Assembly: GCF_018127925.1 (NCBI RefSeq)
Contig: NZ_CP072348.1
Coordinates: 627,501-691,500, forward strand
Length of the DNA: 64,000 bases
Source of the DNA: Prevotella melaninogenica
Lineage (GTDB): Bacteria; Bacteroidota; Bacteroidia; Bacteroidales; Bacteroidaceae
Reading direction: 5' to 3'
The notes under the pieces were generated by a model. That model made no database searches and had not been told where the DNA came from. It saw nothing but the letters and a program-made list of their open reading frames with translations. Each line of letters starts with the position of its first letter. Positions within the stretch are counted from its first letter, which is position 1. A program made the position numbers and the translations under genes. Of this stretch, positions 1-64,000 are shown piece after piece.

Positions 1-63
1 ATAAGTCTTAAAGTAACATCCTTTCATCATCAAAATAGGTATAGTAACAAGAAGCTACCCTGA

Positions 64-1179
64 TTAAATACCTTTCAAATCTCCTTTGATGGCCTTAAGT
101 ATTTTATGGGGAATAGACGAAAAGACAGAAGCTTTAATTTCTCGAGGTGAAAAACGGTAAAATCGATAGTAAAGTTTCAACTTTCTGTAGGTGGTAATAG
201 AAAAATATTGAATTTTAAACTTAAATCTACGATTATGACCATGAAATCCAAAGTTGCCACCAAACCATACAACATCCATAAACTGATTCATTGCTTTCAA
301 AGAATCCTTATCATAAGATAATGGTGATAGTGCATATTTTTCATCCATACCCAAAATATTTACCAATATCAACTGTACAACATCAAAAGCTTTTCTAAAA
401 TCTAATGCGTCTAACCAATCGAAGAATTTCTTCTTATCAATAAGATTATAATGCGTTTTCAATAGAACAGCAACATCAGAGAACTGACGTAATCCAACTC
501 CCAACTCTACAAGATGATGGTAAAGATGAAGAAAAGTATACAATACATTTAAAGTTGGTTCCAACGTTGGAACCAAACACCCATCAACTTCAACAATGGT
601 AGGAGAAGATGAACGAAAGATTTCATCCCATATTTTCTGAGATTTATTGCTTGCGAACTTCATCAAGCAATGATGTAACTCTAAAATAATAGAGTTATGA
701 ACTAACTCATAGTGTTGCTCTGATGGCTTTCCCTCTGTATGAATACCCCAAGTATTTGCCATTGCTAATATAACCTTAGGAAGATTTGTTTCATTACAAT
801 AGAAATCAATATCCCCTGGGGTACGAACAAGAGGATTAGAATAATATCGTCCTATAGTCTGCCCTTTAACAACAATAGATTCTATACCATTATCAACAAA
901 TAGCTTACACAATAAAAGTAACTCTGAATTAACAGCCTTATTAGAAGCTATTATCCTACCCTGCACTGCTAACACCTTCATAACATCTTCTCGGTCTAAA
1001 CTAACGTTATTCCGAATCAAGCTGTTAGCAACCATTCCTAACACAGCCTGCTTTGAAGCCAACTCATAGACTGAAAGAAACTCAGAATGACTCAAAGTTA
1101 ATTCCAGAGGAGTTTGCCATAGCTCACTTCTCAGAAGTTTTAAAAAGTTAGAATAAGAAGTTGACTGAAGCTGAGTCAT
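64..1179 (-). CDS. Nucleotidyltransferase-like family protein (NTP_transf_5 type)
   Basis: A 371-residue soluble protein with no signal peptide. The clearest motif is K105-G followed by R119 and GDID at residues 122-125, the pattern of the uncharacterised nucleotidyltransferase family (Pfam NTP_transf_5), whose DxD aspartates would bind metal and nucleotide. Members often sit in capsule or exopolysaccharide loci; here the gene ends the run that begins with the FlaA1/CapD-type sugar dehydratase 13 bp upstream, so the two are probably co-transcribed. The C-terminal 60 residues are very basic (many K, R and Y). The substrate is unknown. The family call rests on the KG...GDID pattern only. Confidence 0.7.
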   Translation of the reverse strand: MTQLQSTSYSNFLKLLRSELWQTPLELTLSHSEFLSVYELASKQAVLGMVANSLIRNNVSLDREDVMKVLAVQGRIIASNKAVNSELLLLCKLFVDNGIESIVVKGQTIGRYYSNPLVRTPGDIDFYCNETNLPKVILAMANTWGIHTEGKPSEQHYELVHNSIILELHHCLMKFASNKSQKIWDEIFRSSSPTIVEVDGCLVPTLEPTLNVLYTFLHLYHHLVELGVGLRQFSDVAVLLKTHYNLIDKKKFFDWLDALDFRKAFDVVQLILVNILGMDEKYALSPLSYDKDSLKAMNQFMDVVWFGGNFGFHGHNRRFKFKIQYFSITTYRKLKLYYRFYRFSPREIKASVFSSIPHKILKAIKGDLKGI

Positions 1180-1192
1180 ATATAATATAGGA

Positions 1193-3115
1193 TTATTTAT
1201 CGAGCACAGAGTATTTACTATTATTACTTACATACTCTGGTACAATTTCTTTCATTTTTTCAACAATAGCCATATCATCGTAGGTGTGACTCAAAGCTAT
1301 AAGTGATTCTATCTGCTTGTTTACCTCATTAAAATCGTACTCACGTACCTCTGCAATACGAATCTTCTCGTGGAAACTTGGAAGTGTATTTTCAGTTGTA
1401 CTTAAGACCTCTTCATATAGCTTCTCGCCAGCACGCAAACCTGTATATTTAATTTCAATATTCTTAGCACCGGAAAGCTTAATCATTCGTTTAGCAAGAT
1501 CAGCTATTCGAACAGGTTTACCCATATCGAACACGAAGATTTCTCCACCACCTCCGTGTGTACCTGCTTCAAGTACCAATTTACATGCTTCAGGAATCAA
1601 CATGAAGAATCGAATGATGTTAGGATCTGTAACAGTAACAGGTCCTCCAGCCTTTATCTGCTTTTCAAACAAAGGAATAACAGAACCATTTGAACCTAAT
1701 ACATTACCAAAACGGGTGGTAACAAATTGTGTAGTAGGTTTACCATTTGCCTGCTCATTAATCATTTTGTTAAGGCTCTGACAGTATATCTCACAAATAC
1801 GCTTTGAGCAGCCCATTACATTTGTTGGGTTTACAGCTTTATCTGTTGAAACCATAACAAATTTCTTAACACCGTACTTAACACTAAGGTCTGCAATAAC
1901 TTTTGTTCCCCAAACGTTATTTTGTATACTTTCAGACGGATTATTTTCCATCATCGGTACATGCTTATACGCAGCTGCATGGAATACATAATCAGGCTTA
2001 TAAGTTTGGAAAATCTTCTCCATTCTTTCCTGATTAGAAATGCTTGTAACAATAGTATGCGCCTTAATATCAGGCCATTCAAATTGCATCATCAAGCGAA
2101 TGTTATGTTGAGGTGTCTCTGCCTGATCAATAAGGATTAGCTCTGCAGGTTTATAGACAGCAATCTGACGTACCATCTCAGAACCAATACTACCTGCAGA
2201 ACCAGTAATCATAATCTTCTTATTACGTAAGAGATTACCAATGGAATCCATGTCAACATTAATTTGATCACGTGGAAGCAAGTCTTCAATACTAATCTCC
2301 TTAAGTTGAACCTTTGTATAATCATCATTTTGAGTCCATTCTTTCTCTGCTGAACTCATAAAGATTTGTACACCAAGACTTAAAAGTATATCCTGTAACT
2401 TAGCATCATTACGAAAGCGCTCATTTTGCAATGGAGAGACTAAAACTGCCTTTATTCTCAATGCTTTGATATGTTCTGCAAGATTATCATCTACAAGATA
2501 AATCTTCTCACCCATGAGAATTCGACCTTTGATATCTGGATCATGTGCAATAAATCCCTTTAATAAGAACTTACGTGGAACATTACTTCTAATACTTTTT
2601 GCCAAACCAACACCACCATCCTTCACACCATAGATGAAAGTGCGAATACCTTTATCTGTATTAAATAAGACATCATAAACTGACTTTGTTAATATACGAA
2701 AGGCCATCAGACCAATGGTCGCAACAAGATACATTGTTGCAATTTGTCTTCCTTGAAGACGAACAAATTCAAGATCCCAATGATAAACAACATAATGCAT
2801 TGCCTCTGCAACAATAAGAGAGAGGAGCATAGCCAATACTACTCGTTGCAAATCAACAAAGGAAGAGTAACGAATAATCCCTGAATATGTACGAAAAATT
2901 CTAAAACCAATAAGGTTAAATATCATGTACATAAAGATTGTTTTACTTAACAAAACAATATGCTGAGGGGATACAGCACCATGATAATATAACCAAAAGA
3001 CAAAGATACCTGAAAGATAACAGATAACAATGTCTATAGCCAATATAACCCAATATGGTAATGCATTCCTCGAAAGATACCAATCCAACAGTTTGTCAAA
3101 TACTTTCATAATCAC
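1193..3115 (-). CDS. Membrane nucleotide-sugar dehydratase/epimerase, FlaA1/CapD/WbpM family
   Basis: A 640-residue inner-membrane enzyme of the polysaccharide-biosynthesis type. Four or five hydrophobic segments cover residues 20-150, a CoA/nucleotide-binding-like region spans 155-260, and the short-chain dehydrogenase domain begins about 298. The NAD-binding motif TGSAGSIGSE is at 304-313. The catalytic region STDKAVNPTNVMG starts at 423 and carries the STDK variant typical of long membrane-bound 4,6-dehydratases. Length fits the family (about 600-650). It probably acts on UDP-GlcNAc or a related sugar in O-antigen, capsule or glycan synthesis. ATG codons at 3115 and 3109 are both possible starts. 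A -7 box lies about 85 bp upstream. The exact sugar cannot be read from the sequence. Confidence 0.9.
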   Translation of the reverse strand: MIMKVFDKLLDWYLSRNALPYWVILAIDIVICYLSGIFVFWLYYHGAVSPQHIVLLSKTIFMYMIFNLIGFRIFRTYSGIIRYSSFVDLQRVVLAMLLSLIVAEAMHYVVYHWDLEFVRLQGRQIATMYLVATIGLMAFRILTKSVYDVLFNTDKGIRTFIYGVKDGGVGLAKSIRSNVPRKFLLKGFIAHDPDIKGRILMGEKIYLVDDNLAEHIKALRIKAVLVSPLQNERFRNDAKLQDILLSLGVQIFMSSAEKEWTQNDDYTKVQLKEISIEDLLPRDQINVDMDSIGNLLRNKKIMITGSAGSIGSEMVRQIAVYKPAELILIDQAETPQHNIRLMMQFEWPDIKAHTIVTSISNQERMEKIFQTYKPDYVFHAAAYKHVPMMENNPSESIQNNVWGTKVIADLSVKYGVKKFVMVSTDKAVNPTNVMGCSKRICEIYCQSLNKMINEQANGKPTTQFVTTRFGNVLGSNGSVIPLFEKQIKAGGPVTVTDPNIIRFFMLIPEACKLVLEAGTHGGGGEIFVFDMGKPVRIADLAKRMIKLSGAKNIEIKYTGLRAGEKLYEEVLSTTENTLPSFHEKIRIAEVREYDFNEVNKQIESLIALSHTYDDMAIVEKMKEIVPEYVSNNSKYSVLDK

Positions 3116-3197
3116 TTTAAATAGTTTACAGGTGATTGCTCATTATGAATAATGAACTTGTTTGTTCTCTTCTTAGCAGAAAATTAATTTTATGATG

Positions 3198-3205
3198 CAA
3201 ATATA
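3198..3205 (-). promoter_or_regulatory. Bacteroidota -7 box
   Basis: TATATTTG on the minus strand, a perfect TAnnTTTG match, about 85 bp upstream of the sugar dehydratase start. No convincing -33 TTG at the usual distance. Confidence 0.5.
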
Positions 3206-3276
3206 CTCAAAAAAAACTAAATGATATACATCAATCGGGTAATATTTGATTTAATAAATCTAAAAAAACAACTGCA

Positions 3277-4659
3277 TCATTTTATATCCATTTGAATATA
3301 ATAAAGTCCTGCATAAAGGTTTGACTGATGAGTGAAGGTGACAATAACTTCACGCTCACCATAATCCATAGGTTTCATCTTTGGCTCAAGAATAAAATTT
3401 CCATCTGTTGACTTATAGTCTATACCTCCAAGAGTTTTATAACCAGCCTTGATAGCTTCTTGGGCGATGAGATACATTTCTTCTTCTGACCAAGTGAAAA
3501 TATTAATACGATCTATAAGAAGATTATTCCCAGTAATTGTGCCGAAGAAGCCTATTTGCCTTGGCTTTCTACCTGTAACTTTATCCTTGCTATTCTGTAC
3601 ATCATAAATCATATTATGATGAAAAACAACTTCCTTCTGAGCTCCAAACCCATCAATTATTTGTGACGAATTTAACTGAAAATTATGACTAATGCTTGTT
3701 AGTACGTCTATACTCTTTGCTCTTTCATTTTCTTTGCTAAGCAAACTATGAAGATAAGTAAAATTAAACCATCCTTTCTGTGGTATTATACCAACTGAAC
3801 ACATCTTATCACTAATAGTTCCAGCTTTTTCATTTGGAGCATCTGGATACTTTATATTAGCAAGATATTTATCCTCCTTTAATGTTTGACTGGACGCAAC
3901 CTCTTTCACCTTATTAATAGAATTAGTACGTCCCTTCTTTGCCAAATCATCATGTGCAGGCTGAGGTTCTTTAGATTCAGTTGTAGGATTACTATTTAAT
4001 TTCTTTGTAGCTTTAAGCTCAACCTTTTGCTCTTTATTTTCTCTTGCTTTATAGATGCTTTTTGATTGTGCCATTATTAACGCCTCATCATGGCGATATC
4101 GTTCACAGAATTCATCTTCATTAGTGTTTTTATCAATGTAATGATCCTTTCCACCTTTAATCTCATTGACTTTAGAACCATTGCGCCAGATAGTAGTAAA
4201 TTCTAATCGACCATTCTCTGTATAAGTATAACAAGGACCGTCAAGTAATCCATTGCGATATGATAACTTCATTCCAATGTTACCACTTGGAAAAAATGAC
4301 AAAGCACGACCATTTGCTTTACCATTCTTATATTGTAACACAGACTCTACTCTACCGGACTTATGGAAAGTTCTACACACGCCATTTAAGACCGTGTTTC
4401 TATCATTTTGTCTGTTTATACTTATATAATGTTTCTCTGCTTGAAGTTGTCCTGTAATATAATAATCATAAAACATCTTCTGCCCCTTATCATCAATAGC
4501 CAAAACTCTATAGTAAGCAGCTTTATCAGCACTGCTAACTCCTTTCCACTGACTATCATAGAAAAAAGCACCATGAGGAATATAACTACGTGCTACACGT
4601 TGAGCTGTAGCAACTGTAAATAAAGTACTTACAAGTAAAACAAAGTACAAACGTTTCAT
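3277..4659 (-). CDS. Secreted MORN/YwqK-like repeat protein
   Basis: A 460-residue protein. I chose the ATG at 4659 because it starts a clean signal peptide (MKRLYFVLLVSTLFTVATAQ); the open frame upstream runs through AT-rich promoter sequence. The N-terminal third has repeated G-x-x-x-G-x-x-x-x-[FY] units (for example HKSGRVESVLQYKNGKANGR and the following repeats), as in YwqK-type antitoxin/MORN-variant proteins. A charged linker rich in K, E and N follows, then a C-terminal domain of about 130 residues that I do not recognise. It is probably periplasmic or outer-membrane associated. It is divergent from ptb, with its own -7 box 22 bp upstream. Function unknown. Confidence 0.65.
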   Translation of the reverse strand: MKRLYFVLLVSTLFTVATAQRVARSYIPHGAFFYDSQWKGVSSADKAAYYRVLAIDDKGQKMFYDYYITGQLQAEKHYISINRQNDRNTVLNGVCRTFHKSGRVESVLQYKNGKANGRALSFFPSGNIGMKLSYRNGLLDGPCYTYTENGRLEFTTIWRNGSKVNEIKGGKDHYIDKNTNEDEFCERYRHDEALIMAQSKSIYKARENKEQKVELKATKKLNSNPTTESKEPQPAHDDLAKKGRTNSINKVKEVASSQTLKEDKYLANIKYPDAPNEKAGTISDKMCSVGIIPQKGWFNFTYLHSLLSKENERAKSIDVLTSISHNFQLNSSQIIDGFGAQKEVVFHHNMIYDVQNSKDKVTGRKPRQIGFFGTITGNNLLIDRINIFTWSEEEMYLIAQEAIKAGYKTLGGIDYKSTDGNFILEPKMKPMDYGEREVIVTFTHQSNLYAGLYYIQMDIK

Positions 4660-4681
4660 ATATAAATCTCTAATTCTTTTG

Positions 4682-4689
4682 CAAATATA
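4682..4689 (-). promoter_or_regulatory. Bacteroidota -7 box
   Basis: TATATTTG on the minus strand, 22 bp upstream of the secreted repeat-protein start; supports the 4659 start. Confidence 0.55.
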
Positions 4690-4764
4690 CACCAACCAAT
4701 ACAAAAAAAAGAATTTTCTTCTGTTTTTTTCTTTAAATATCAAGCATATTTCAAAACAAAGTAT

Positions 4765-4772
4765 TATCTTTG
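4765..4772 (+). promoter_or_regulatory. Bacteroidota -7 box for ptb-buk
   Basis: TATCTTTG, a perfect TAnnTTTG, ending 36 bp before the ptb ATG. It overlaps the only in-frame upstream alternative start (a TTG at 4770), which argues against that longer form. Confidence 0.65.
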
Positions 4773-4808
4773 TCACAATATAAAACTGTAACTGAAAATC
4801 GATTAACT

Positions 4809-5720
4809 ATGCCTGGAGAAAGAAAGACTATCAATGACTTTAAGTTGCTCATTCATCTTCTTAAAGAAAGGAAGATTTGTAAACGAACAGTAGTTGTTTG
4901 GCCTGAAGAAAGCCATACACAAGAAGCTGTGTGTAAAGCTGTACACGATGGTTTCATTGAGCCCATATTAGTATGCTCTAAACAAACTATGGAAGACTAT
5001 GCCAAAAAGAATGCTTTTCAATGTATTATTGCAGAATCGCCAGAGGATGCAGCTCGCAAAGCTGTTGAATTAATTAGAAGAGGTGAGGCTGACATTGTAA
5101 TGAAAGGCTTTCTTAATACAGACGTCCTTCTACGTGCTATACTTGATAAAGAAGTTGGAATTTTACCGAAAGATACTGTATTAACACATATAACCGTAGC
5201 AAAGTTACCCGAGTATCCGAAATTACTTTTCTTTACCGATGCAGCTGTTATTCCTGCTCCAAATGACAAACAGCGAAGAGCACAAGTACAATATATTGTA
5301 GACTTCTGTCATGCCTTTGAAATAGAATGTCCTAAAATTGCTCTTATCCATTGTTCTGAGAAAGTGGACGAACGTCATTTCCCATATACAGCTTCATACA
5401 GAGCACTAAAGGCAGAATCTGAAACTGGTGCCTTTGGTAAATGTACAATAGATGGACCATTAGATTTGATTACTTCTTGTTCTGTTGAAGCAATGAAAAT
5501 CAAACAAATAAACTCTCCCATCAATGGAGAAACTGATGCATTAATTTTCCCAGACATTGAAGCCGGTAATTTGTTTTATAAAACCGTTACCCTTTTCTGT
5601 CATGCGAAAACAGCAGCTATTCTTCAAGGTACCATGGCGCCAGTAGTGCTCCCAAGTCGTGGCGATACAATTGAATCTAAGTACTATAGTCTTGCACTTG
5701 CAAGTCTTATCTCCAGATAG
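4809..5720 (+). CDS. ptb: Phosphate butyryltransferase (phosphate acyltransferase)
   Basis: A 303-residue cytoplasmic enzyme of the phosphate acetyl/butyryltransferase family. It exchanges CoA for phosphate on butyryl-CoA or branched acyl-CoA to give the acyl-phosphate. Family hallmarks include the early VVVWPEE segment, a region around IVMKGFLNTDVLLRAILD, and the C-terminal segment around LIFPDIEAGNLFYK. Length is normal. The butyrate kinase gene follows after 30 bp, so acyl-phosphate is passed on for ATP formation. The ATG at 4809 is preferred over an upstream TTG that lies within the promoter box. Acyl chain preference (butyryl, isobutyryl, isovaleryl) is not deducible. Confidence 0.9.
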   Translation: MPGERKTINDFKLLIHLLKERKICKRTVVVWPEESHTQEAVCKAVHDGFIEPILVCSKQTMEDYAKKNAFQCIIAESPEDAARKAVELIRRGEADIVMKGFLNTDVLLRAILDKEVGILPKDTVLTHITVAKLPEYPKLLFFTDAAVIPAPNDKQRRAQVQYIVDFCHAFEIECPKIALIHCSEKVDERHFPYTASYRALKAESETGAFGKCTIDGPLDLITSCSVEAMKIKQINSPINGETDALIFPDIEAGNLFYKTVTLFCHAKTAAILQGTMAPVVLPSRGDTIESKYYSLALASLISR

Positions 5721-5750
5721 TATATATATAAGGTATATAAAGAAAACATT

Positions 5751-6815
5751 ATGGCTTACAAGATTTTAGCTATTAACCCTGGATCAACATCAACTAAGAT
5801 ATCACTTGCCAATGATGATCAGCCCGTCTTCGTTGCTGACATTGCACACTCAAGAAAGGAACTGAGTAAATTCAAGCGTATATCCGATCAGTATCATTTC
5901 CGCAAACAAGTTGTTATTGAGGAGTTAAAGAATAGGAATATCCCTTTGGATTTTGATGCCGTCATCGGACGTGGTGGACTTGCAAAACCAGTGTCAAGTG
6001 GTGTGTTTACAATCACAGAACAGATGATAATTGACCAGCAACGAGCTATTCACCAGCATGCTTGTGACCTTGGCTGTATGATTGCTGATGAGATTACGCG
6101 AGAGATTCCAGGATGTAAGAGTTTTATTGCAGACCCTGGTGTGGTAGACGAAATGGAACCAGAAGCGCGTTTGTCAGGTTCTCCTCTTATGCCGCGTATG
6201 TGTATTTGGCACGCCCTAAACCAAAAAGCTATTGGTAGACGATTTGCTAAAGACATGGGTACAACTTATGAAAAGCTTAACCTTATTATATGTCATTTAG
6301 GCGGAGGAATATCTATTGCAGCACATTCACAAGGGAGAGCTATTGATGCTAATAACGCATTGGATGGTGAAGGACCATTTTCTCCAGAACGTGCAGGAAC
6401 ATTACCTGCAGCCGACTTGATTCATCTTTGCTTCAGTGGAAAATATACTGAGGAACAATTATTGGAGAAAGTGAGTGGCCAGGCAGGTCTAATAGCTCAT
6501 CTCGGAACAAATGATTTACGAGAGATAACAAATTGGATTAAGGCTGGTGACAAACATGCTGAACTCGTCGTTTCTGCTATGATTTGGCATATTGCTAAAA
6601 ATATAGCAGCAGAAGGAGCAGTACTATGTGGCAACATTGATGCAATTCTGCTGACAGGTGGTATGGCAAAGTCAGACTATATTATTGAACGTCTCAAGAA
6701 ACGTCTCTCCTATCTTGCACCGATTCATGTTTATCCTGGGCAAGATGAGATGCAAGCTTTGACAGAGAATGCACTGGCAGTTCTTCGAGGTGAACGCGAA
6801 GCAAAGGAGTATTAA
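5751..6815 (+). CDS. buk: Butyrate kinase
   Basis: A 354-residue ASKHA-fold kinase. The N-terminal phosphate-binding motif NPGSTSTK is at residues 9-16, followed by the conserved GRGGL, a central CHLGGGIS and a C-terminal LTGGMA. These match butyrate kinase rather than acetate kinase, and the length (about 355) fits. It converts acyl-phosphate plus ADP to the free acid and ATP. With ptb directly upstream it forms the classic ptb-buk pair. A 65-bp gap leads to sucC. In this group of anaerobes the pair may serve butyrate or branched-chain acid formation; the sequence does not decide which. Confidence 0.93.
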   Translation: MAYKILAINPGSTSTKISLANDDQPVFVADIAHSRKELSKFKRISDQYHFRKQVVIEELKNRNIPLDFDAVIGRGGLAKPVSSGVFTITEQMIIDQQRAIHQHACDLGCMIADEITREIPGCKSFIADPGVVDEMEPEARLSGSPLMPRMCIWHALNQKAIGRRFAKDMGTTYEKLNLIICHLGGGISIAAHSQGRAIDANNALDGEGPFSPERAGTLPAADLIHLCFSGKYTEEQLLEKVSGQAGLIAHLGTNDLREITNWIKAGDKHAELVVSAMIWHIAKNIAAEGAVLCGNIDAILLTGGMAKSDYIIERLKKRLSYLAPIHVYPGQDEMQALTENALAVLRGEREAKEY

Positions 6816-6880
6816 ATACTCCTACAAGTACAAGAACCCTAAACAATTAATACATAGTTTATAAATCAAAACTAAATCTT

Positions 6881-8020
6881 ATGAAGGTACATGAATACCA
6901 AGCAAAGAAATTCTTTGCAAGTTATGGGCTTCCAGTAGACCGCAATATTATTTGCCGTACTCCTGATGAAGCTGTTGAAGCCTACAAGCAATTAGGTATT
7001 GAGAAAGCCGTAGTGAAAGCTCAGGTTCACACGGGTGGACGTGGTAAGGCTGGTGGCGTGAAACTTGGCTGTAATGAAGCAGAGATTCGTCAGCATGCTG
7101 AAGCTATCTTAGGTATGGACATCAAGGGGTTCATTGTAGACAGAGTACTTGTCAGCGAAGCTGTTGACATCGCTTCAGAGTACTATATGAGTATCCTTGT
7201 TGACCGTAAGTCAAAGTGTCCTATGTTAATGCTGAGCCGTGCAGGTGGTATGGATATCGAGCAGGTAGCAAAGGAGACACCAGAGAAGATTGAGAAGATT
7301 GTCATCGACCCAGTTATCGGAATGAGCGACTATCTCGCACGTGAGGCAGCCTTCAAGCTTTTCGATGACATGGCACAGGTTAAACAGGCTGTACCAATCT
7401 TCAAGAATATTTATAAACTCTTTACAGAGAAGGATGCCTCATTGGCTGAAATCAACCCATTAGTCATGTTGAAGGATGGTTCTTTGAAGGCCATTGATGC
7501 CAAGATGACCTTCGACGACAATGCCCTTTTCCGCCATCCAGATGTAGCCGAACTTTTTGAACCTACAGAGGAAGAACGCAAGGAGCGTGAAGCTAAAGAC
7601 AAGGGATTCAGCTATGTGAACCTTGGAGGAAGCATCGGCTGCATGGTAAATGGTGCTGGTCTTGCAATGGCAACCATGGATATGATTAAGTTATATGGTG
7701 GCGAACCAGCTAACTTCCTCGATATTGGTGGTAGTTCTAACCCTGAGAAGATAGTTGAAGCTATGAAACTTCTCTTGAGTGATAAGCATGTAAAAGTAGT
7801 GTTAATCAATATCTTCGGTGGTATCACCCGCTGTGATGATGTTGCTAACGGACTCTTGGAAGCATTCAAGGTTATCGAAACAGATATTCCTATTGTCATC
7901 CGCTTAACAGGAACCAACGAGGCTGAAGGTAGAGCCATCCTTGAAGGAACCCACTTCACTGTCGGCACAAGTATGGCAGATGCTGGACATAAAGCTGTAG
8001 AACTGAGCAAAAAACTTTAA
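6881..8020 (+). CDS. sucC: Succinate-CoA ligase, beta subunit
   Basis: A 379-residue ATP-grasp subunit of succinyl-CoA synthetase. It starts with the signature MKVHEYQAKKFFASYG; the nucleotide-binding loop QVHTGGRGKAGGVKL follows at about 50-65, and the C-terminal ligase domain contains NLGGSIGCMVNGAGLAMATM and INIFGGITRCD. Length is about that of E. coli SucC (388). sucD follows 12 bp downstream and the ptb-buk pair is upstream. In a succinate-producing anaerobe it could run succinate to succinyl-CoA for the methylmalonyl/propionate route or make ATP. Confidence 0.96.
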   Translation: MKVHEYQAKKFFASYGLPVDRNIICRTPDEAVEAYKQLGIEKAVVKAQVHTGGRGKAGGVKLGCNEAEIRQHAEAILGMDIKGFIVDRVLVSEAVDIASEYYMSILVDRKSKCPMLMLSRAGGMDIEQVAKETPEKIEKIVIDPVIGMSDYLAREAAFKLFDDMAQVKQAVPIFKNIYKLFTEKDASLAEINPLVMLKDGSLKAIDAKMTFDDNALFRHPDVAELFEPTEEERKEREAKDKGFSYVNLGGSIGCMVNGAGLAMATMDMIKLYGGEPANFLDIGGSSNPEKIVEAMKLLLSDKHVKVVLINIFGGITRCDDVANGLLEAFKVIETDIPIVIRLTGTNEAEGRAILEGTHFTVGTSMADAGHKAVELSKKL

Positions 8021-8032
8021 AACACAAGAGTT

Positions 8033-8905
8033 ATGAGTATTCTAATCAATAAAGATACAAAGTTAATCGTACAGGGCATTACAGGTCGTGATGGTAGTTT
8101 CCACGCTTCTAAAATGAAGGAATATGGCACCAATGTGGTTGGTGGAACATCTCCTGGCAAGGCTGGTCAGGAAGTATGCGGCATCCCTGTATTCAACACA
8201 GTTAAAGACGCTGTTGCAGCAACTGGTGCCAACGCATCTATTATCTTCGTCCCTGCCCCATTCGCAAAAGATGCAATGCTTGAAGCAATTGATGGTGGTG
8301 TGAAACTCGTCATCTGTATCACTGAAGGCGTGCCAACACTCGATGCAGTTGCAGCACAGCGTTACGCAAAGATTAAGGGTGTAAAGGTAATTGGTCCAAA
8401 CTGTCCAGGACTTATTTCTCCAGAGGAAAGTATGGCTGGTATTATGCCGACTAATATCTTCAAGAAGGGACATACGGGTGTTATCAGCCGTAGTGGTACA
8501 CTGACCTATGAGGTTGTTTATAACCTCACACAAGCTGGTCTAGGACAATCAACAGCAGTTGGTGTTGGTGGTGACCCAGTCGTTGGACTTTATTTCGAGG
8601 AACTTCTCCGTATGTTCCAAGATGACCCAGAGACAGATAGTATTGCACTCATTGGAGAGATTGGCGGTGATGCTGAAGAGCGTGCAGCTAAGTTTATCAA
8701 AGAGCATGTTACAAAGCCTGTAGCAATATTCATCTCTGGTCAGCAAGCTCCTCCGGGCAAACAGATGGGACACGCTGGTGCTATTATCTCAAGCGGCTCT
8801 GGTTCTGCAAGCGAAAAGATTGCAGCTTTTGAGGCTGTAGGTGTACCTGTTGCACGTGAGACAAGTGAAATACCAGAACTCCTTAAGAAGCAATTAAATA
8901 AGTAA
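8033..8905 (+). CDS. sucD: Succinate-CoA ligase, alpha subunit
   Basis: A 290-residue partner of SucC. The CoA-binding Rossmann domain opens with QGITGRDGSFH (residues 14-24) and has GPNCPGLISP at 121-130. The phosphohistidine is H247 in GHAGAI. Length equals the family norm (about 289). It is translationally close to sucC (12 bp) and followed within 40 bp by a strong intrinsic terminator, so it ends this transcription unit. Confidence 0.96.
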   Translation: MSILINKDTKLIVQGITGRDGSFHASKMKEYGTNVVGGTSPGKAGQEVCGIPVFNTVKDAVAATGANASIIFVPAPFAKDAMLEAIDGGVKLVICITEGVPTLDAVAAQRYAKIKGVKVIGPNCPGLISPEESMAGIMPTNIFKKGHTGVISRSGTLTYEVVYNLTQAGLGQSTAVGVGGDPVVGLYFEELLRMFQDDPETDSIALIGEIGGDAEERAAKFIKEHVTKPVAIFISGQQAPPGKQMGHAGAIISSGSGSASEKIAAFEAVGVPVARETSEIPELLKKQLNK

Positions 8906-8939
8906 AAGGCTTGGTATTTAAACCACTTTCTATAAGATT

Positions 8940-8975
8940 TAGAGGAATATCCACTAAGGGTATTCCTCTATTTTA
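8940..8975 (+). terminator. Intrinsic terminator after sucD
   Basis: Perfect 9-bp stem AGAGGAATA (8941-8949) with TATTCCTCT (8961-8969), an 11-nt loop, then a T-rich tail. Confidence 0.85.
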
Positions 8976-8991
8976 TTTCTAATTGTCCTAT

Positions 8992-9019
8992 TTTAAACCC
9001 GAATCAGTCATTAGAGCCC
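8992..9019 (+). repeat. Solo terminal repeat of the foldback (MITE-like) element
   Basis: TTTAAACCCGAATCAGTCATTAGAGCC matches the left end of the complete element at 32545 apart from a few substitutions, but the homology then stops. A relic of a deleted or partial copy, in the same orientation as the copy starting at 9487. Confidence 0.65.
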
Positions 9020-9051
9020 AATAATAAGAGACGCTTAGACTAAAAGCTTCA

Positions 9052-9468
9052 TTACTTCCTCCCATGATATTGCTTTATATAACGGTACATAAAGCTTATC
9101 GAAATTAAACCTAATAAGAGAATTCCAACTCTAACCCAAATATCATCTTTTATATCATAAAATAGTGTATCATTCCATTCATTATAATATAAAGCCTTAT
9201 ATAGTTTTCCTTCATTAATATCTTTTCTGCTTACAGTAACGGTATAGTCCTTCCCCCCATAACGTACTATAATATATGAACTGATATTAATAGCTCCGCT
9301 ATGCTTAGAAATGATTTCGTATGACTTAATAGGTCCAGCCTTAATTGCCTTATTATCATAATAAACCACAACTATGCTGTAGACTGAATATATAAGACCA
9401 GCCAGCACTACAAACAAGAGATATTTTCGTATTTGATGATATTCTATCTTATTGACTACCATAGTCAT
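9052..9468 (-). CDS. Small two-helix membrane protein of unknown function
   Basis: A 138-residue protein with one membrane helix near residues 15-36 and another near 112-128. These flank a roughly 70-residue domain (region with IIVRYGGKDYTVTV) expected outside the cytoplasm. This layout resembles DUF3592-type proteins, but I cannot assign it firmly. It stands alone between a solo foldback terminal repeat (8992-9019) and the foldback copy beginning at 9487, so it may be recently acquired or isolated by repeat activity. ATGs at 9468 and 9462 are both possible. Confidence 0.55.
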   Translation of the reverse strand: MTMVVNKIEYHQIRKYLLFVVLAGLIYSVYSIVVVYYDNKAIKAGPIKSYEIISKHSGAINISSYIIVRYGGKDYTVTVSRKDINEGKLYKALYYNEWNDTLFYDIKDDIWVRVGILLLGLISISFMYRYIKQYHGRK

Positions 9469-9684
9469 TAAACATTTACACCTTCTTTTAACCCTAATCT
9501 ATCATTAGAGCCTAAACAGATTTTGTTTTATTGTCGAGCAGATTACCTGTCTTTGTAACGCAGGCGTAGCCGGGCTACGTCAAGTTGCAAAGACAGACAA
9601 GATGCCGACAAGAAAATAAAAGATGTTAACCTGAACTCGGGCTAAGTATCATACGACTCTTCTGTTTGGTTTAGTACAACGGCT

Positions 9685-9716
9685 CTTTAGACTCAATCTT
9701 TTGATTGGGTCTAAAG
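9685..9716 (-). terminator. Hairpin after the IS982-type transposase
   Basis: Stem CTTTAGACTCAATC (9685-9698) pairs with GATTGGGTCTAAAG (9703-9716), just past the transposase stop codon. Probably a terminator inside the element. Confidence 0.6.
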
Positions 9717-9737
9717 ATAATAATAAAACAGATTACT

Positions 9738-10655
9738 TTAGAATAATGTAAGCTGTCCCGAATGTTGCTCTATAGCAAAGTCTATGTTCACTGCTGGCTT
9801 TTTCTCAAAGAAGCAGTAGGCTGCAATAGCAGAGAGAACATTCATTGCGAAATTAAATATGCTTCTATGCCTTGAATGCACTAATTGAGCTACATTCTTT
9901 AGCTCATCATTGATAGTCTCTATTACAGATCTTTTCCTTAGAAGAAGTCTATCATAAAGTGGCATTAGTTTGTTTTTCATGTTACTCCTAATGCCAGTAA
10001 CTAAATTTATTCCATCATTGAACAATCGCTCAAATAATCCTTGAGAAATGTACCCTTTGTCTGCAAACAATTTACCAAATACATTGTCTGTCAACCTGTT
10101 AAATACATTTTCGTCTCGGTCATCAACATTTGCTTTAGTGAGCATAAAGTTTAGAATCTCACCTCTTTCATTACAGATAAGATGTAGTTTGAATCCAAAA
10201 TACCATCCCATTGTACTTTTCCCTCTTGTTGCATAATTTCTAAAAACCTTATTGCGACAAATACGTTTATTATGACAAACTGGAATACAAGTTGAGTCAA
10301 TGAAACTAATACCAGTACACCTCCCAAAACAACATATTTGCAGGAACATCATCATCTCTACAGAGACTCTTACCTCTAATTCAAGAAAACGATTATAAGA
10401 CAATTGATTTGGAAATAAATCTGCTAAATGCTCTTTTACGAAAAAGGTATAATAGTGACGAAAATTACGATAGGAATTAAAGTGGAAGCAAATTAAAATC
10501 GTTATGATTTCAGACTTACTCATACGCCACCTGCGATGGCGATGACATCCTTTATTCTTTTCTGAGAGACCTATTTTATCAGTTTCTAACTCAAACTCTT
10601 TGCAGAAATCATCTGCAATACAGAAAATTTCAGTAATTTTGTCCTTGGTAATCAT
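9738..10655 (-). CDS. IS982 family transposase
   Basis: A 305-residue DDE transposase. I use the ATG at 10655 (MITKDKITEIF); the open frame extends upstream through promoter-like sequence. The catalytic core shows FIDSTCIPVC (first Asp), FGFKLHLICNERGEI with the following ANVDDR, FADKGYIS (second Asp) and the RSVIETINDELK region with the catalytic Glu. Length and motif order fit IS982. The frame is intact and the element has good ends, so it may still be active. Confidence 0.88.
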   Translation of the reverse strand: MITKDKITEIFCIADDFCKEFELETDKIGLSEKNKGCHRHRRWRMSKSEIITILICFHFNSYRNFRHYYTFFVKEHLADLFPNQLSYNRFLELEVRVSVEMMMFLQICCFGRCTGISFIDSTCIPVCHNKRICRNKVFRNYATRGKSTMGWYFGFKLHLICNERGEILNFMLTKANVDDRDENVFNRLTDNVFGKLFADKGYISQGLFERLFNDGINLVTGIRSNMKNKLMPLYDRLLLRKRSVIETINDELKNVAQLVHSRHRSIFNFAMNVLSAIAAYCFFEKKPAVNIDFAIEQHSGQLTLF

Positions 10656-10945
10656 CGTTATGTTTGTTGTAATTGATTGATTTTCAACTATAAAGTTACA
10701 AAAATATAATGAGATTACCAACTTTTTACAGACATTTCTTATCCCGAGTTCAGGTTGTTAGGAAACAACACAAAATAAGAATTCTTGAAACATTGTAGTC
10801 TAATGACCGATTTGGCTTTAATTCCCTATAATCCTCCATATGTATCTTAATACAATTTCACGTCGAAAAAAGCACTTAATAAAAGCAACATCCCAAAGCA
10901 GTAACATGCATGTAGAGAATTAGGAGAAAGTTTTATCATATCCTC
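10656..10945. other. Gap: IS end, repeat right arm, otherwise featureless
   Basis: Holds a -7-like box for the transposase (TATTTTTG, minus, 10699-10706), the IS right end, the right arm of the foldback repeat to 10821, then about 120 bp of AT-rich DNA downstream of the esterase gene in which I see nothing. Confidence 0.5.
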
Positions 10946-12814
<1,869 letters not shown>

Positions 12815-12846
12815 TTTGGTGGGAAATAAAATAATAGTTATCTTTG
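12815..12846 (+). promoter_or_regulatory. Promoter of the thioredoxin-marR unit
   Basis: TTTG at 12815-12818, 20-bp spacer, TATCTTTG at 12839-12846: a full match to the Bacteroidota -33/-7 promoter. It gives a leader of roughly 75 nt. Confidence 0.75.
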
Positions 12847-12929
12847 CAACGTTTTCCTTAGGAAACAAAATAAACATTAACAAAACCGAGTAGTAAAAGA
12901 ACTTCGGTAAATTAAAATTTACATATATA

Positions 12930-13439
12930 ATGAAACGTACAGCAACACTTGTAGTGGCTATTATGGCATTAACACTGACAGCTTGTAAAGCAGATAACAA
13001 TCCTAAAAAGCAGGATAACAGTGTCATGACAACCGAACAAACAGAAGTAAATAATCAAAATGAAGGAAAGGAAACAAAGATGAATGTAACAGAAATGAAC
13101 TCAGAGATGTTCCAGCAGAAAGTGATGGATTTTAAGAATAATCCAAAGACATGGAACTTTAAGGGTGATAAGCCTGCTATTATTGATTTTTATGCAACAT
13201 GGTGTGGTCCATGTAAAGCAACTGCGCCAATTCTCGAGGAAGTAGCAAGTGATTATGCAGGGCAGATTGACGTTTATAAGGTTGATGTTGACAAGCAGCG
13301 TGAGTTGGCAGCCCTCTTTGGCATTCGTTCAATCCCATCAATCCTCTTTATTCCTAAGGCAGGTGAACCTACAATGCAGAACGGAGCTATGAACAAGGCT
13401 CAGTTTGAAGAGGTTATTAAGTCTGTCTTGTTGAAGTAA
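12930..13439 (+). CDS. Thioredoxin-fold lipoprotein
   Basis: A 169-residue protein. The N-terminus is a lipoprotein signal with lipobox LTAC (C19), then a Q/N/E/K-rich linker to about residue 55 and a thioredoxin domain. The active site WCGPC is at 91-95 and the cis-Pro loop is RSIPSILF. It should be a periplasmic, membrane-tethered disulfide reductase/oxidase. A MarR-type regulator follows 9 bp downstream, suggesting redox or stress control of the pair. The long linker is unusual compared with cytoplasmic TrxA (about 105 residues). Confidence 0.9.
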   Translation: MKRTATLVVAIMALTLTACKADNNPKKQDNSVMTTEQTEVNNQNEGKETKMNVTEMNSEMFQQKVMDFKNNPKTWNFKGDKPAIIDFYATWCGPCKATAPILEEVASDYAGQIDVYKVDVDKQRELAALFGIRSIPSILFIPKAGEPTMQNGAMNKAQFEEVIKSVLLK

Positions 13440-13448
13440 TGACACATA

Positions 13449-13805
13449 ATGGACAATCATTGTATCAGTAAGATTCGCGAAATATTTCGTGTCATCACTG
13501 CTTTTGAATGTGGATTACAAGAGCAAATAGGCTTAAACATCAACGAAGCAATGCTATTGTATCTACTCTCAGAGAGTGAGAAACCTATGTTGGCTGGTGA
13601 AATAGCAGAAAAGATGGGCTTGACACGTTCGAATACTTCAAAGGTAATCGCCTCATTGGAGCAGGCGTCGCTTATTCGCCGCCGCGCTTGTTCAGAGGAT
13701 GGACGCTGCCAAAGGTTTCACATTACAAAACATGGTTTAGAGAAGTTAGACCATTTGCATTGTGATTCCATAGCTGTTCCAGAGGAGTTAAAAGAAATCA
13801 TATAA
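13449..13805 (+). CDS. MarR-family transcriptional regulator
   Basis: A 118-residue winged-helix protein, shorter than typical MarR (about 140-150). The helix-turn-helix is seen at MLAGEIAEKMGLTRSNTSKV, followed by the wing segment LIRRRACSEDGRCQRFHIT. C5, C17, C77 and C84 are candidate redox-sensing cysteines, fitting its position behind the thioredoxin lipoprotein (9-bp gap), though this is inference. It ends before a strong bidirectional terminator. Confidence 0.8.
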   Translation: MDNHCISKIREIFRVITAFECGLQEQIGLNINEAMLLYLLSESEKPMLAGEIAEKMGLTRSNTSKVIASLEQASLIRRRACSEDGRCQRFHITKHGLEKLDHLHCDSIAVPEELKEII

Positions 13806-13845
13806 GATATATCGCAATCTTTCTGAACAAAAGTAAAGCTAAAAT

Positions 13846-13920
13846 AAAGATAGGGACGTATAGCGTGTGAGTTGCCAACTGGCATTTTAATAACTCGCAA
13901 ACTATACGTCCCTATTTATA
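13846..13920. terminator. Bidirectional terminator between marR-like gene and kinase-RapZ gene
   Basis: A 14-bp perfect stem ATAGGGACGTATAG (13850-13863) with CTATACGTCCCTAT (13902-13915), further imperfect pairing inside and a small GCCAACTGGC hairpin at the tip. A-tract on one side and T-rich on the other, between convergent genes. Confidence 0.8.
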
Positions 13921-13961
13921 TCGATTATCTCAAGATACCAACTCTTTTGAATCCAAGAGAG

Positions 13962-15503
13962 TTACTTCGCCTTTAATATTTGCTCAATACCTTGTTCTCT
14001 ATGCTTTATGCATACTTCAATTCCATACTTCTCATTAAGATGTTCAGCAAGATGTTGTGCACTATAAACAGAGCGATGCTGTCCACCGGTACAGCCAAAT
14101 GAGAACATTAAATCAGTAAAGCCACGTTGCATATAACGTTCTACATGATGGTCAGCAAGCTTATAAACAGGTTTCAAGAACTCAAGTATCTCACCATCAT
14201 CTTCAAGGAAGCGGATGACAGGCTCATCTAAACCCGTAATCTTCTTATAAGGTTCGTATCGACCTGGGTTATGCGTACTTCTACAATCAAAGACATAACC
14301 GCCTCCATTACCAGATGTATCTTCAGGAATACCCTTCTTAAATGAGAAACTAAAGACACGCACGACCAATGGTCCTTTACCATCATATTTAGAGAAAGTT
14401 GCAGGACCATCTAAAGGATTAGCCTTATAAACATCTTTCTCTGCTATTTTTAGTCCATCTGTTCTATTAGCTGCAGGCTTCTCAATATGCGCAAACTGTG
14501 GTAATAATGTGAGACGTTTCAACATATCCATCATGTATGGATATGGGAAAACATCAACACCTAATGCCAAGAGATCACGCAGATTTTGTATAGCAGGAGG
14601 AATAGAATCGATAAAATGCTTCTTACGTTCAAAGTATCCACGGAATCCATAAGCACCTAAAACTTGCAATGTACGGAAGAGAACAAACAATGACAAGCGG
14701 TTGACGAAATGACGTTTAGAAGGTACCTCAGTATAATTCTTAAGGCTCTGATAGTATTCAAATACCAATTCACGACGCAATTTGAAAGAATACTTTGCGC
14801 TTGCTTGCCATAAGAACGAAGCAAGGTCATAATAAAAAGGACCTTTTCTTCCACCTTGAAAATCAATAAAATATGGTTTCCCCTCCTTATCTAACATAAT
14901 ATTTCGTGCTTGGAAATCACGATAAAGGAAGGAATCCATCTGCTCCGATGTCAGGTCTTTTGCAAACATACGGAAGTTTGCTTCAAGTTTTAATTCATGG
15001 AAGTCAAGTTCGGTTGCTTTGAGAAAGCAGTACTTAAAATAGTTCAAATCAAAGAGTACACTCTCCTGATTGAATTCTGGTTGTGGGTAACAATTAGAAA
15101 AATCAAGTTCTCTTGCGCCGCGCAACTGAATATTTGGCAATTCTCTGATTGCATTGCGCAACAACTTTTGCTCGGCAAGATTATAGCGTCCACCAGCCTC
15201 ACGTCCACCCCGTATAGCATCAAAGAGTGACGTGTTACCAAGGTCTGATTGTAGGTAACATAACTCATCAGCAGACACTGCTAAGATATGTGGTACTGGT
15301 AAACGTCGTTTCTCGAAATGTTTAGCAAGATAGATAAAGGCATGATTTTCATCACGACTTGTTCCTATAACACCAATGACAGTATCACCCTCTTCGTCAA
15401 ACATTCGGTAATACTCACGGTTACTACCTGCCCCTGCTAACTTTTCTACGTTTGAAGGGTTACTACCCTTCCAATTCTTATATAGTTCTAATAGTTGCTC
15501 CAT
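13962..15503 (-). CDS. Sugar/aminoglycoside-type phosphotransferase fused to RapZ C-terminal domain
   Basis: A 513-residue two-domain protein. Residues 1-320 are an APH/AmgK-like kinase fold: catalytic loop with D196 and N201 (RDFQARNIM), metal-binding D214 in FIDFQGG. Residues about 380-510 match the C-terminal half of RNase adapter RapZ: SFSFKKGIP (384-392), YVFDCRSTHNP (403-413), GLDEPV and GCTGGQHRSVY (470-480). In E. coli that half binds glucosamine-6-phosphate; the RapZ P-loop half is absent here. The likely role is amino-sugar phosphorylation linked to cell-wall recycling or precursor sensing, but this is inferred. No MurU-type partner lies next door. The gene stands alone. Confidence 0.85.
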   Translation of the reverse strand: MEQLLELYKNWKGSNPSNVEKLAGAGSNREYYRMFDEEGDTVIGVIGTSRDENHAFIYLAKHFEKRRLPVPHILAVSADELCYLQSDLGNTSLFDAIRGGREAGGRYNLAEQKLLRNAIRELPNIQLRGARELDFSNCYPQPEFNQESVLFDLNYFKYCFLKATELDFHELKLEANFRMFAKDLTSEQMDSFLYRDFQARNIMLDKEGKPYFIDFQGGRKGPFYYDLASFLWQASAKYSFKLRRELVFEYYQSLKNYTEVPSKRHFVNRLSLFVLFRTLQVLGAYGFRGYFERKKHFIDSIPPAIQNLRDLLALGVDVFPYPYMMDMLKRLTLLPQFAHIEKPAANRTDGLKIAEKDVYKANPLDGPATFSKYDGKGPLVVRVFSFSFKKGIPEDTSGNGGGYVFDCRSTHNPGRYEPYKKITGLDEPVIRFLEDDGEILEFLKPVYKLADHHVERYMQRGFTDLMFSFGCTGGQHRSVYSAQHLAEHLNEKYGIEVCIKHREQGIEQILKAK

Positions 15504-15625
15504 AATTCTTTAACTTATGTAGAAGCTTTGTAAACTACTATTAAACCATAGCTCTCGCACTACATAATGAAACATAAGAAATCACAACTTTACATGAAAA
15601 AAGCTGCAAAAAGTATATGTAAAGG

Positions 15626-15835
15626 TTAGTCGTCTTGCTCCTCAAGCTTTTTCTTTATATCTTCAGCTTGTTTCTCACCACGCTTCTTGTGGTCATACTG
15701 ACGTAGTAAGCCATCTACCAACAGTAGAAGTGCAAGGACACCACCAGTAATAAGCCATGACCTTGTAATATAATATATGCCTCCAATAACGATGAAGAGC
15801 ACAGCAAATTCTTTCCAGTTAATCAATTGTTTCAT
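15626..15835 (-). CDS. Small single- or double-pass membrane protein
   Basis: A 69-residue protein with hydrophobic stretches at residues 9-24 and 27-43 and a charged, K/E/D-rich C-terminal tail (KKRGEKQAEDIKKKLEEQDD). Not a known family to me. A TAACTTTG -7-like box (15840-15847, minus) lies only 5 bp before the ATG, so the mRNA leader would be very short. Downstream is the kinase-RapZ gene on the same strand (122-bp gap). Confidence 0.6.
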   Translation of the reverse strand: MKQLINWKEFAVLFIVIGGIYYITRSWLITGGVLALLLLVDGLLRQYDHKKRGEKQAEDIKKKLEEQDD

Positions 15836-16050
15836 GCTACAAAGTTAACGAAAAGATTACAGATAAGGAATGAAAACAGAGAAGTTTTTATTTTAATTAT
15901 TCTAATCTTATTAATTTATAGCTGTCAGCATATAGCTGTCTTATAGTCAAATATATTCTATTTTAGCGAGACAAGTCTGTTAAAGTGGCTTTCTTACATC
16001 TACACTTAGAATTATTTATATTAAAGGGCTGTCGTCTAAAGGAAATATAC

Positions 16051-16058
16051 TATCTTTG
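16051..16058 (+). promoter_or_regulatory. Bacteroidota -7 box for the HD-domain gene
   Basis: TATCTTTG, 38 bp before the ATG at 16096. It makes starts upstream of 16066 impossible from this promoter. Confidence 0.6.
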
Positions 16059-16095
16059 TATTTTAATGATAAAAGAGCAAGATAACATAGATAAG

Positions 16096-17316
16096 ATGAC
16101 AGACGCAAAGATAATTAATGACCCTGTTTTCGGATTTATAAAGGTGCCACGTGGACTGTTACTTGACATAGTACGTCACCCACTTATGCAGCGATTGACA
16201 CGCATCAAGCAATTAGGATTGACACAAGAGGTTTATCCTGGTGCGCAGCACACACGTTTTCAACATTCTTTAGGTGCCTTTCATCTTATGAGTGAGGCAC
16301 TTATATCACTACAACAGAAGGGAGTGTTTGTCTTTGACAGTGAGGCTGAAGCAGTACAAGCTGCCATCCTAATGCATGACATTGGGCATGCTCCATTTTC
16401 TCATGTGCTTGAAAACACACTGATTAGTGGTATTACTCATGAAGAAATATCGCTGATGATGATGGATCATATCAACCAAGACATGCATGGAGCACTCAAC
16501 CTTGCGATTAGTATCTTTAAGGATGAATACCCTAAATCCTACCTTCATCAACTGATTTCCAGCCAACTTGACATGGATAGGCTTGACTATCTCCGTCGTG
16601 ATAGTTTCTTTACGGGAGTGACAGAAGGCAATATTGGCTCTGCACGTATTATCAAGATGCTTAACGTTGTTGATGATGCTTTGGTTGTCGAATCAAATGG
16701 TATTTATTCTATCGAGAATTATCTTACTTCACGTCGCCTTATGTATTGGCAAGTATATCTGCATAAGACAACCGTTGGATGTGAGAATGTTCTTATCAAT
16801 GCTTTACATAGAGCAAAACAATTAGCAAAAGAAGGAGTTGAACTTTTTGCTTCACCAGCTCTTCGTTACTTCCTTTACAATGATATTACAGCTGAAACTT
16901 TCCATACAGATGACAAGGCATTAGATAATTATATAGCTTTGGATGACAATGACATATGGAGTGCTATTAAAGTATGGCAACAACATGAAGATAAGATACT
17001 TTCACTCCTATCTTCAAACATGATCAATCGAAAAATATTCAAAGTAGAAGTACGAGAAGAGGAGCCAACGACAGAGGAAATCAACAAACTTAAACAGCAG
17101 ATTTCTGAACGATATGAGATAAGTCTCGCTGATTGTGATTACCTCATTGGAGTAAATCGGGTGCAGAAAGATATGTACAATCCTTATGATGACCATATTA
17201 GCATTCTGTACAAAGACGGAACATTGAAAGATATAACTGAAGCATCGGAGATTTTGAACATTGAATTACTCTCGAAAAAAATATGTAAATATTACCTATC
17301 TTATCAACGTTTCTAA
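16096..17316 (+). CDS. HD-domain phosphohydrolase (dNTPase-like)
   Basis: A 406-residue enzyme of the YdhJ/SAMHD1-like HD family. Hallmarks: IINDPVFGFI start, QRLTRIKQLG, AQHTRFQHSLG (metal His H57), HD pair H94-D95 in LMHDIGHAPFSH, and SSQLDMDRLDYLRRDSFFTG. These bind metal and hydrolyse (deoxy)nucleotide triphosphates or related phosphate esters. I chose the ATG at 16096 from alignment to the family start and promoter position; an in-frame ATG at 16066 is possible. A -7 box for lpxD follows the stop closely, so lpxD has its own promoter. Confidence 0.85.
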   Translation: MTDAKIINDPVFGFIKVPRGLLLDIVRHPLMQRLTRIKQLGLTQEVYPGAQHTRFQHSLGAFHLMSEALISLQQKGVFVFDSEAEAVQAAILMHDIGHAPFSHVLENTLISGITHEEISLMMMDHINQDMHGALNLAISIFKDEYPKSYLHQLISSQLDMDRLDYLRRDSFFTGVTEGNIGSARIIKMLNVVDDALVVESNGIYSIENYLTSRRLMYWQVYLHKTTVGCENVLINALHRAKQLAKEGVELFASPALRYFLYNDITAETFHTDDKALDNYIALDDNDIWSAIKVWQQHEDKILSLLSSNMINRKIFKVEVREEEPTTEEINKLKQQISERYEISLADCDYLIGVNRVQKDMYNPYDDHISILYKDGTLKDITEASEILNIELLSKKICKYYLSYQRF

Positions 17317-17327
17317 TAAAAAATCCC

Positions 17328-17335
17328 TATCTTTG
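17328..17335 (+). promoter_or_regulatory. Bacteroidota -7 box for the lpx operon
   Basis: TATCTTTG, 31 bp upstream of the lpxD ATG. Confidence 0.6.
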
Positions 17336-17366
17336 CACAAATTATAATCAATAAAAGGCAATATAA

Positions 17367-18407
17367 ATGGAATTCTCTGCGAAACAAATATCGCAATTTA
17401 TACAAGGTCGTATTGAAGGTGACGAAAACGTAACCATTAATACCTTCGCCAAGATTGAAGAAGGTAAGAAAGGAGCTATCTCTTTTCTTGCAAACCCTAA
17501 ATATATACACTATCTCTTTGAAACAGAGTCAAGCATTGTACTTATAGATGAAGACATTCAATTGGACAAGGAGATAAAGCCTACTCTTATCCGTGTAAAG
17601 AATGCACGAGACTGCGTTGCTAAATTGTTGCAACTCTATGAAAGTATGAAACCTAAGAAGCAAGGCATTGATTCTCTTGCTTTTGTTTCATCGAAAGCAA
17701 CAATTGGCAAGGATGTCTATATCGGTGCATTTGCATATATTGGTGATGGTGTGACTTTAGGTGACGGCTGTCAGATTTATCCTCATGCAACTATCATGGA
17801 TGGCGTGCAGCTGGGAAATAATTGTATTGTCTATCCAAATGCAAGTATTTATCATGGTTGTAAGATTGGCAGCAATGTTATCCTTCATTCTGGTTGTGTA
17901 ATTGGTGCGGATGGTTTCGGCTTTGCACCTAATCCGGAAACTAATAGTTACGATAAAATACCTCAGATTGGTATTGTAACAATAGAAGATAACGTAGAGA
18001 TTGGTGCCAACACTTGTATTGATCGCTCAACCATGGGCAGTACATACGTTCGTAAGGGAGTAAAACTTGACAACCTTGTTCAAATAGCACACAACAATGA
18101 TATTGGTGAGAATACAGTGATGTCTGCTCAGGTAGGTATTGCAGGCTCAACCAAAGTTGGTCAATGGTGTATGTTTGGCGGACAGGTGGGTATAGCTGGT
18201 CATATCACTATCGGTGACAAGGTATTCCTCGGTGCACAGTCAGGTGTTCCTGGTAGCCTAAAGAGTAATCAGCAACTCATTGGAACTCCTCCAATGGAGC
18301 AGCGTCCATACTTTAAGTCACAGGCTATCTTCCAGCGTTTGCCAGAGATGTACAAGCAGTTGAATGCACTGCAGAAAGAAATTGAAGAATTGAAAAAGAA
18401 TAAATAA
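17367..18407 (+). CDS. lpxD: UDP-3-O-acylglucosamine N-acyltransferase
   Basis: A 346-residue left-handed beta-helix acyltransferase, third step of lipid A synthesis. N-terminal uridine-binding domain (1-100), then hexapeptide repeats ([20 protein letters not shown] onward). Catalytic H242 lies in [11 protein letters not shown]-terminal helix ([19 protein letters not shown]) is typical of LpxD. Length matches E. coli (341). First gene of lpxD - lpxC/fabZ - lpxA (5-bp gap to the next gene). Confidence 0.96.
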
Positions 18408-18412
18408 CATAC

Positions 18413-19801
18413 ATGGAAACAGTTAAGCAGAAAACTTTAAAGGGAAGTTTTTCCCTCTTCGGAAAGGGACTTCATACAGGATTGAGTCTTACTGTAACAT
18501 TCAACCCTGCCCCAGAAAATACTGGCTATAAGATTCAAAGAATTGATCTTGATGGACAGCCTATTATTGATGCTGTTGCTGAGAATGTTGTTGATACACA
18601 GCGTGGAACAGTATTGGCTAAGGATGAGGCACGTGTTAGTACGATTGAACATGGTATGTCAGCCCTTTATGCAATGGGTATTGATAACTGTCTTATACAG
18701 ATTAATGGTCCAGAATTCCCTATCCTCGATGGTTCTGCAACAATGTATGTTGATAAAATCAACGAGGTTGGTATCGTTGACCAGAATGCTCCAAAGGATT
18801 ATTATATCATTCGCAAGAAGATTGAGATTAAGGATGAGAATGGCTCTGTAATTACGATTCTCCCTGACGAACAGTTCTCTATCACTGCGATGTGTAACTT
18901 TGACTCTAAGTTTATTAGCAGTCAATTTGCTACATTGGATGATATCAATACTTATGCAACCGAGATTGCTCCAGCACGTACATTCGTTTTTGTACGTGAC
19001 ATTATGCCACTCTTGCAGGCTAATCTGATTAAGGGTGGTGACTTGGATAATGCAATTGTTATCTATGAGCAACAGGTTTCACAAGAGAAACTCGACCAGT
19101 TGGCTGACCTCTTGAAGGTACCACGTATGGATGCGAATAACATTGGCTATATTCAGCATAAGCCTTTACAATGGGATAACGAGTGTACACGCCATAAGCT
19201 CCTTGATATCATCGGTGATATGGCATTGATTGGCAAACCTATCAAGGGCCGTATTATTGCGACTCGTCCAGGTCATACTGTAAACAACAAGTTTGCACGT
19301 CTGATGCGTAAAGAAATACGTAAGCATGAGATACAAGCACCAATGTATGATCCAAATGATGAGCCATTGATGGATAACATTCGCATCCGCGAACTTTTAC
19401 CACACCGCTATCCAATGCAGTTGGTTGATAAGGTCATAGCAATGGGTTCAACAAGTATTATTGGTATTAAGAATGTAACCAGCAACGAACCATTCTTCCA
19501 AGGTCACTTCCCACAGGAACCTGTTATGCCAGGAGTATTACAGGTAGAGGCTATGGCTCAATGTGGCGGACTCTTAGTACTTTCTCAGGTTGAAGAGCCT
19601 GAGCGTTGGTCAACTTACTTCTTGAAGATTGATGATGTCAAGTTCCGTCAGAAGGTTGTTCCTGGTGACACGCTTATGTTCCGTGTTGAACTTCTTGGCC
19701 CTGTACGTCATGGAATCAGTTCAATGAAGGGTTATATGTTTGTTGGAGAGCGTGTTGTTGCTGAGGCTACATTTACTGCCCAAATTGTAAAGAACAAGTA
19801 A
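18413..19801 (+). CDS. lpxC-fabZ: Bifunctional LpxC deacetylase / FabZ dehydratase
   Basis: A 462-residue fusion. Residues 1-310 are UDP-3-O-acyl-GlcNAc deacetylase: zinc ligands H80, H261 and D265 (HKLLDIIGD), catalytic H288 in PGHTV. Residues 320-462 are 3-hydroxyacyl-ACP dehydratase FabZ: LLPHRYPMQLVDK, catalytic H365 in GHFPQEPVMPG and E379 in VEAMAQ, 14 residues apart as expected. The fusion is a known Bacteroidota arrangement that ties the committed lipid A step to fatty-acid elongation in one polypeptide. Located between lpxD and lpxA. Confidence 0.97.
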   Translation: METVKQKTLKGSFSLFGKGLHTGLSLTVTFNPAPENTGYKIQRIDLDGQPIIDAVAENVVDTQRGTVLAKDEARVSTIEHGMSALYAMGIDNCLIQINGPEFPILDGSATMYVDKINEVGIVDQNAPKDYYIIRKKIEIKDENGSVITILPDEQFSITAMCNFDSKFISSQFATLDDINTYATEIAPARTFVFVRDIMPLLQANLIKGGDLDNAIVIYEQQVSQEKLDQLADLLKVPRMDANNIGYIQHKPLQWDNECTRHKLLDIIGDMALIGKPIKGRIIATRPGHTVNNKFARLMRKEIRKHEIQAPMYDPNDEPLMDNIRIRELLPHRYPMQLVDKVIAMGSTSIIGIKNVTSNEPFFQGHFPQEPVMPGVLQVEAMAQCGGLLVLSQVEEPERWSTYFLKIDDVKFRQKVVPGDTLMFRVELLGPVRHGISSMKGYMFVGERVVAEATFTAQIVKNK

Positions 19802-19819
19802 TAATTACACAAGACAATT

Positions 19820-20590
19820 ATGAACCAGATAAGCCCATTGGCCTTTGTTCATCCAGAGGCAAAACTTGGTGATAACAATATAATTGGTCCATTCTGTTAT
19901 ATCGATAAGAATACAGTTATCGGTGATAATAATGTGTTCCAAAACAGCGTAACCCTCCATGTTGGTGCACGTTTAGGCAATAACAACGAAATATTCCCAG
20001 GTGCCAGTATCTCTACAAAACCTCAAGATTTAAAGTTTAGAAATGAGGAAACACTTTGTGAGATTGGTGACAACAACTCTATTCGTGAGAATGTTACTAT
20101 TTCACGTGGTACGGCTTCAAAGGGTAAAACAAAGATTGGTAGTAATAACCTACTGATGGAATGTGTACATATTGCACATGATTGTGTTATTGGTTCTGGT
20201 GACATTATTGGTAATGCAACCAAATTTGCAGGCGAAGTGACAGTTGATGATAATGCTATCATATCTGCCAATATTCTCTGTCATCAGTTCTGCCATATTG
20301 GTGGATACGTTATGATACAGGGTGGAAGCCGTTTCTCTATGGATATTCCACCATATATCATTGTAGGAAAAGAGCCTGCCCGCTATATGGGAATTAACCT
20401 CATTGGTCTTCGCCGTCGTGGCTTTTCAAATGAACTCATTGAACTTATCCACAATGCTTACCGCATCCTTTATGGAACAGGTACACGTGCCGAGAACATT
20501 CAGAAGATTAAGAACGAACTACAGATTACGCCAGAAATTCAGAAGATTATAGACTTCGTTGAATCATCAGAACGTGGTATCATTAAATAA
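19820..20590 (+). CDS. lpxA: UDP-N-acetylglucosamine acyltransferase
   Basis: A 256-residue left-handed beta-helix protein, first step of lipid A synthesis. It has hexapeptide repeats from residue 8 to about 185, catalytic H120 in VHIAHDC and a C-terminal helical bundle (GLRRRGFSNELIELIHNAYR). Length is the same as typical LpxA (about 260). Starts 18 bp after lpxC-fabZ. Confidence 0.96.
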   Translation: MNQISPLAFVHPEAKLGDNNIIGPFCYIDKNTVIGDNNVFQNSVTLHVGARLGNNNEIFPGASISTKPQDLKFRNEETLCEIGDNNSIRENVTISRGTASKGKTKIGSNNLLMECVHIAHDCVIGSGDIIGNATKFAGEVTVDDNAIISANILCHQFCHIGGYVMIQGGSRFSMDIPPYIIVGKEPARYMGINLIGLRRRGFSNELIELIHNAYRILYGTGTRAENIQKIKNELQITPEIQKIIDFVESSERGIIK

Positions 20591-20595
20591 AGACT

Positions 20596-20625
20596 ATCCC
20601 CTCCCCTTTCAAAGGGAGGGGGAAT
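20596..20625. repeat. GC-rich hairpin between lpxA and miaA
   Basis: TCCCCTCCCCTTT pairs with AAAGGGAGGGGGA across a 1-nt centre with one register slip. It is strikingly GC-rich for this AT-rich DNA. No T-tract follows, so it may be an intergenic repeat or mRNA-stabilising hairpin rather than a terminator. Confidence 0.6.
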
Positions 20626-20704
20626 CTTTAAAAGCGAACGAATAGGTTGAGTATTTCCACAACTTAAATAAATTGGAAAATATTATTTATAATCATTTAT
20701 CAGC

Positions 20705-21616
20705 TTGAAAAACAAAACATTAATAGTCATCACTGGCCCAACAGGCATTGGCAAGACAGAAGCCACTCTCCGTATTGCAGAGCATTTTAATGTACCTGTT
20801 ATCAATGCTGACTCCCGACAAATATTCTCTGAGATTCCTATAGGAACAGCAGCACCAACGGCAGAACAGCAGCTGCGTGTACAACACTATTTTGTTGGTA
20901 ATCATCATTTAGAAGATTACTATTCTGCAAGTCTATACGAACAAGATGTACTTTATATTATTAACAGCCAGCACACACCTATCTCGTTACTCTCAGGTGG
21001 TTCAATGATGTATATTGACGCTGTATGTAATGGTATTGATGATATCCCGACGATTCTTCCTGAAATACGAGAGAAAATGATGAAACGCTTAGAAGCAGAG
21101 GGATTAGAACAGATGTGTAATCTGTTACGAGAACTGGACCCTGAGCACTGGAAGATAGTTGACAGGAATAATCCACGTCGTGTTATCCATGCCCTTGAGA
21201 TATGTATCCAAACTGGAAAAACATATACATCTTTCCGTTCCAATACTATTAAAGAGCGTCCTTTTAATATCATCAAGGTTGGATTAAACCGTGATAGAGA
21301 CGAACTCTATAATAGAATCAATCAGCGAGTATTAGACATGATTGAAGAGGGAATGATAGAAGAAGCACTACAAGTTTATCCTAAGCGAACTCTGAATTCA
21401 CTCAACACGGTTGGATATAAGGAGCTATTTGAATACCTTGATGGCTTAACAACACTTGATGAAGCCATATTTAAAATACAGAGTAATACTCGAAGATACG
21501 CTCGCAAACAGCTCACATGGTATAAAAAAGATACCGCTTTTCAATGGTTTAATCCCGATAACATTGAAGAAATCTTAAATTATGTCCATACAATGATATC
21601 AAATACAAGTAAATAA
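20705..21616 (+). CDS. miaA: tRNA dimethylallyltransferase
   Basis: A 303-residue enzyme that prenylates A37 of tRNAs reading UNN codons. P-loop GPTGIGKT at 11-18, the DMAPP/substrate motif NADSRQ, GTAAP, LSGGSMMY and the tRNA-contacting segment NTRRYARKQLTWYK near the C-terminus. The reading frame has no ATG before the P-loop and a stop codon lies just upstream, so TTG at 20705 is the likely start. Sits 114 bp downstream of lpxA. Confidence 0.93.
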   Translation: MKNKTLIVITGPTGIGKTEATLRIAEHFNVPVINADSRQIFSEIPIGTAAPTAEQQLRVQHYFVGNHHLEDYYSASLYEQDVLYIINSQHTPISLLSGGSMMYIDAVCNGIDDIPTILPEIREKMMKRLEAEGLEQMCNLLRELDPEHWKIVDRNNPRRVIHALEICIQTGKTYTSFRSNTIKERPFNIIKVGLNRDRDELYNRINQRVLDMIEEGMIEEALQVYPKRTLNSLNTVGYKELFEYLDGLTTLDEAIFKIQSNTRRYARKQLTWYKKDTAFQWFNPDNIEEILNYVHTMISNTSK

Positions 21617-21617
21617 G

Positions 21618-21625
21618 TACTTTTG
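21618..21625 (+). promoter_or_regulatory. Bacteroidota -7 box for the PBP gene
   Basis: TACTTTTG (TAnnTTTG) directly after the miaA stop, about 70 bp before the PBP start. Confidence 0.5.
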
Positions 21626-21693
21626 TATTAAACGTATTATAGCAATATTATAAACATAGGCAAGTAGCTTTAAAACTTGAAGATTGTCAATCA

Positions 21694-24219
21694 ATGATAA
21701 AGAAAATATTTAAATTCATTAGAAGTATATTCCGAGGAATTTTCAATTTCTTCCCATGGTACGCAAAACTGTATAAAGGTCGTGCTTGGTACACGAAGAT
21801 GGCTGTCGGAACAGTATCTTTCTTTGTAGCTATCTTCCTCTATTTAGGAATGGTAGACATTAACTTCCTTTGGCTCTTTGGCAAGTCACCAGGTTTTATT
21901 GATATAAAAACTCCTCCAACCTATGCTGCATCAGAGATTTATAGTGCAGACTCTGTCCTCATTGGTAGATTCTATAAAGAGAATCGTACACCAGTAAAGT
22001 ATGAGGAGGTAACCCCTGCCTTCTGGAATGCACTCATCAGCACAGAGGACGAGCGCTTCTATAGCCATAATGGTATAGACTTTATGGGTATCGGTGGTGC
22101 TATCAAGGATGCCGTAACAGGTAGTGGAGGTCGCGGTGCATCAACCATCACACAGCAGTTGGCGAAGAATATGTTCCGTGTTCGTACGCAATATTCTTCA
22201 GGTCTATTGGGTCATGTACCGGGCTTGCGAATGCTCATTATGAAGAGTAAAGAATGGATTATTGCTGTGAAGTTAGAGTTAATCTATTCAAAGAAAGAAA
22301 TTCTGACAATGTATGCCAACACCGTTGACTTTGGCAACAATTCCTTTGGTGTAAAGACAGCTGCTAAGACTTATTTTAATACAAGTCCTTCAAAGTTATC
22401 TATTGATCAAGCTGCAACGTTAGTAGGTATGTTGAAAGCTACTACTTATTATAATCCAATCTTGCACCCAAAGAATTCTATTCGTCGTCGTAACACCGTG
22501 CTGTATAATATGGTTACACATAATGTATTACCACATGATGAGTACGCACTATACTCTAAGCGACCTATGAAGCTGGATATACACGTGGAAGAAAACTATG
22601 ATGGTCAAGCCCAGTACTTTCGTGAGTATATATCAGAATACTTCAAAGATTGGATGAAAGACAATGGTTATGATCTTTATAGCAGTGGTTTAAAAATCTA
22701 TACCACCATTGACACTCGTATGCAGAAGTATGCTGAGCAAGCTGCAACAAAGCAGATGGAAAAGGTTCAACAGACTTTTGATAACCACTGGCGAGGTATG
22801 CAGCCTTGGCGAGATGCAAAGGGAAATGAGATTCCAGGCTTTATTGAAGGTATTGCTGAACGTCAGCCTTTCTATAAGAAGCTATTACAGAAATACCCTA
22901 ACCAGCCTGATAGCGTTCTCTACTATCTCAACAAACCACATAAGGTGACTCTCTTCGACTATGAAAAGGGGCATATTGAGAAAGAAATGTCATCAATGGA
23001 CTCTATCCGTTATATGGTTAAATTCATGCACTGTGCTATGGTTGCTATGGAACCAGAGACTGGTGCGGTAAGAGCTTGGGTGGGTGACATTGATTTCAAA
23101 ACATGGAAATATGATAAGGTTGTTGCACAGCGTCAACCAGGTTCAACCTTCAAACTATTCGTCTACTCAGAGGCATTCAATCAAGGACTGACCCCTTGTG
23201 ATAAACGTCGTGATGAATATATCAGTATGCAGGTTCTCGATAAGAAGACTGGTCAGATGAAGACTTGGACACCACACAATGCCAATGGCAGATTCTCCAA
23301 TGATTCAATCACACTGAAGAGTGCTTTTGCTCGCAGTATAAACTCCATTGCTGTACGCTTAGGACAGGAGATGGGCATAAAGAATATTATCCGTACAGCT
23401 CAGGAGATGGGTATCAAGAGTCCGTTGGATGATGAGCCTTCATTGGCACTCGGTTCAAGCGACGTAAACTTATTAGAATTGGTAAATGCCTATAGTACTG
23501 TAGCAAATGATGGTGAACATCATGTTCCAGTTGTCGTTACACGCATCTTAGATAAAGACGGAAACGAGGTATATGTAGCACCAAAAGACCACGAGAGAGC
23601 ATTACCTTACAAGACAGCATTCCTCATGCAGGAAATGTTGAAGGCTGGTGTGAACGAAGGTGGTGGTACAAGTCAAGCATTACGTCATTATACTTTTGGG
23701 GATACAGACTGGGGAGGAAAGACTGGTACAAGTAATAACCACTCTGATGCTTGGTTTATGGCAGTCAGCCCTAAACTTGTCGTTGGTGCATGGGTTGGTG
23801 GTGAATATCGCTCCATCCACTTCCGTACAGGAGCCTTAGGACAGGGTTCAAAGACTGCACTACCTATCTGTGGAGAGTTTATTTACAGCTTAATGCGCGA
23901 CAAGACTTTCCAAAAGTATCATGCTAAGTGGCAGTTAGATCCAGACGAGGATATCGACCCTTCAATGTACAACTGTCAACCTACAGTAGTTCGGCGTGCT
24001 GCTCCTGATTCTTTGCGTGACTTTACAACAGGACATAGACGTCATCAGGAGGAAGAGGAAGAACCTATCGACGGACACGAAAATACAGACGAGGGTGGCT
24101 TTATATTAGAACCAGCTCCACAACCTACTCCAGAACGGCAGGGCAATAGTTCTAATAATGAATCGCCTCAAATTATAAAGAAGGCGAAGAAGCCACGCAG
24201 TGAAGATATGGAAATTTAA
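21694..24219 (+). CDS. mrcA: Class A penicillin-binding protein (PBP1A type)
   Basis: An 841-residue bifunctional peptidoglycan synthase. Short cytoplasmic N-terminus, one membrane helix at about 36-52, GT51 glycosyltransferase domain (catalytic E118 in STEDERFYSH; GRGASTITQQLAKN at 146-159), then the transpeptidase: S484-x-x-K487 in QPGSTFK, S548-I-N, K676-T-G. The C-terminal 60 residues are low-complexity (E/P/Q-rich) and probably disordered. It polymerises and cross-links glycan strands in the periplasm. A terminator hairpin follows. Confidence 0.95.
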   Translation: MIKKIFKFIRSIFRGIFNFFPWYAKLYKGRAWYTKMAVGTVSFFVAIFLYLGMVDINFLWLFGKSPGFIDIKTPPTYAASEIYSADSVLIGRFYKENRTPVKYEEVTPAFWNALISTEDERFYSHNGIDFMGIGGAIKDAVTGSGGRGASTITQQLAKNMFRVRTQYSSGLLGHVPGLRMLIMKSKEWIIAVKLELIYSKKEILTMYANTVDFGNNSFGVKTAAKTYFNTSPSKLSIDQAATLVGMLKATTYYNPILHPKNSIRRRNTVLYNMVTHNVLPHDEYALYSKRPMKLDIHVEENYDGQAQYFREYISEYFKDWMKDNGYDLYSSGLKIYTTIDTRMQKYAEQAATKQMEKVQQTFDNHWRGMQPWRDAKGNEIPGFIEGIAERQPFYKKLLQKYPNQPDSVLYYLNKPHKVTLFDYEKGHIEKEMSSMDSIRYMVKFMHCAMVAMEPETGAVRAWVGDIDFKTWKYDKVVAQRQPGSTFKLFVYSEAFNQGLTPCDKRRDEYISMQVLDKKTGQMKTWTPHNANGRFSNDSITLKSAFARSINSIAVRLGQEMGIKNIIRTAQEMGIKSPLDDEPSLALGSSDVNLLELVNAYSTVANDGEHHVPVVVTRILDKDGNEVYVAPKDHERALPYKTAFLMQEMLKAGVNEGGGTSQALRHYTFGDTDWGGKTGTSNNHSDAWFMAVSPKLVVGAWVGGEYRSIHFRTGALGQGSKTALPICGEFIYSLMRDKTFQKYHAKWQLDPDEDIDPSMYNCQPTVVRRAAPDSLRDFTTGHRRHQEEEEEPIDGHENTDEGGFILEPAPQPTPERQGNSSNNESPQIIKKAKKPRSEDMEI

Positions 24220-24334
24220 GTAATTCATAATTCTTAAAATGGAACTTATGATTACTTTTGGTTGATAAAGAAATCAGAATACTTTGGTAATTGATTAATA
24301 ACTATCAATTCTCTTCCTCAAACAACAAACTTCT

Positions 24335-24385
24335 ATATATTCACAGAGATTTTTACCTCTGTGAGTATATATGAAGGTTTTTGTT
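24335..24385 (+). terminator. Intrinsic terminator after the PBP gene
   Basis: Stem ATATATTCACAGAG (24335-24348) pairs with CTCTGTGAGTATATAT (24357-24372, one bulge or mismatch), followed by a T-rich stretch. Confidence 0.75.
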
Positions 24386-24515
24386 TTCTCTATAGCCTCT
24401 TGTCAGTAAACTTAACAATAGGTTGTTGTAATTATACAGAAAAGGCGCAAGGCATAAATATAGCTTAGTAGCAAACATAACTACCAACTACAAAGGGAAC
24501 TAAAGCCGCCAATCA

Positions 24516-26291
24516 ATGTCACAAAAGAAGGTAAACATAGACGTAAATACGATTGACTTGGATAATACAGAGTTGCAAAAAGCACTTCAGATTATTCAGT
24601 TTACAAACAATTCCCTATTCCTCACTGGAAAAGCAGGAACAGGAAAGTCTACATTTCTACGTTACATTGCTGCAACAACAAAGAAAAAACATATTATTCT
24701 TGCACCCACAGGCATAGCTGCTATCAATGCAGGTGGTAGTACCCTGCATAGCTTCTTCAAACTTCCATTCTATCCTCTTGTCCCAACTGACAAGCGTTAT
24801 TCTGCTCGTAATCTACGCAGCACAATGAAATACAATGGTGACAAGTGTAAACTTTTGCGGGAAGTCGAACTAATCATTATTGATGAGATTAGTATGGTTA
24901 GAGCTGACATCATTGACTTCATCGACAAAGTACTGCGCATATACAATCGTAATATGCGCGAGCCATTCGGTGGGAAACAGCTTCTCTTGGTAGGCGACAT
25001 TTATCAATTAGAACCAGTTCTAAAGGAAGAGGATCGTCGACTCTTACAACCCTATTACCCAAGTAGCTACTTCTTTGATGCAAAGGTGTTCCAGGATTAT
25101 CCACTTGTGAGTATTGAACTCAATAAAGTCTACCGTCAAAACGACCCTCACTTTATTTCCATTCTTGACCATATCCGTACTAATCAGGTCACTGACACTG
25201 ATTTCAACCATATCAATGAACATGTTGGTGCAAGTTTGGAGAATACAAACAAGCCAGAAGGAGATCTCACCATTACCCTATCGACTAAGCGAGATACAGT
25301 AGACTGGATAAACAACGAAGGACTTGATAGCCTTGATGGAGACCCTGTGATGTTCTTAGGTGAAATCAAAGGAGAGTTTCCTGAGAGTAGCCTCCCTACT
25401 CCTATTGAGTTAAACCTCAAGGTGGGAGCACATATCATGTTTATCAAAAATGACATTGAGAAGCAATGGGTTAATGGAACCTTAGGTATTATTATCGGTA
25501 TTGATGAGGAAGCAGGAATCCTCTATGTTCATACAGAAGAGGGAGATGACTTACAGGTGCAACGTGAGATGTGGGAGAATATAAGATACCGATTCAATGA
25601 GGAAGAGCAACGAATTGAAGAGGAACAAATAGGTACTTATATACAATTCCCCATCAAGTTGGCTTGGGCTATTACTGTACATAAGAGTCAAGGACTGACA
25701 TTCAAGAATGTAAATATTGATTTCACAGGCGGTGTCTTTGCCGGTGGCCAGGCATATGTTGCTTTATCACGCTGTACAAGTCTTGAAGGTATTACACTCA
25801 AGGAACCACTGCGGAGAAATGAGGTCTTTGTAAGAAGTGAGGTAACACATTTTGCCAGACACTACAACGATAATAATATTATATCGACAGTACTCAAACA
25901 AAGCAAGGCTGATAAAGAATACTACGATGCTATATGTGCTTTTGATAAGGGAGACTTTGATGCTTCCCTACGTAGCTTTTTTCTTGCTATTCATAGCCGT
26001 TATGATATTGAACGACCAGCAGCTAAGCGATTTATCAGACGGAAACTGGACCTCATTAACCAGCTACGTCATGAAAATGAGGAACTTAAGCGACAACAAG
26101 ATAAGAAGAATGAGTATCTCAAAGAGCTGTCAGTAGAATATGTTATGATGGGTAAAGAGTGCGAGCGTGAAGAAATGAATGAGGCAGCTATTGCCAATTA
26201 TGAGAAGGCTATTGCACTCTATCCTGATAATCCAACAGCACAGAAAAGATTGAAGAAATTAAAACCTTCAACCGAAAAAGATAATAAATAA
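24516..26291 (+). CDS. Pif1/RecD-like superfamily 1B helicase with C-terminal TPR
   Basis: A 591-residue ATPase. Walker A GKAGTGKST at 38-46, motif Ia region APTGIAAINAGGSTLHSFF, DEISM Walker B (about 120-125), GDIYQLEP and the C-terminal HKSQGLTF motif place it among Pif1/RecD2-like DNA helicases. After about residue 440 there is a coiled-coil stretch and a TPR-type repeat (AAIANYEKAIALYPDNPTAQ). The TPR could bind a partner protein. Role is probably genome maintenance. Its stop overlaps the next start (TAATG), so the two genes are coupled. Confidence 0.88.
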   Translation: MSQKKVNIDVNTIDLDNTELQKALQIIQFTNNSLFLTGKAGTGKSTFLRYIAATTKKKHIILAPTGIAAINAGGSTLHSFFKLPFYPLVPTDKRYSARNLRSTMKYNGDKCKLLREVELIIIDEISMVRADIIDFIDKVLRIYNRNMREPFGGKQLLLVGDIYQLEPVLKEEDRRLLQPYYPSSYFFDAKVFQDYPLVSIELNKVYRQNDPHFISILDHIRTNQVTDTDFNHINEHVGASLENTNKPEGDLTITLSTKRDTVDWINNEGLDSLDGDPVMFLGEIKGEFPESSLPTPIELNLKVGAHIMFIKNDIEKQWVNGTLGIIIGIDEEAGILYVHTEEGDDLQVQREMWENIRYRFNEEEQRIEEEQIGTYIQFPIKLAWAITVHKSQGLTFKNVNIDFTGGVFAGGQAYVALSRCTSLEGITLKEPLRRNEVFVRSEVTHFARHYNDNNIISTVLKQSKADKEYYDAICAFDKGDFDASLRSFFLAIHSRYDIERPAAKRFIRRKLDLINQLRHENEELKRQQDKKNEYLKELSVEYVMMGKECEREEMNEAAIANYEKAIALYPDNPTAQKRLKKLKPSTEKDNK

Positions 26292-26824
26292 TGGAAAAGA
26301 AAAAGAGTCTTTCAAAAATTATAGCAACAATCGTTTTTGGTATTGTTTTCATCATTATTACTATTGTATCTTGTAATCAAAGCAAAACAATAGAAGGCAG
26401 TAACAATGGAGATACTGTTGCCGCAAAGGAGTTTACACCACATGTTGAGAATGGTAAACTAAATATTGATTTACAGAGTATTACCTCTATTCGCTTTCCT
26501 AAGTATAAGACAACAAAAGCAATACCTTTTATACCCGACTCTGTTAGTTTAGCGGCTGATGAAGAATCGGTAGAAAGTGGCAACTATTCAGCAATACTAC
26601 TTCTTGATACGATTCCAAGTAAGGAATTTTATCAGAAAATAGACCTTGCAGCACAGCATGATACGTGTTGGGATATTAACAAATTTGCTTATACTTACGA
26701 AAGAAAAGATAAAGCTGGAGGTGTGTATAAAGTCGTATTTAGTAAAGGTGGACAGCAGATATTTGTCACTCATCTGAATAAAGACATGATAAAAAATACG
26801 AATCAAAAGAAGCCGAACAAATAA
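26291..26824 (+). CDS. Lipoprotein of unknown function
   Basis: A 177-residue protein with a basic start, a long hydrophobic segment (residues 10-27) and a lipobox ending C28 (TIVSC). The mature part is soluble with no family I recognise. The ATG overlaps the helicase stop codon by one base, so translation is coupled. Ends before a bidirectional terminator shared with ferritin. Confidence 0.7.
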   Translation: MEKKKSLSKIIATIVFGIVFIIITIVSCNQSKTIEGSNNGDTVAAKEFTPHVENGKLNIDLQSITSIRFPKYKTTKAIPFIPDSVSLAADEESVESGNYSAILLLDTIPSKEFYQKIDLAAQHDTCWDINKFAYTYERKDKAGGVYKVVFSKGGQQIFVTHLNKDMIKNTNQKKPNK

Positions 26825-26877
26825 ACATCACAATAATTCTGAATTAAGTATAGCTTCTAATAGGTTTAATAAAACGC

Positions 26878-26922
26878 ATAAAAAAAGTGTCAAAGCAAGT
26901 AGCTTTGACACTTTTTTATATC
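26878..26922. terminator. Bidirectional terminator between lipoprotein and ferritin genes
   Basis: A 16-bp perfect stem AAAAAAGTGTCAAAGC (26881-26896) with GCTTTGACACTTTTTT (26902-26917), with A- and T-tracts on both sides; it serves the two convergent genes. Confidence 0.9.
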
Positions 26923-26933
26923 CTTTTTAAGTC

Positions 26934-27419
26934 TTAACGAGCCTGCTCAAGCTTGCTATCAATATGTGCAATAGCATGGCTTTCCAAGTGAGCGAATGAA
27001 TCGAGAATATCCTTAACATTCTTCTCTTCCTCTACTTGCTCATCAATATACTTTGCAATGAAGTTCTGTGATGCGCGGTCCTTCTCCTCATCAGCAACAT
27101 CTGCCAACTTGTTGATAAGTTCTGTAACCTTCTGCTCATGCGCAAAAGTATCAACAAAAGCCTCCTTAGCGTCTGTCCAACTTGTCTTAACGGCATCGAT
27201 ACTGGTAAGAATAACCTCACCACCACGATGAAGAACAAACTGAGCCATATCCATTGCGTGCTGTCTCTCCTCTTCTGCCTGCTTGTACATCCAGCCAGAG
27301 AAACCCTTCCAGCCTTCCTTACGGAACCAGCATGACATCTGTAAATAGAGATTTGATGACCACATTTCTGCCGCAATCTGCGCATTGAACGCATCCTGCA
27401 TCTTCTTTGATATATTCAT
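26934..27419 (-). CDS. ftnA: Ferritin
   Basis: A 161-residue non-haem ferritin. Four-helix bundle with the ferroxidase ligands visible as E18 (QIAAEMWSSNLYL), then EEERQHAMDMAQFVLHRGGEV and the later EKDRASQNFIAKYIDEQVEEE. Oxidises Fe(II) and stores iron in a 24-mer shell in the cytoplasm. A well-formed promoter lies about 66 bp upstream. Confidence 0.95.
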   Translation of the reverse strand: MNISKKMQDAFNAQIAAEMWSSNLYLQMSCWFRKEGWKGFSGWMYKQAEEERQHAMDMAQFVLHRGGEVILTSIDAVKTSWTDAKEAFVDTFAHEQKVTELINKLADVADEEKDRASQNFIAKYIDEQVEEEKNVKDILDSFAHLESHAIAHIDSKLEQAR

Positions 27420-27484
27420 TTCTTATTCTTTTTAATTAGCAATTAATTACTTACTTTGTTAGTCACTAATAATAATTCCGACTG

Positions 27485-27516
27485 CAAAATTACAACATTA
27501 TTATTATTTTTCCAAA
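27485..27516 (-). promoter_or_regulatory. Ferritin promoter
   Basis: On the minus strand: TTTG (27513-27516), 20-bp spacer, TAATTTTG (27485-27492). Full Bacteroidota -33/-7 match. Confidence 0.75.
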
Positions 27517-27605
27517 TTATCAGCCAAAAAATATGATTTTTCACATGCTTATTAAACTCATATCACACATCTATTTTATCATCCCAGCTATATTTATACT
27601 CCTTT

Positions 27606-27662
27606 TTAGATGATGTGTTATTGCCCCGCACATGTCGTGCTAATGGTAAACACCAATGGTGC
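27606..27662. repeat. Palindrome array B, 22-bp period
   Basis: Cores GCACATGTCGTGC at 27628-27640 and ACACCAATGGTGC at 27650-27662, exactly 22 bp apart. A decayed half-unit (GATGTGT) lies in the same register at 27606-27618. Confidence 0.75.
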
Positions 27663-27773
27663 TGGGCACTAATTAAGTTGCTATATATAGCTATGAAAAA
27701 GTGTATCTTATATTATTAGGAATATGGTTTACACCCAAACAGAAAGACAAACGTATTTCATCGTGCTTTTATA

Positions 27774-27831
27774 TATCAAAAAAATTTGCATCAAAGCGGT
27801 TACTAAAAGTAAACCCAAACTTTGATACAAA
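27774..27831 (-). terminator. Intrinsic terminator after ilvE
   Basis: Stem CTTTGATaCAAA (27820-27831) / TTTGcATCAAAG (27785-27796) with inner GGTT-AACC pairing, followed on the minus strand by a run of seven T. Confidence 0.75.
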
Positions 27832-27882
27832 TCTTTGTTTTCTATACTTATCTTTATAAACGTATTCTCGTTCTACAAAATA

Positions 27883-28899
27883 TTATTCAATTACTACAGT
27901 TGTCCAACCATGCTTGTCTTCTATCGTGCCATACTGAATACCACGGAGGGTTTCATAAAGCTTGGTAGACCATGGTCCTGGTTTGTCACCAAAACAATAA
28001 ACCTTACCCGTCTCCATATCATCAAGATGTGATATCGGAGAGATAACTGCTGCTGTACCACAAGCACCAGCTTCTTCAAAGCTATCCAATTCATCTTCTG
28101 AGATAGGACGACGCTCTATCTTCATTCCAAGGTCTTCAGCAATCTGCATCAGACTCTTGTTCGTTATAGATGGCAAGATAGAACTTGACTTAGGAGTAAC
28201 GTAAGTATCATCCTTGATACCAAAGAAGTTGGCTGCACCACACTCATCAACATACTTCTTCTCCTTTGCATCCAAATAGAATTCTGATGCATAACCTTGC
28301 TCATGTGCACGACGATTTGCTCTAAGTGATGCAGCATAGTTACCACCAACCTTATACATACCAGTTCCCAATGGAGCAGCACGGTCAACATCACGAACAA
28401 TAACATAAGGATTAGCACAGAAGCCACCCTTAAAGTAAGGACCAACAGGGGTGACAAAGATTAAGAAGCAATATTCCTCTGCTGGACGAACACCCACCTG
28501 AGCAGATGTACCAATTAACAATGGACGAATATAGAGTGAAGCACCACTCTCGTAAGGTGGGATATATTCTTGATTAAGACGAACAACTTTTTTAACCATT
28601 TCTGCAAACAACTCTGTTGGTACTTCTGGCATTACAATACCACGACTTGTATTCTGCAAACGTTTTGCATTTTCTTCTACACGAAAAACACGTACTTTAC
28701 CATCTGGACAACGATATGCCTTCAATCCCTCAAAAGCCTCTTGACCATAGTGAAGACAAGTTGCTGCCATGTGAAGTTTAAGATACTCATCTGAACTGAC
28801 TTCTACCTCACCCCACTTTCTATTGCGATAGTAACAGCGAACATTATAATCAGTTGGCATATAGCCAAATGATAAACTTGACCATTCTATATCCTTCAT
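27883..28899 (-). CDS. ilvE: Branched-chain amino-acid aminotransferase
   Basis: A 338-residue fold-type IV PLP enzyme that interconverts Leu/Ile/Val and their keto acids. PLP lysine K183 in GTGMYKVGGNYAAS. Conserved FEGLKAYR, SLYIRPLLIG, PVGPYF and CGTAAVISPI segments. Length fits class II BCATs (about 340-360). Single gene with its own terminator. The keto acids it makes could feed branched acyl-CoA to the Ptb-Buk route (inference). Confidence 0.95.
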   Translation of the reverse strand: MKDIEWSSLSFGYMPTDYNVRCYYRNRKWGEVEVSSDEYLKLHMAATCLHYGQEAFEGLKAYRCPDGKVRVFRVEENAKRLQNTSRGIVMPEVPTELFAEMVKKVVRLNQEYIPPYESGASLYIRPLLIGTSAQVGVRPAEEYCFLIFVTPVGPYFKGGFCANPYVIVRDVDRAAPLGTGMYKVGGNYAASLRANRRAHEQGYASEFYLDAKEKKYVDECGAANFFGIKDDTYVTPKSSSILPSITNKSLMQIAEDLGMKIERRPISEDELDSFEEAGACGTAAVISPISHLDDMETGKVYCFGDKPGPWSTKLYETLRGIQYGTIEDKHGWTTVVIE

Positions 28900-29026
28900 A
28901 TTATTTTCGTGTTAAGTTTTTATTCATGACAATTATCTACAAAAGTAAACAAAATATTCTTACCATGCAACCAAATAACAAGTTAATTAAACTTACATTT
29001 CGTTTTCTAAATAAGAAAAAAGAGAG

Positions 29027-29215
29027 TTATTGCTTTTCTAAAAGCTTCTGAATCTCGTTGTCGGTACGCTTAAGCTTTTGTTTACAGAGCTTTACTAACT
29101 CTTGAGCTTCTTTTAATTGGGCAGCCATAGAGTCTATATCAAGTTCTCCACGTTCCATTTTATCTACAATAGCTTCCAATTTATGAACTGCTTCTTCGTA
29201 TTTTATTTCTTTCAT
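29027..29215 (-). CDS. xseB: Exodeoxyribonuclease VII small subunit
   Basis: A 62-residue helical protein with the XseB signature (YEEAVHKLEAIVDKMERGEL, then ending in a K-rich helix). It partners XseA to degrade single-stranded DNA. Starts 40 bp after xseA. Confidence 0.92.
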   Translation of the reverse strand: MKEIKYEEAVHKLEAIVDKMERGELDIDSMAAQLKEAQELVKLCKQKLKRTDNEIQKLLEKQ

Positions 29216-29255
29216 TGCCTTTTTACATTTATAATATATGGAATAATATGCTCTT

Positions 29256-30560
29256 TTAGGATAAACGTTCCACCTTACTCTCTACCTCGCCAGTCTCAAA
29301 ACGTGTTGTTATCGTATCACCTATCTTTAAGTCTTTAGCGTTACGAATTGTCTTACCATTACACAATGTAATACTGTACCCACGCTTTAAGAGTAAAGAA
29401 GGATCAAGTAACCTTGCCCGCTGCTCAAGTATATCGAGTCGATGCTGCTCAACAGACAGCTTATTTTGCAGTGTCAGTAACATACAATTTTGTAACGTGC
29501 TTAAATGAAATTCTGCCTGTTTTATAGCTTCATTCATTCTCATCACCAGCCGTTGGGATAAGCCTTCAAGCCAAGCATCCTGCTTTGTACGAACCACAGA
29601 GAACAATACTGGAATATGTGAACCAATATGTTGAATACGCATTTTCTCAACCTCTAAAGCCTTCTTCACACCATCGATTATTGCAGCTTGTGCGTTTTCT
29701 ACTCTCATCAGCGTTGAAGCAAGATGGTCTATGAGATAAGCAGCAGCAGCAGTTGGCGTCTTCATACGTTGAAACGATACCATATCCAAGATGCTTTCAT
29801 CACGTTCGTGTCCAATACCTGTTATAATTGGTAATGGAAAGTTTGCCACATTCTCAGCAAGATTCAAGGTATCAAAACCGCTAAGGTCGGCTGTTGCGCC
29901 ACCACCACGAATGATAACAACACCATCGAAATCTTCTTCACGACTATTGATTTGATTCAATGCGTTTATTATACTCTGTTCAACAGAGTCGCCCTGCATA
30001 ATAGCAGGAAACAATTCTACGTGGAAATAGAGTCCATAATCATTAGTTTCTAACTGACTACAGAAGTCACCATAACCAGCAGCGGTCTCAGAAGAGATAA
30101 TAGCTATACGCTGAGCAAACATCGGAAGACAAAGTTCTTTTTGCAAATCAAAGACTCCTTCTGCCTTTAATTGACGGATAATCTCTTGCCGCTTACGCAT
30201 CATATCACCCATCGTGTACTCAGGATTGATATCATCAACTATCCAAGAGAAGCCATACTGGGGATGAAATTGAGCATGAACTTGTAACATGACTTTCATT
30301 CCTGCCCGTATTTCCTGACCTGTAATACGAACAAAAGCTGGCTTAATAAGTGTCCAAATGTTGCTCCAACACTTTGCTGAAGCACGTGCTATAGGCACAT
30401 TGCTCCCTGCGTTCTTCTCAATCAACTCCATATAACAGTGTCCACGATTCTCACGAGCCTCAGACAATTCTGCCTCCACCCAATAAGAACGTGACAGGGT
30501 TGTGTTTATAACATCTGTCACAAGACTGTTTAATTCAAATAACGAAAGTGCTTTGGTCAT
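29256..30560 (-). CDS. xseA: Exodeoxyribonuclease VII large subunit
   Basis: A 434-residue protein. OB-fold ssDNA-binding domain (1-105, with VEAELSEARENRGHCYMEL), then the catalytic domain with IAIISSETAAGYGDF, VVIIRGGGATADLSGFD and GIGHERDESILD, and a long coiled-coil region to 400. Processes single-stranded DNA ends. Sits 28 bp downstream of the S8 protease gene and upstream of xseB, so all three are probably one transcript. Confidence 0.95.
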   Translation of the reverse strand: MTKALSLFELNSLVTDVINTTLSRSYWVEAELSEARENRGHCYMELIEKNAGSNVPIARASAKCWSNIWTLIKPAFVRITGQEIRAGMKVMLQVHAQFHPQYGFSWIVDDINPEYTMGDMMRKRQEIIRQLKAEGVFDLQKELCLPMFAQRIAIISSETAAGYGDFCSQLETNDYGLYFHVELFPAIMQGDSVEQSIINALNQINSREEDFDGVVIIRGGGATADLSGFDTLNLAENVANFPLPIITGIGHERDESILDMVSFQRMKTPTAAAAYLIDHLASTLMRVENAQAAIIDGVKKALEVEKMRIQHIGSHIPVLFSVVRTKQDAWLEGLSQRLVMRMNEAIKQAEFHLSTLQNCMLLTLQNKLSVEQHRLDILEQRARLLDPSLLLKRGYSITLCNGKTIRNAKDLKIGDTITTRFETGEVESKVERLS

Positions 30561-30588
30561 CTTTTAGAAATATTTGTTTCAATAACCA

Positions 30589-32010
30589 CTACTGATTATT
30601 ACGAGTTGCAGCCTGATAGGCTGACCAAAAGTCAGGTATACCATATCCCATTATATTGTCAGGAGATTGACAATTATTTCCCGATTGACGAACAATATCT
30701 AATATCTCTTTTGCAGATTTATTAGGGCATGCCTGCCACAAACAAGCAACCATACCAGCTATGAGTGGACAAGCGAACGACGTTCCATTGTCTGGTATGA
30801 TATATCCCCTACCCGATACGACATTTGTTGGACATCCATAAGCCATTACATCTGGCTTAATACGCCCATCAGCTGTAGGTCCTATCGATGAAAAAGGAGC
30901 ATTAACTTTATCAAGAGTAACCGCTCCCACGGTAAGAATATCATGAGCATCAGCAGGAACATTAATCTTCTTCCAAGTCCCCATACCATCGTTACCAGCA
31001 CTATTTACAAGTATCATTCCCTTACTTGCCAAACGTGATGCTGCTTGAGAAATTGCTGCAGTTCGCCCATTTAAATCTGAGTAACGATAGTTCATAGATT
31101 TGTCATCAAAGCCGTGATAGCCCAAAGATGAACTAATGATATCAACACCTACAGAATCAGAAAACTCAACTGCAGCTATCCAAAAATCTTCTTCTGCAGG
31201 GCTTTCTGTCGAATAGTCTTCCGTACGAAGCAACCAGAAATCAGCTTTAGGAGCAGTACCCACAAACACCGTAGGCTGGTTCATCGCTATTGTTGACAAA
31301 GTCTTAGTACCATGATCCATCTCTTTATAGACATCATTATCGTACCCTGCAACAAAGTTATGTGTACCTTTTATATTGAGATTCCTAAAGGCAGCAATCT
31401 TATCCACATTCATAAAGCCTGCATCCAACACTGCGATAGTCATGCCTTGTCCCATAAAACCAAGGTCGTGCAGCTTTCTACCATTCAAACTCTCAATTTG
31501 CCCCTTACCCATACCATAATAGTCGTGAACCGTAGAATCAAGAGATTGAAGTTCAGAATTATAACGAACACGTTGAGAGAGTGGACGGATAGAGTCTGGA
31601 GAGACAAATACTAACTTACTATCTTTCACAAAAGACAATACTTTTAAGTCTTCTAACGTTTGGCGATTATTGCCACGCACAAGAACAGAGTTATTCCATT
31701 TACTCACAGCAACAACCTTACCACCTCTCTTCTTTATCTGTTGAATATAATCAGGTGATACCGGTAGGTCTGTCGAATCAAGCTTTAATCCCTGACGTTG
31801 ACGTCGAAGAAGAGAAGCTTTTGATAGAAATTTCTCTGGTTTATCCAAGGAATAAGGTGTTCCATTCTTATCTTTTAAGGTAACACGGAACATATAACAC
31901 TTTCCTCCTGGGTAACCAATCAAGCCACCACTCTTATTAGAAGCTAATAAAGTAGCGCTTACCAGTATAAATAGAAATGTAATATAACTTCTGAGATGAC
32001 TTTGTTTCAT
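30589..32010 (-). CDS. Secreted S8 (subtilisin-like) serine protease
   Basis: A 473-residue protein. The ATG at 32010 is chosen because it begins a signal peptide (to about residue 24); a longer frame would run across a tRNA gene. An inhibitor-like prodomain covers about 40-140, then the peptidase: D196 (AVLDAGF), H233 (MDHGTKT), oxyanion N340 (NSAGN) and S411 (NGTSFACPLIAG), a complete triad. No type IX CTD is evident; the protein ends soon after the catalytic domain. Likely periplasmic or exported protein turnover. Confidence 0.9.
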   Translation of the reverse strand: MKQSHLRSYITFLFILVSATLLASNKSGGLIGYPGGKCYMFRVTLKDKNGTPYSLDKPEKFLSKASLLRRQRQGLKLDSTDLPVSPDYIQQIKKRGGKVVAVSKWNNSVLVRGNNRQTLEDLKVLSFVKDSKLVFVSPDSIRPLSQRVRYNSELQSLDSTVHDYYGMGKGQIESLNGRKLHDLGFMGQGMTIAVLDAGFMNVDKIAAFRNLNIKGTHNFVAGYDNDVYKEMDHGTKTLSTIAMNQPTVFVGTAPKADFWLLRTEDYSTESPAEEDFWIAAVEFSDSVGVDIISSSLGYHGFDDKSMNYRYSDLNGRTAAISQAASRLASKGMILVNSAGNDGMGTWKKINVPADAHDILTVGAVTLDKVNAPFSSIGPTADGRIKPDVMAYGCPTNVVSGRGYIIPDNGTSFACPLIAGMVACLWQACPNKSAKEILDIVRQSGNNCQSPDNIMGYGIPDFWSAYQAATRNNQ

Positions 32011-32107
32011 AATCTGCAAACTTACACAAAATAATCGAATTATACCGCAGATATAGAAAGAAATTAAATAAATAAAAAGGATTTCCTTTATTAGGAAATC
32101 CTTCTTG

Positions 32108-32180
32108 TACACCCTTAGGGACTCGAACCCTAGACCCACTGATTAAGAGTCAGTTGCTCTACCAACTGAGCTAAGGGTGC
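32108..32180 (-). tRNA. tRNA-Lys(CTT), copy 1
   Basis: 73 nt on the minus strand. Acceptor GCACCCT/AGGGTGT (with a G-U closing pair), anticodon stem ACTGA/TCAGT with loop CTCTTAA (anticodon CTT), T-loop TTCGAGT. CCA is not encoded, as usual here. Confidence 0.93.
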
Positions 32181-32219
32181 ATGCTAAACGAAAAGACCTG
32201 GGTTAGAAATCAATTCTTG

Positions 32220-32292
32220 TACACCCTTAGGGACTCGAACCCTAGACCCACTGATTAAGAGTCAGTTGCTCTACCAACTGAGCTAAGGGTGC
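32220..32292 (-). tRNA. tRNA-Lys(CTT), copy 2
   Basis: Identical 73-nt sequence to copy 1, 39 bp upstream of it on the same strand; both share the same CTTGT-type 3' flank. A recent tandem duplication. Confidence 0.93.
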
Positions 32293-32544
32293 TCATTTCG
32301 TTTTTGCGAGTGCAAAGGTATTACTTTTTTGCGAATTAACCAAACTTTTCTTTCTTTTTTTAGTCATAAATCAGTCGAATATATTAGACATTCACGCAGC
32401 AAGTTTAGTATAACTACATGATAATATGACAATTACAAAATGACATAGTACTAAGAGGATGCGATTATTTTTATCTATTTATAATTATCTTTCGCTCCAG
32501 ACAAGTAAATTCAGACGCCTTTGATGTCTACTCGGCTTATGTAA

Positions 32545-32747
32545 TTTAACCCAATTCGGTCATTAGAGCCTAAACATATTTTGTTTTATTATCGAACAGA
32601 TTGTTTGGCTTTGGAACGCAGGCGTAGCGGGCTACGTCAAGTTAAAAAGACGGACAAGATGCCGATAAGAAAATAAAAGATGTTAGGAAACAACACAAAA
32701 ACAAGAATTCCTGAAACATTGTGGTCTAATGACCGATTTGGGTTTAA
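32545..32747 (+). repeat. Complete foldback (MITE-like) element
   Basis: About 200 bp. Left end TTTAACCCAATTCGGTCATT is mirrored by right end AATGACCGATTTGGGTTTAA (inverted repeats of roughly 24 bp). Internally the arms continue to pair imperfectly (TTATTATCGA... with ...GCCGATAAGAAAATAAAA) around a central GTAGC/GCTAC palindrome. No coding capacity. It is the uninterrupted counterpart of the copy split by the IS982-type element. Confidence 0.85.
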
Positions 32748-32754
32748 ACAAAAT

Positions 32755-32784
32755 GAGGATGAAACCTACAACAGTTTCATCCTC
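32755..32784 (-). terminator. Intrinsic terminator after the ThrE-type exporter
   Basis: An 11-bp perfect stem GAGGATGAAAC (32755-32765) with GTTTCATCCTC (32774-32784), followed on the minus strand by ATTTTGTTT. It immediately abuts the foldback element. Confidence 0.8.
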
Positions 32785-32812
32785 GTAATATCGTTTTATA
32801 ATGATTTCTCTA

Positions 32813-34228
32813 TTATATATTATACTGATGCAAATCAACGAACTCACCACGCTGACGACGCTCATCAATCATACGTTGTAGCTTTGCTTTACGATGTGGC
32901 GCAATCCATTTCTTCGCGAAAATGTTAGGAATAGCAACACCAAGAGCAATACAAACTAAGACTAACGAACCATTGATTGCAAAAGACATGGCATGCGTTA
33001 CTTCTCCAACAACACCCTGCATTCCCATAAAACCATAGAGTGCACGATACATTAATACACCTGGAACGATAGGGATAACAGCAGGAATAGTAATACACTG
33101 ATGTGGTGTATGGAGAATATGAACAGCCTTAATATTAATGATAGATATTAATGCCGAACCACAAAGTGAACCAACGACTATTCCAAGTCCAAGACCAGCA
33201 TTTCCTGTTGAAGGGTCAAGGAAAACGAAGTTACGCGTACAAACACAGATTATACCTCCAACCGCAATCCAAGGCATTAAACGATATGGAATATTATAAA
33301 TCGTTGCAAAGCCCATAGCAGAAATTGCAGCAGCAACAGCATAGACATAGAAAGAGTGATGAGGAATTGTTGATAGGTTTTTAGCAAAGCCATCAAAACT
33401 ACCACACTTAATTGCCAACATAATACCAAATGACATTGCTATGACAATAAGAAGCGTGTTCATTGCACGAACTAATCCTGTATTTATATGATTGTCTAAC
33501 AAGTCATTAACAGCGTTTATTAAAGGTACTCCTGGAACAATATAAAGGGCACAAGCTAAGAGTGGATGCCAAGGAGTTTCTGTAAACAGAATTGGACGAA
33601 GGAACTCTGGTAGCGCTGCTTGAACGGTAGGTGTAGAGAGAAAAGATGACAACCATGCAAGAATTGTACTAACAAAAGCCGCAACTGCAAAGTTGGCATA
33701 AAGATTAGAACCAGAATGATTCAAGAACATACGAAGACGATTACCCAATATAGCGGCAATAGAAGCATAGAAGAAAGCTGTCCAATCACAACCGAACTGA
33801 ATACAGAATCCACCACAAGCAAGTCCTGCACCAATAGCAATCATCCAATCCTTGTAATAGTGTTTACCATTAGCAATCTTCTCAAGTTCCTCTTCATACT
33901 TATCTAACGAATAGTCCTTTTGAATAGCACGCCATGAGAGTTTTGAAACTTCCTGAATAGCAAGCATATTAATTACATGCTTATCACAACGCTGCATCTT
34001 AGAAAAACTATGATATTCGTCACTAACATTCACCTGCAACATATAATAATCAATGTTCATGTGCAGATTCTCTTTTGGAAGTCCCAAATAAGCTGCTGTG
34101 CGCTCCATATTTCGCTTCACACGACTCGTATCAGCAGAACTTTCCATAAGAATTTGCCCTGTACGAAGGAGCAAATCGAGTTTTCTACGAAGGGTTTTCT
34201 TGGAACAATCCATCTGTTTTTCGTCCAT
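32813..34228 (-). CDS. ThrE-type threonine/serine exporter family protein
   Basis: A 471-residue membrane protein made of the two ThrE halves in one chain. N-terminal part (1-260) carries the conserved LLLRTGQILMESSADTSRVKRN region and SWRAIQKDYSL, then five helices; the C-terminal part has another five (about 270-445) with PVVPGVLMYRALYG-like motif near 390. About ten transmembrane helices in total. ThrE exports threonine/serine in corynebacteria; family members elsewhere may carry other small acids. Start at 34228 (ATG) rather than the upstream TTG. Own -7 box upstream and terminator downstream. Confidence 0.88.
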   Translation of the reverse strand: MDEKQMDCSKKTLRRKLDLLLRTGQILMESSADTSRVKRNMERTAAYLGLPKENLHMNIDYYMLQVNVSDEYHSFSKMQRCDKHVINMLAIQEVSKLSWRAIQKDYSLDKYEEELEKIANGKHYYKDWMIAIGAGLACGGFCIQFGCDWTAFFYASIAAILGNRLRMFLNHSGSNLYANFAVAAFVSTILAWLSSFLSTPTVQAALPEFLRPILFTETPWHPLLACALYIVPGVPLINAVNDLLDNHINTGLVRAMNTLLIVIAMSFGIMLAIKCGSFDGFAKNLSTIPHHSFYVYAVAAAISAMGFATIYNIPYRLMPWIAVGGIICVCTRNFVFLDPSTGNAGLGLGIVVGSLCGSALISIINIKAVHILHTPHQCITIPAVIPIVPGVLMYRALYGFMGMQGVVGEVTHAMSFAINGSLVLVCIALGVAIPNIFAKKWIAPHRKAKLQRMIDERRQRGEFVDLHQYNI

Positions 34229-34259
34229 ACAAAACAATCTTTAAACTTTAAAACTTTTG

Positions 34260-34267
34260 CAAAGGTA
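34260..34267 (-). promoter_or_regulatory. Bacteroidota -7 box for the ThrE-type gene
   Basis: TACCTTTG on the minus strand, 31 bp upstream of the ATG. Confidence 0.6.
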
Positions 34268-34960
34268 CAATTTATTATCCGTATAGGAAAATTACGCTGC
34301 TAAAAATCAAATCTTTAGCTTAATAATTATAGAACTTTGTTCTCAATGGTAAAAAGCTCATCAGACTTTTCGAGTAATACTACTATAGATTTTTACGACG
34401 CAAACCCCTACTCTCTTTTAGACCTATTCGTAATAAACAAGTTTTCTTATGCTTAGTAAATCTGTACATTGTAACCGTCCGCACCATTGGTGTTCACCGC
34501 CCGCACAAGATGTGCTAACCCTCCGCACAATATGTGCTGTCCCTCTGCACCAAATCATTTCACAAACAGTAAAATACGGTTTAATAGAAGTTTGAGAAGG
34601 TATATATCAAAGAGTCGATGAATAAAAACAAACGAGTTTCTTTCCCTCTCCTTATTCTTCAATGCCCAAAGAATCTTCTATCAATGCCGCAACGATAACA
34701 ATTTTCTCGTAGAAAACGAAGTGGACGAGAAAAATCCGAACTATAAACATTGAGTTTCTTACATCTTCGTTAGGGAATCTCTTCAAAGCCGTTTTTCATC
34801 GAGGTGTTAATACCGACAACTTTCTGGTAACCAAAACCTTTCTGTAGGATAAATCGATTTTAATAGAGTGTTGTAACTATGAAAATAAAGCTTCTCAAAT
34901 AATTATAAAATGCAAGATGTACAATAAAACAAATAATCTTCAAAAAGAAATTCCGATTTC
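34268..34960. other. Long AT-rich intergenic region between divergent genes
   Basis: No gene seen. Holds palindrome array C (34481-34559) and a hairpin ATTTTCTCGT (34701-34710) / ACGAGAAAA (34725-34733) with no evident role. Confidence 0.5.
34481..34559. repeat. Palindrome array C, 22-bp period
   Basis: Units start at 34481, 34503, 34525 and 34547, each exactly 22 bp apart. Cores: GCACCATTGGTGT, GCACAAGATGTGC, GCACAATATGTGC and a decayed GCACCAAATCATT. Spacers are pyrimidine-rich (tcaccgccc, taaccctcc, tgtccctct). Confidence 0.88.
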
Positions 34961-34992
34961 TTTGGATTTCTCAAGAATGTTATATACTTTTG
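34961..34992 (+). promoter_or_regulatory. Promoter of the 35004 lipoprotein gene
   Basis: TTTG (34961-34964), 20-bp spacer, TACTTTTG (34985-34992), ending 11 bp before the ATG; supports the 35004 start. Confidence 0.7.
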
Positions 34993-35003
34993 CTCATATC
35001 ATT

Positions 35004-35717
35004 ATGAGAAAATATGTTTTTACTGCCATTATAGCATCTGTAACTTTAACGAGTTGCTTTAGCTTCTTCCCCAATCGGTACGAGAAAGCTCTTGTATACA
35101 ATGGTTTTCGAGTAAATACCAATACAGGGATAGCTACAAAAGTGAATATAAAAGGCTATTATTCTTTAGTTAATGATAGCACCGATTCTGTTACTGTAGG
35201 AGGTTCTTCTATCATTAGCAAGGGTGGCATGTCGACGCTTGCAGGGTATAATCCTTTTATCCTTTATGAGGATGGAACATACGGAAATATTCTTTTTAAT
35301 GCTGTAGAAAAGGATTTTTATGCCAATGAGCATTATAAGAGAGCTAATGTGGAATTGGATAAGGAGTGTACTCCTTTGAATAACATATATCTTATGAGGA
35401 GTGGGTATTATAAGCTAAAAGAAGATACAATCTGTGTAACGACATATATATTTTATTTACTACGCACAGAACTGGTATTACTGAGGTATAAAATCATTGA
35501 TAGTAGTCATCTGCTACTTTTAGATGAGACTTATATTTCTGGAAATAAAAATGAAAACGATACTTGTGTTCAGAATAGGATATTTGAATTTATCCCAGCT
35601 AAAACACTTCCTTCTCCATCTTTGTTCCCAATTAAAAAGAAAAGGTGGGCTTGGGCTAACAAGAAGGATTGGAAACAATTTAAGCATAGTATTGCAAGAA
35701 CATCAAAAAACAAATAA
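35004..35717 (+). CDS. Lipoprotein of unknown function
   Basis: A 237-residue protein starting with a lipoprotein signal whose lipobox is LTSC (C18). The start is set by the promoter and the signal peptide; an upstream in-frame ATG at 34917 would precede the promoter. The mature part is mostly beta-strand-like with a lysine- and tryptophan-rich C-terminus (KKKRWAWANKKDW). No family recognised. It stands alone beside the mobile-element cluster. Confidence 0.65.
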   Translation: MRKYVFTAIIASVTLTSCFSFFPNRYEKALVYNGFRVNTNTGIATKVNIKGYYSLVNDSTDSVTVGGSSIISKGGMSTLAGYNPFILYEDGTYGNILFNAVEKDFYANEHYKRANVELDKECTPLNNIYLMRSGYYKLKEDTICVTTYIFYLLRTELVLLRYKIIDSSHLLLLDETYISGNKNENDTCVQNRIFEFIPAKTLPSPSLFPIKKKRWAWANKKDWKQFKHSIARTSKNK

Positions 35718-35783
35718 GAATATACTATATTTTTTTACAAGTTTATCAGAGATACATTTTATAGCAGTTATTGCTTATCATCC

Positions 35784-35852
35784 TTTAACCCAAATCAATC
35801 ATTAGAGCCTAAACATATTTTGTTTTATTATCGAGCAGATTATTTGGCTTTG
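35784..35852 (+). repeat. Truncated left arm of the foldback element
   Basis: TTTAACCCAAATCAATCATT through GAGCAGATTATTTGGCTTTG matches the first about 70 bp of the complete element at 32545, then stops abruptly at the remnant that hosts the IS66-type element. Confidence 0.75.
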
Positions 35853-35961
35853 CATTGGATCATTTTTGATTCTTTAATCTCAAAATCTACAGCGATAGTA
35901 TTTATTGTTTTATTTTACGGTAGTTGACTTCGATTATCTCTTTGAGATTATCAGAATTTTC
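35853..35961 (-). pseudogene. Remnant sequence downstream of the HTH fragment
   Basis: If the IS66-type element is removed, this stretch joins 37552 onward on the minus strand. Just past the HTH fragment stop a short open stretch (NEENSDNLKEIIEVNYRKIK) reads through before a stop, then another possible start (MIQCK) is cut by the foldback repeat. Debris of an older mobile locus; weak evidence. Confidence 0.3.
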
Positions 35962-37543
35962 GTAACTATTCAGCGGTATTGATCAGTCTGTATTTTCTCC
36001 TCTAAAATCTTAGTATAAAGGCTATAAATATGCTTGTTTTTCTTGCGTATTTCAGATTTTCTTTGTACCTTTATACCTATGAAAGAGCAGGTTACGGACA
36101 TATCAAAAGTATTACAAGGCATGACGGAAGAGATGCGATTATTACGTGCAACTGTTAATCAGCAGTATGCCGAGATTATCAAATTGAACCGTAACATAAA
36201 TGCTTTGAACCTCCAAATTCGCAAGAAAGATACGGAACTTATAAACTTACGGGAACGCTTAGCTAAGTATGAAAAACCTGACAAAAACTCTAATAACAGC
36301 AGCACTCCTCCAAGCAAGGAGCGTATAAAGGATGAGGTTATCAGAAGAACAAGAAGCCTCCGTAAGCCAAGTGGTAAGAAGCCGGGAGGACAAAAGGGGC
36401 ATGATGGGCATAAGTTGTCTTACTCTTCCATACCTGACGAGATAATTGATGAGATACCCAACTATTGCACTCGTTGCGGAGAATCTTTATCAGATGCAGA
36501 ACGTGTGCTTGATTATGTGACGCAGGTTATTTCCATTCCAGAGTTGAAGCCCGTAATCAAGGAAATCCGACACTATGTGATGGTATGCAAGAACTGTGGT
36601 GAACGTATTCGGACAGTACCGAGACGGCGGTCAAACAACGTGGTATATGATTCAAGCATAAAGTCCTTAGTGGTTTATCTGAGTGTCGTACAATTTCTTC
36701 CTTACGGTCGCATAGCAAGTTTTTTGCGTGAGGTATTTGGACTCACTCCAAGCGAAGGCTCACTGGTGAACTGGGTAAATGAGGCAAAGAGAAATGCGCA
36801 ACCTGTGATTGATAAAATTAAAGGATATATTAAGTCATCAGCAGTTGTTGGTTTCGATGAGAGCGGCTTGTACTGTAAGAAAAGACTCGACTGGGCATGG
36901 ATTGCACAAACCGTTTATTACACACTGCTTTTCCGTGCTAATGGAAGAGGGTCGAAGGTATTAGCAGACAAATTTGGCGATAGCCTGGAACGAATGACTG
37001 CCGTTACCGACCGCCATAGCGCATACTTTGCACTCCATTTCCTCAATCATCAGGTATGCCTTGCTCACTTACTGCGCGAACTGCAATATCTCTCAGAGTT
37101 GAACACTAAGCAAGAGTGGTCTGGGAAAGTAACCAATCTGTTCCGTGAAGCCATTCACGAGCGGAATACCAATCCGAACAACGTTATAGACAAGGTGTCA
37201 TGGACCCGACGTTTAGACAATCTACTCAAACAGAATATAGAGGAGCTTGGTAAAAAGTTTATTACGTTCAGAAAAGGCTTGGTCAAATGCAGAGATTACA
37301 TTTTCAATTTCCTCGAAAATCCGATGATACCATTTGACAATAATGGAAGTGAACGTGGAATACGCAAGCTAAAAATCAAACTGAAGAACTCCTGTGCTTT
37401 TCGTTCAGACTTCGGAGCAGACGCTTTCCTTGAACTTCATTCGATTGTAGAAACAGCTAAGAAGCACGACAAAACTCCATATAATGCGATTCAAGCCTTA
37501 TTTAAGGTTTGATAATATATATCAATTATCGCTGAATAGTTAC
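35962..37543 (+). mobile_element. IS66-family insertion sequence, single-ORF type
   Basis: 1582 bp. Ends are inverted repeats GTAACTATTCAGCG...TGAT (IS66 elements start GTAA and end TTAC). A perfect 8-bp target duplication GAATTTTC lies at 35954-35961 and 37544-37551, the size expected for IS66. It carries only a TnpC-like transposase, with no TnpA/TnpB genes. Confidence 0.92.
36079..37512 (+). CDS. IS66 family transposase (TnpC)
   Basis: A 477-residue DDE transposase. Coiled coil/leucine zipper at 15-75, then the basic SSTPPSKE linker and KPSGKKPGGQKGHDG, a zinc-finger-like region CTRCGE...CKNCGE, and the catalytic core with GFDESG, TDRHSAYF / HQVCLAHLLREL and the final NNGSERGIRKLKIK (Glu). 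C-terminal tail ends KHDKTPYNAIQALFKV. ATG at 36079 chosen after the short leader. Frame intact. Confidence 0.92.
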   Translation: MKEQVTDISKVLQGMTEEMRLLRATVNQQYAEIIKLNRNINALNLQIRKKDTELINLRERLAKYEKPDKNSNNSSTPPSKERIKDEVIRRTRSLRKPSGKKPGGQKGHDGHKLSYSSIPDEIIDEIPNYCTRCGESLSDAERVLDYVTQVISIPELKPVIKEIRHYVMVCKNCGERIRTVPRRRSNNVVYDSSIKSLVVYLSVVQFLPYGRIASFLREVFGLTPSEGSLVNWVNEAKRNAQPVIDKIKGYIKSSAVVGFDESGLYCKKRLDWAWIAQTVYYTLLFRANGRGSKVLADKFGDSLERMTAVTDRHSAYFALHFLNHQVCLAHLLRELQYLSELNTKQEWSGKVTNLFREAIHERNTNPNNVIDKVSWTRRLDNLLKQNIEELGKKFITFRKGLVKCRDYIFNFLENPMIPFDNNGSERGIRKLKIKLKNSCAFRSDFGADAFLELHSIVETAKKHDKTPYNAIQALFKV

Positions 37544-37551
37544 GAATTTTC

Positions 37552-37917
37552 TTCATTTTAAGACGCATTGATTTCGAGGAGAACAGATATCTTAGCATTC
37601 AATAAACCCGTAATGTCTCTCTCCTTGCAATAACACTTGTGTTCAATCATTGAATAAGGAATTTTACCCGCATCTCTGTATGATTTCAAGGTATACTTAC
37701 TGATAATCAAACGCTTACATGAATCTTCGTTATCAAGCCAGCCCTCCGCATTGAGCGGATTGCCGATGAATTATTCGATACAATGAATAAAGTTTGCAGA
37801 ACAAAACAATTTATTAAAAATATATTTTCCTATCATTGATGTCATCCAAAAAGAGTCTATAAATTATTGAAATGCAACATCTTTATGTGAAGTGTTAAAA
37901 GTGACAGCAAAATAAAA
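37552..37917. other. Non-coding stretch between IS66-type and IS1634-like elements
   Basis: Besides the HTH fragment, only AT-rich sequence without a credible gene. Confidence 0.4.
37558..37769 (-). pseudogene. Helix-turn-helix (excisionase/DNA-binding) protein fragment
   Basis: Reading the minus strand gives a frame ending at a TAA (37558-37560) that contains NPLNAEGWLDNEDSCKRLII and SKYTLKSYRDAGKIPYS, the recognisable helix-turn-helix domain of small Bacteroidota mobile-element proteins (MerR/excisionase-like). The frame is blocked by a stop at its N-terminal side, so it is a fragment. The IS66-type element landed 6 bp past its stop codon. Too short and decayed to be functional. Confidence 0.6.
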
Positions 37918-40028
37918 TTAACCCAAGTTTAACACCCACCTTCGCCTAATTGTTACTGTCAGCGTACTTTCCTCGTTTTTCTTATGTGCTCTGTGTCCTA
38001 CAAATTTTATTCTTTTTGAATGGTGAGTGTTTTAAGTTCAACTTATCGTATATCTGTTTTGCTTGCTTCGAAGGACTACTACATTGGCGCATCTCGATGG
38101 TTTCACCTAATGGATTCTTCCCTTTTGTGGTGACAAGCTTTTGGGTACTCATACGTCGTACTATCTCGGTCCAGTAACAGGATTCTCCTTCTCGTTTTAA
38201 TTGACAACGGATAGTGTTTACCACCCAGTAGGCTAATAAACCGAAGAAGAGGTGTGCGTCGCTTCGCTCATCTTTCTGATGATAGATAGGACGGAGGTTG
38301 AGATCATTCTTTAGTTGTCTGTTCGTACATTCTATCTCACGGATGAGATTGTAGTATTCCCATGTCACACGCTCAGAAAGTGTCCTGACATTGCTGAGGA
38401 GGAAATAGACTCCATGTCCAGATTCCATTTCCGAGAGGTCTTTTATCTCCCAGTCTACACGCAGCATCTGCTTGGGCTTCTTCTCATTTTTTATGTAGCT
38501 TATCTGGTAGAACTTCGCTATAGAAGGGTACTTCTGTATGGCACGTCCTGTACGTTCAACAACCTTTTCATAGGTTTTTGTTCCACCTTTCTTGGAGATT
38601 CCTTCGTTTATCCTCTGCAGTTCCATCTCAAGACGCCCTCTCCAAACCCTGTTCATGGACGACTCTGTCATAGCTTTGAAGGAGATGTTATTTCGAGATA
38701 ATAATCCTTATCATCCTCTGTCTTAACCTCTTTCAGCGTTATCTTCTGCCGACGGGCATCCATTATCGTAACGCTCTTATTATCATCACTGAGCATATAG
38801 TCTTTCATTTTCGTACGGGATACGCAGAGATAATTGTAACCCTTTTTCTTTATTAACTCCAAGTTCTCTTCCGTGGCAACACCTGCATCCATGACAACGA
38901 GCGTATCCTTTGTTCGTGATGGATTCCTCTTTGCCAGCGTATCAATCATATTGGGCAGAGACTTGGGGTCTGCTGTATTACCCTCCAAGATAGAAGAATA
39001 ACGTATAAAACCTTCTTTATTGATACATAATGCAAGTACAAGTAGCTTACAGTCAGAGCGTTTTTCTTTTGAACGACCGAACTTGGCTTTATCACTATTA
39101 CGCTTACTACCCTCGAAATAGAAGTTGGTTAAGTCGAAGAGTATCAACTTGTTGTCTATATTAAAGAGAGCGTCAGTAACGCTACACAAATGACGCTCTA
39201 ACTGTTCCTTTAGTTCATATAATTTGTCAGTGATTTTATACAGAGAATTGATTCCTGGTGTCCAGCCAGGAACTCCACTATAAAGTTCAGCGGCAGCCGA
39301 GTTATCGCGCAAATAATAATAAGATGAACGTTCAGAAACAGCATATACCGTGCGAACAATCAATGCTGACAAAGCCGTGTGTATTGCATTCTCCGTCCAC
39401 CCGTTTTTGCGCAGAAAACCCTCTAATTGTAGCTTGTCTATTGTCTGCTTGCAGAGCCACTCTGCACCAACATTCCTTGCGTCAGTATAGTTTGCCGTCT
39501 CAAGGTCAATATAGTTCTCATATTTTCTCAGCGACTTCTGCTCTTCCTTATTAAACCTATCGATTCCACCTTCTTTCTCCATACGGCTCCACCATTCGTC
39601 AGCCTTTGCCTGTTCAATAGGAGTAAGACCGTCAAGGTATTCTTTGAAAAGCGAGGGTGTACTTCTGTTTTTGAAGCGTTCGGTAAGAGCGTATGCAATT
39701 TTTCGAACCTGTACAGCAGTAAGTGAAGGTTCGAACCCGATGTTCAAAAGAATTAGCGAATGTACATGACCCTGCACATCACGATATGACTCCTTGATGC
39801 GATAATAAGGAGCCATGTCGCCTGTTGCAGGGTTGAATCGTGTCTGTACATTTGCGTGCATGAGTGCAAAGTAACAAAATATTTTTGATATGGCTGTGTC
39901 CTACAAATCAGATTTTACTCCTCGTTACAATACCCTATACTTGATTATCAACCATTTATCAAATTGATATTACACAAAACATCCCGAAAATTTATGAAAA
40001 ATAATTTTGCCGGTTAAACTTGGGTTAA
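37918..40028 (-). mobile_element. IS1634-like insertion sequence with a split transposase
   Basis: About 2.1 kb bounded by the 16-bp inverted repeat TTAACCCAAGTTTAAC (37918-37933) and its exact complement (40013-40028). It contains the two adjoining transposase frames on the minus strand. TTAA at both outer ends could be part of the repeat or a target duplication. Family name from protein features only. Confidence 0.75.
37982..39861 (-). pseudogene. IS1634-family transposase split by a frameshift
   Basis: Two frames: 38668-39861 (397 aa, MHANVQTRFN...) and 37982-38671 (229 aa, MTESSMNRVW...), overlapping as ATGA. Together (626 aa) they equal one normal transposase of this family. The first holds LFDLTNFYFEG and VVMDAGVATEEN (catalytic Asp residues), the second the EIECTNRQLKNDLNLRPIYH region (catalytic Glu end). 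Joining them needs one extra base around 38672 (reading SPSKAMTESS), so a one-base deletion is likely; programmed shifting is less likely because no slippery A-rich heptamer is there. Probably inactive. Confidence 0.78.
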
Positions 40029-40125
40029 AACCGGGACAGTAGATATTTAGGGTCAGTCCTAAAACCCAGTTGCAAGTCTACCCTCTTAAGCACATAATTT
40101 CATAAGTATTTATTACCTTTGCATC

Positions 40126-40470
40126 ATGAAGAGTCACCAATTATTACGTTGCATCTTTCCAGATGTACTTGCCGACTACTTTGATGTGGTCGATATTCAA
40201 GAGAGTGTTTCTCAGTTTGATTTTTGGCTTGACGAGCGTAATTTTATGGAAAAGTCAGACCATAAGTTAGGCACCGTAAGCAGTTATGGTTTTACCAGCG
40301 AGCGTGTTATTCAGGACTTCCCCCTTCGTGGCAAAGCAGTTTACCTCCATGTTCGCCGTCGCAAATGGCGTGACAGTTCCAACGGAGAGATATTTACTTA
40401 TTCATATGATGATTTGACGGCTGAGGGCAGTAAACTATCCCCCGAGTTCGTTTCTTTTTTAAAAGAATAG
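40126..40470 (+). CDS. ISAon1-type transposase N-terminal region (OrfA)
   Basis: A 114-residue protein (MKSHQLLRCIFPDVLADYFD start) matching the separately encoded N-terminal region of ISAon1-type transposases, which should recognise the long inverted repeats. It ends KLSPEFVSFLKE at a TTTTTTAAAAG tract where the second frame takes over. A shift of +1 (or loss of one base by slippage) at AAA-G would fuse it to the catalytic part. Confidence 0.8.
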   Translation: MKSHQLLRCIFPDVLADYFDVVDIQESVSQFDFWLDERNFMEKSDHKLGTVSSYGFTSERVIQDFPLRGKAVYLHVRRRKWRDSSNGEIFTYSYDDLTAEGSKLSPEFVSFLKE

Positions 40471-41455
40471 AATTGAGTCCACTGCAGAGAGCATCGCAAG
40501 TATCGGTGCTCACTATGGCGTAAATGGCAAGCTGTTATCCACACAGTACAAGGAACATCTCAGTGATTATCGTAGCTGGGATCAGTTAGATCATGCTCAA
40601 GACTGGCTATTGTTTGAAGACAACATAGGAGAGAATCTAAGTATTGATGAGACCTGTCTAAGTAGTGGCGAGGTTTATACTTTTCTGACCAACAAGGCGG
40701 GAAAGGGCAGAAAAGGGACTTTGGTAGCTGTGGTTAAAGGGACCAAGGCTGAGGACGTCATCCAAATTCTCAAGACGATAAACCTTTCTAAACGGGAGAC
40801 TGTCAAAGAGATAACACTCGATTTATCATCTTCTATGATGCGTATAGCCCGCTCTGTTTTTCCCAAAGCACTTATTACCAATGACAGATTTCATGTACAG
40901 AAACTATATTATGATGCTCTGGATGACATGCGTATCGCTTACCGATGGATGGCAAGAGATAAAGAGAATGAGGAGATAAAAGAAGCTAAAAGTAAGGGAA
41001 AGGAATATATACCATTTAGATACAGCAATGGTGACACGCGTAAGCAGTTGCTCGCCAGAGCAAAGTTCATATTGACCAAGCACAAGACCAAGTGGACTGA
41101 AACACAGAAAGGTAGGGCACAAATCATCTTTGAACATTATCCGACACTGAAAAAGGCATATGACTTGGCTATGAAACTTACCGATATTTATAACATCAAG
41201 AGCATCAAGGATGCTGCAAGGCTGAAGCTGGCAAAATGGTTTAATGAGGTTGAAGAGCTGGGAGTGGACAATTTCTACACAGTGATTGACACGTTTGAAA
41301 ATCATTATCAAACCATACTCAATTTCTTTGTAAACAGAGCTACGAATGCAAATGCCGAGTCATTCAATGCTAAGGTTAAGGCATTCAGGGCACAGTTCAG
41401 AGGAGTCACAGATATTCCTTTCTTTTTATATAGGCTTATGAAATTGTGTGCTTAA
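40463..41455 (+). CDS. ISAon1-type transposase catalytic region (OrfB)
   Basis: An open frame from 40463 (just after a TAA) with sequence NRIESTAESIASIGAHYGVN, then LLFEDNIGENLSIDETCLSS (catalytic Asp), TNDRFHVQKLYYDALDDMRI (second Asp) and NANAESFNAKVKAFRAQFRG (Glu end), an ISL3-like DDE core. No good start codon exists near the frame opening (a TTG at 40610 comes late), so expression by frameshifting from OrfA at about 40460-40466 is likely. About 330 residues in frame. Confidence 0.8.
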   Translation, partial: KNRIESTAESIASIGAHYGVNGKLLSTQYKEHLSDYRSWDQLDHAQDWLLFEDNIGENLSIDETCLSSGEVYTFLTNKAGKGRKGTLVAVVKGTKAEDVIQILKTINLSKRETVKEITLDLSSSMMRIARSVFPKALITNDRFHVQKLYYDALDDMRIAYRWMARDKENEEIKEAKSKGKEYIPFRYSNGDTRKQLLARAKFILTKHKTKWTETQKGRAQIIFEHYPTLKKAYDLAMKLTDIYNIKSIKDAARLKLAKWFNEVEELGVDNFYTVIDTFENHYQTILNFFVNRATNANAESFNAKVKAFRAQFRGVTDIPFFLYRLMKLCA

Positions 41456-41562
41456 GAGGATAGGCTTGCAACTGGGTTTTAGGACTGACCCGATATTTAG
41501 TGGGGATAGGCATATTAAAAATATAATTTATAACGCTATATCACATTGATAATCAAAAGAAA

Positions 41563-41592
41563 AAGAGGAATACCCTTGCGAATATTCCTCTT
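41563..41592 (-). terminator. Intrinsic terminator after tRNA-Arg
   Basis: A 10-bp perfect stem AAGAGGAATA (41563-41572) with TATTCCTCTT (41583-41592), followed on the minus strand by TTTCTTTT. The AGAGGAATA stem is the same as in the sucD terminator. Confidence 0.8.
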
Positions 41593-41603
41593 ATAACACT
41601 CAG

Positions 41604-41678
41604 TGATTCCGTTGGGGTTCGAACCCAAGACCCACAGCTTAGAAGGCTGTTGCTCTAATCCAACTGAGCTACGGAACC
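41604..41678 (-). tRNA. tRNA-Arg(TCT)
   Basis: 75 nt on the minus strand. Acceptor GGTTCCG/CGGAATC (one G-U), anticodon stem ACAGC/GCTGT with loop CTTCTAA (anticodon TCT), T-loop TTCGAAC, discriminator A. Confidence 0.93.
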
Positions 41679-41766
41679 ATCATGCGGGTGCAAAGGTACA
41701 GATTTAATTCGATTCTACCAAATTCCATTCCCCCAAATTTCGTGACAATAAACTTATCTGGTAAAT

Positions 41767-43431
41767 TTATTTGTACTTCTGCAAGAAGGTATCAGCTTGT
41801 GTATTGCCAAGTTCCTTAGCCTTTTGAATATTCTTAAGACCTTCTTCCTTCTGTTTACTTTCGCATTGTGCAATACCAAGAATAAGATGAGCATCAGGCT
41901 GAGAGGCATCAAGTTGAATTGCCTGTTGAGCAGCACTGATAGCAGCATCAACCTTGTTTAAACGTAACAAAAGGCTACCTGCTTCTGTTGGATATAAGGC
42001 TTCCTTAGGATCAAGTTGTGAAGCAATGAGAATATCCTGCAAAGCTTGCTGCCACATACGTCCTTCCACCTCGCACTGTTCACGCATATAATAGAAAGCA
42101 GCACCAAGACGTCCTTGGTTAAAATATTCATATGTATAATAATCCTGTACAGCCTTTCTATATTCTCCCATCTTCTCTAATTGCTGACCACGTGTATAGA
42201 AATATGGTGCAGACGTAGATACATATGGTGTGTCACAAAGTTCGATACTCTTATTAAGTAAGTCGAGAATCTCCTGATCATTAGCTCCCAAATGCTGACG
42301 ACTCTGTGCCATCTCTAAGTAAAGTTCTGGATTATTAAACTTAGTCTTTGTCAATGTTTCAAACTCCGTATAAGCTTTTGCATAATCGCCTTTCGCATAG
42401 ATAATCTGTGCCTGAAGATGACGATAAGCATCGTTTGCTTTAGTAGTTTCAGCCTTTTTTATCTCATCCAAAGCCTTATCCAATGTCCATCCCACAGACT
42501 TTGTCTTTTCAGCAAACTCTTGAATAAGTGCATTACGATAAATAAGACGAGCAAAGTTATAATGTGCTTCATCCTTTGCAGTCACCTTACTAATAGCCGT
42601 TTGCATTGTTTTATCCGCATTAGCAAACTCACCTTTTGCAACTTGTATATTCGCTAAAGCATAATAACCATCATTTGCTTGTGGGAATTTTGAAATAAAT
42701 TCGTTGACAATAGCTTCATGTATATTAGTAGGTTTCTCTGAAGAGAGCATCAATGCAACAACAGCCTCCTCTACTGTGTTTGGTAAACCTATACGAATAT
42801 TGCTCTGTCGAAGAGTGATATCATTCTGTGAGAGGCCCTTAACAACAAAGTCCTTGGGGTAGTTTGCATCTGTTGAACTCTGTGATTCACCAGCAGAACT
42901 AAACAAACCAATAACCTGTCCTTTAGCATTAAATACCGGAGCACCATTCAACTTGTCAGTAGCTGAAGACTTCAGAATCGTATAATTATACTTATCCATG
43001 AACTTTTCAACACTTGACACATCAGCCTTCTCGGCATTACCACTCTTTGGCATTGGTGTAATCCATGCTTCATCACCTACAGAAACTGTTGTTGCCAAGG
43101 GAGCAGCAATAGTCTTACCACTCACTTGAAACTTAACTATATCATAAATCTCATTGACACCAAGCAAGCAATCCACCTCGTGTTTCTGTCCTTTAGCATC
43201 AATAATAACAGCTTTATCTGCTCCTATAAAGGGCTTCCAAGGGCTTACAGCAACACCATCAGTACTAATACATACACCATTAGATGTTGCTAAAATACTG
43301 CCATCTGCCTTAAAGGTTGTCAATGTAAAAGCTGCATCTGCAGCCTTCTTAATCGCACCAGGTTGAGCAGAAATGTTAGTAGAAACACCCAATATAAGGG
43401 CAATGGTCAAAATTAAAGTTTTCAGTTTCAT
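41767..43431 (-). CDS. Secreted trypsin-fold (probably inactive) protein with TPR repeats
   Basis: About 554 residues with a signal peptide (MKLKTLILTIALILG...ISAQ). ATGs at 43449 and 43437 also exist; 43431 gives the cleanest signal. Residues about 25-200 follow a trypsin/DegP-like fold (GVCISTDGVAVSP, then GAPVFNAKGQVIGLFS), but the catalytic His position reads SPWKPF and the GNSGGP serine motif reads KLNGAP, so the triad appears lost. The rest is TPR-like helical repeats (such as EALYPTEAGSLLLRLNKVDA and DASQPDAHLILGIAQCESKQ). Likely a periplasmic scaffold. Follows recN by 41 bp. Confidence 0.75.
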   Translation of the reverse strand: MKLKTLILTIALILGVSTNISAQPGAIKKAADAAFTLTTFKADGSILATSNGVCISTDGVAVSPWKPFIGADKAVIIDAKGQKHEVDCLLGVNEIYDIVKFQVSGKTIAAPLATTVSVGDEAWITPMPKSGNAEKADVSSVEKFMDKYNYTILKSSATDKLNGAPVFNAKGQVIGLFSSAGESQSSTDANYPKDFVVKGLSQNDITLRQSNIRIGLPNTVEEAVVALMLSSEKPTNIHEAIVNEFISKFPQANDGYYALANIQVAKGEFANADKTMQTAISKVTAKDEAHYNFARLIYRNALIQEFAEKTKSVGWTLDKALDEIKKAETTKANDAYRHLQAQIIYAKGDYAKAYTEFETLTKTKFNNPELYLEMAQSRQHLGANDQEILDLLNKSIELCDTPYVSTSAPYFYTRGQQLEKMGEYRKAVQDYYTYEYFNQGRLGAAFYYMREQCEVEGRMWQQALQDILIASQLDPKEALYPTEAGSLLLRLNKVDAAISAAQQAIQLDASQPDAHLILGIAQCESKQKEEGLKNIQKAKELGNTQADTFLQKYK

Positions 43432-43472
43432 GTTCATTATTTCTTTCATTGAATATTTTTAGTAAGGTATTA

Positions 43473-45143
43473 TTATTTCTTCTTACTTAAATCTAATAGT
43501 TCACGAGCATTCTGTAAAGCTGCATCAGAAATATCAGCACCCGAAAGCATCTGTGCTATCTCATTCACACGCTGCTCTTGGGTCAACTCACGCATGTGAC
43601 TGCGTGTCCCTTCTGCAGTTTCCTCCTTCTCTACTTTATAGTGTGAACTACCCAAAGCTGCAATCTGTGGGAGGTGTGTGATAGAGATAACTTGACGATT
43701 ATTATTACCCATTTCTTGCATGATGAGTGCCATCTTCTGGGCAATTTTACCACTAACACCCGTATCAATCTCATCAAAGATGATTGTTGGTAACTTCACG
43801 GCACCACTTACCATAGCCTTTAACGATAACATTACACGAGCAATCTCACCACCAGAAGCTACCTGTGCAACAGGTTTCATAGCCGTACTTGTATTGGCAG
43901 AGAAAAGAAATTGAATCTTATCTGCACCGTCCATTGATAAAGGCTTTGGTGACAAATCAACCTTAAACCTAACATTCGGAATACCCAATGGAATAAGTCG
44001 GCTACTCATCTGTTCCTCAACAATCTTAGCAGCCTTACGCCTAAGTGCAGTCAACTTCTCTGCTTGCTTTTCACAAGTGGAGAGTTTTGTCTTTACTTCT
44101 TGCTCAAGTAATTCCAGTTCTTCATCACTATTATCAATATTCTTTAGCTGTTCAGCAATGTTATCACGAATCTCGATGAGTTCTTTCTCTGTTAAAACGT
44201 GATACTTCTGTTCAAGTGTATTCAGTAAGTCAAGTTGTTGGTTTATGCTATCCAGACGAGAAGGGTCAAAGTCAATATTCTCAACTTCACTACCAATCTC
44301 ACCTGAAATATCTTTCAGTTCTATATGTACTGATGACAAACGTTGTACGAGTTCTTGTGCTTTAGGATATACCTTCTCAATATTTCCAAGACTATCCAGA
44401 CTCTGGCCCAGCTTTCGAAGAACTCCGTTGTCATCATCACTCAACAGATTATCAGCCTCGTAGAAAGCTGTTTTGATATCTTCTGAATGAGAGAGCGTTT
44501 CACTTTCTTGCTCAAGTTCTTCTTGTCTGCCCTCAATTAGACCAGCATTGTCCAACTCATTGAACTGAAAACGCATGAATTCTTCATTTTCCTGTGCTTT
44601 GGAAATCTGCTCTTTCATATCTGAAAGACGTCTTTCAGTTTCTTTATAGTCTTGATATGCCGAACGATAATTAGCCAGTTCCTTACTATCTTGAGCGATA
44701 ATATCCACAACATTCAACTGGAAGTCATCCTTCTGTAACAACAGATTCTGATGCTGTGAATGAATATCTATAAGTTGTTCACCCAATGCACGCATCATTT
44801 GTAACGATACAGGTGTATCATTAATGAAGGCACGTGACTTTCCTGTAGCCGTTAGTTCACGACGAACAATTGTATCTTCAGGTTCAAAATCAATATCTTG
44901 TTCCTCAAAGAAGGACTCAAACCCATAGTTAGAAAGGTCAAAATGTGCCTCAATTGTACATTTCTTTTCTCCTTTCTTTATCTGTTTGCTATCAGCCCTA
45001 TTGCCTAACAGCAAACCAATTGCACCCAAGATAATACTCTTTCCCGCTCCTGTTTCACCAGTAATAACCGAGAAACCCGAGTGAAAAGTAATATCTAATT
45101 GATCAATCAACGTGTAGTTTTTAATATATAGATGTTTCAGCAT
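43473..45143 (-). CDS. recN: DNA repair protein RecN
   Basis: A 556-residue SMC-like ATPase in double-strand-break repair. It starts MLKHLYIKNYTLIDQLDI, has Walker A TGETGAGKSIIL at about 29-40, a long central coiled coil (150-380), ABC signature VASGGEIARVMLSLK and Walker B TIIFDEIDTGVSG near the C-terminus. Normal length. Position behind coaBC and the DUF4835 gene is conserved in Bacteroidota. Confidence 0.95.
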   Translation of the reverse strand: MLKHLYIKNYTLIDQLDITFHSGFSVITGETGAGKSIILGAIGLLLGNRADSKQIKKGEKKCTIEAHFDLSNYGFESFFEEQDIDFEPEDTIVRRELTATGKSRAFINDTPVSLQMMRALGEQLIDIHSQHQNLLLQKDDFQLNVVDIIAQDSKELANYRSAYQDYKETERRLSDMKEQISKAQENEEFMRFQFNELDNAGLIEGRQEELEQESETLSHSEDIKTAFYEADNLLSDDDNGVLRKLGQSLDSLGNIEKVYPKAQELVQRLSSVHIELKDISGEIGSEVENIDFDPSRLDSINQQLDLLNTLEQKYHVLTEKELIEIRDNIAEQLKNIDNSDEELELLEQEVKTKLSTCEKQAEKLTALRRKAAKIVEEQMSSRLIPLGIPNVRFKVDLSPKPLSMDGADKIQFLFSANTSTAMKPVAQVASGGEIARVMLSLKAMVSGAVKLPTIIFDEIDTGVSGKIAQKMALIMQEMGNNNRQVISITHLPQIAALGSSHYKVEKEETAEGTRSHMRELTQEQRVNEIAQMLSGADISDAALQNARELLDLSKKK

Positions 45144-45185
45144 ATATTTGTCAATTATAATAATTGAAGTTAAGGCAGAGGATAA

Positions 45186-45199
45186 CTGTGTCCTACAAA
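45186..45199 (+). repeat. 14-bp repeat CTGTGTCCTACAAA
   Basis: Third occurrence of a 14-bp word also found at 37991 and 39894 in and beside the IS1634-like transposase gene, all in the same orientation. Here it lies between recN and the DUF4835 gene. Confidence 0.5.
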
Positions 45200-45206
45200 A
45201 AAATTA

Positions 45207-46133
45207 CTATTGTTTTATTTTATCCCATGTAATATTCTGACTGGCATTGATACCAAAGAGAATATCGTAGACCAATTCTTTTTCTTTTTGTGTTCCTTTG
45301 CCTTTATATATATTAGCCAACTCGTCCTTCTTGTAGTCTGTCCATATTTGTGGTAACATACTTATTGGACGATTCTCATGTGCTTTCTTTAATCCATTCT
45401 CCAAAGCTGACGTGATATTTGTACGACCACGTTCTGCATTATTAGCCATTTCATCCAAACCTGTTCGGTAATAATCGTACTGCAATTGGCGGAAAGGCTT
45501 CATAGCACCATCAAGATAATCGTTGATAATAGCAAAGCGGTTGCGTGAATTATCAAAAGCTTTCCAACCCGTAAAGTTAAGATTCTGTGCATTATTCGTC
45601 AAAACCATGCAGCGTTGTAGGATATCATCACCACCCATAGGAGAAAAAGAGTCTAAATCTAACCCTATGATAAGATAAGCATAATAAGCTATCAGAGCCG
45701 TCAGTTGATTATCTATATTCTCCTCATTAAACTCAATCTGATCGAATTGAGCAAAGGTGAAATTAAAGTCACCATCTTGATTATTATAGAGTGTAGAACT
45801 ATAAGCTGCATTATAAACAGGTCGGTTTGCTTGAATCAAAGCAGAACAAGTAAAGAGGTTGCTACTTGGGTCATATTTGCTAACTGTAATATTAAAGTTA
45901 CAGTTTATACGTTCATTTCTTTGAAACTGATAATGAGTCCATTGCCGTGTATTAATAAACTGTTCTAAAGTCTGTTGTAGATTCTCAAAGACAGAAGCAT
46001 CTGTACCCTGAATCTGATTATGATTCACGGTTACCTTTGCATTTAGCTCTTGCGCAGATAATTCTCCATTAGAGAATAGAAACAAGCTCATTAATAATAT
46101 CACGAGCCACTTCTGTCTTTGGTTTCTTAGCAT
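45207..46133 (-). CDS. DUF4835 family exported protein
   Basis: A 308-residue protein with a signal peptide (MLRNQRQKWLVILLMSLFLF...LSAQ). The mature region has LNAKVTVNHNQIQGTD, INTRQWTHYQFQ and LIAYYAYLIIGLDLDSFSPMGGD, conserved in DUF4835. Some annotations name this family PorD of the type IX secretion system; I could not confirm that here. The start overlaps the end of coaBC by 65 bp; a shorter start (46091) would destroy the signal peptide. Gene order coaBC - DUF4835 - recN is a Bacteroidota trait. Confidence 0.8.
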   Translation of the reverse strand: MLRNQRQKWLVILLMSLFLFSNGELSAQELNAKVTVNHNQIQGTDASVFENLQQTLEQFINTRQWTHYQFQRNERINCNFNITVSKYDPSSNLFTCSALIQANRPVYNAAYSSTLYNNQDGDFNFTFAQFDQIEFNEENIDNQLTALIAYYAYLIIGLDLDSFSPMGGDDILQRCMVLTNNAQNLNFTGWKAFDNSRNRFAIINDYLDGAMKPFRQLQYDYYRTGLDEMANNAERGRTNITSALENGLKKAHENRPISMLPQIWTDYKKDELANIYKGKGTQKEKELVYDILFGINASQNITWDKIKQ

Positions 46134-47280
46134 AACTCTTCTTACCTTCTTTGTTGATAATCGTTATTTGGTTATCATCTGCTTGGAAAGTTGTACCTGG
46201 AATTCTTGTTGAGTTCAAAACTATGAAGTCAGCATTCTTCTTTTCCAACTTTCTTTGGGCATTGCTTTCTTCTTCATTTGTTTCTAATGCAAAAGCAACA
46301 ATGCGTTGTCCTTCTCCTTTCATAGTGCCAATAGTTGCGGCAATATCCTGAGTTGGCTTCAGTTTTAAGAGTAAATCGTCACCCACTCGCTTAATCTTTT
46401 GTTCTGCAATCTCTTCTGGACGGAAGTCAGCAACAGCTGCACAAAGTATTGCTGCATCACAATGAGGGAACTCCCCTACTGCTGCTTCATACATTTCCTT
46501 ACAGCTTTCAACATCAACTCTCTGAATACTTTCAGAACAAGTAAGGCTCACAGGACCAGCAACAAGCACAATCTTTGCACCACGTCGACTGCACTCTTCT
46601 GCCAAAGCAAAACCCATTTTACCTGATGAATAGTTACCAATAAAACGTACAGGGTCAATCTTTTCGTATGTAGGACCAGCTGTTATAAGAATCTTTTTAC
46701 CTTTTAAATCTTCTATATAAGATTGCGACTCCGATGAAGTAGAGAAGAAATCCGCCAAAGCCTTAACAATATTCTCTGGTTCTTCCATCCTTCCCTTACC
46801 CTCAAGACCACTGGCAAGAAAACCGCTACCTGGCTCAATAATATGATTTCCAAAGCTACGCAGTGTTCTTATATTCTTCTGCGTTGATGGATGCTTATAC
46901 ATATCTAAGTCCATTGCAGGTGCAATGAAGACTGGTGCTTTCATTGAGAGATAAGTCGTAAGAAGCATATTGTCAGCTACTCCATTTGCCATCTTACCCA
47001 GCGTTGCAGCTGTACAAGGAGCAATAACCATTGCATCCGCCCATAGTCCGAGGTCTACATGAGAGTTCCACGTACCATCCTTTTGTGAAAAAAACTCACT
47101 TACAACAGGTTTATGTGTTAATGCAGACAATGTGATAGGAGTAATAAACTCCTTACCAGCAGGCGTAATAACTACCTGCACTTCTGCTCCACTCTTTATC
47201 AGCTCACGGATAATAAGGCAACTCTTATACGCTGCAATAGAGCCTGTTATGCCTAAAACTATTTTCTTTCCTTTCAGCAT
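46069..47280 (-). CDS. coaBC: Bifunctional phosphopantothenoylcysteine decarboxylase/synthetase
   Basis: A 403-residue coenzyme A biosynthesis enzyme. CoaC half (1-185): flavin-binding GITGSIAAYKSCLIIREL, the active-site His in NSHVDLG and PAMDLDMYKH. CoaB half (190-403): ITAGPTYEKIDPVRFIGNYS, SSGKMGFALAEECSRRGA, DAAILCAAVADFRP. It joins cysteine to 4'-phosphopantothenate and decarboxylates the product. Starts 4 bp after the exonuclease gene, so coupled to it. Confidence 0.95.
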   Translation of the reverse strand: MLKGKKIVLGITGSIAAYKSCLIIRELIKSGAEVQVVITPAGKEFITPITLSALTHKPVVSEFFSQKDGTWNSHVDLGLWADAMVIAPCTAATLGKMANGVADNMLLTTYLSMKAPVFIAPAMDLDMYKHPSTQKNIRTLRSFGNHIIEPGSGFLASGLEGKGRMEEPENIVKALADFFSTSSESQSYIEDLKGKKILITAGPTYEKIDPVRFIGNYSSGKMGFALAEECSRRGAKIVLVAGPVSLTCSESIQRVDVESCKEMYEAAVGEFPHCDAAILCAAVADFRPEEIAEQKIKRVGDDLLLKLKPTQDIAATIGTMKGEGQRIVAFALETNEEESNAQRKLEKKNADFIVLNSTRIPGTTFQADDNQITIINKEGKKSYAKKPKTEVARDIINELVSIL

Positions 47281-47284
47281 TATC

Positions 47285-48139
47285 TTACTTATTATTAAAC
47301 TCTCTCAGGCGAATACGTGTCAAAACCTGCTTTGTATTATAAGTAAAATCACTTGCAAGCATCCAACTGTAATAGCCAGGATCTTTACGCAGAACCTCTG
47401 CAACATCCCAACCTTTATATTTACCAAAGTTGAATACTTCATGACGACGTGGCTTTCCTGTAGCATCCAACAACTGGTTACCATCCTTATCAGTCATGTC
47501 ACACCATACTATACGACCAGCAAAATCTACAAAGTCATTCATACGAGAGAACTCTGCAAGTTCATCTATGTCGTTATTCAATACACGATCCGCTTCTTCC
47601 TGATTGCCGGGAGCATACATATCAAGTTCACCCTGCAGCACACGCCATGTAGCTTCAGTATCCTGATCCGCCTTATGTGCTTCAAAGTCGTCCTCCATCT
47701 TCCTACCACAGTAGAACTTATAGGCAGCGGCAAGATTGCGGCGCTCCATCTTATGATAGATATTCTGTGCATCAATCAGACGGCACTTTGAGAAATCAAA
47801 GTCAACACCTGCACGCAGAAACTCCTCTGCCAACATTGGCACATCAAAACGATTAGAATTATATCCAGCAAAGTCACAACCAGCAAACTTATCTGATAAC
47901 TCCTTAGCCTTCTGTTTGAAGGTTGGCGCATCAGCCACATCAGCATCAGAAATACCCGTCAATAGCGTGACCTCTGCAGGTATTGGCTTCTCAGGATTGA
48001 TAAATATATTTTCTCTTTCTTCCTTTCCATCAGGATGAACCTTGATAAAAGAAATCTGGATAATACGGTCGTTTACAAGGTCAAGCCCTGTCGTTTCCAA
48101 GTCGAAAACTATCAAAGGCTTTGTCAAATTCAGTTTCAT
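47285..48139 (-). CDS. 3'-5' exonuclease (DnaQ/epsilon-like)
   Basis: A 284-residue DEDD nuclease. The start at 48139 fits family members (MKLNLTKPLIVFDLETTGLD). ExoI motif FDLETTG, ExoII in GYNSNRFDVPML, ExoIII region YCGRKMEDDFEAHKADQDTEA (HxxxxD type). A C-terminal extension (EVFNFGKYKGWDVAEVLRKD...) is shared with related Bacteroidota proteins. Adjacent to dnaN, which suggests proofreading or repair together with the clamp. Confidence 0.88.
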   Translation of the reverse strand: MKLNLTKPLIVFDLETTGLDLVNDRIIQISFIKVHPDGKEERENIFINPEKPIPAEVTLLTGISDADVADAPTFKQKAKELSDKFAGCDFAGYNSNRFDVPMLAEEFLRAGVDFDFSKCRLIDAQNIYHKMERRNLAAAYKFYCGRKMEDDFEAHKADQDTEATWRVLQGELDMYAPGNQEEADRVLNNDIDELAEFSRMNDFVDFAGRIVWCDMTDKDGNQLLDATGKPRRHEVFNFGKYKGWDVAEVLRKDPGYYSWMLASDFTYNTKQVLTRIRLREFNNK

Positions 48140-48234
48140 ACGTCTGTGTATAATCCTATATATAATCATAAAGGAGAATGGCTATATAGAAGATACACAG
48201 CCATCCTCCCGATAAAATCTATCTCACTTGTTTC

Positions 48235-49359
48235 TTAATCGTTCAACAGCATCGGCATAATCAGCATGAGAATATCCTCATTCTCAGGCTGACTTCCTGG
48301 TACGATTACACCAGCACGTGATGGATCAGCCAACTGAATGACAACATCATCACTCTCAAGGTTATTCAATATGTCAAGCATGCTTGAGCCTTTGAAACCA
48401 ATGCTCATAGGATTGCCACCATACTCACAGGTAACACTCTCCTTAGCACTTGTTGCAAAATCAATATCTTCAGCATTCAACTCTAACAAACCTGCTGATA
48501 CATGGAAACGAATCAACTGTGAAGAGTCACTTGCAAAAGGTAACACACGACGCAAAGCACCAATCAATGACTTACGATCAATCGTAACTTGATTAGGATT
48601 ATCCTGTGGGATTACACTGTTATAATTAGGATATTTACCTTCAATCAAACGACATGCGAGGTTGCCTTCTGCAAAAGAAATCTCTGCAGAACGCTCATCG
48701 AAACGAATGATCACATCGCCACCATCCTTTGAAAGAACATTCTTCAACAATGAAGCTGGCTTCTTAGGAAGAACAAATGATGCTGGAGAATCACTCTTAA
48801 TAGAGAAAATCTTATTTCTTACAAGCTTATGACCATCACTGGCAACTACTGCCAAACCATCTTCCTTCAAATCGAAGTAAACACCATTCATCACTGGGCG
48901 AAGCTCATCCTGTGCTGTTGCAAAGAGTGAACGTGTCAGACTATCTGATAACTTCTCAGCTTGAAGCGTAATTGTTGTAGCATTATCTGATACAGACTGC
49001 GCCTTTGGATACTCATCTGCACCAAGAATTGGGAAGTTATAAGAACCATTCTGATAGGTAACATAAATCTTCATTTCATCCAAATTAACATCCAATGTCA
49101 ATGGCTGCTCTGGGAGTTCTTTCACAGCATCAAGAATCGTATGATTGTTCACTGCAAAATTGCCCTCGCCTTCACAACTCTCAAGATTCAATGTTCCGCG
49201 CATGACATTCTCACTATCTGAAGCAGTAATAGTAAGCTGACCATCACGAACTTCAAACAAGAAGCAATCCAAGATAGGAAGAGAATTCTTACTATTAATT
49301 ACTCGAGAGAGAGTCAACAACCGGCTGCTCAATGCAGTGCTTGAAAGGTTAAATCTCAT
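48235..49359 (-). CDS. dnaN: DNA polymerase III beta subunit (sliding clamp)
   Basis: A 374-residue clamp protein with three repeated domains. It begins MRFNLSSTALSSRLLTLSRV and carries NSLPILDCFLFEV, DGHKLVRN and the C-terminal clamp tail (GSQPENEDILMLIMPMLLND). Tethers polymerases to DNA as a dimeric ring. First gene of the minus-strand cluster, with a clear promoter upstream. Confidence 0.96.
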   Translation of the reverse strand: MRFNLSSTALSSRLLTLSRVINSKNSLPILDCFLFEVRDGQLTITASDSENVMRGTLNLESCEGEGNFAVNNHTILDAVKELPEQPLTLDVNLDEMKIYVTYQNGSYNFPILGADEYPKAQSVSDNATTITLQAEKLSDSLTRSLFATAQDELRPVMNGVYFDLKEDGLAVVASDGHKLVRNKIFSIKSDSPASFVLPKKPASLLKNVLSKDGGDVIIRFDERSAEISFAEGNLACRLIEGKYPNYNSVIPQDNPNQVTIDRKSLIGALRRVLPFASDSSQLIRFHVSAGLLELNAEDIDFATSAKESVTCEYGGNPMSIGFKGSSMLDILNNLESDDVVIQLADPSRAGVIVPGSQPENEDILMLIMPMLLND

Positions 49360-49448
49360 TAGTATCTATTTTAGTTAATATTCTGTTACACTTATTAGAT
49401 ATCCAGACGGCTGAAACGTGTTCACTACCATCTTTCAACTTCATCGTA

Positions 49449-49480
49449 CAAAAATACAAAAAAGGGACGTGAAAAACAAA
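49449..49480 (-). promoter_or_regulatory. dnaN cluster promoter
   Basis: On the minus strand: TTTG (49477-49480), 20-bp spacer, TATTTTTG (49449-49456). About 90 bp upstream of dnaN, divergent from the DUF3127 gene. Confidence 0.7.
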
Positions 49481-49570
49481 AATTAAGTATAAAAGTTTCG
49501 CTTTTTAGAACTATTTTAGTAATTTCGCAAACAGAATAAAGTATTAAAACAACCAAAACAAGTAAGATAA

Positions 49571-49972
49571 ATGGATTTACAAGGAAAAGTAATTGCTGTT
49601 CTTCCTGCACGTGAGGGAACTTCAGCTCGAGGACCATGGAAGTCACAAGAGTATGTGATTGAGACGCACGACCAGTATCCAAAGAAGATGGTTTTCAATG
49701 TCTTTGGTGCTGATAGAATTGAGCAGTTCGCTATCAAGGCTGGTGAAGAGCTCAACGTAAGTTTTGACATTGATGCACACGAGTACAACGGCCGTTGGTT
49801 TAATAATATTCGTGCATGGAACGTTCAGCGTGTAGACGCTACAGCTGCTATGGCTGGTGCGCCTGTTGCTGCAGCACCTGTCACTCCACAGCCAGCTCCT
49901 GCTGCGCCACAGGCTACCCCATTCCCTCCTGCACAACCTGAGGAGAATTCTACAGATGACTTACCATTCTAA
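49571..49972 (+). CDS. DUF3127 family protein (OB-fold-like)
   Basis: A 133-residue protein. Residues 1-90 match DUF3127 (GKVIAVLPAREGTSARGPWK, then WNVQRVDA), an OB-fold-like domain; the rest is a P/A/Q-rich tail ending in acidic residues and the dipeptide PF (EENSTDDLPF). That tail mimics the DDIPF-type tip of single-stranded DNA-binding protein, so an SSB-like role is plausible but unproven. Single gene with its own terminator. Confidence 0.8.
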   Translation: MDLQGKVIAVLPAREGTSARGPWKSQEYVIETHDQYPKKMVFNVFGADRIEQFAIKAGEELNVSFDIDAHEYNGRWFNNIRAWNVQRVDATAAMAGAPVAAAPVTPQPAPAAPQATPFPPAQPEENSTDDLPF

Positions 49973-50000
49973 TAGAATTACACTATTTTCCGATATAGAT

Positions 50001-50038
50001 AAAGACAGACTCTATGATTTTGTAGAGTCTGTCTTTTT
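50001..50038 (+). terminator. Intrinsic terminator after the DUF3127 gene
   Basis: A 14-bp perfect stem AAAGACAGACTCTA (50001-50014) with TAGAGTCTGTCTTT (50023-50036), then T-rich. Confidence 0.9.
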
Positions 50039-50042
50039 GAAT

Positions 50043-50118
50043 AAACCCAATCAGTCATGATAGGTTAACGTATTTTGTTTATTATCGAGCTGATTGTCTG
50101 TCTTTACAACGTAGGTGT
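50043..50118 (+). repeat. Degenerate left arm of the foldback element
   Basis: AAACCCAATCAGTCAT, then TATTTTGTTTATTATCGAGC, TGATTGTCTGTCTTTACAAC and GTAGGTGT follow the order of the complete element at 32545 with many changes. Truncated after about 75 bp. Confidence 0.6.
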
Positions 50119-50543
50119 CTTCTTTGTAAACATAAAACCACAACTACATTTTAAGAGAGGACTGTTTGCCTTCAAAAAGGTGCTTAGTTAGCTTGCAAAA
50201 AATGCCCTTTTGAACGCTTATTAACGCCCTTTTAGACACCAATAAAGCATCTTTTACGAAACCGCCTTTATAATCCTATGATAGTCTGATAGTTATCATA
50301 CTGATAAATGATAAGATTATATTTACTTTTTTTGATGCTTATAAGACTATACTTAGGGAATTTCAGTTAATTCCCTCTTAGAGCTCTCCAAGGCAGCCAA
50401 AAACTGCATTCTTTTCCTTGGAGAAGGTCCCAGAAAAAGAATATGCTGTGTTATTTGTTCAAAAATCTCAAATAATGAGTCATATGAGCACACCTGCCCT
50501 TTCCATACTATCTATGGACTTGTAAAATTATCCTTAAGTTTTA
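50119..50543. other. Non-coding stretch before the IS5/IS1182-type transposase
   Basis: No gene. Two hairpins occur: AGGGAATT/AATTCCCT near 50355-50378 and CTCCAAGG (50386-50393) / CCTTGGAG (50416-50423). One of them may mark the left end of the insertion sequence, but I could not match inverted repeats. Confidence 0.4.
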
Positions 50544-51911
50544 TTAGGCAGCCTTCTTCACCCTCCGAGCCATCTCCCTTGCGGCAAGAATGGCAGCATT
50601 TGCTGTATGGATTCCGAAGAAGAGTAGTAGCCTCTCGCTAAACATATTGCGTGCCTTGATGCGTCCAAGGCTATAGTGTTGCTTTTGATTTCCAAAGCTA
50701 CCCTCCATTACCGTAGCTCTGAGGTTTCCAATAATCTTTCTCGCTGTCTTGAGACATTCAGCTTCTTCTTTGGGTCTTGGACCTTTTCTAGTGAAACAGG
50801 TCGTTATGCCTTTTTCTGTACACATAGTGCGGTTGGCATTGTTGGCGTATATGGAATCGGCACCGACACGCTTGACTTTGATTCCCGTCAAAGATTCTTG
50901 ATATTCTATACATTGCTTAAGACGGATACCCTCGTTGAATGCCTCAAAGCTGTGGTGCTCTATGAATGATATGCCGTCTATCTGTATGTTGTTGACCTTT
51001 GCCCCAAACTCTACACGCTTGTTTTCCTTGCCTCTGACAATAGGACGGAGGTAGGGGCGGTCGATGCTGACGATACGGTGCTTGACTTCCTTGCCGGAGA
51101 ATAGTTCTGACTGTTGGAGGCATACCTCACGCACAGCGGACAGCCGCTTTTCTTGTTCTGCCGACAGACAGATGCAAGGACTGTACTGTTTACGCAGACG
51201 ATTCCATTGGGACAGGAGTTTGGACAGGAGCCTCAGGAGTCTTCTCCTGAGCTTGCGCGTGGACGAGGCTGTGTGCTTGCGCTGCTTAGCGTATGCAAGC
51301 CTGGCCTTGTCAATATTATTATACTTGCTTCTCGGAATACGCTCTGAGAGGTGTTTACACTCGGAGACCAGCAGAGTGTGAAGCCAATAACAACACTCCC
51401 AGAGCAGCTTGATATCCGTAGGAAAACGCAGGTAGCTCTCGTAACAGGTTGCATCCGTCAAGCACAGGTCTTTGTCTTTAAGGTTGTCTTTCCATTTGGC
51501 ATACAATATGCCCTGAAAGCTGTCTATGTCAAGAAACTGACCAAGACGATTGCGTATGGCACTTACAATCTTTCCATCCTTGATGGGACAGGAGGGGTCT
51601 ATCAGAACACCACAGAACATCTGCATGTGGATGCTTCCGTTAAGCATTTCTATCAGACCATCGTCAGACAGACCTGTGTATGACTTAAGGAACATTAGGG
51701 CTATTTCTCCTTCACCCGAGAAAAGAGGCTTTTTGCCTCGCTTGCTCTTATGGCTAAGGTTCGTATACTCTGCTGCCAACTCCTTTAGTGGGAGCTGGGA
51801 ATGAATGCGTCCAAGTTCGCTTTGTGCAAAGCTTTCACGATAGCTCTGTAAAAAATCGAACTCTGTAAAGGGCAAAGTTGGTGTTATATCAGAAATTTTT
51901 TGTATCTTCAC
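50544..51911 (-). CDS. IS5/IS1182-type DDE transposase
   Basis: A 455-residue transposase. N-terminal DUF772-type region (KSKRGKKPLFSGEGEIALMF, LSDDGLIEMLNGSIHMQMFC), catalytic DLCLTDATCYES (Asp), a basic helical middle, then VKRVGADSIYANNANR (second Asp) and AECLKTARKIIGNLRATVMEGSFGNQK region (Glu), with C-terminal IHTANAAILAAREMARR. Frame intact. Terminal repeats were not found, so element borders are unknown. A strong hairpin lies just upstream of the ATG. Confidence 0.85.
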   Translation of the reverse strand: MKIQKISDITPTLPFTEFDFLQSYRESFAQSELGRIHSQLPLKELAAEYTNLSHKSKRGKKPLFSGEGEIALMFLKSYTGLSDDGLIEMLNGSIHMQMFCGVLIDPSCPIKDGKIVSAIRNRLGQFLDIDSFQGILYAKWKDNLKDKDLCLTDATCYESYLRFPTDIKLLWECCYWLHTLLVSECKHLSERIPRSKYNNIDKARLAYAKQRKHTASSTRKLRRRLLRLLSKLLSQWNRLRKQYSPCICLSAEQEKRLSAVREVCLQQSELFSGKEVKHRIVSIDRPYLRPIVRGKENKRVEFGAKVNNIQIDGISFIEHHSFEAFNEGIRLKQCIEYQESLTGIKVKRVGADSIYANNANRTMCTEKGITTCFTRKGPRPKEEAECLKTARKIIGNLRATVMEGSFGNQKQHYSLGRIKARNMFSERLLLFFGIHTANAAILAAREMARRVKKAA

Positions 51912-51931
51912 GACGATTTATTTTAAGTTTT

Positions 51932-51965
51932 CCCCCGATTCTGCCCGTGATGGGTCGTTCGGGGG
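51932..51965. promoter_or_regulatory. Hairpin upstream of the transposase start
   Basis: CCCCCGA (51932-51938) pairs with TCGGGGG (51959-51965) with an inner CCC/GGG pairing. It sits 20 bp before the transposase ATG and could block read-through translation of the transposase. Confidence 0.5.
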
Positions 51966-52093
51966 ATTTTATGTAAAGGTACAAATAATATATTATGCTG
52001 ACAAACAATTAGTTAGAAAAATTCTGAATATCCCTAATTATGTAAACATTTTTGCGAGCAATTGATAACCTTTTGCAGGCTAATTTATACTCA

Positions 52094-52150
52094 GCACCAT
52101 GGGTGCTTACCATCAGCACAACACGTGCTGAGCATTAGCACAATATGTGC
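52094..52150. repeat. Palindrome array D, 22-bp period
   Basis: Units start at 52094, 52116 and 52138, exactly 22 bp apart. Cores GCACCATGGGTGC, GCACAACACGTGC, GCACAATATGTGC; spacers ttaccatca and tgagcatta. Confidence 0.88.
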
Positions 52151-52279
52151 TAAATAGTGATACATCAAGAAAAGAAGAGAGAAAAAGGGCATTATAATCA
52201 TCGTATAATAAGAGATTAATGACCAACTGAAATAAAAAGCGGTATTATATCTCACCCCATTAAAACCTATAATCAGCAA
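52151..52279. other. Non-coding stretch between array D and the nuo terminator
   Basis: AT-rich; no gene or motif seen. Confidence 0.4.
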
Positions 52280-52320
52280 AAATCGCCCAAGGATTTATTG
52301 AAACCCTTGGGCGATTTATA
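52277..52320 (-). terminator. nuo operon terminator
   Basis: A 13-bp perfect stem AAATCGCCCAAGG (52280-52292) with CCTTGGGCGATTT (52305-52317), followed by TTTTTGC on the minus strand. Confidence 0.88.
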
Positions 52321-52346
52321 TATTTATTTAATAAGTATGTAGCCTA

Positions 52347-53783
52347 TTAAACTGCTGCTGCAATCCACTCATATACAAAGCTGCAAACACCGAAGAGGAG
52401 GATACCTGCCATGCAGATAGCCAAAGCAAACTTAGTGTTACAGTCACTCTTGAAGGTTGGCAATGGATTGTCTGTGCGAACAATATACATAGCCTTTACA
52501 ATCTTAAGATAGTAGTAGAGTGAGATAACAGTGTTGAGTAATGCGATGAATACAACTCCGTAAGCCCATGCTCCCATTGTGGTGTTGATGTCAGCACCAT
52601 TAACGCCTGACATGAAGATGAAGAACTTTGAGAACATACCTGCAAACGGAGGAATACCACCGAGTGAGAACATTGCTAAGGTCATCAGGAAGCTCAGACG
52701 TGGGTTGGTCTGATAGAAACCGTTGTAATCATCAATATTCGTCTTACCACCATTATTCTGTTCTACAACAGAGATAATAGTGAAGACTGCCATGTTAGCA
52801 ACAACATAAATCAAAACGTAGTAACTAAGTGCAGCAACTGAATCTGCCCAATTATTACCAATAGCTGCCAACATAATATAACCTGCCTGAGAGATTGAAC
52901 TGAAAGCCATGAAACGCTTCAACTCATTCTGACGTACAGCAAAGAGGTTGGCAATAGTAATTGAAAGAACAACTATAATCATCAGCAATACGTGCCAGTA
53001 TTCCATCATGTCACCGAAGACATGGAAGAGAATGCTCAACAATGTGAAGGCTGCAGCACCCTTTGAGATTACGCTTAAATAACCAGTAACAGTTGTTGGT
53101 GCACCTTGATAGGTATCAGCTGTCCAAAAGTGGAATGGAACAAGAGAAATCTTGAAGCCAAGACCACTGAAGAAGAACACAAGACCCATGATTACCAATG
53201 GGGTTGCCTGCATCTTTGTAGCGATATCAGCGAAGTAAAGAGTACCAAACTGACCATAGAGGAAGCTGATACCATAGAGCATTACACCGCTTGAGAAGGT
53301 TGCTGTCAATATGAACTTAGCTGCACCTTCTGCAGAGTTCTTACGATACATATCGAAGGCAACAGTACATGCCAAAGGTACAGATGCCATTTCAAGACCG
53401 AGGAAGAACATCAGGAAGTTGCCTGAGCTCATCATGGTAAACATACCGAGCAATGTTGAAACGATAAGCATATAGAACTCTGCTTCTTTACCGCTCTTTG
53501 CAGCCCAAACACGGCTCTGAACGACAACAATAAAGATACCCATAGAGAGGATAGCCTTCATCACATCAACAGCAGGTGTTGTTTCATACATACCACCGAA
53601 CAGACTCTGTGTGCCCATAGGATAAAGACACACGAAGGTGTTCAAAAGCAAGAGTACAGAAGCCAGCGGATTGAACCACTTGCGTTCTTCAGTCTTTGCC
53701 GTTGCAAAGTCAGCAACGAACAAAACAATCAGGATAGCAATGAGACTTGCCTCCGGAATCATCTTAAAGAAATCACTATACAT
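52347..53783 (-). CDS. nuoN: NADH-quinone oxidoreductase subunit N
   Basis: A 478-residue antiporter-like membrane subunit with about 14 helices. Conserved PLACTVAFDMYRKNS, VPFHFWTADTYQGAPTTVTG and LKRFMAFSSISQAGY segments carry the proton-channel lysines and glutamate. Last gene of the operon; 12 bp after nuoM and followed by the terminator. Confidence 0.94.
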   Translation of the reverse strand: MYSDFFKMIPEASLIAILIVLFVADFATAKTEERKWFNPLASVLLLLNTFVCLYPMGTQSLFGGMYETTPAVDVMKAILSMGIFIVVVQSRVWAAKSGKEAEFYMLIVSTLLGMFTMMSSGNFLMFFLGLEMASVPLACTVAFDMYRKNSAEGAAKFILTATFSSGVMLYGISFLYGQFGTLYFADIATKMQATPLVIMGLVFFFSGLGFKISLVPFHFWTADTYQGAPTTVTGYLSVISKGAAAFTLLSILFHVFGDMMEYWHVLLMIIVVLSITIANLFAVRQNELKRFMAFSSISQAGYIMLAAIGNNWADSVAALSYYVLIYVVANMAVFTIISVVEQNNGGKTNIDDYNGFYQTNPRLSFLMTLAMFSLGGIPPFAGMFSKFFIFMSGVNGADINTTMGAWAYGVVFIALLNTVISLYYYLKIVKAMYIVRTDNPLPTFKSDCNTKFALAICMAGILLFGVCSFVYEWIAAAV

Positions 53784-53795
53784 TTCGCCAGTTTA

Positions 53796-55307
53796 TTAAA
53801 GATTACCCAAATTTGGTATATATGTGAAGATGTGATCAAAGATAGGATGAACTGCGTCCATAATCATATTCTCAAAGAAGAGTGGGCAGAGACCTAAACC
53901 TGCAACGCAGAAGATTAGACAGCCGATAGCGAATCGCTCGTCCCATGTAGCATCATGTAACTCATAGAACTTCTTATTTGGAATTTTCTGGAAGAGAATC
54001 TTTCCTACCACACGTAAGATGTAAACAGCAGTGATTACAATTGCTGTACAAGCAATGATTGTTGCTACACGATGGAATGTACCTGCATTCTCAAATGAAC
54101 CTATGAAGATTGTCATCTCAGCAACGAAGCCTGAGAAACCTGGCAAACCAAGGTTAGCAAGACCTGCTACTACATAAGATACAGCCAAGAATGGGATAAC
54201 CTTCATAAGACCACCAAGGTAACGAACATCACGTGTTCCTGCACGGTGATAAATCATACCGATACATGCAAAGAACAAGGCTGTCATCAAACCGTGTGAA
54301 AGCATTTGGAGAATAGCACCTGTGATAGCAGTCTGTGTGGTCATAACCAAAGCAAAGAGTACCATACCACAGTGTGAAACTGAAGAATAAGCATTGATAT
54401 ACTTCAAGTCAGTCTGTACACAAGCTGAAAGTGCACCATATACTACAGAGATTGTTGTCAACACAAGGAATACTGGTGCCCACATCTCCAATGCATCAGG
54501 CATAAGGAACATTGCAATACGCAAACAACCGTAGCCACCAAGTTTCATCAATACACCAGCGTGGAGCATTGATACTGCTGTAGGCGCTGAAGCGTGACCG
54601 TCAGGAGACCATGTGTGGAATGGGAACAAAGCACCGAGTACACCAAAACCAATAAACACCAATGGGAAGAAGATATTCTGAATGTTCTTAGGCATAGCAT
54701 GCATACGTGCTAACTCCATTACATCCATTGTGGTAGCACCACTAAAGTAGTAGATACCAAGGATGCCGAGTACCAAGAGAGCAGAACCACCCATCAACAT
54801 CAAGGTAAGCTTCATTGCTGAATACTCCTTAGGACCAGTACCCCATACACCGATGAGGAGGTACATTGGAATCAGCGCAACCTCATAGAACATGAACATG
54901 GTGAACATATCCGTAGAGATAAAGAAGCCAAATACACCTGAAGACAAGAGTACAAACCAAAGGAAGTATTCTTTCTTCATTGGTTCAAGCTGCCAGCTGG
55001 CAAAAGTACCTGTGAAAACAATGATTGCAGAAAGCAAAATCATTACAACAGAGATACCATCTACACCTACCGAGAAGGCAATATTTAGAGGCTTGAACCA
55101 CATTACGGAGTTTGTCAACAGCATCGCATCATGATTACCTGCGTTGCGCTGCTGAACGAAATAAACAGTCAGCCAAATTGCACCTATCAAAAGTGCCGTA
55201 GAGCCGGCTACCATCACACCGCGTACCTGATTATCATTCTTCGCTACCCAAAGAGCGAAAAGCATCAGGACGGGGATAATTACAAATACAGTTAATATCC
55301 AACTCAT
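53796..55307 (-). CDS. nuoM: NADH-quinone oxidoreductase subunit M
   Basis: A 503-residue antiporter-like proton-pumping subunit. FMFYEVALIPMYLLIGVWG carries the conserved Glu, and FPFHTWSPDGHASAPTAVSM, LKYINAYSSVSHCGMV and GLPGFSGFVAEM are family motifs. Length matches E. coli NuoM (509). 4-bp gap to nuoL. Confidence 0.95.
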   Translation of the reverse strand: MSWILTVFVIIPVLMLFALWVAKNDNQVRGVMVAGSTALLIGAIWLTVYFVQQRNAGNHDAMLLTNSVMWFKPLNIAFSVGVDGISVVMILLSAIIVFTGTFASWQLEPMKKEYFLWFVLLSSGVFGFFISTDMFTMFMFYEVALIPMYLLIGVWGTGPKEYSAMKLTLMLMGGSALLVLGILGIYYFSGATTMDVMELARMHAMPKNIQNIFFPLVFIGFGVLGALFPFHTWSPDGHASAPTAVSMLHAGVLMKLGGYGCLRIAMFLMPDALEMWAPVFLVLTTISVVYGALSACVQTDLKYINAYSSVSHCGMVLFALVMTTQTAITGAILQMLSHGLMTALFFACIGMIYHRAGTRDVRYLGGLMKVIPFLAVSYVVAGLANLGLPGFSGFVAEMTIFIGSFENAGTFHRVATIIACTAIVITAVYILRVVGKILFQKIPNKKFYELHDATWDERFAIGCLIFCVAGLGLCPLFFENMIMDAVHPIFDHIFTYIPNLGNL

Positions 55308-55311
55308 TTCT

Positions 55312-57366
55312 TTAAATCAAGCAAAGTAATACTAATGTTAATGCTATAGTACCAGTGATGAACCATACGGCATACTGACGAACATCGCCACTCTGCCATG
55401 AACGGATAGACTCACCAGCCTCCTGTGTACCCCAAGCCATGAAATTAAACGTACCATCAATAACGTGGCGGTCGAACCATGCGATTGGAATAGAGAAGCA
55501 ACGGAATACGATCTTGTGTGTAAAGAACTGCCATGCGTTATCAATATAGAATCTGTTGAGGGCAGCCTTGTGCAAACGTGGGAAGGTACGCTGCAAAGCA
55601 TCAGCAACAGGCTGCTTCTTGCCCATGTACATCCAAGTTGCAAGTGCGATACCGATAACTGCTGCAATGATACTGGTTGTAGCGATGCTCCAGTCGAGAT
55701 GGATATCATAGCTGAGACCATTAGCACTTACAAAGTGACCAAATGGAATCCAACCTGCAGTGATAGAGATAATTGCGAGGAATACCAATGGACCCCACAT
55801 TACGAAAGGTACTTCTTGTGGACGACGACGATTCTCTGGGTCCTGCTCGTAGTAAGACTCACCCCAAAAGATTACGTAGTAGAGACGGAACATATAGAAT
55901 GCTGTCATACCAGCTACGAGTGTCATAATCCACTTTAAAGCCTGTCCTTCCACACCAGGAAGTGCATTACATGCTGAGATAATCTCATCCTTAGAGAAGA
56001 AACCTGCAAATGGAGGAATACCTGCAATTGCCAAGCAACCAATCAAGAAACAGATATTCGTAATTGGCATGTATTTGTGCAAACCACCCATATACTCCTT
56101 GAAGTTGCTACCAATAATAACAATAATAGCACCAGAGCAAAGGAAGAGCAGAGCCTTGAACATTGCATGAGTGAAGAGGTGGAACATTGCTGCCATATAG
56201 CCGAGACCACCATGATGGAGATACTCTGCACTATAGAATGAGCCGTGCTCCTTCTCATAGAAGCAAACACCAAGTGCAACGAGCATGTAAGCAATCTGTG
56301 AGATAGTAGAGAATGCTAAACCACGCTTAATATCACGCTGAGCACAAGCTACTGCTGCTGCATAGAAAGCAGTAAATGCTGCTATCCAAGCAATCCAATG
56401 GAGTTGCTCCTGTGCTCCAAACTGTACATAGATTGGTAACAATGATGCAACCTGGAAAACACCAGCAACAACCATCGTAGCAGCGTGAATCAAAGCAGAT
56501 ACAGGTGTTGGTCCCTCCATAGCATCTGGCAACCAGATATGCAATGGGAACATTGCAGACTTACCTGCACCACCAATGAACATCAAGAAGAGAGCTGTTG
56601 GAAGTACCCAAGCTAACTTTGGATTAGTAGCCAAGCCATTCAGTGTCTCAACAAGACCTGGGTTTACACTAAGATCATAATTAAATGTTCCAACATAGAA
56701 GCTGAAGAACAAGATACCAATCAAGAAGAACAAGTCAGCAAAACGTGTGACAATAAATGCCTTCTTGCTGGCATGAACTGCAGTGTGCTTTGGATAATAG
56801 AATCCAATCAACAGATATGAACATACACCTACCAACTCCCAGAAGAGATACATCTGGAAAATATTAGTTGCCACTACAAGGCCAAGCATTGACATCGTAA
56901 AGAGTGACAGGTAGGCATAGAAACGCTGGAAGCCGTGCTCATACTCCTCAAACTTATAATTCTCATCACGTTCAGCCATATAACCGAATGAATAGATGTG
57001 AACCATCAAGCTGACAGTAGTAATGACGATTAACATCATCACACTGATTGGAGAAAGGCGGAAACCAATGTTAAAAGTCAAAAGTTCAGTAAACTTCAAC
57101 CATGTAATGTTGAAGACTGTAACAGTTGGGTATGTACCATTTGCCAAACGACCATCAGTTACATTGAAGGTCTCGCCCATAGCTGTATACTCACCAGTAT
57201 AGAAGAAATAATGGTAAGCAGTGTAGAGGCTAAGCACAAATAGTGTTCCCAACATACAGGTGCCGATAATACCAGCGACCTTGCGAGGCATCTTCATACC
57301 GAACAAGCCAAGCACAACAGCGCTTAGGAACGGGAGAAGAAGTATCAAAAATGCGTAATCAAACAT
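55312..57366 (-). CDS. nuoL: NADH-quinone oxidoreductase subunit L
   Basis: A 684-residue subunit with an antiporter core and the long C-terminal lateral helix. Motifs: FQMYLFWELVGVCSYLLIGF, MFPLHIWLPDAMEGPTPVSA, LAFSTISQIAYMLVALG, AGIPPFAGFFSKDEI. The C-terminal part (about 520-684) supplies the lateral helix. Pumps protons in the membrane arm. Confidence 0.95.
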   Translation of the reverse strand: MFDYAFLILLLPFLSAVVLGLFGMKMPRKVAGIIGTCMLGTLFVLSLYTAYHYFFYTGEYTAMGETFNVTDGRLANGTYPTVTVFNITWLKFTELLTFNIGFRLSPISVMMLIVITTVSLMVHIYSFGYMAERDENYKFEEYEHGFQRFYAYLSLFTMSMLGLVVATNIFQMYLFWELVGVCSYLLIGFYYPKHTAVHASKKAFIVTRFADLFFLIGILFFSFYVGTFNYDLSVNPGLVETLNGLATNPKLAWVLPTALFLMFIGGAGKSAMFPLHIWLPDAMEGPTPVSALIHAATMVVAGVFQVASLLPIYVQFGAQEQLHWIAWIAAFTAFYAAAVACAQRDIKRGLAFSTISQIAYMLVALGVCFYEKEHGSFYSAEYLHHGGLGYMAAMFHLFTHAMFKALLFLCSGAIIVIIGSNFKEYMGGLHKYMPITNICFLIGCLAIAGIPPFAGFFSKDEIISACNALPGVEGQALKWIMTLVAGMTAFYMFRLYYVIFWGESYYEQDPENRRRPQEVPFVMWGPLVFLAIISITAGWIPFGHFVSANGLSYDIHLDWSIATTSIIAAVIGIALATWMYMGKKQPVADALQRTFPRLHKAALNRFYIDNAWQFFTHKIVFRCFSIPIAWFDRHVIDGTFNFMAWGTQEAGESIRSWQSGDVRQYAVWFITGTIALTLVLLCLI

Positions 57367-57378
57367 ATTTGTTTCTCT

Positions 57379-57687
57379 TTATAATTTCATATTTTCAATA
57401 CTGTTCACCTGATCGCTGTGGAAATGACGGTAAACATTGATGATAATAGCAAGTGCAACAGCTGATTCAGCAGCACTTACACCGATAGAGAAGAGCGTAA
57501 AGAACATACCCTCATATCCATCAGGGAAAAGTAGACGGTTGAATGCAGCAAAGTTGATATCTACGCTATTGAGAACTAACTCTACGGAGATAAGCATTGC
57601 AACAAGGTTGCGACGGGTTACGAAACCAAATACTCCGATAAAGAACAATAGTCCACTAAGGACAAAGAAATATCCTACTGGTATCAT
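57379..57687 (-). CDS. nuoK: NADH-quinone oxidoreductase subunit K
   Basis: A 102-residue, three-helix membrane subunit. The conserved glutamates are in LISVELVLNSVDINF and SAAESAVALAIIINVYR. Overlaps nuoJ by 4 bp, so translation is coupled. Confidence 0.95.
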   Translation of the reverse strand: MIPVGYFFVLSGLLFFIGVFGFVTRRNLVAMLISVELVLNSVDINFAAFNRLLFPDGYEGMFFTLFSIGVSAAESAVALAIIINVYRHFHSDQVNSIENMKL

Positions 57688-58223
57688 TTGCTTTCCTCCT
57701 TCTTTTTGTTATTCAATATAACTAAGCCACCAATGATACAAGCCAAAAGGAATACAGAGATGAACTCAAATGGGAGAACATAACCATACTTATCAGCTGT
57801 CATCAAATTACGACCGATGGTTTCCATTGTAACCTCATTTGATAAAGAATCACCGTTCACTACAGTGTGACGCAGAACTTGATTCTTTAACAGAACAAGG
57901 ATTACTGTACCAAAACCAACTAAAGCAATGAAGGCTGCAAGGAAAGTACGCTTTCCTAACCAACGCTCAGAAAGACCCTGCAATGTACGCTTACTTACTA
58001 ACTGAATAGCGAAAATGTACATCATTGTGATACCACCAGCATAAATACTGATTTGGGCAGTACCAAGGAATGTGTAATCGAGCAGGAAGTAGAGACCTGC
58101 AACGCCAAAGAGCACAAACAGCAATGCTGTCGCAGCTCGCATGATACGCTTCGTCGACACGCAGAATACGGCTGAAGCCAGTATAATAACGGCGAGAACC
58201 GCAAACATAATTAATCTTGCCAT
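57684..58223 (-). CDS. nuoJ: NADH-quinone oxidoreductase subunit J
   Basis: A 179-residue membrane subunit with five helices. FLGTAQISIYAGGITMMYIF holds the characteristic pi-bulge/Tyr helix. Ends KKKEESK. 12 bp after nuoI and overlapping nuoK. Confidence 0.93.
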   Translation of the reverse strand: MARLIMFAVLAVIILASAVFCVSTKRIMRAATALLFVLFGVAGLYFLLDYTFLGTAQISIYAGGITMMYIFAIQLVSKRTLQGLSERWLGKRTFLAAFIALVGFGTVILVLLKNQVLRHTVVNGDSLSNEVTMETIGRNLMTADKYGYVLPFEFISVFLLACIIGGLVILNNKKKEESK

Positions 58224-58235
58224 ATCTCTAAACCT

Positions 58236-58772
58236 TTATTTCTTTTTAGTATTGAATGTTCCTACCTTCCAGTCTGCACCACCGTCGATAAGACCTGGCA
58301 GTGAACCTCCTTCATATACCTCCTTATCAAGGTGAAGGATTAACTTAGAACGGTCGAAGACAGCATTCTCAAAATCATTCGTAAACTCAATTGCATCGAA
58401 GTTGCAGGCATTAACACACAACTCACAGAACATGCAATCGCCTAAGTCATACTCATAATCAACGAGCTGTTTCTTCTTCTTACCTGTCTCTTCGTTGGTA
58501 ACCATCTCAGAAAGAATCTTGATAGTACCATTTGGACAAGCCTTCTCACACATTGTACAAGCAGTACACTTGTGATTCTTTTCTTCGTCACGCTTGAAGA
58601 CCAAACGGCCACGGTGACGCTTGGCTACGTGAAGGGTTGTCTTGCGATTCTCAGGATATTGCTCGGTAGACTTTGGTGTGAAGTATTCCTTCATGGTCAC
58701 CTTCATACCCGTAGCAAGTGTCTTGAGTGCGCTCCCGACCTCACCCAAATATGATTGTTTTTTATCTTCCAT
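58236..58772 (-). CDS. nuoI: NADH-quinone oxidoreductase subunit I
   Basis: A 178-residue ferredoxin-like subunit that carries two 4Fe-4S clusters: C69, C72, C75, C79 (CTACTMCEKACP) and C113, C116, C119, C123 (CMFCELCVNAC). Passes electrons toward the quinone site. With NuoEFG absent in this operon it is a probable entry point for electrons from an external donor (inference). Confidence 0.95.
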   Translation of the reverse strand: MEDKKQSYLGEVGSALKTLATGMKVTMKEYFTPKSTEQYPENRKTTLHVAKRHRGRLVFKRDEEKNHKCTACTMCEKACPNGTIKILSEMVTNEETGKKKKQLVDYEYDLGDCMFCELCVNACNFDAIEFTNDFENAVFDRSKLILHLDKEVYEGGSLPGLIDGGADWKVGTFNTKKK

Positions 58773-58784
58773 TCTCTTTAACCA

Positions 58785-59876
58785 TTAATAGTGAATCGTC
58801 CAACCGAATGCAACACACACTGTCATCAACACAAGGATAACCAATGATAGTGGCATGAGATACTTCCACTCTAATTTCAGAATCTGATCGATACGGAGAC
58901 GTGGGAATGTCCACTTAATCCACATCAGCAAGAATACTACTGCGAATGTCTTACCAAGGAACCAAACAAGACCTGGAATATAATTCATAATAGCATCAAA
59001 GCCATCTAACCCAATGTTCAAAGGAGCCCAGCCACCTAAGAATACAGTAGTTGCAAGACCTGCTACAACAAAAAGATTAAGATATTCTGCCAAGTAGTAA
59101 AACCCAAATCCCATACCACTATACTCTGTATGATAACCTGCAGTCAACTCACTCTCAGCTTCTGCCAAGTCGAACGGACCACGGTTAGCCTCTGCATTAC
59201 CAGCAACACAGAATACGAGGAAAGCCAAAGTAGCAGGAACATGTCCCTGTACGATCAACCACTGCCAAGGACCAGTCTGAGCTTCAACGATACCTGAAAC
59301 CTGCATTGTACCAGTCAAGATAACTGCTGAAATCAAACAAATACCTAAAGACAACTCATATGAAATCATCTGTACGGCTCCACGCATAGCTGAAAGGACA
59401 GAATACTTGTTGTTACTACCCCATCCCGCAATAAACACACCAATAACACCAATAGAGCTAATGGCTGTTACAAGGAAAATACCTACATTGAAATCAAGGA
59501 TATGAGCTCCCTTATTCCAAGGAAGGAAAGAGAATGTACCGACAGATGCTATGATCACCAAGAAAGGAGCCAAGTAATAAAGCAGTTTATCTGCCTTATC
59601 AACAGCAAAGATTTCCTTAATCAACATCTTCAATACGTCAGCAAAGACCTGTAAGGTACCCCACCATCCTACTCTGACAGGACCAATACGGCACTGGAAG
59701 TAGGCGCAGACCTTACGCTCCATAAAGATAAGCACAATTGCAAGCAAAGCATAAGCAAGAAGTATTGCCAGTCCCACCGCAACGCACTCAATCAGAACGG
59801 TCCAGAAATTACTCAAGCCACAAGTGACGCGAAGCAATTCATCGAACCATGTTGTTACTATTCTAAAATCGAACAT
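58785..59876 (-). CDS. nuoH: NADH-quinone oxidoreductase subunit H
   Basis: A 363-residue membrane subunit at the quinone cavity, with eight helices. ERKVCAYFQCRIGPVRVGWW, VADVLKMLIKEIF, PFDLAEAESELTAGYHTEYS and KWTFPRLRIDQI are conserved. Length slightly above E. coli NuoH (325). Confidence 0.95.
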   Translation of the reverse strand: MFDFRIVTTWFDELLRVTCGLSNFWTVLIECVAVGLAILLAYALLAIVLIFMERKVCAYFQCRIGPVRVGWWGTLQVFADVLKMLIKEIFAVDKADKLLYYLAPFLVIIASVGTFSFLPWNKGAHILDFNVGIFLVTAISSIGVIGVFIAGWGSNNKYSVLSAMRGAVQMISYELSLGICLISAVILTGTMQVSGIVEAQTGPWQWLIVQGHVPATLAFLVFCVAGNAEANRGPFDLAEAESELTAGYHTEYSGMGFGFYYLAEYLNLFVVAGLATTVFLGGWAPLNIGLDGFDAIMNYIPGLVWFLGKTFAVVFLLMWIKWTFPRLRIDQILKLEWKYLMPLSLVILVLMTVCVAFGWTIHY

Positions 59877-59920
59877 AGTATGATTTTAATTCTTAATTGA
59901 TTACTTTAAAGATAACCTCG

Positions 59921-61495
59921 TTAGCGGTCAATATCTGGAATAACGAAGTCGAGCGCAGCACCAGTAGTCACCAAGTCGGCAATCTTCTGACCACGCAACA
60001 TCTTATCCATAGCACCAACAAGTGTCAGACCCATAGGACGGAACTTCAAACGATATGCAGTCTTGTCACCACGTGAATCCAGATAAGCACCAAACTCACC
60101 ACTTGCACCCTCAACAGCGAAGTACCACTGTCCTTCAGGAACTTTGATGATTGGCTTCTGCTTAATATAGAACTCACCCTCAGGAATGTTGTCAATCAAC
60201 TGCTCAATAATATTGAGACTCTGATAGATCTCCTGAATATGACAATAGTAACGATCCATAGAATCGCCATGAGTCAAAGTAATCTGCTCAAAGTTTACCT
60301 TTTCATACATAGCATATGGATGGTTCTTACGAACATCATTCTTCCAGCCACTTGCTCTACCAGCAGGACCAGTCACACCATAGCTGATACAATCCTGTTC
60401 ATCCATAACACCAACATTACGGAAACGCTCATGGGTAATGACATTATCACCAAAGACATCAAGATACTCTTGAACCATTGGACGTAGATACTTGCAGAGT
60501 TCCTTAACATTTGAAACAAAGTTTGGATCAATATCAGCCTGCAAACCACCTATTCTATAGTAGTTCTGAATCAAACGACCACCTGTTGTCTCCTCCATCA
60601 CATTCAAGACATGCTCACGATCACGCATACCATATAGGAAAGCTGTGAGGGCACCCAAATCCTGAGCACAACAAGATGTATAAAGGAGGTGATTATCAAT
60701 ACGCTGCAACTCATCCATAATTGTACGGATGTAGAGGATGCGCTCTGACAATTCAATACCCATACCTTCTTCGATAACACCAACAAGAGCATGACGATGC
60801 ATCATTGCTGACAGATAGTTCATACGGTCAGTCAATGCCAAGGTCTGAGGATATGTGAACTGTTCACAAAGTTTCTCGATACCACGATGAATATAACCCA
60901 AGTGTGGATAAATCTTGGTTACAGTCTCACCATCCAACACCGTCTGTAGACGAAGCACACCGTGTGTAGAAGGGTGCTGAGGACCAATATTTACAACGAA
61001 GTTATCATCAGTAAACAGCGGACGCTGTGTACCAACGAGTTCACCATTGTTATTAAGATTCCACTCTGTAGTTGTATCAAGTTCTACATCATCCTCCGTA
61101 GTATACATGTTCTTAGCAGGATCCATGTCATAATCCTTACGGAGTGGATAACCCTTAAAGTCGTTTCTCAAGTAGAGACGACGCATGTCTGGGTGACCAA
61201 GGAACTTAACACCATAGAAGTCATAGACCTCGCGCTCTAACAAGTCAGCATCAGCCCAAATATTGTAGACAGAAGGAATAACATGCTCCTCTCCTACCTT
61301 CTTTGCAAGCTGCTTTACAGAACAACGCTCGTGTGTATTTGTATTCTCAAGAATATAGATACATCCAAGACCTTCCTCTGCGCCAAAGTCTTCGCCGACA
61401 ACAGTTACAAGGTAATCGAAATGCTTCTCATTCTTCAGCTTTGCCATTTCTGAAGCAAAGCTATCAAAACCGAATTCTTTATTTTCTAATTTCAT
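59921..61495 (-). CDS. nuoCD: NADH-quinone oxidoreductase fused subunits C and D
   Basis: A 524-residue fusion. Residues 1-145 are NuoC (YNIWADADLLEREVYDFYG, FLGHPDMRRLYL, then GYPLRKDYD), residues about 165-524 are NuoD (NIGPQHPSTHGVLRLQTVLD, LGYIHRGIEKL, TDRMNYLSAM, GPAGRASGW, with C-terminal ATGAALDFVIPDIDR). NuoD forms the quinone site with NuoB. Fused CD is found in several bacteria. Follows nuoB by 18 bp. Confidence 0.95.
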   Translation of the reverse strand: MKLENKEFGFDSFASEMAKLKNEKHFDYLVTVVGEDFGAEEGLGCIYILENTNTHERCSVKQLAKKVGEEHVIPSVYNIWADADLLEREVYDFYGVKFLGHPDMRRLYLRNDFKGYPLRKDYDMDPAKNMYTTEDDVELDTTTEWNLNNNGELVGTQRPLFTDDNFVVNIGPQHPSTHGVLRLQTVLDGETVTKIYPHLGYIHRGIEKLCEQFTYPQTLALTDRMNYLSAMMHRHALVGVIEEGMGIELSERILYIRTIMDELQRIDNHLLYTSCCAQDLGALTAFLYGMRDREHVLNVMEETTGGRLIQNYYRIGGLQADIDPNFVSNVKELCKYLRPMVQEYLDVFGDNVITHERFRNVGVMDEQDCISYGVTGPAGRASGWKNDVRKNHPYAMYEKVNFEQITLTHGDSMDRYYCHIQEIYQSLNIIEQLIDNIPEGEFYIKQKPIIKVPEGQWYFAVEGASGEFGAYLDSRGDKTAYRLKFRPMGLTLVGAMDKMLRGQKIADLVTTGAALDFVIPDIDR

Positions 61496-61513
61496 TCTCG
61501 CGTACCTTATATA

Positions 61514-62440
61514 TTAATTGTTAGTAGCTGTCTCATCTGTAGCCTTGCTTGCAGCATCAATCTGATCGATTTCCTTACCCAGCTTCTCAACATCTTCTTG
61601 TGTCACTGGCTGGTTAACGACAATCGTATCTTTCTTTGGAGCAACAGGCTCAGAAGAAGTAGTAGCAGCTTCTGCAGGTTTAGCAGAAACATCAGCTGGT
61701 TTCACAGCGGCAGCTGTAGGCTTCACAACAGGACGTGCAGGCTTTGGAGCAGGATTTTTAGCTTCATTCCAAGCTGCTTCACGCTTCTCCTTAATCTCTT
61801 CAGGGTTGATACCTAACTTCTCACTAAAGATAAGTTCGGCATTACTCTTGCCCAACTCACACTCCTCAGCAGACTGCTTGTGGTTTACGCCACCAAAGAA
61901 TTTCTCAATCTTCACCTTACGTTGAAGCTGCATCATACCATAGATAATAGCCTCTGGACGTGGAGGGCAACCTGGAATATAAACATCCACAGGGATAATC
62001 TCATCGATACCACGCATCACATGATAACTATCCTTGAATGGACCACCAGAGATAGCACAACCACCAACAGCAATTACATACTTAGGCTCAGCCATCTGGT
62101 CATACAAACGCTTTAAAGCTGGAGCCATCTTGTTGGTGATAGTACCAGCACACATAATCAAGTCAGCCTGACGTGGAGAATTACGTGTCACCTCAAAACC
62201 GAAACGTGAGAAGTCATAACGCGCACATCCAACAGACATAAACTCAATACCACAACATGATGTTGCAAAGGTAAGTGACCAAAGAGAGTTACTACGACCC
62301 CAATTGATAAGTTGATCCAAGTTACCGAGAACGAGGTTAGTTCCACCATCGTTCAATTCGCTTGCCATTTTGCTAAGCGTGTCATTGTCTTTCCATTCAT
62401 CGTATGGAAGAGACTTGATTTTTGGCTTTCTTATTTCCAT
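61514..62440 (-). CDS. nuoB: NADH-quinone oxidoreductase subunit B with long C-terminal tail
   Basis: A 308-residue protein. Residues 1-195 are NuoB, with the N2 4Fe-4S cluster cysteines C62, C63, C128 and C158 ([30 protein letters not shown]). Residues about 215-308 add an alanine/proline/lysine-rich, probably disordered tail ([20 protein letters not shown]) that ends in an acidic stretch. Ordinary NuoB is about 160-220 residues. Overlaps nuoA by 10 bp. Confidence 0.94.
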
Positions 62441-62781
62441 TCAAGTGCTCCTTTCCGCCAAGCATACGCAAGACCAAATACTAATACCAACATAAAGAAA
62501 CCAATCGTAGCAAGTGCGAGAGGTCCAAATGTTTTTACAACAACAGCCCAAGGATAAAGGAATACGGTTTCCACGTCAAACATCAAGAAAAGAATGGCAA
62601 AGAGGTAGTAACCGATATGCACTGGCAACCAAGAGGTTCCGTAAGTCGGAATACCACACTCATAAGGCTCACCCTTCGCCGGATTATATGAACGCGGACC
62701 AATCCATTTAGCAATAGCATAAGCTGCTACCACCAAGAATGCGGCCGTTATCAAAACGGTAACAAAAAGTGTGAAATACAT
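62431..62781 (-). CDS. nuoA: NADH-quinone oxidoreductase subunit A
   Basis: A 116-residue membrane subunit with three helices, conserved [12 protein letters not shown] and [15 protein letters not shown] segments. First gene of the operon; the gene end overlaps nuoB by 10 bp. Confidence 0.95.
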
Positions 62782-62847
62782 AAACTTTATATAGCTATAA
62801 TTTAATTGTTCAATCTTGCTCTAAGAAAACATGTTTCAAAACGTGTG

Positions 62848-62881
62848 CAAAGATACAAAAATATTTGAGAACGTGTGCAAA
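62848..62881 (-). promoter_or_regulatory. nuo operon promoter
   Basis: On the minus strand: TATCTTTG (62848-62855) preceded by TTTG at 62878-62881 (22-bp spacer). About 67 bp before the nuoA ATG. Two copies of ACGTGTGCAA (62841-62850 and 62871-62880) flank the -7 box, 30 bp apart, and could be an operator. Confidence 0.65.
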
Positions 62882-63062
62882 TTAAGCAGAAAAACATACC
62901 ACTTTTTGCAAACTCCACTTTACAAACGATGTATTGGCAGATTTACAAGACGATAATATGAAGTCTATCAAATACGACATGTTTACTTCCTACGACAATT
63001 AGGTTACTAATGAAGTTGTCCATGAAAATATCTTATCGACAGCTTACATGAAAGAAAACAAA
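62882..63062. other. Intergenic region between nuo promoter and the kinase gene
   Basis: AT-rich, no gene or hairpin of note. Confidence 0.4.
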
Positions 63063-63953
63063 TTAAGAATAGTATTCTATCAATCCATCTATTGGTGAGG
63101 CTATCACCTTGCCAACTTGGAAATTAAACGTACTGGCACTCGCTCTTAACTGTTCTTCAAAAGCTGCTGCAATCCCCCCAACAGCAGAAATTGTACGGAC
63201 TGAGGTTGCTGTATACTTCAAGATATTTTTCTTAAAAAAGTTATCGAAGTTATATCTTACTAAAGATTCTAATTCAACGTATTGCAAGTTCTCTTTAATA
63301 AACTTTGAAATACCTCCTAAATAACGATTTGCAAGCGGTTGACGATAAACTTTATCAATGATTTCTGGATAGGTTAAACCACTCCACGCTAAATATAAAT
63401 CACGTATTTCTGTAGATAAATCACCCTTAAAAATACCATTGAGTAGCAACTTGCCAAGTACTGCTCCACTACCTTCATCTCCTAAGATATAACCCAAAGG
63501 GGGAATATTTGCCACAATATTATCACCATCATACTGACAGCTATTGGCACCCGTACCCAAAATACAAGCAATACCTGCCTCGTGTCCACAGACAGCATGA
63601 GCAGCCCCTAACAAGTCACTCTCCACCTTTATCGACGCTGAAGGAAATGAAACCGTAAGTGCTTCACTCACAACTGAAGAAAGATTCTTTGTACAGCCTG
63701 CTCCATAAAAAGCTATCTGTGAGACATATTCTGCTATATCTTTCTTTGGTAAAAAGCTATCATTTTGCTCTGCAGCCTTGTATAGTGCAGGCTTTAGCTC
63801 CTGCTCTAAGACTTTCAAAATAACATCCTTCGACTGATGAAAAGGATTTACTCCTTGTGTACGAACTTTCAGAACATACTTGCTTGTATCTGTGGGCAAG
63901 CCAATCAATGCCCAGTCAGTCTTAGATCCTCCGCTATCAGCAATTAATATCAT
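63063..63953 (-). CDS. BadF/BadG/BcrA-family ATPase, N-acetylglucosamine kinase-like
   Basis: A 296-residue ASKHA-fold protein. Phosphate-binding start ILIADSGGSKTDW, second segment ACILGTGANSCQYDG, adenosine region GYILGDEGSGAVLGKLLL and C-terminal SAVGGIAAAFEEQL. These suit an N-acetylglucosamine/amino-sugar kinase more than a benzoyl-CoA reductase subunit. With the kinase-RapZ fusion elsewhere in the window it could serve amino-sugar salvage (inference). A TAAGTTTG -7 box lies at 63971-63978 (minus). Confidence 0.85.
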   Translation of the reverse strand: MILIADSGGSKTDWALIGLPTDTSKYVLKVRTQGVNPFHQSKDVILKVLEQELKPALYKAAEQNDSFLPKKDIAEYVSQIAFYGAGCTKNLSSVVSEALTVSFPSASIKVESDLLGAAHAVCGHEAGIACILGTGANSCQYDGDNIVANIPPLGYILGDEGSGAVLGKLLLNGIFKGDLSTEIRDLYLAWSGLTYPEIIDKVYRQPLANRYLGGISKFIKENLQYVELESLVRYNFDNFFKKNILKYTATSVRTISAVGGIAAAFEEQLRASASTFNFQVGKVIASPIDGLIEYYS

Positions 63954-64000
63954 AGTATATTTTTTTCGTGCAAACTTACTATTTTTTATCCATTTATATG

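What the first reader, a model, noticed from the sequence alone, without database searches (positions are those of the whole stretch)
34481..34559. Intergenic arrays of a 13-bp palindrome with an exact 22-bp period, in four places
Seen directly: 13-bp cores of the form GCAC-N5-GTGC (such as GCACCAATGGTGC and GCACAATATGTGC) recur at exactly 22-bp spacing: 34481/34503/34525/34547; 12643/12665/12687/12709; 27628/27650; 52094/52116/52138. Nine-base spacers vary while the spacing never does, which suggests selection on helical phase (about two turns per unit) or replication-slippage descent from one repeat. All four arrays are intergenic. They have no T-tracts, so they are poor terminators. The outer units decay. 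Possible roles: binding array for a dimeric DNA-binding protein (nucleoid or segregation protein), replication or condensation site, or a selfish short repeat. Identity is unknown to me.
Basis: seen in the sequence. Interest (0 to 1): 0.75.

Follow-up and report, generated by a model that had tools for sequence, protein, structure and literature searches.

The report
Phased palindrome arrays between Prevotella genes
Short DNA elements made of about three mirror-image motifs spaced exactly 22 base pairs apart lie between genes in these bacteria, and they sit in step with a faint 11-base rhythm in the surrounding DNA, which suggests that they are docking sites for a protein that bends or wraps the chromosome.

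Summary
The arrays are real and far beyond chance. They belong to a dispersed family of roughly 75 or more elements in this Prevotella genome, typically three GCAC-N5-GTGC cores at exactly 22 bp with a decayed GTGT/ACAC half-site at each end. All 50 listed of 73 perfect neighbouring pairs are 22 bp apart, though gaps of 0-30 bp were allowed. In a close relative, 17 of 17 alignable gaps still hold the array, and half-sites changed less than loops and spacers. Nothing supports RNA hairpins, a REP transposase (RAYT) or local slippage.

Unexpectedly, the chromosome carries a kilobase-coherent A+T rhythm of about 11.015 bp, and the arrays are in register with it: 50 of 50 arrays tested in this genome, 46 of 47 and 22 of 23 in two relatives (half expected). 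The lock reaches about 1 kb, coding DNA included. A 203-bp dispersed repeat, gene ends and random intergenic sites are not in register, but 19 terminator-like hairpins are, so register is not unique to arrays.

Best reading: DNA-level wrapping or bending sites for a nucleoid protein or gyrase, functionally like E. coli BIME-2. The protein is unknown.

The parts
12643..12721 (.). Array 1: four units at 22 bp (core 1 perfect, outer units decayed), between an esterase gene (minus) and a thioredoxin-fold gene (plus)
   Evidence: model match 12633-12708, E 1e-16; Pfam
27628..27662 (.). Array 2: two units at 22 bp, between a ferritin-like gene and an aminotransferase class IV gene
   Evidence: model match 27612-27672; Pfam; array also in the same gap of G146, G132 and G310
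34481..34559 (.). Array 3: three good units plus a decayed fourth, between a ThrE-type exporter gene (minus) and a 266-aa ORF without Pfam match (plus)
   Evidence: model match 34471-34544; Pfam; same gap occupied in G146, G132, G310 and, by a weak match (E 1e-4), G378
52094..52150 (.). Array 4: three perfect units, beyond the terminator-like hairpin of nuoN (Proton_antipo_M), next to a transposase gene
   Evidence: model match 52083-52158, 62 bits; array in the same gap in G310, not in G132 and G146
52279..52317 (-). Intrinsic-terminator-like hairpin of nuoN, between the gene and array 4; present in G132 and G146 (no array) and in G310 (array)

Best explanation
Each array is a DNA-level element of about 83-108 bp: normally three 22-bp units, so eight inward/outward half-sites (GTGC/GCAC) at 11-bp steps on average, often flanked by an A-rich tract on the outward strand. 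I think it is a docking or wrapping site for an abundant DNA-bending protein, either a nucleoid-associated protein or DNA gyrase, that contacts the same face of the helix every 11 bp. The element lies mostly between genes, outside a terminator where one was examined (nuoN), in rotational register with the weaker 11-bp pattern that runs through much of the chromosome. Unit number changes by whole units (22 bp, two turns), because anything else would throw the half-sites and the two flanks out of register. Shown: architecture, exact spacing, small fixed size, retention in orthologous gaps, lower change in half-sites than in loops and spacers, register with the chromosomal pattern. Inferred: that a protein binds, that it bends or wraps, and that the role is supercoil or nucleoid management.
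For: 73 perfect pairs, the 50 listed all at 22 bp, control 0. Narrow size: of 55 array sites held, 36 have three units, 11 two, 5 one, 2 four, 1 six (most loci were picked for a perfect pair). Flanks share only short matches (10 of 20-45 bp). G132, gaps found by flank: 17 of 17 spanning alignments keep an array; substitutions 9/372 in half-sites, 31/234 in N5, 24/263 in spacers, 433/6769 in other intergenic DNA. Register: flank A+T phase 165-188 degrees from array dyads in G000 and 176-191 in G146, to 1.1 kb beyond the largest null value; arrays within 90 degrees of 180: 50/50 G000, 46/47 G146, 22/23 G132, 9/10 G310, 4/4 G378; coding-only flanks also locked (amplitude 0.019, 0 of 2000 randomisations). 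Not locked: 27 copies of a 203-bp repeat, 201 starts, 201 stops, 123 random intergenic sites. No RNA covariation: 0 compensatory pairs, Watson-Crick flank pairing at or below expectation. Array outside the terminator-like hairpin at nuoN.
Against: No protein or binding data. Nineteen terminator-like hairpins in the same loci are also in register (17 of 19, p 0.0005), so register is not proof of a special array function. The 11-bp pattern is unchanged when 3 kb around arrays is masked, so arrays do not create it; it is hardly stronger at arrays than at random places (median 1.92 against 1.77 in G000; flank autocorrelation 0.0069 against 0.0036 in gaps without arrays). P. multiformis (G124) has about 24 array matches (48 strand-matches) but no long-range pattern in 60 kb, and G003 and G075 show it in a few blocks with few or no array matches. 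Half-site conservation is biased by choosing perfect arrays in G000, by up to about twofold, which could remove the contrast with plain intergenic DNA. Within the array the A+T phase is opposite to that of the flanks, which a simple 'same signal, stronger' model does not predict. The lock beyond 1.1 kb is within the null range.
Confidence: 0.5

Rival explanations
1. A selfish, non-autonomous mobile element of about 85-108 bp, copied by an unknown enzyme that inserts only on one face of helically ordered DNA, or purged when out of register. It has no function for the host.
For: Some arrays are near copies of each other at different loci (94% at variable positions, L136 and L166), and one pair (L138, L142) is alike for about 30 bp outside the array too; copy number differs greatly between related species; a TIR-like TTTAACA...TGTTAAA end is visible in one G011 copy (L178).
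Against: No empty site or target duplication found: 17 of 17 alignable G132 arrays are occupied in G000; half-sites changed less than N5 and spacers; no Y1 transposase in G000, G132, G146 or G310; array 3, the only one searched, has no match in 50,697 phage or 72,556 plasmid records at E 1e-5.
Confidence: 0.25
2. Operator array for a conventional dimeric regulator or a segregation protein (ParB/MatP-like), with 22 bp simply placing dimers on one face.
For: Palindromic half-sites changed less than loops and spacers; dyads every 11 bp.
Against: Gene context is varied (27 tandem, 13 convergent, 8 divergent, 2 inside called ORFs, of 50); no significant clustering of the 46 listed arrays of G146 chromosome C1; does not explain register with coding sequence on either side.
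Confidence: 0.12
3. Minisatellite made by local replication slippage and tolerated in intergenic DNA.
For: Whole-unit (22-bp) differences between species; Prevotella relatives carry other short palindromic tandem arrays, some with near-identical units (G026).
Against: N5 no more alike within arrays than between (0.375 against 0.373); small narrow size; register with flanks.
Confidence: 0.08
4. RNA-level hairpins: terminators, attenuators or mRNA stabilisers.
For: Each core can form a 4-5 bp hairpin (seen in the sequence).
Against: No compensatory pairs in 36 arrays; flank pairing at or below random expectation, inner core pair near expectation (55/144 against 48.0); the terminator-like hairpin lies elsewhere at nuoN; no Rfam family at the arrays (one search found three tRNAs only).
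Confidence: 0.03

Closest known systems
E. coli REP/BIME-2 elements bound by gyrase
   Same: Dispersed, intergenic, palindromic, regularly spaced units; gyrase cleavage sites are overrepresented in BIME-2 (PMC6379681, passages)
   Different: No RAYT in this genome; half-sites alternate about every 11 bp at a fixed 22-bp period; register with a chromosomal lattice; gyrase binding untested
Chromosomal 10-11 bp A-tract periodicity ('structural code')
   Same: Period (11.015 bp here; 11.07 reported for E. coli), presence in coding and intergenic DNA, kilobase extent (PMC7537859 passages; PMC3940949 and PMC4132750 passages)
   Different: The passages seen report no discrete sequence element in register with it; here a repeat family is
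Neisseria dRS3/NIME repeats (recalled, no call)
   Same: Short conserved palindromes arrayed in intergenic regions
   Different: Other motif and variable spacing; recalled as phage or IS targets; array 3 has no phage or plasmid match here
BrickBuilt MITE minisatellite of Porphyromonas gingivalis
   Same: About 22-23-nt tandem units in intergenic DNA of an oral Bacteroidales (PMC4596501 passages)
   Different: Unit AGAYCATARTATCCTCTCRTRTG is unrelated by eye; sits in a MITE with IS5-type ends; one BrickBuilt copy has 18 full repeats

Membership tests
REP/BIME with RAYT | High-copy intergenic palindromes | tested here: met
   264 cores, 73 perfect pairs, 155 strand-matches (about 75 arrays or more)
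REP/BIME with RAYT | Y1 (RAYT) transposase in the genome | tested here: not met
   PF01797: no match in G000, G132, G146, G310; 5 of 22 genomes searched match, among them G011, which has the diverged arrays
REP/BIME with RAYT | GTAG or CGTC terminal tag | tested here: not met
   No such conserved tetranucleotide in the 36-array alignment
Gyrase strong site (BIME-2-like) | Gyrase binding or cleavage in vivo | not testable with these tools
   -
Gyrase strong site (BIME-2-like) | Phased G/C variation of about 10-11 bp over about 130 bp | tested here: inconclusive
   Phased at 11 bp around arrays, but the pattern is chromosome-wide
MITE | Terminal inverted repeats | tested here: inconclusive
   GTGT/ACAC plus A-rich ends in G000; clearer TTTAACA ends in one G011 copy
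MITE | Target duplication or empty site | tested here: inconclusive
   No empty site among 17 alignable gaps
CRISPR | Constant repeats of 24 bp or more with unique spacers of similar length (24-48 bp repeats per PMC3733652 passage) | tested here: not met
   Unit 22 bp in all, spacer 9 bp with a consensus; cas genes not searched
Structured RNA | Compensatory base-pair changes | tested here: not met
   0 of 11 pairs
BrickBuilt | Shared 23-nt unit | tested here: not met
   Published unit unrelated by eye

The most novel reading that the evidence does not exclude
The arrays are rotational-register elements. A bacterial chromosome is held by a DNA-wrapping protein in one fixed rotational setting over kilobases, written into coding and non-coding sequence as an 11.015-bp A+T lattice. 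These palindrome arrays are its dedicated high-affinity anchor sites, kept in step by permitting only 22-bp changes; other Prevotellaceae use the same 22-bp architecture with a diverged half-site (TGCAC..GTGCA, perhaps ATACA..TGTAT).
Probability: 0.25. Interest if true: 0.88.

Novelty: new variant of a known kind. Interest (0 to 1): 0.72.

Why it matters
The role of the 10-11 bp rhythm in bacterial DNA is an open question (passages). Here a discrete, countable repeat family is in step with that rhythm over about a kilobase, even across genes. That gives a handle: find what binds the arrays and one may have found what reads, or writes, the rhythm. It would bear on how bacterial chromosomes are wound and where supercoils are handled between transcription units.

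Tried and rejected
RNA structure: rejected. RAYT-driven REP: rejected. Part of a larger dispersed element: flanks share only short matches; an excess of about 187 bp to the right-hand gene seen had no counterpart in flank sequence and was dropped. Origin/terminus clustering: dnaA lies on C1 at 465 kb, density looks uneven, but the only test made (46 listed arrays of G146 C1) gave p 0.25; skew from scattered loci was too noisy. Indels in multiples of 11 outside arrays: 29 intergenic indels of 6 bp or more, 6 multiples of 11 against 2.6 expected, but 3 of the 6 are the array unit losses; no claim. HU-type proteins: counted, no link made to arrays. Rfam, phage and plasmid searches: no match at the arrays (with array 3 only). 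Papers: library searches listed no paper that I could see to describe these arrays or a repeat in register with the rhythm; I saw listings and, for eight papers, passages only, no whole paper.

Full report
OBSERVATION. The window lies at C2:627501-691500 of a 3,360,806-bp genome in two contigs. A relative given as same genus, G124, has a contig of 1,368,087 bp, equal to Prevotella multiformis NZ_GL872282.1, so the genus is Prevotella. G146 has a contig of 1,796,408 bp, which I recall as P. melaninogenica ATCC 25845. The four arrays are at the stated coordinates; 7 of the 13 stated cores are perfect. The window has 7 perfect cores against 0.45 expected, the genome 264 against 24 for the reversed control. 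Allowing 0-30 bp between perfect cores gives 73 pairs, control 0, and all 50 forward pairs listed are exactly 22 bp apart.

ANATOMY. In 41 held sequences of G000 (40 of them taken around known cores) there are 55 array sites: 36 with three units, 11 with two, 5 with one, 2 with four and 1 with six. Outside the good units the next half-site is most often GTGT or ACAC, and then the motif ends. The spacer has a consensus near TRAKSMTYM, so there is a dyad in each core and each spacer, every 11 bp. Many ends carry an A-rich tract on the outward strand: 28 WAAARR matches start at +19 to +21 over 100 ends. Flanks of 400 bp share only short matches (10 of 20-45 bp at E 0.01); one pair of near-copy arrays, L138 and L142, is alike for about 30 bp outside as well. 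Of 50 arrays with two or more units, 27 lie between tandem genes, 13 between convergent, 8 between divergent, and 2 fall inside called ORFs. At nuoN a terminator-like hairpin lies between gene and array and is present in G132 and G146, which lack the array there.

NOT RNA. The 36-array alignment gives 11 predicted pairs, none with a compensatory change, and a covariation term of +0.11. Complementarity of the flanks is at or below permuted expectation (for example 29 of 94 against 47.8 for spacer ends); the inner core pair is near it (55 of 144 against 48.0, p 0.11).

NOT LOCAL SLIPPAGE, NOT RAYT. Loops are as different within an array as between arrays (identity 0.375 against 0.373, p 0.46), while spacers share orientation within an array (0.643 against 0.515, 0 of 1000 permutations). 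Differences of exactly one 22-bp unit occur (two arrays against G132, one of them also against G146). PF01797 is absent from G000, G132, G146 and G310; 5 of 22 genomes searched have it, G011 among them.

CONSERVATION. For G132 most of the sequence was taken as one contiguous stretch of 380 kb, chosen because it should match an array-rich part of G000 but not by any array of G132. Eighteen of 50 G000 arrays had any match there, 17 had a spanning alignment, and all 17 show an array; in reverse, 17 of 26 G132 clusters had a spanning alignment to held G000 sequence and all 17 are occupied. Nine clusters had none and are uninformative, one of them probably a coding false positive. Substitutions: half-sites 9/372, N5 31/234, spacers 24/263, other intergenic 433/6769 (Fisher p 3e-7, 2e-4, 8e-4). 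Because arrays were chosen for perfect cores in G000 the half-site rate could be up to about twice as high; the contrast with N5 would stand, that with plain intergenic DNA might not. An earlier comparison with G146 (7/360) is biased on both sides and is not used. In G310 (89% at nuoN) arrays stand in the same gap for arrays 2, 3 and 4 of the window; no match was found near the three arrays of L172, where gene order is partly broken. G132 and G146 lack array 4.

DISTRIBUTION. Model R1 (sequence only, 36 arrays) gives these matches at E 0.01, both strands counted and first-look candidates capped at 150: G000 155, G132 162, G146 155, G310 152, G378 106, G124 48, G011 27, G026 13, G003 8, G311 2, none in the other 10 of 20 genomes. 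Of 100 genus genomes (G000 included), only G000 and G011 hold a perfect pair. Other Prevotellaceae and Bacteroidales records, such as Segatella buccae, RUG11392, UBA3294 and G011, have the same 22-bp architecture with half-site TGCAC/GTGCA. G026 has 22-bp arrays of ATACA..TGTAT; G010 has CTAG arrays and G163 GTC-N-GAC arrays on a 9-bp step.

THE ELEVEN-BP REGISTER. Flanks nevertheless have A+T content phased at about 11 bp relative to the array. For three-unit arrays the A+T phase is 2 degrees inside the array and 174 to 192 degrees in all six flank windows out to 200 bp. In 50 G000 arrays the amplitude falls from 0.085 (54-150 bp) to 0.044, 0.026, 0.019 (600-1100 bp) and 0.011 (1100-1700 bp), with phase 165-188 degrees, against a jitter null with mean 0.013 to 0.005; it exceeds the largest of 300 null values to 1100 bp and not beyond. 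G146 (47 arrays) behaves alike; G132 (23 arrays) exceeds the null to 300 bp and is borderline at 300-600. One by one, with flanks of 44-400 bp, arrays fall within 90 degrees of 180 in 50/50 (G000), 46/47 (G146) and 22/23 (G132), and within 45 degrees in 42, 36 and 19. Of 10 G310 arrays put in, 9 do (one by a single degree), and 4 of 4 in G378; further held G310 arrays (L215, L220, L224, L228, L277-L279, L386, L404) were not put in. The species share orthologous arrays, so these are not independent samples. After codon-position correction, flanks of 54-1000 bp give 48/50, non-coding flanks alone 49/50, coding flanks alone (54-1500 bp) 39/50 with amplitude 0.0192 and 0 of 2000 randomisations as high.

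CONTROLS. Not in register: 27 copies of a 203-bp dispersed repeat (p 0.37 to 0.95 over six tests; arrays cut to n = 27 give 0.037, lower 5% 0.030), 201 starts, 201 stops, 123 random intergenic points (p 0.27, 54 within 90 degrees), 8 isolated single cores (too few to judge). Weakly so: 569 A-tracts in gaps without arrays (A+T amplitude 0.032 at 26-81 bp, 0.006 and 0.012 further out, against 0.114, 0.052 and 0.055 for arrays). In register: 19 terminator-like hairpins of the same loci (amplitude 0.026, phase 164, p 0.0005, 17/19). So the register is a property of some intergenic palindromes, not of arrays alone. Their T-tract may be part of the pattern, but I could not test this further (script cap reached).

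THE PATTERN ITSELF. In 380 kb of G132 the A+T autocorrelation has a component of period about 11.015 bp: 35e-4 at lags 195-393, 26e-4 at 393-789, 15e-4 at 789-1581, 5e-4 at 1581-2901, against about 1-3e-4 at distant periods. Masking 3 kb around all 26 array clusters changes it little. Seventy-one percent of 76 five-kb blocks exceed 2 sd in G132, 75% of 20 in G310, all 20 in G378 (where it is about six times stronger), 15% and 20% of 20 in G003 and G075, half of 12 in the window. Pooled, G003 and G075 reach 27e-4 and 58e-4 at lags 195-393, from few blocks. G124 shows none in 60 kb although it has arrays; G026 loses it by 400 bp; G163 and G010 show a weak form without R1 arrays. It is slightly stronger in flanks within array gaps than in gaps without arrays (0.0069 against 0.0036) but hardly so at arrays against random places (1.92 against 1.77). 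Arrays therefore fit into the pattern but do not make it, and across species the two go together only roughly. An 11.07-bp periodicity, with local regions reaching at least a kilobase, is reported for E. coli (PMC7537859, passages), so the pattern is of a known kind. The ten library searches made listed no paper that I could see to report a repeat family in register with it.

MECHANISM. The simplest reading is a protein that touches one face of the helix every turn: base-specific at GTGC/GCAC in the array, weakly through A/T-rich steps in the rest. Eight half-sites over about 83 bp, between genes, would suit a wrapping or bending protein; gyrase, whose E. coli motif is about 130 bp with phased G/C content and whose cleavage sites are overrepresented in BIME-2 (PMC6379681, passages), and HU-type proteins are candidates. 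That a protein binds, and which, is inference.

STATUS. Family membership fails for RAYT-REP, CRISPR, structured RNA and BrickBuilt, and is undecided for MITE. 'Works like a BIME-2 or nucleoid-protein site' is the working hypothesis at about even odds.

Noticed in passing
window 32545-32747, also partly 9487-9628 and 35784-35870: A dispersed repeat of about 203 bp with TTTAACCC...GGGTTTAA-like ends and dozens of matches in G132, G146 and G310; it is not in register with the 11-bp pattern.
   Followed up: partly
G000 whole genome: 39 matches to the HU family (PF00216) in this genome against 7 in each of the close relatives G132, G146 and G310; 28 of them are low-scoring matches in open frames of 150-160 aa.
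   Followed up: no
G378:C54:100001-200000 (L436-L440): The 11-bp A+T rhythm is exceptionally strong here (autocorrelation about 0.02 at lags of 200-400 bp, still 0.006 at 1.6-2.9 kb), above 2 sd in all 20 five-kb blocks.
   Followed up: partly
L364, L365, L369 (G026); L380, L381 (G010); L372, L373 (G163): Other intergenic-looking palindromic tandem arrays with different motifs: ATACACGTNTGTAT at 22 bp, CTAG at 9 bp, GTCNGAC at 9 bp.
   Followed up: partly
window 40045-41496: ISL3-family transposase gene (40610-41455) inside 69-bp inverted arms 88% complementary: an IS element.
   Followed up: no
window 50544-51911: Transposase (DDE_Tnp_1_2) next to array 4; the first 542 bases of the query 51500-54500 occur identically on C1 at 709728.
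   Followed up: no
L178 (G011), about 1480-1560: A diverged array whose ends form a perfect inverted repeat TTTAACAATTGTGCA...TGCACAATTGTTAAA, transposon-like.
   Followed up: no
window 32107-32292: Two tandem tRNA-Lys(ctt) genes, in a direct repeat 94% identical over 90 nt.
   Followed up: no
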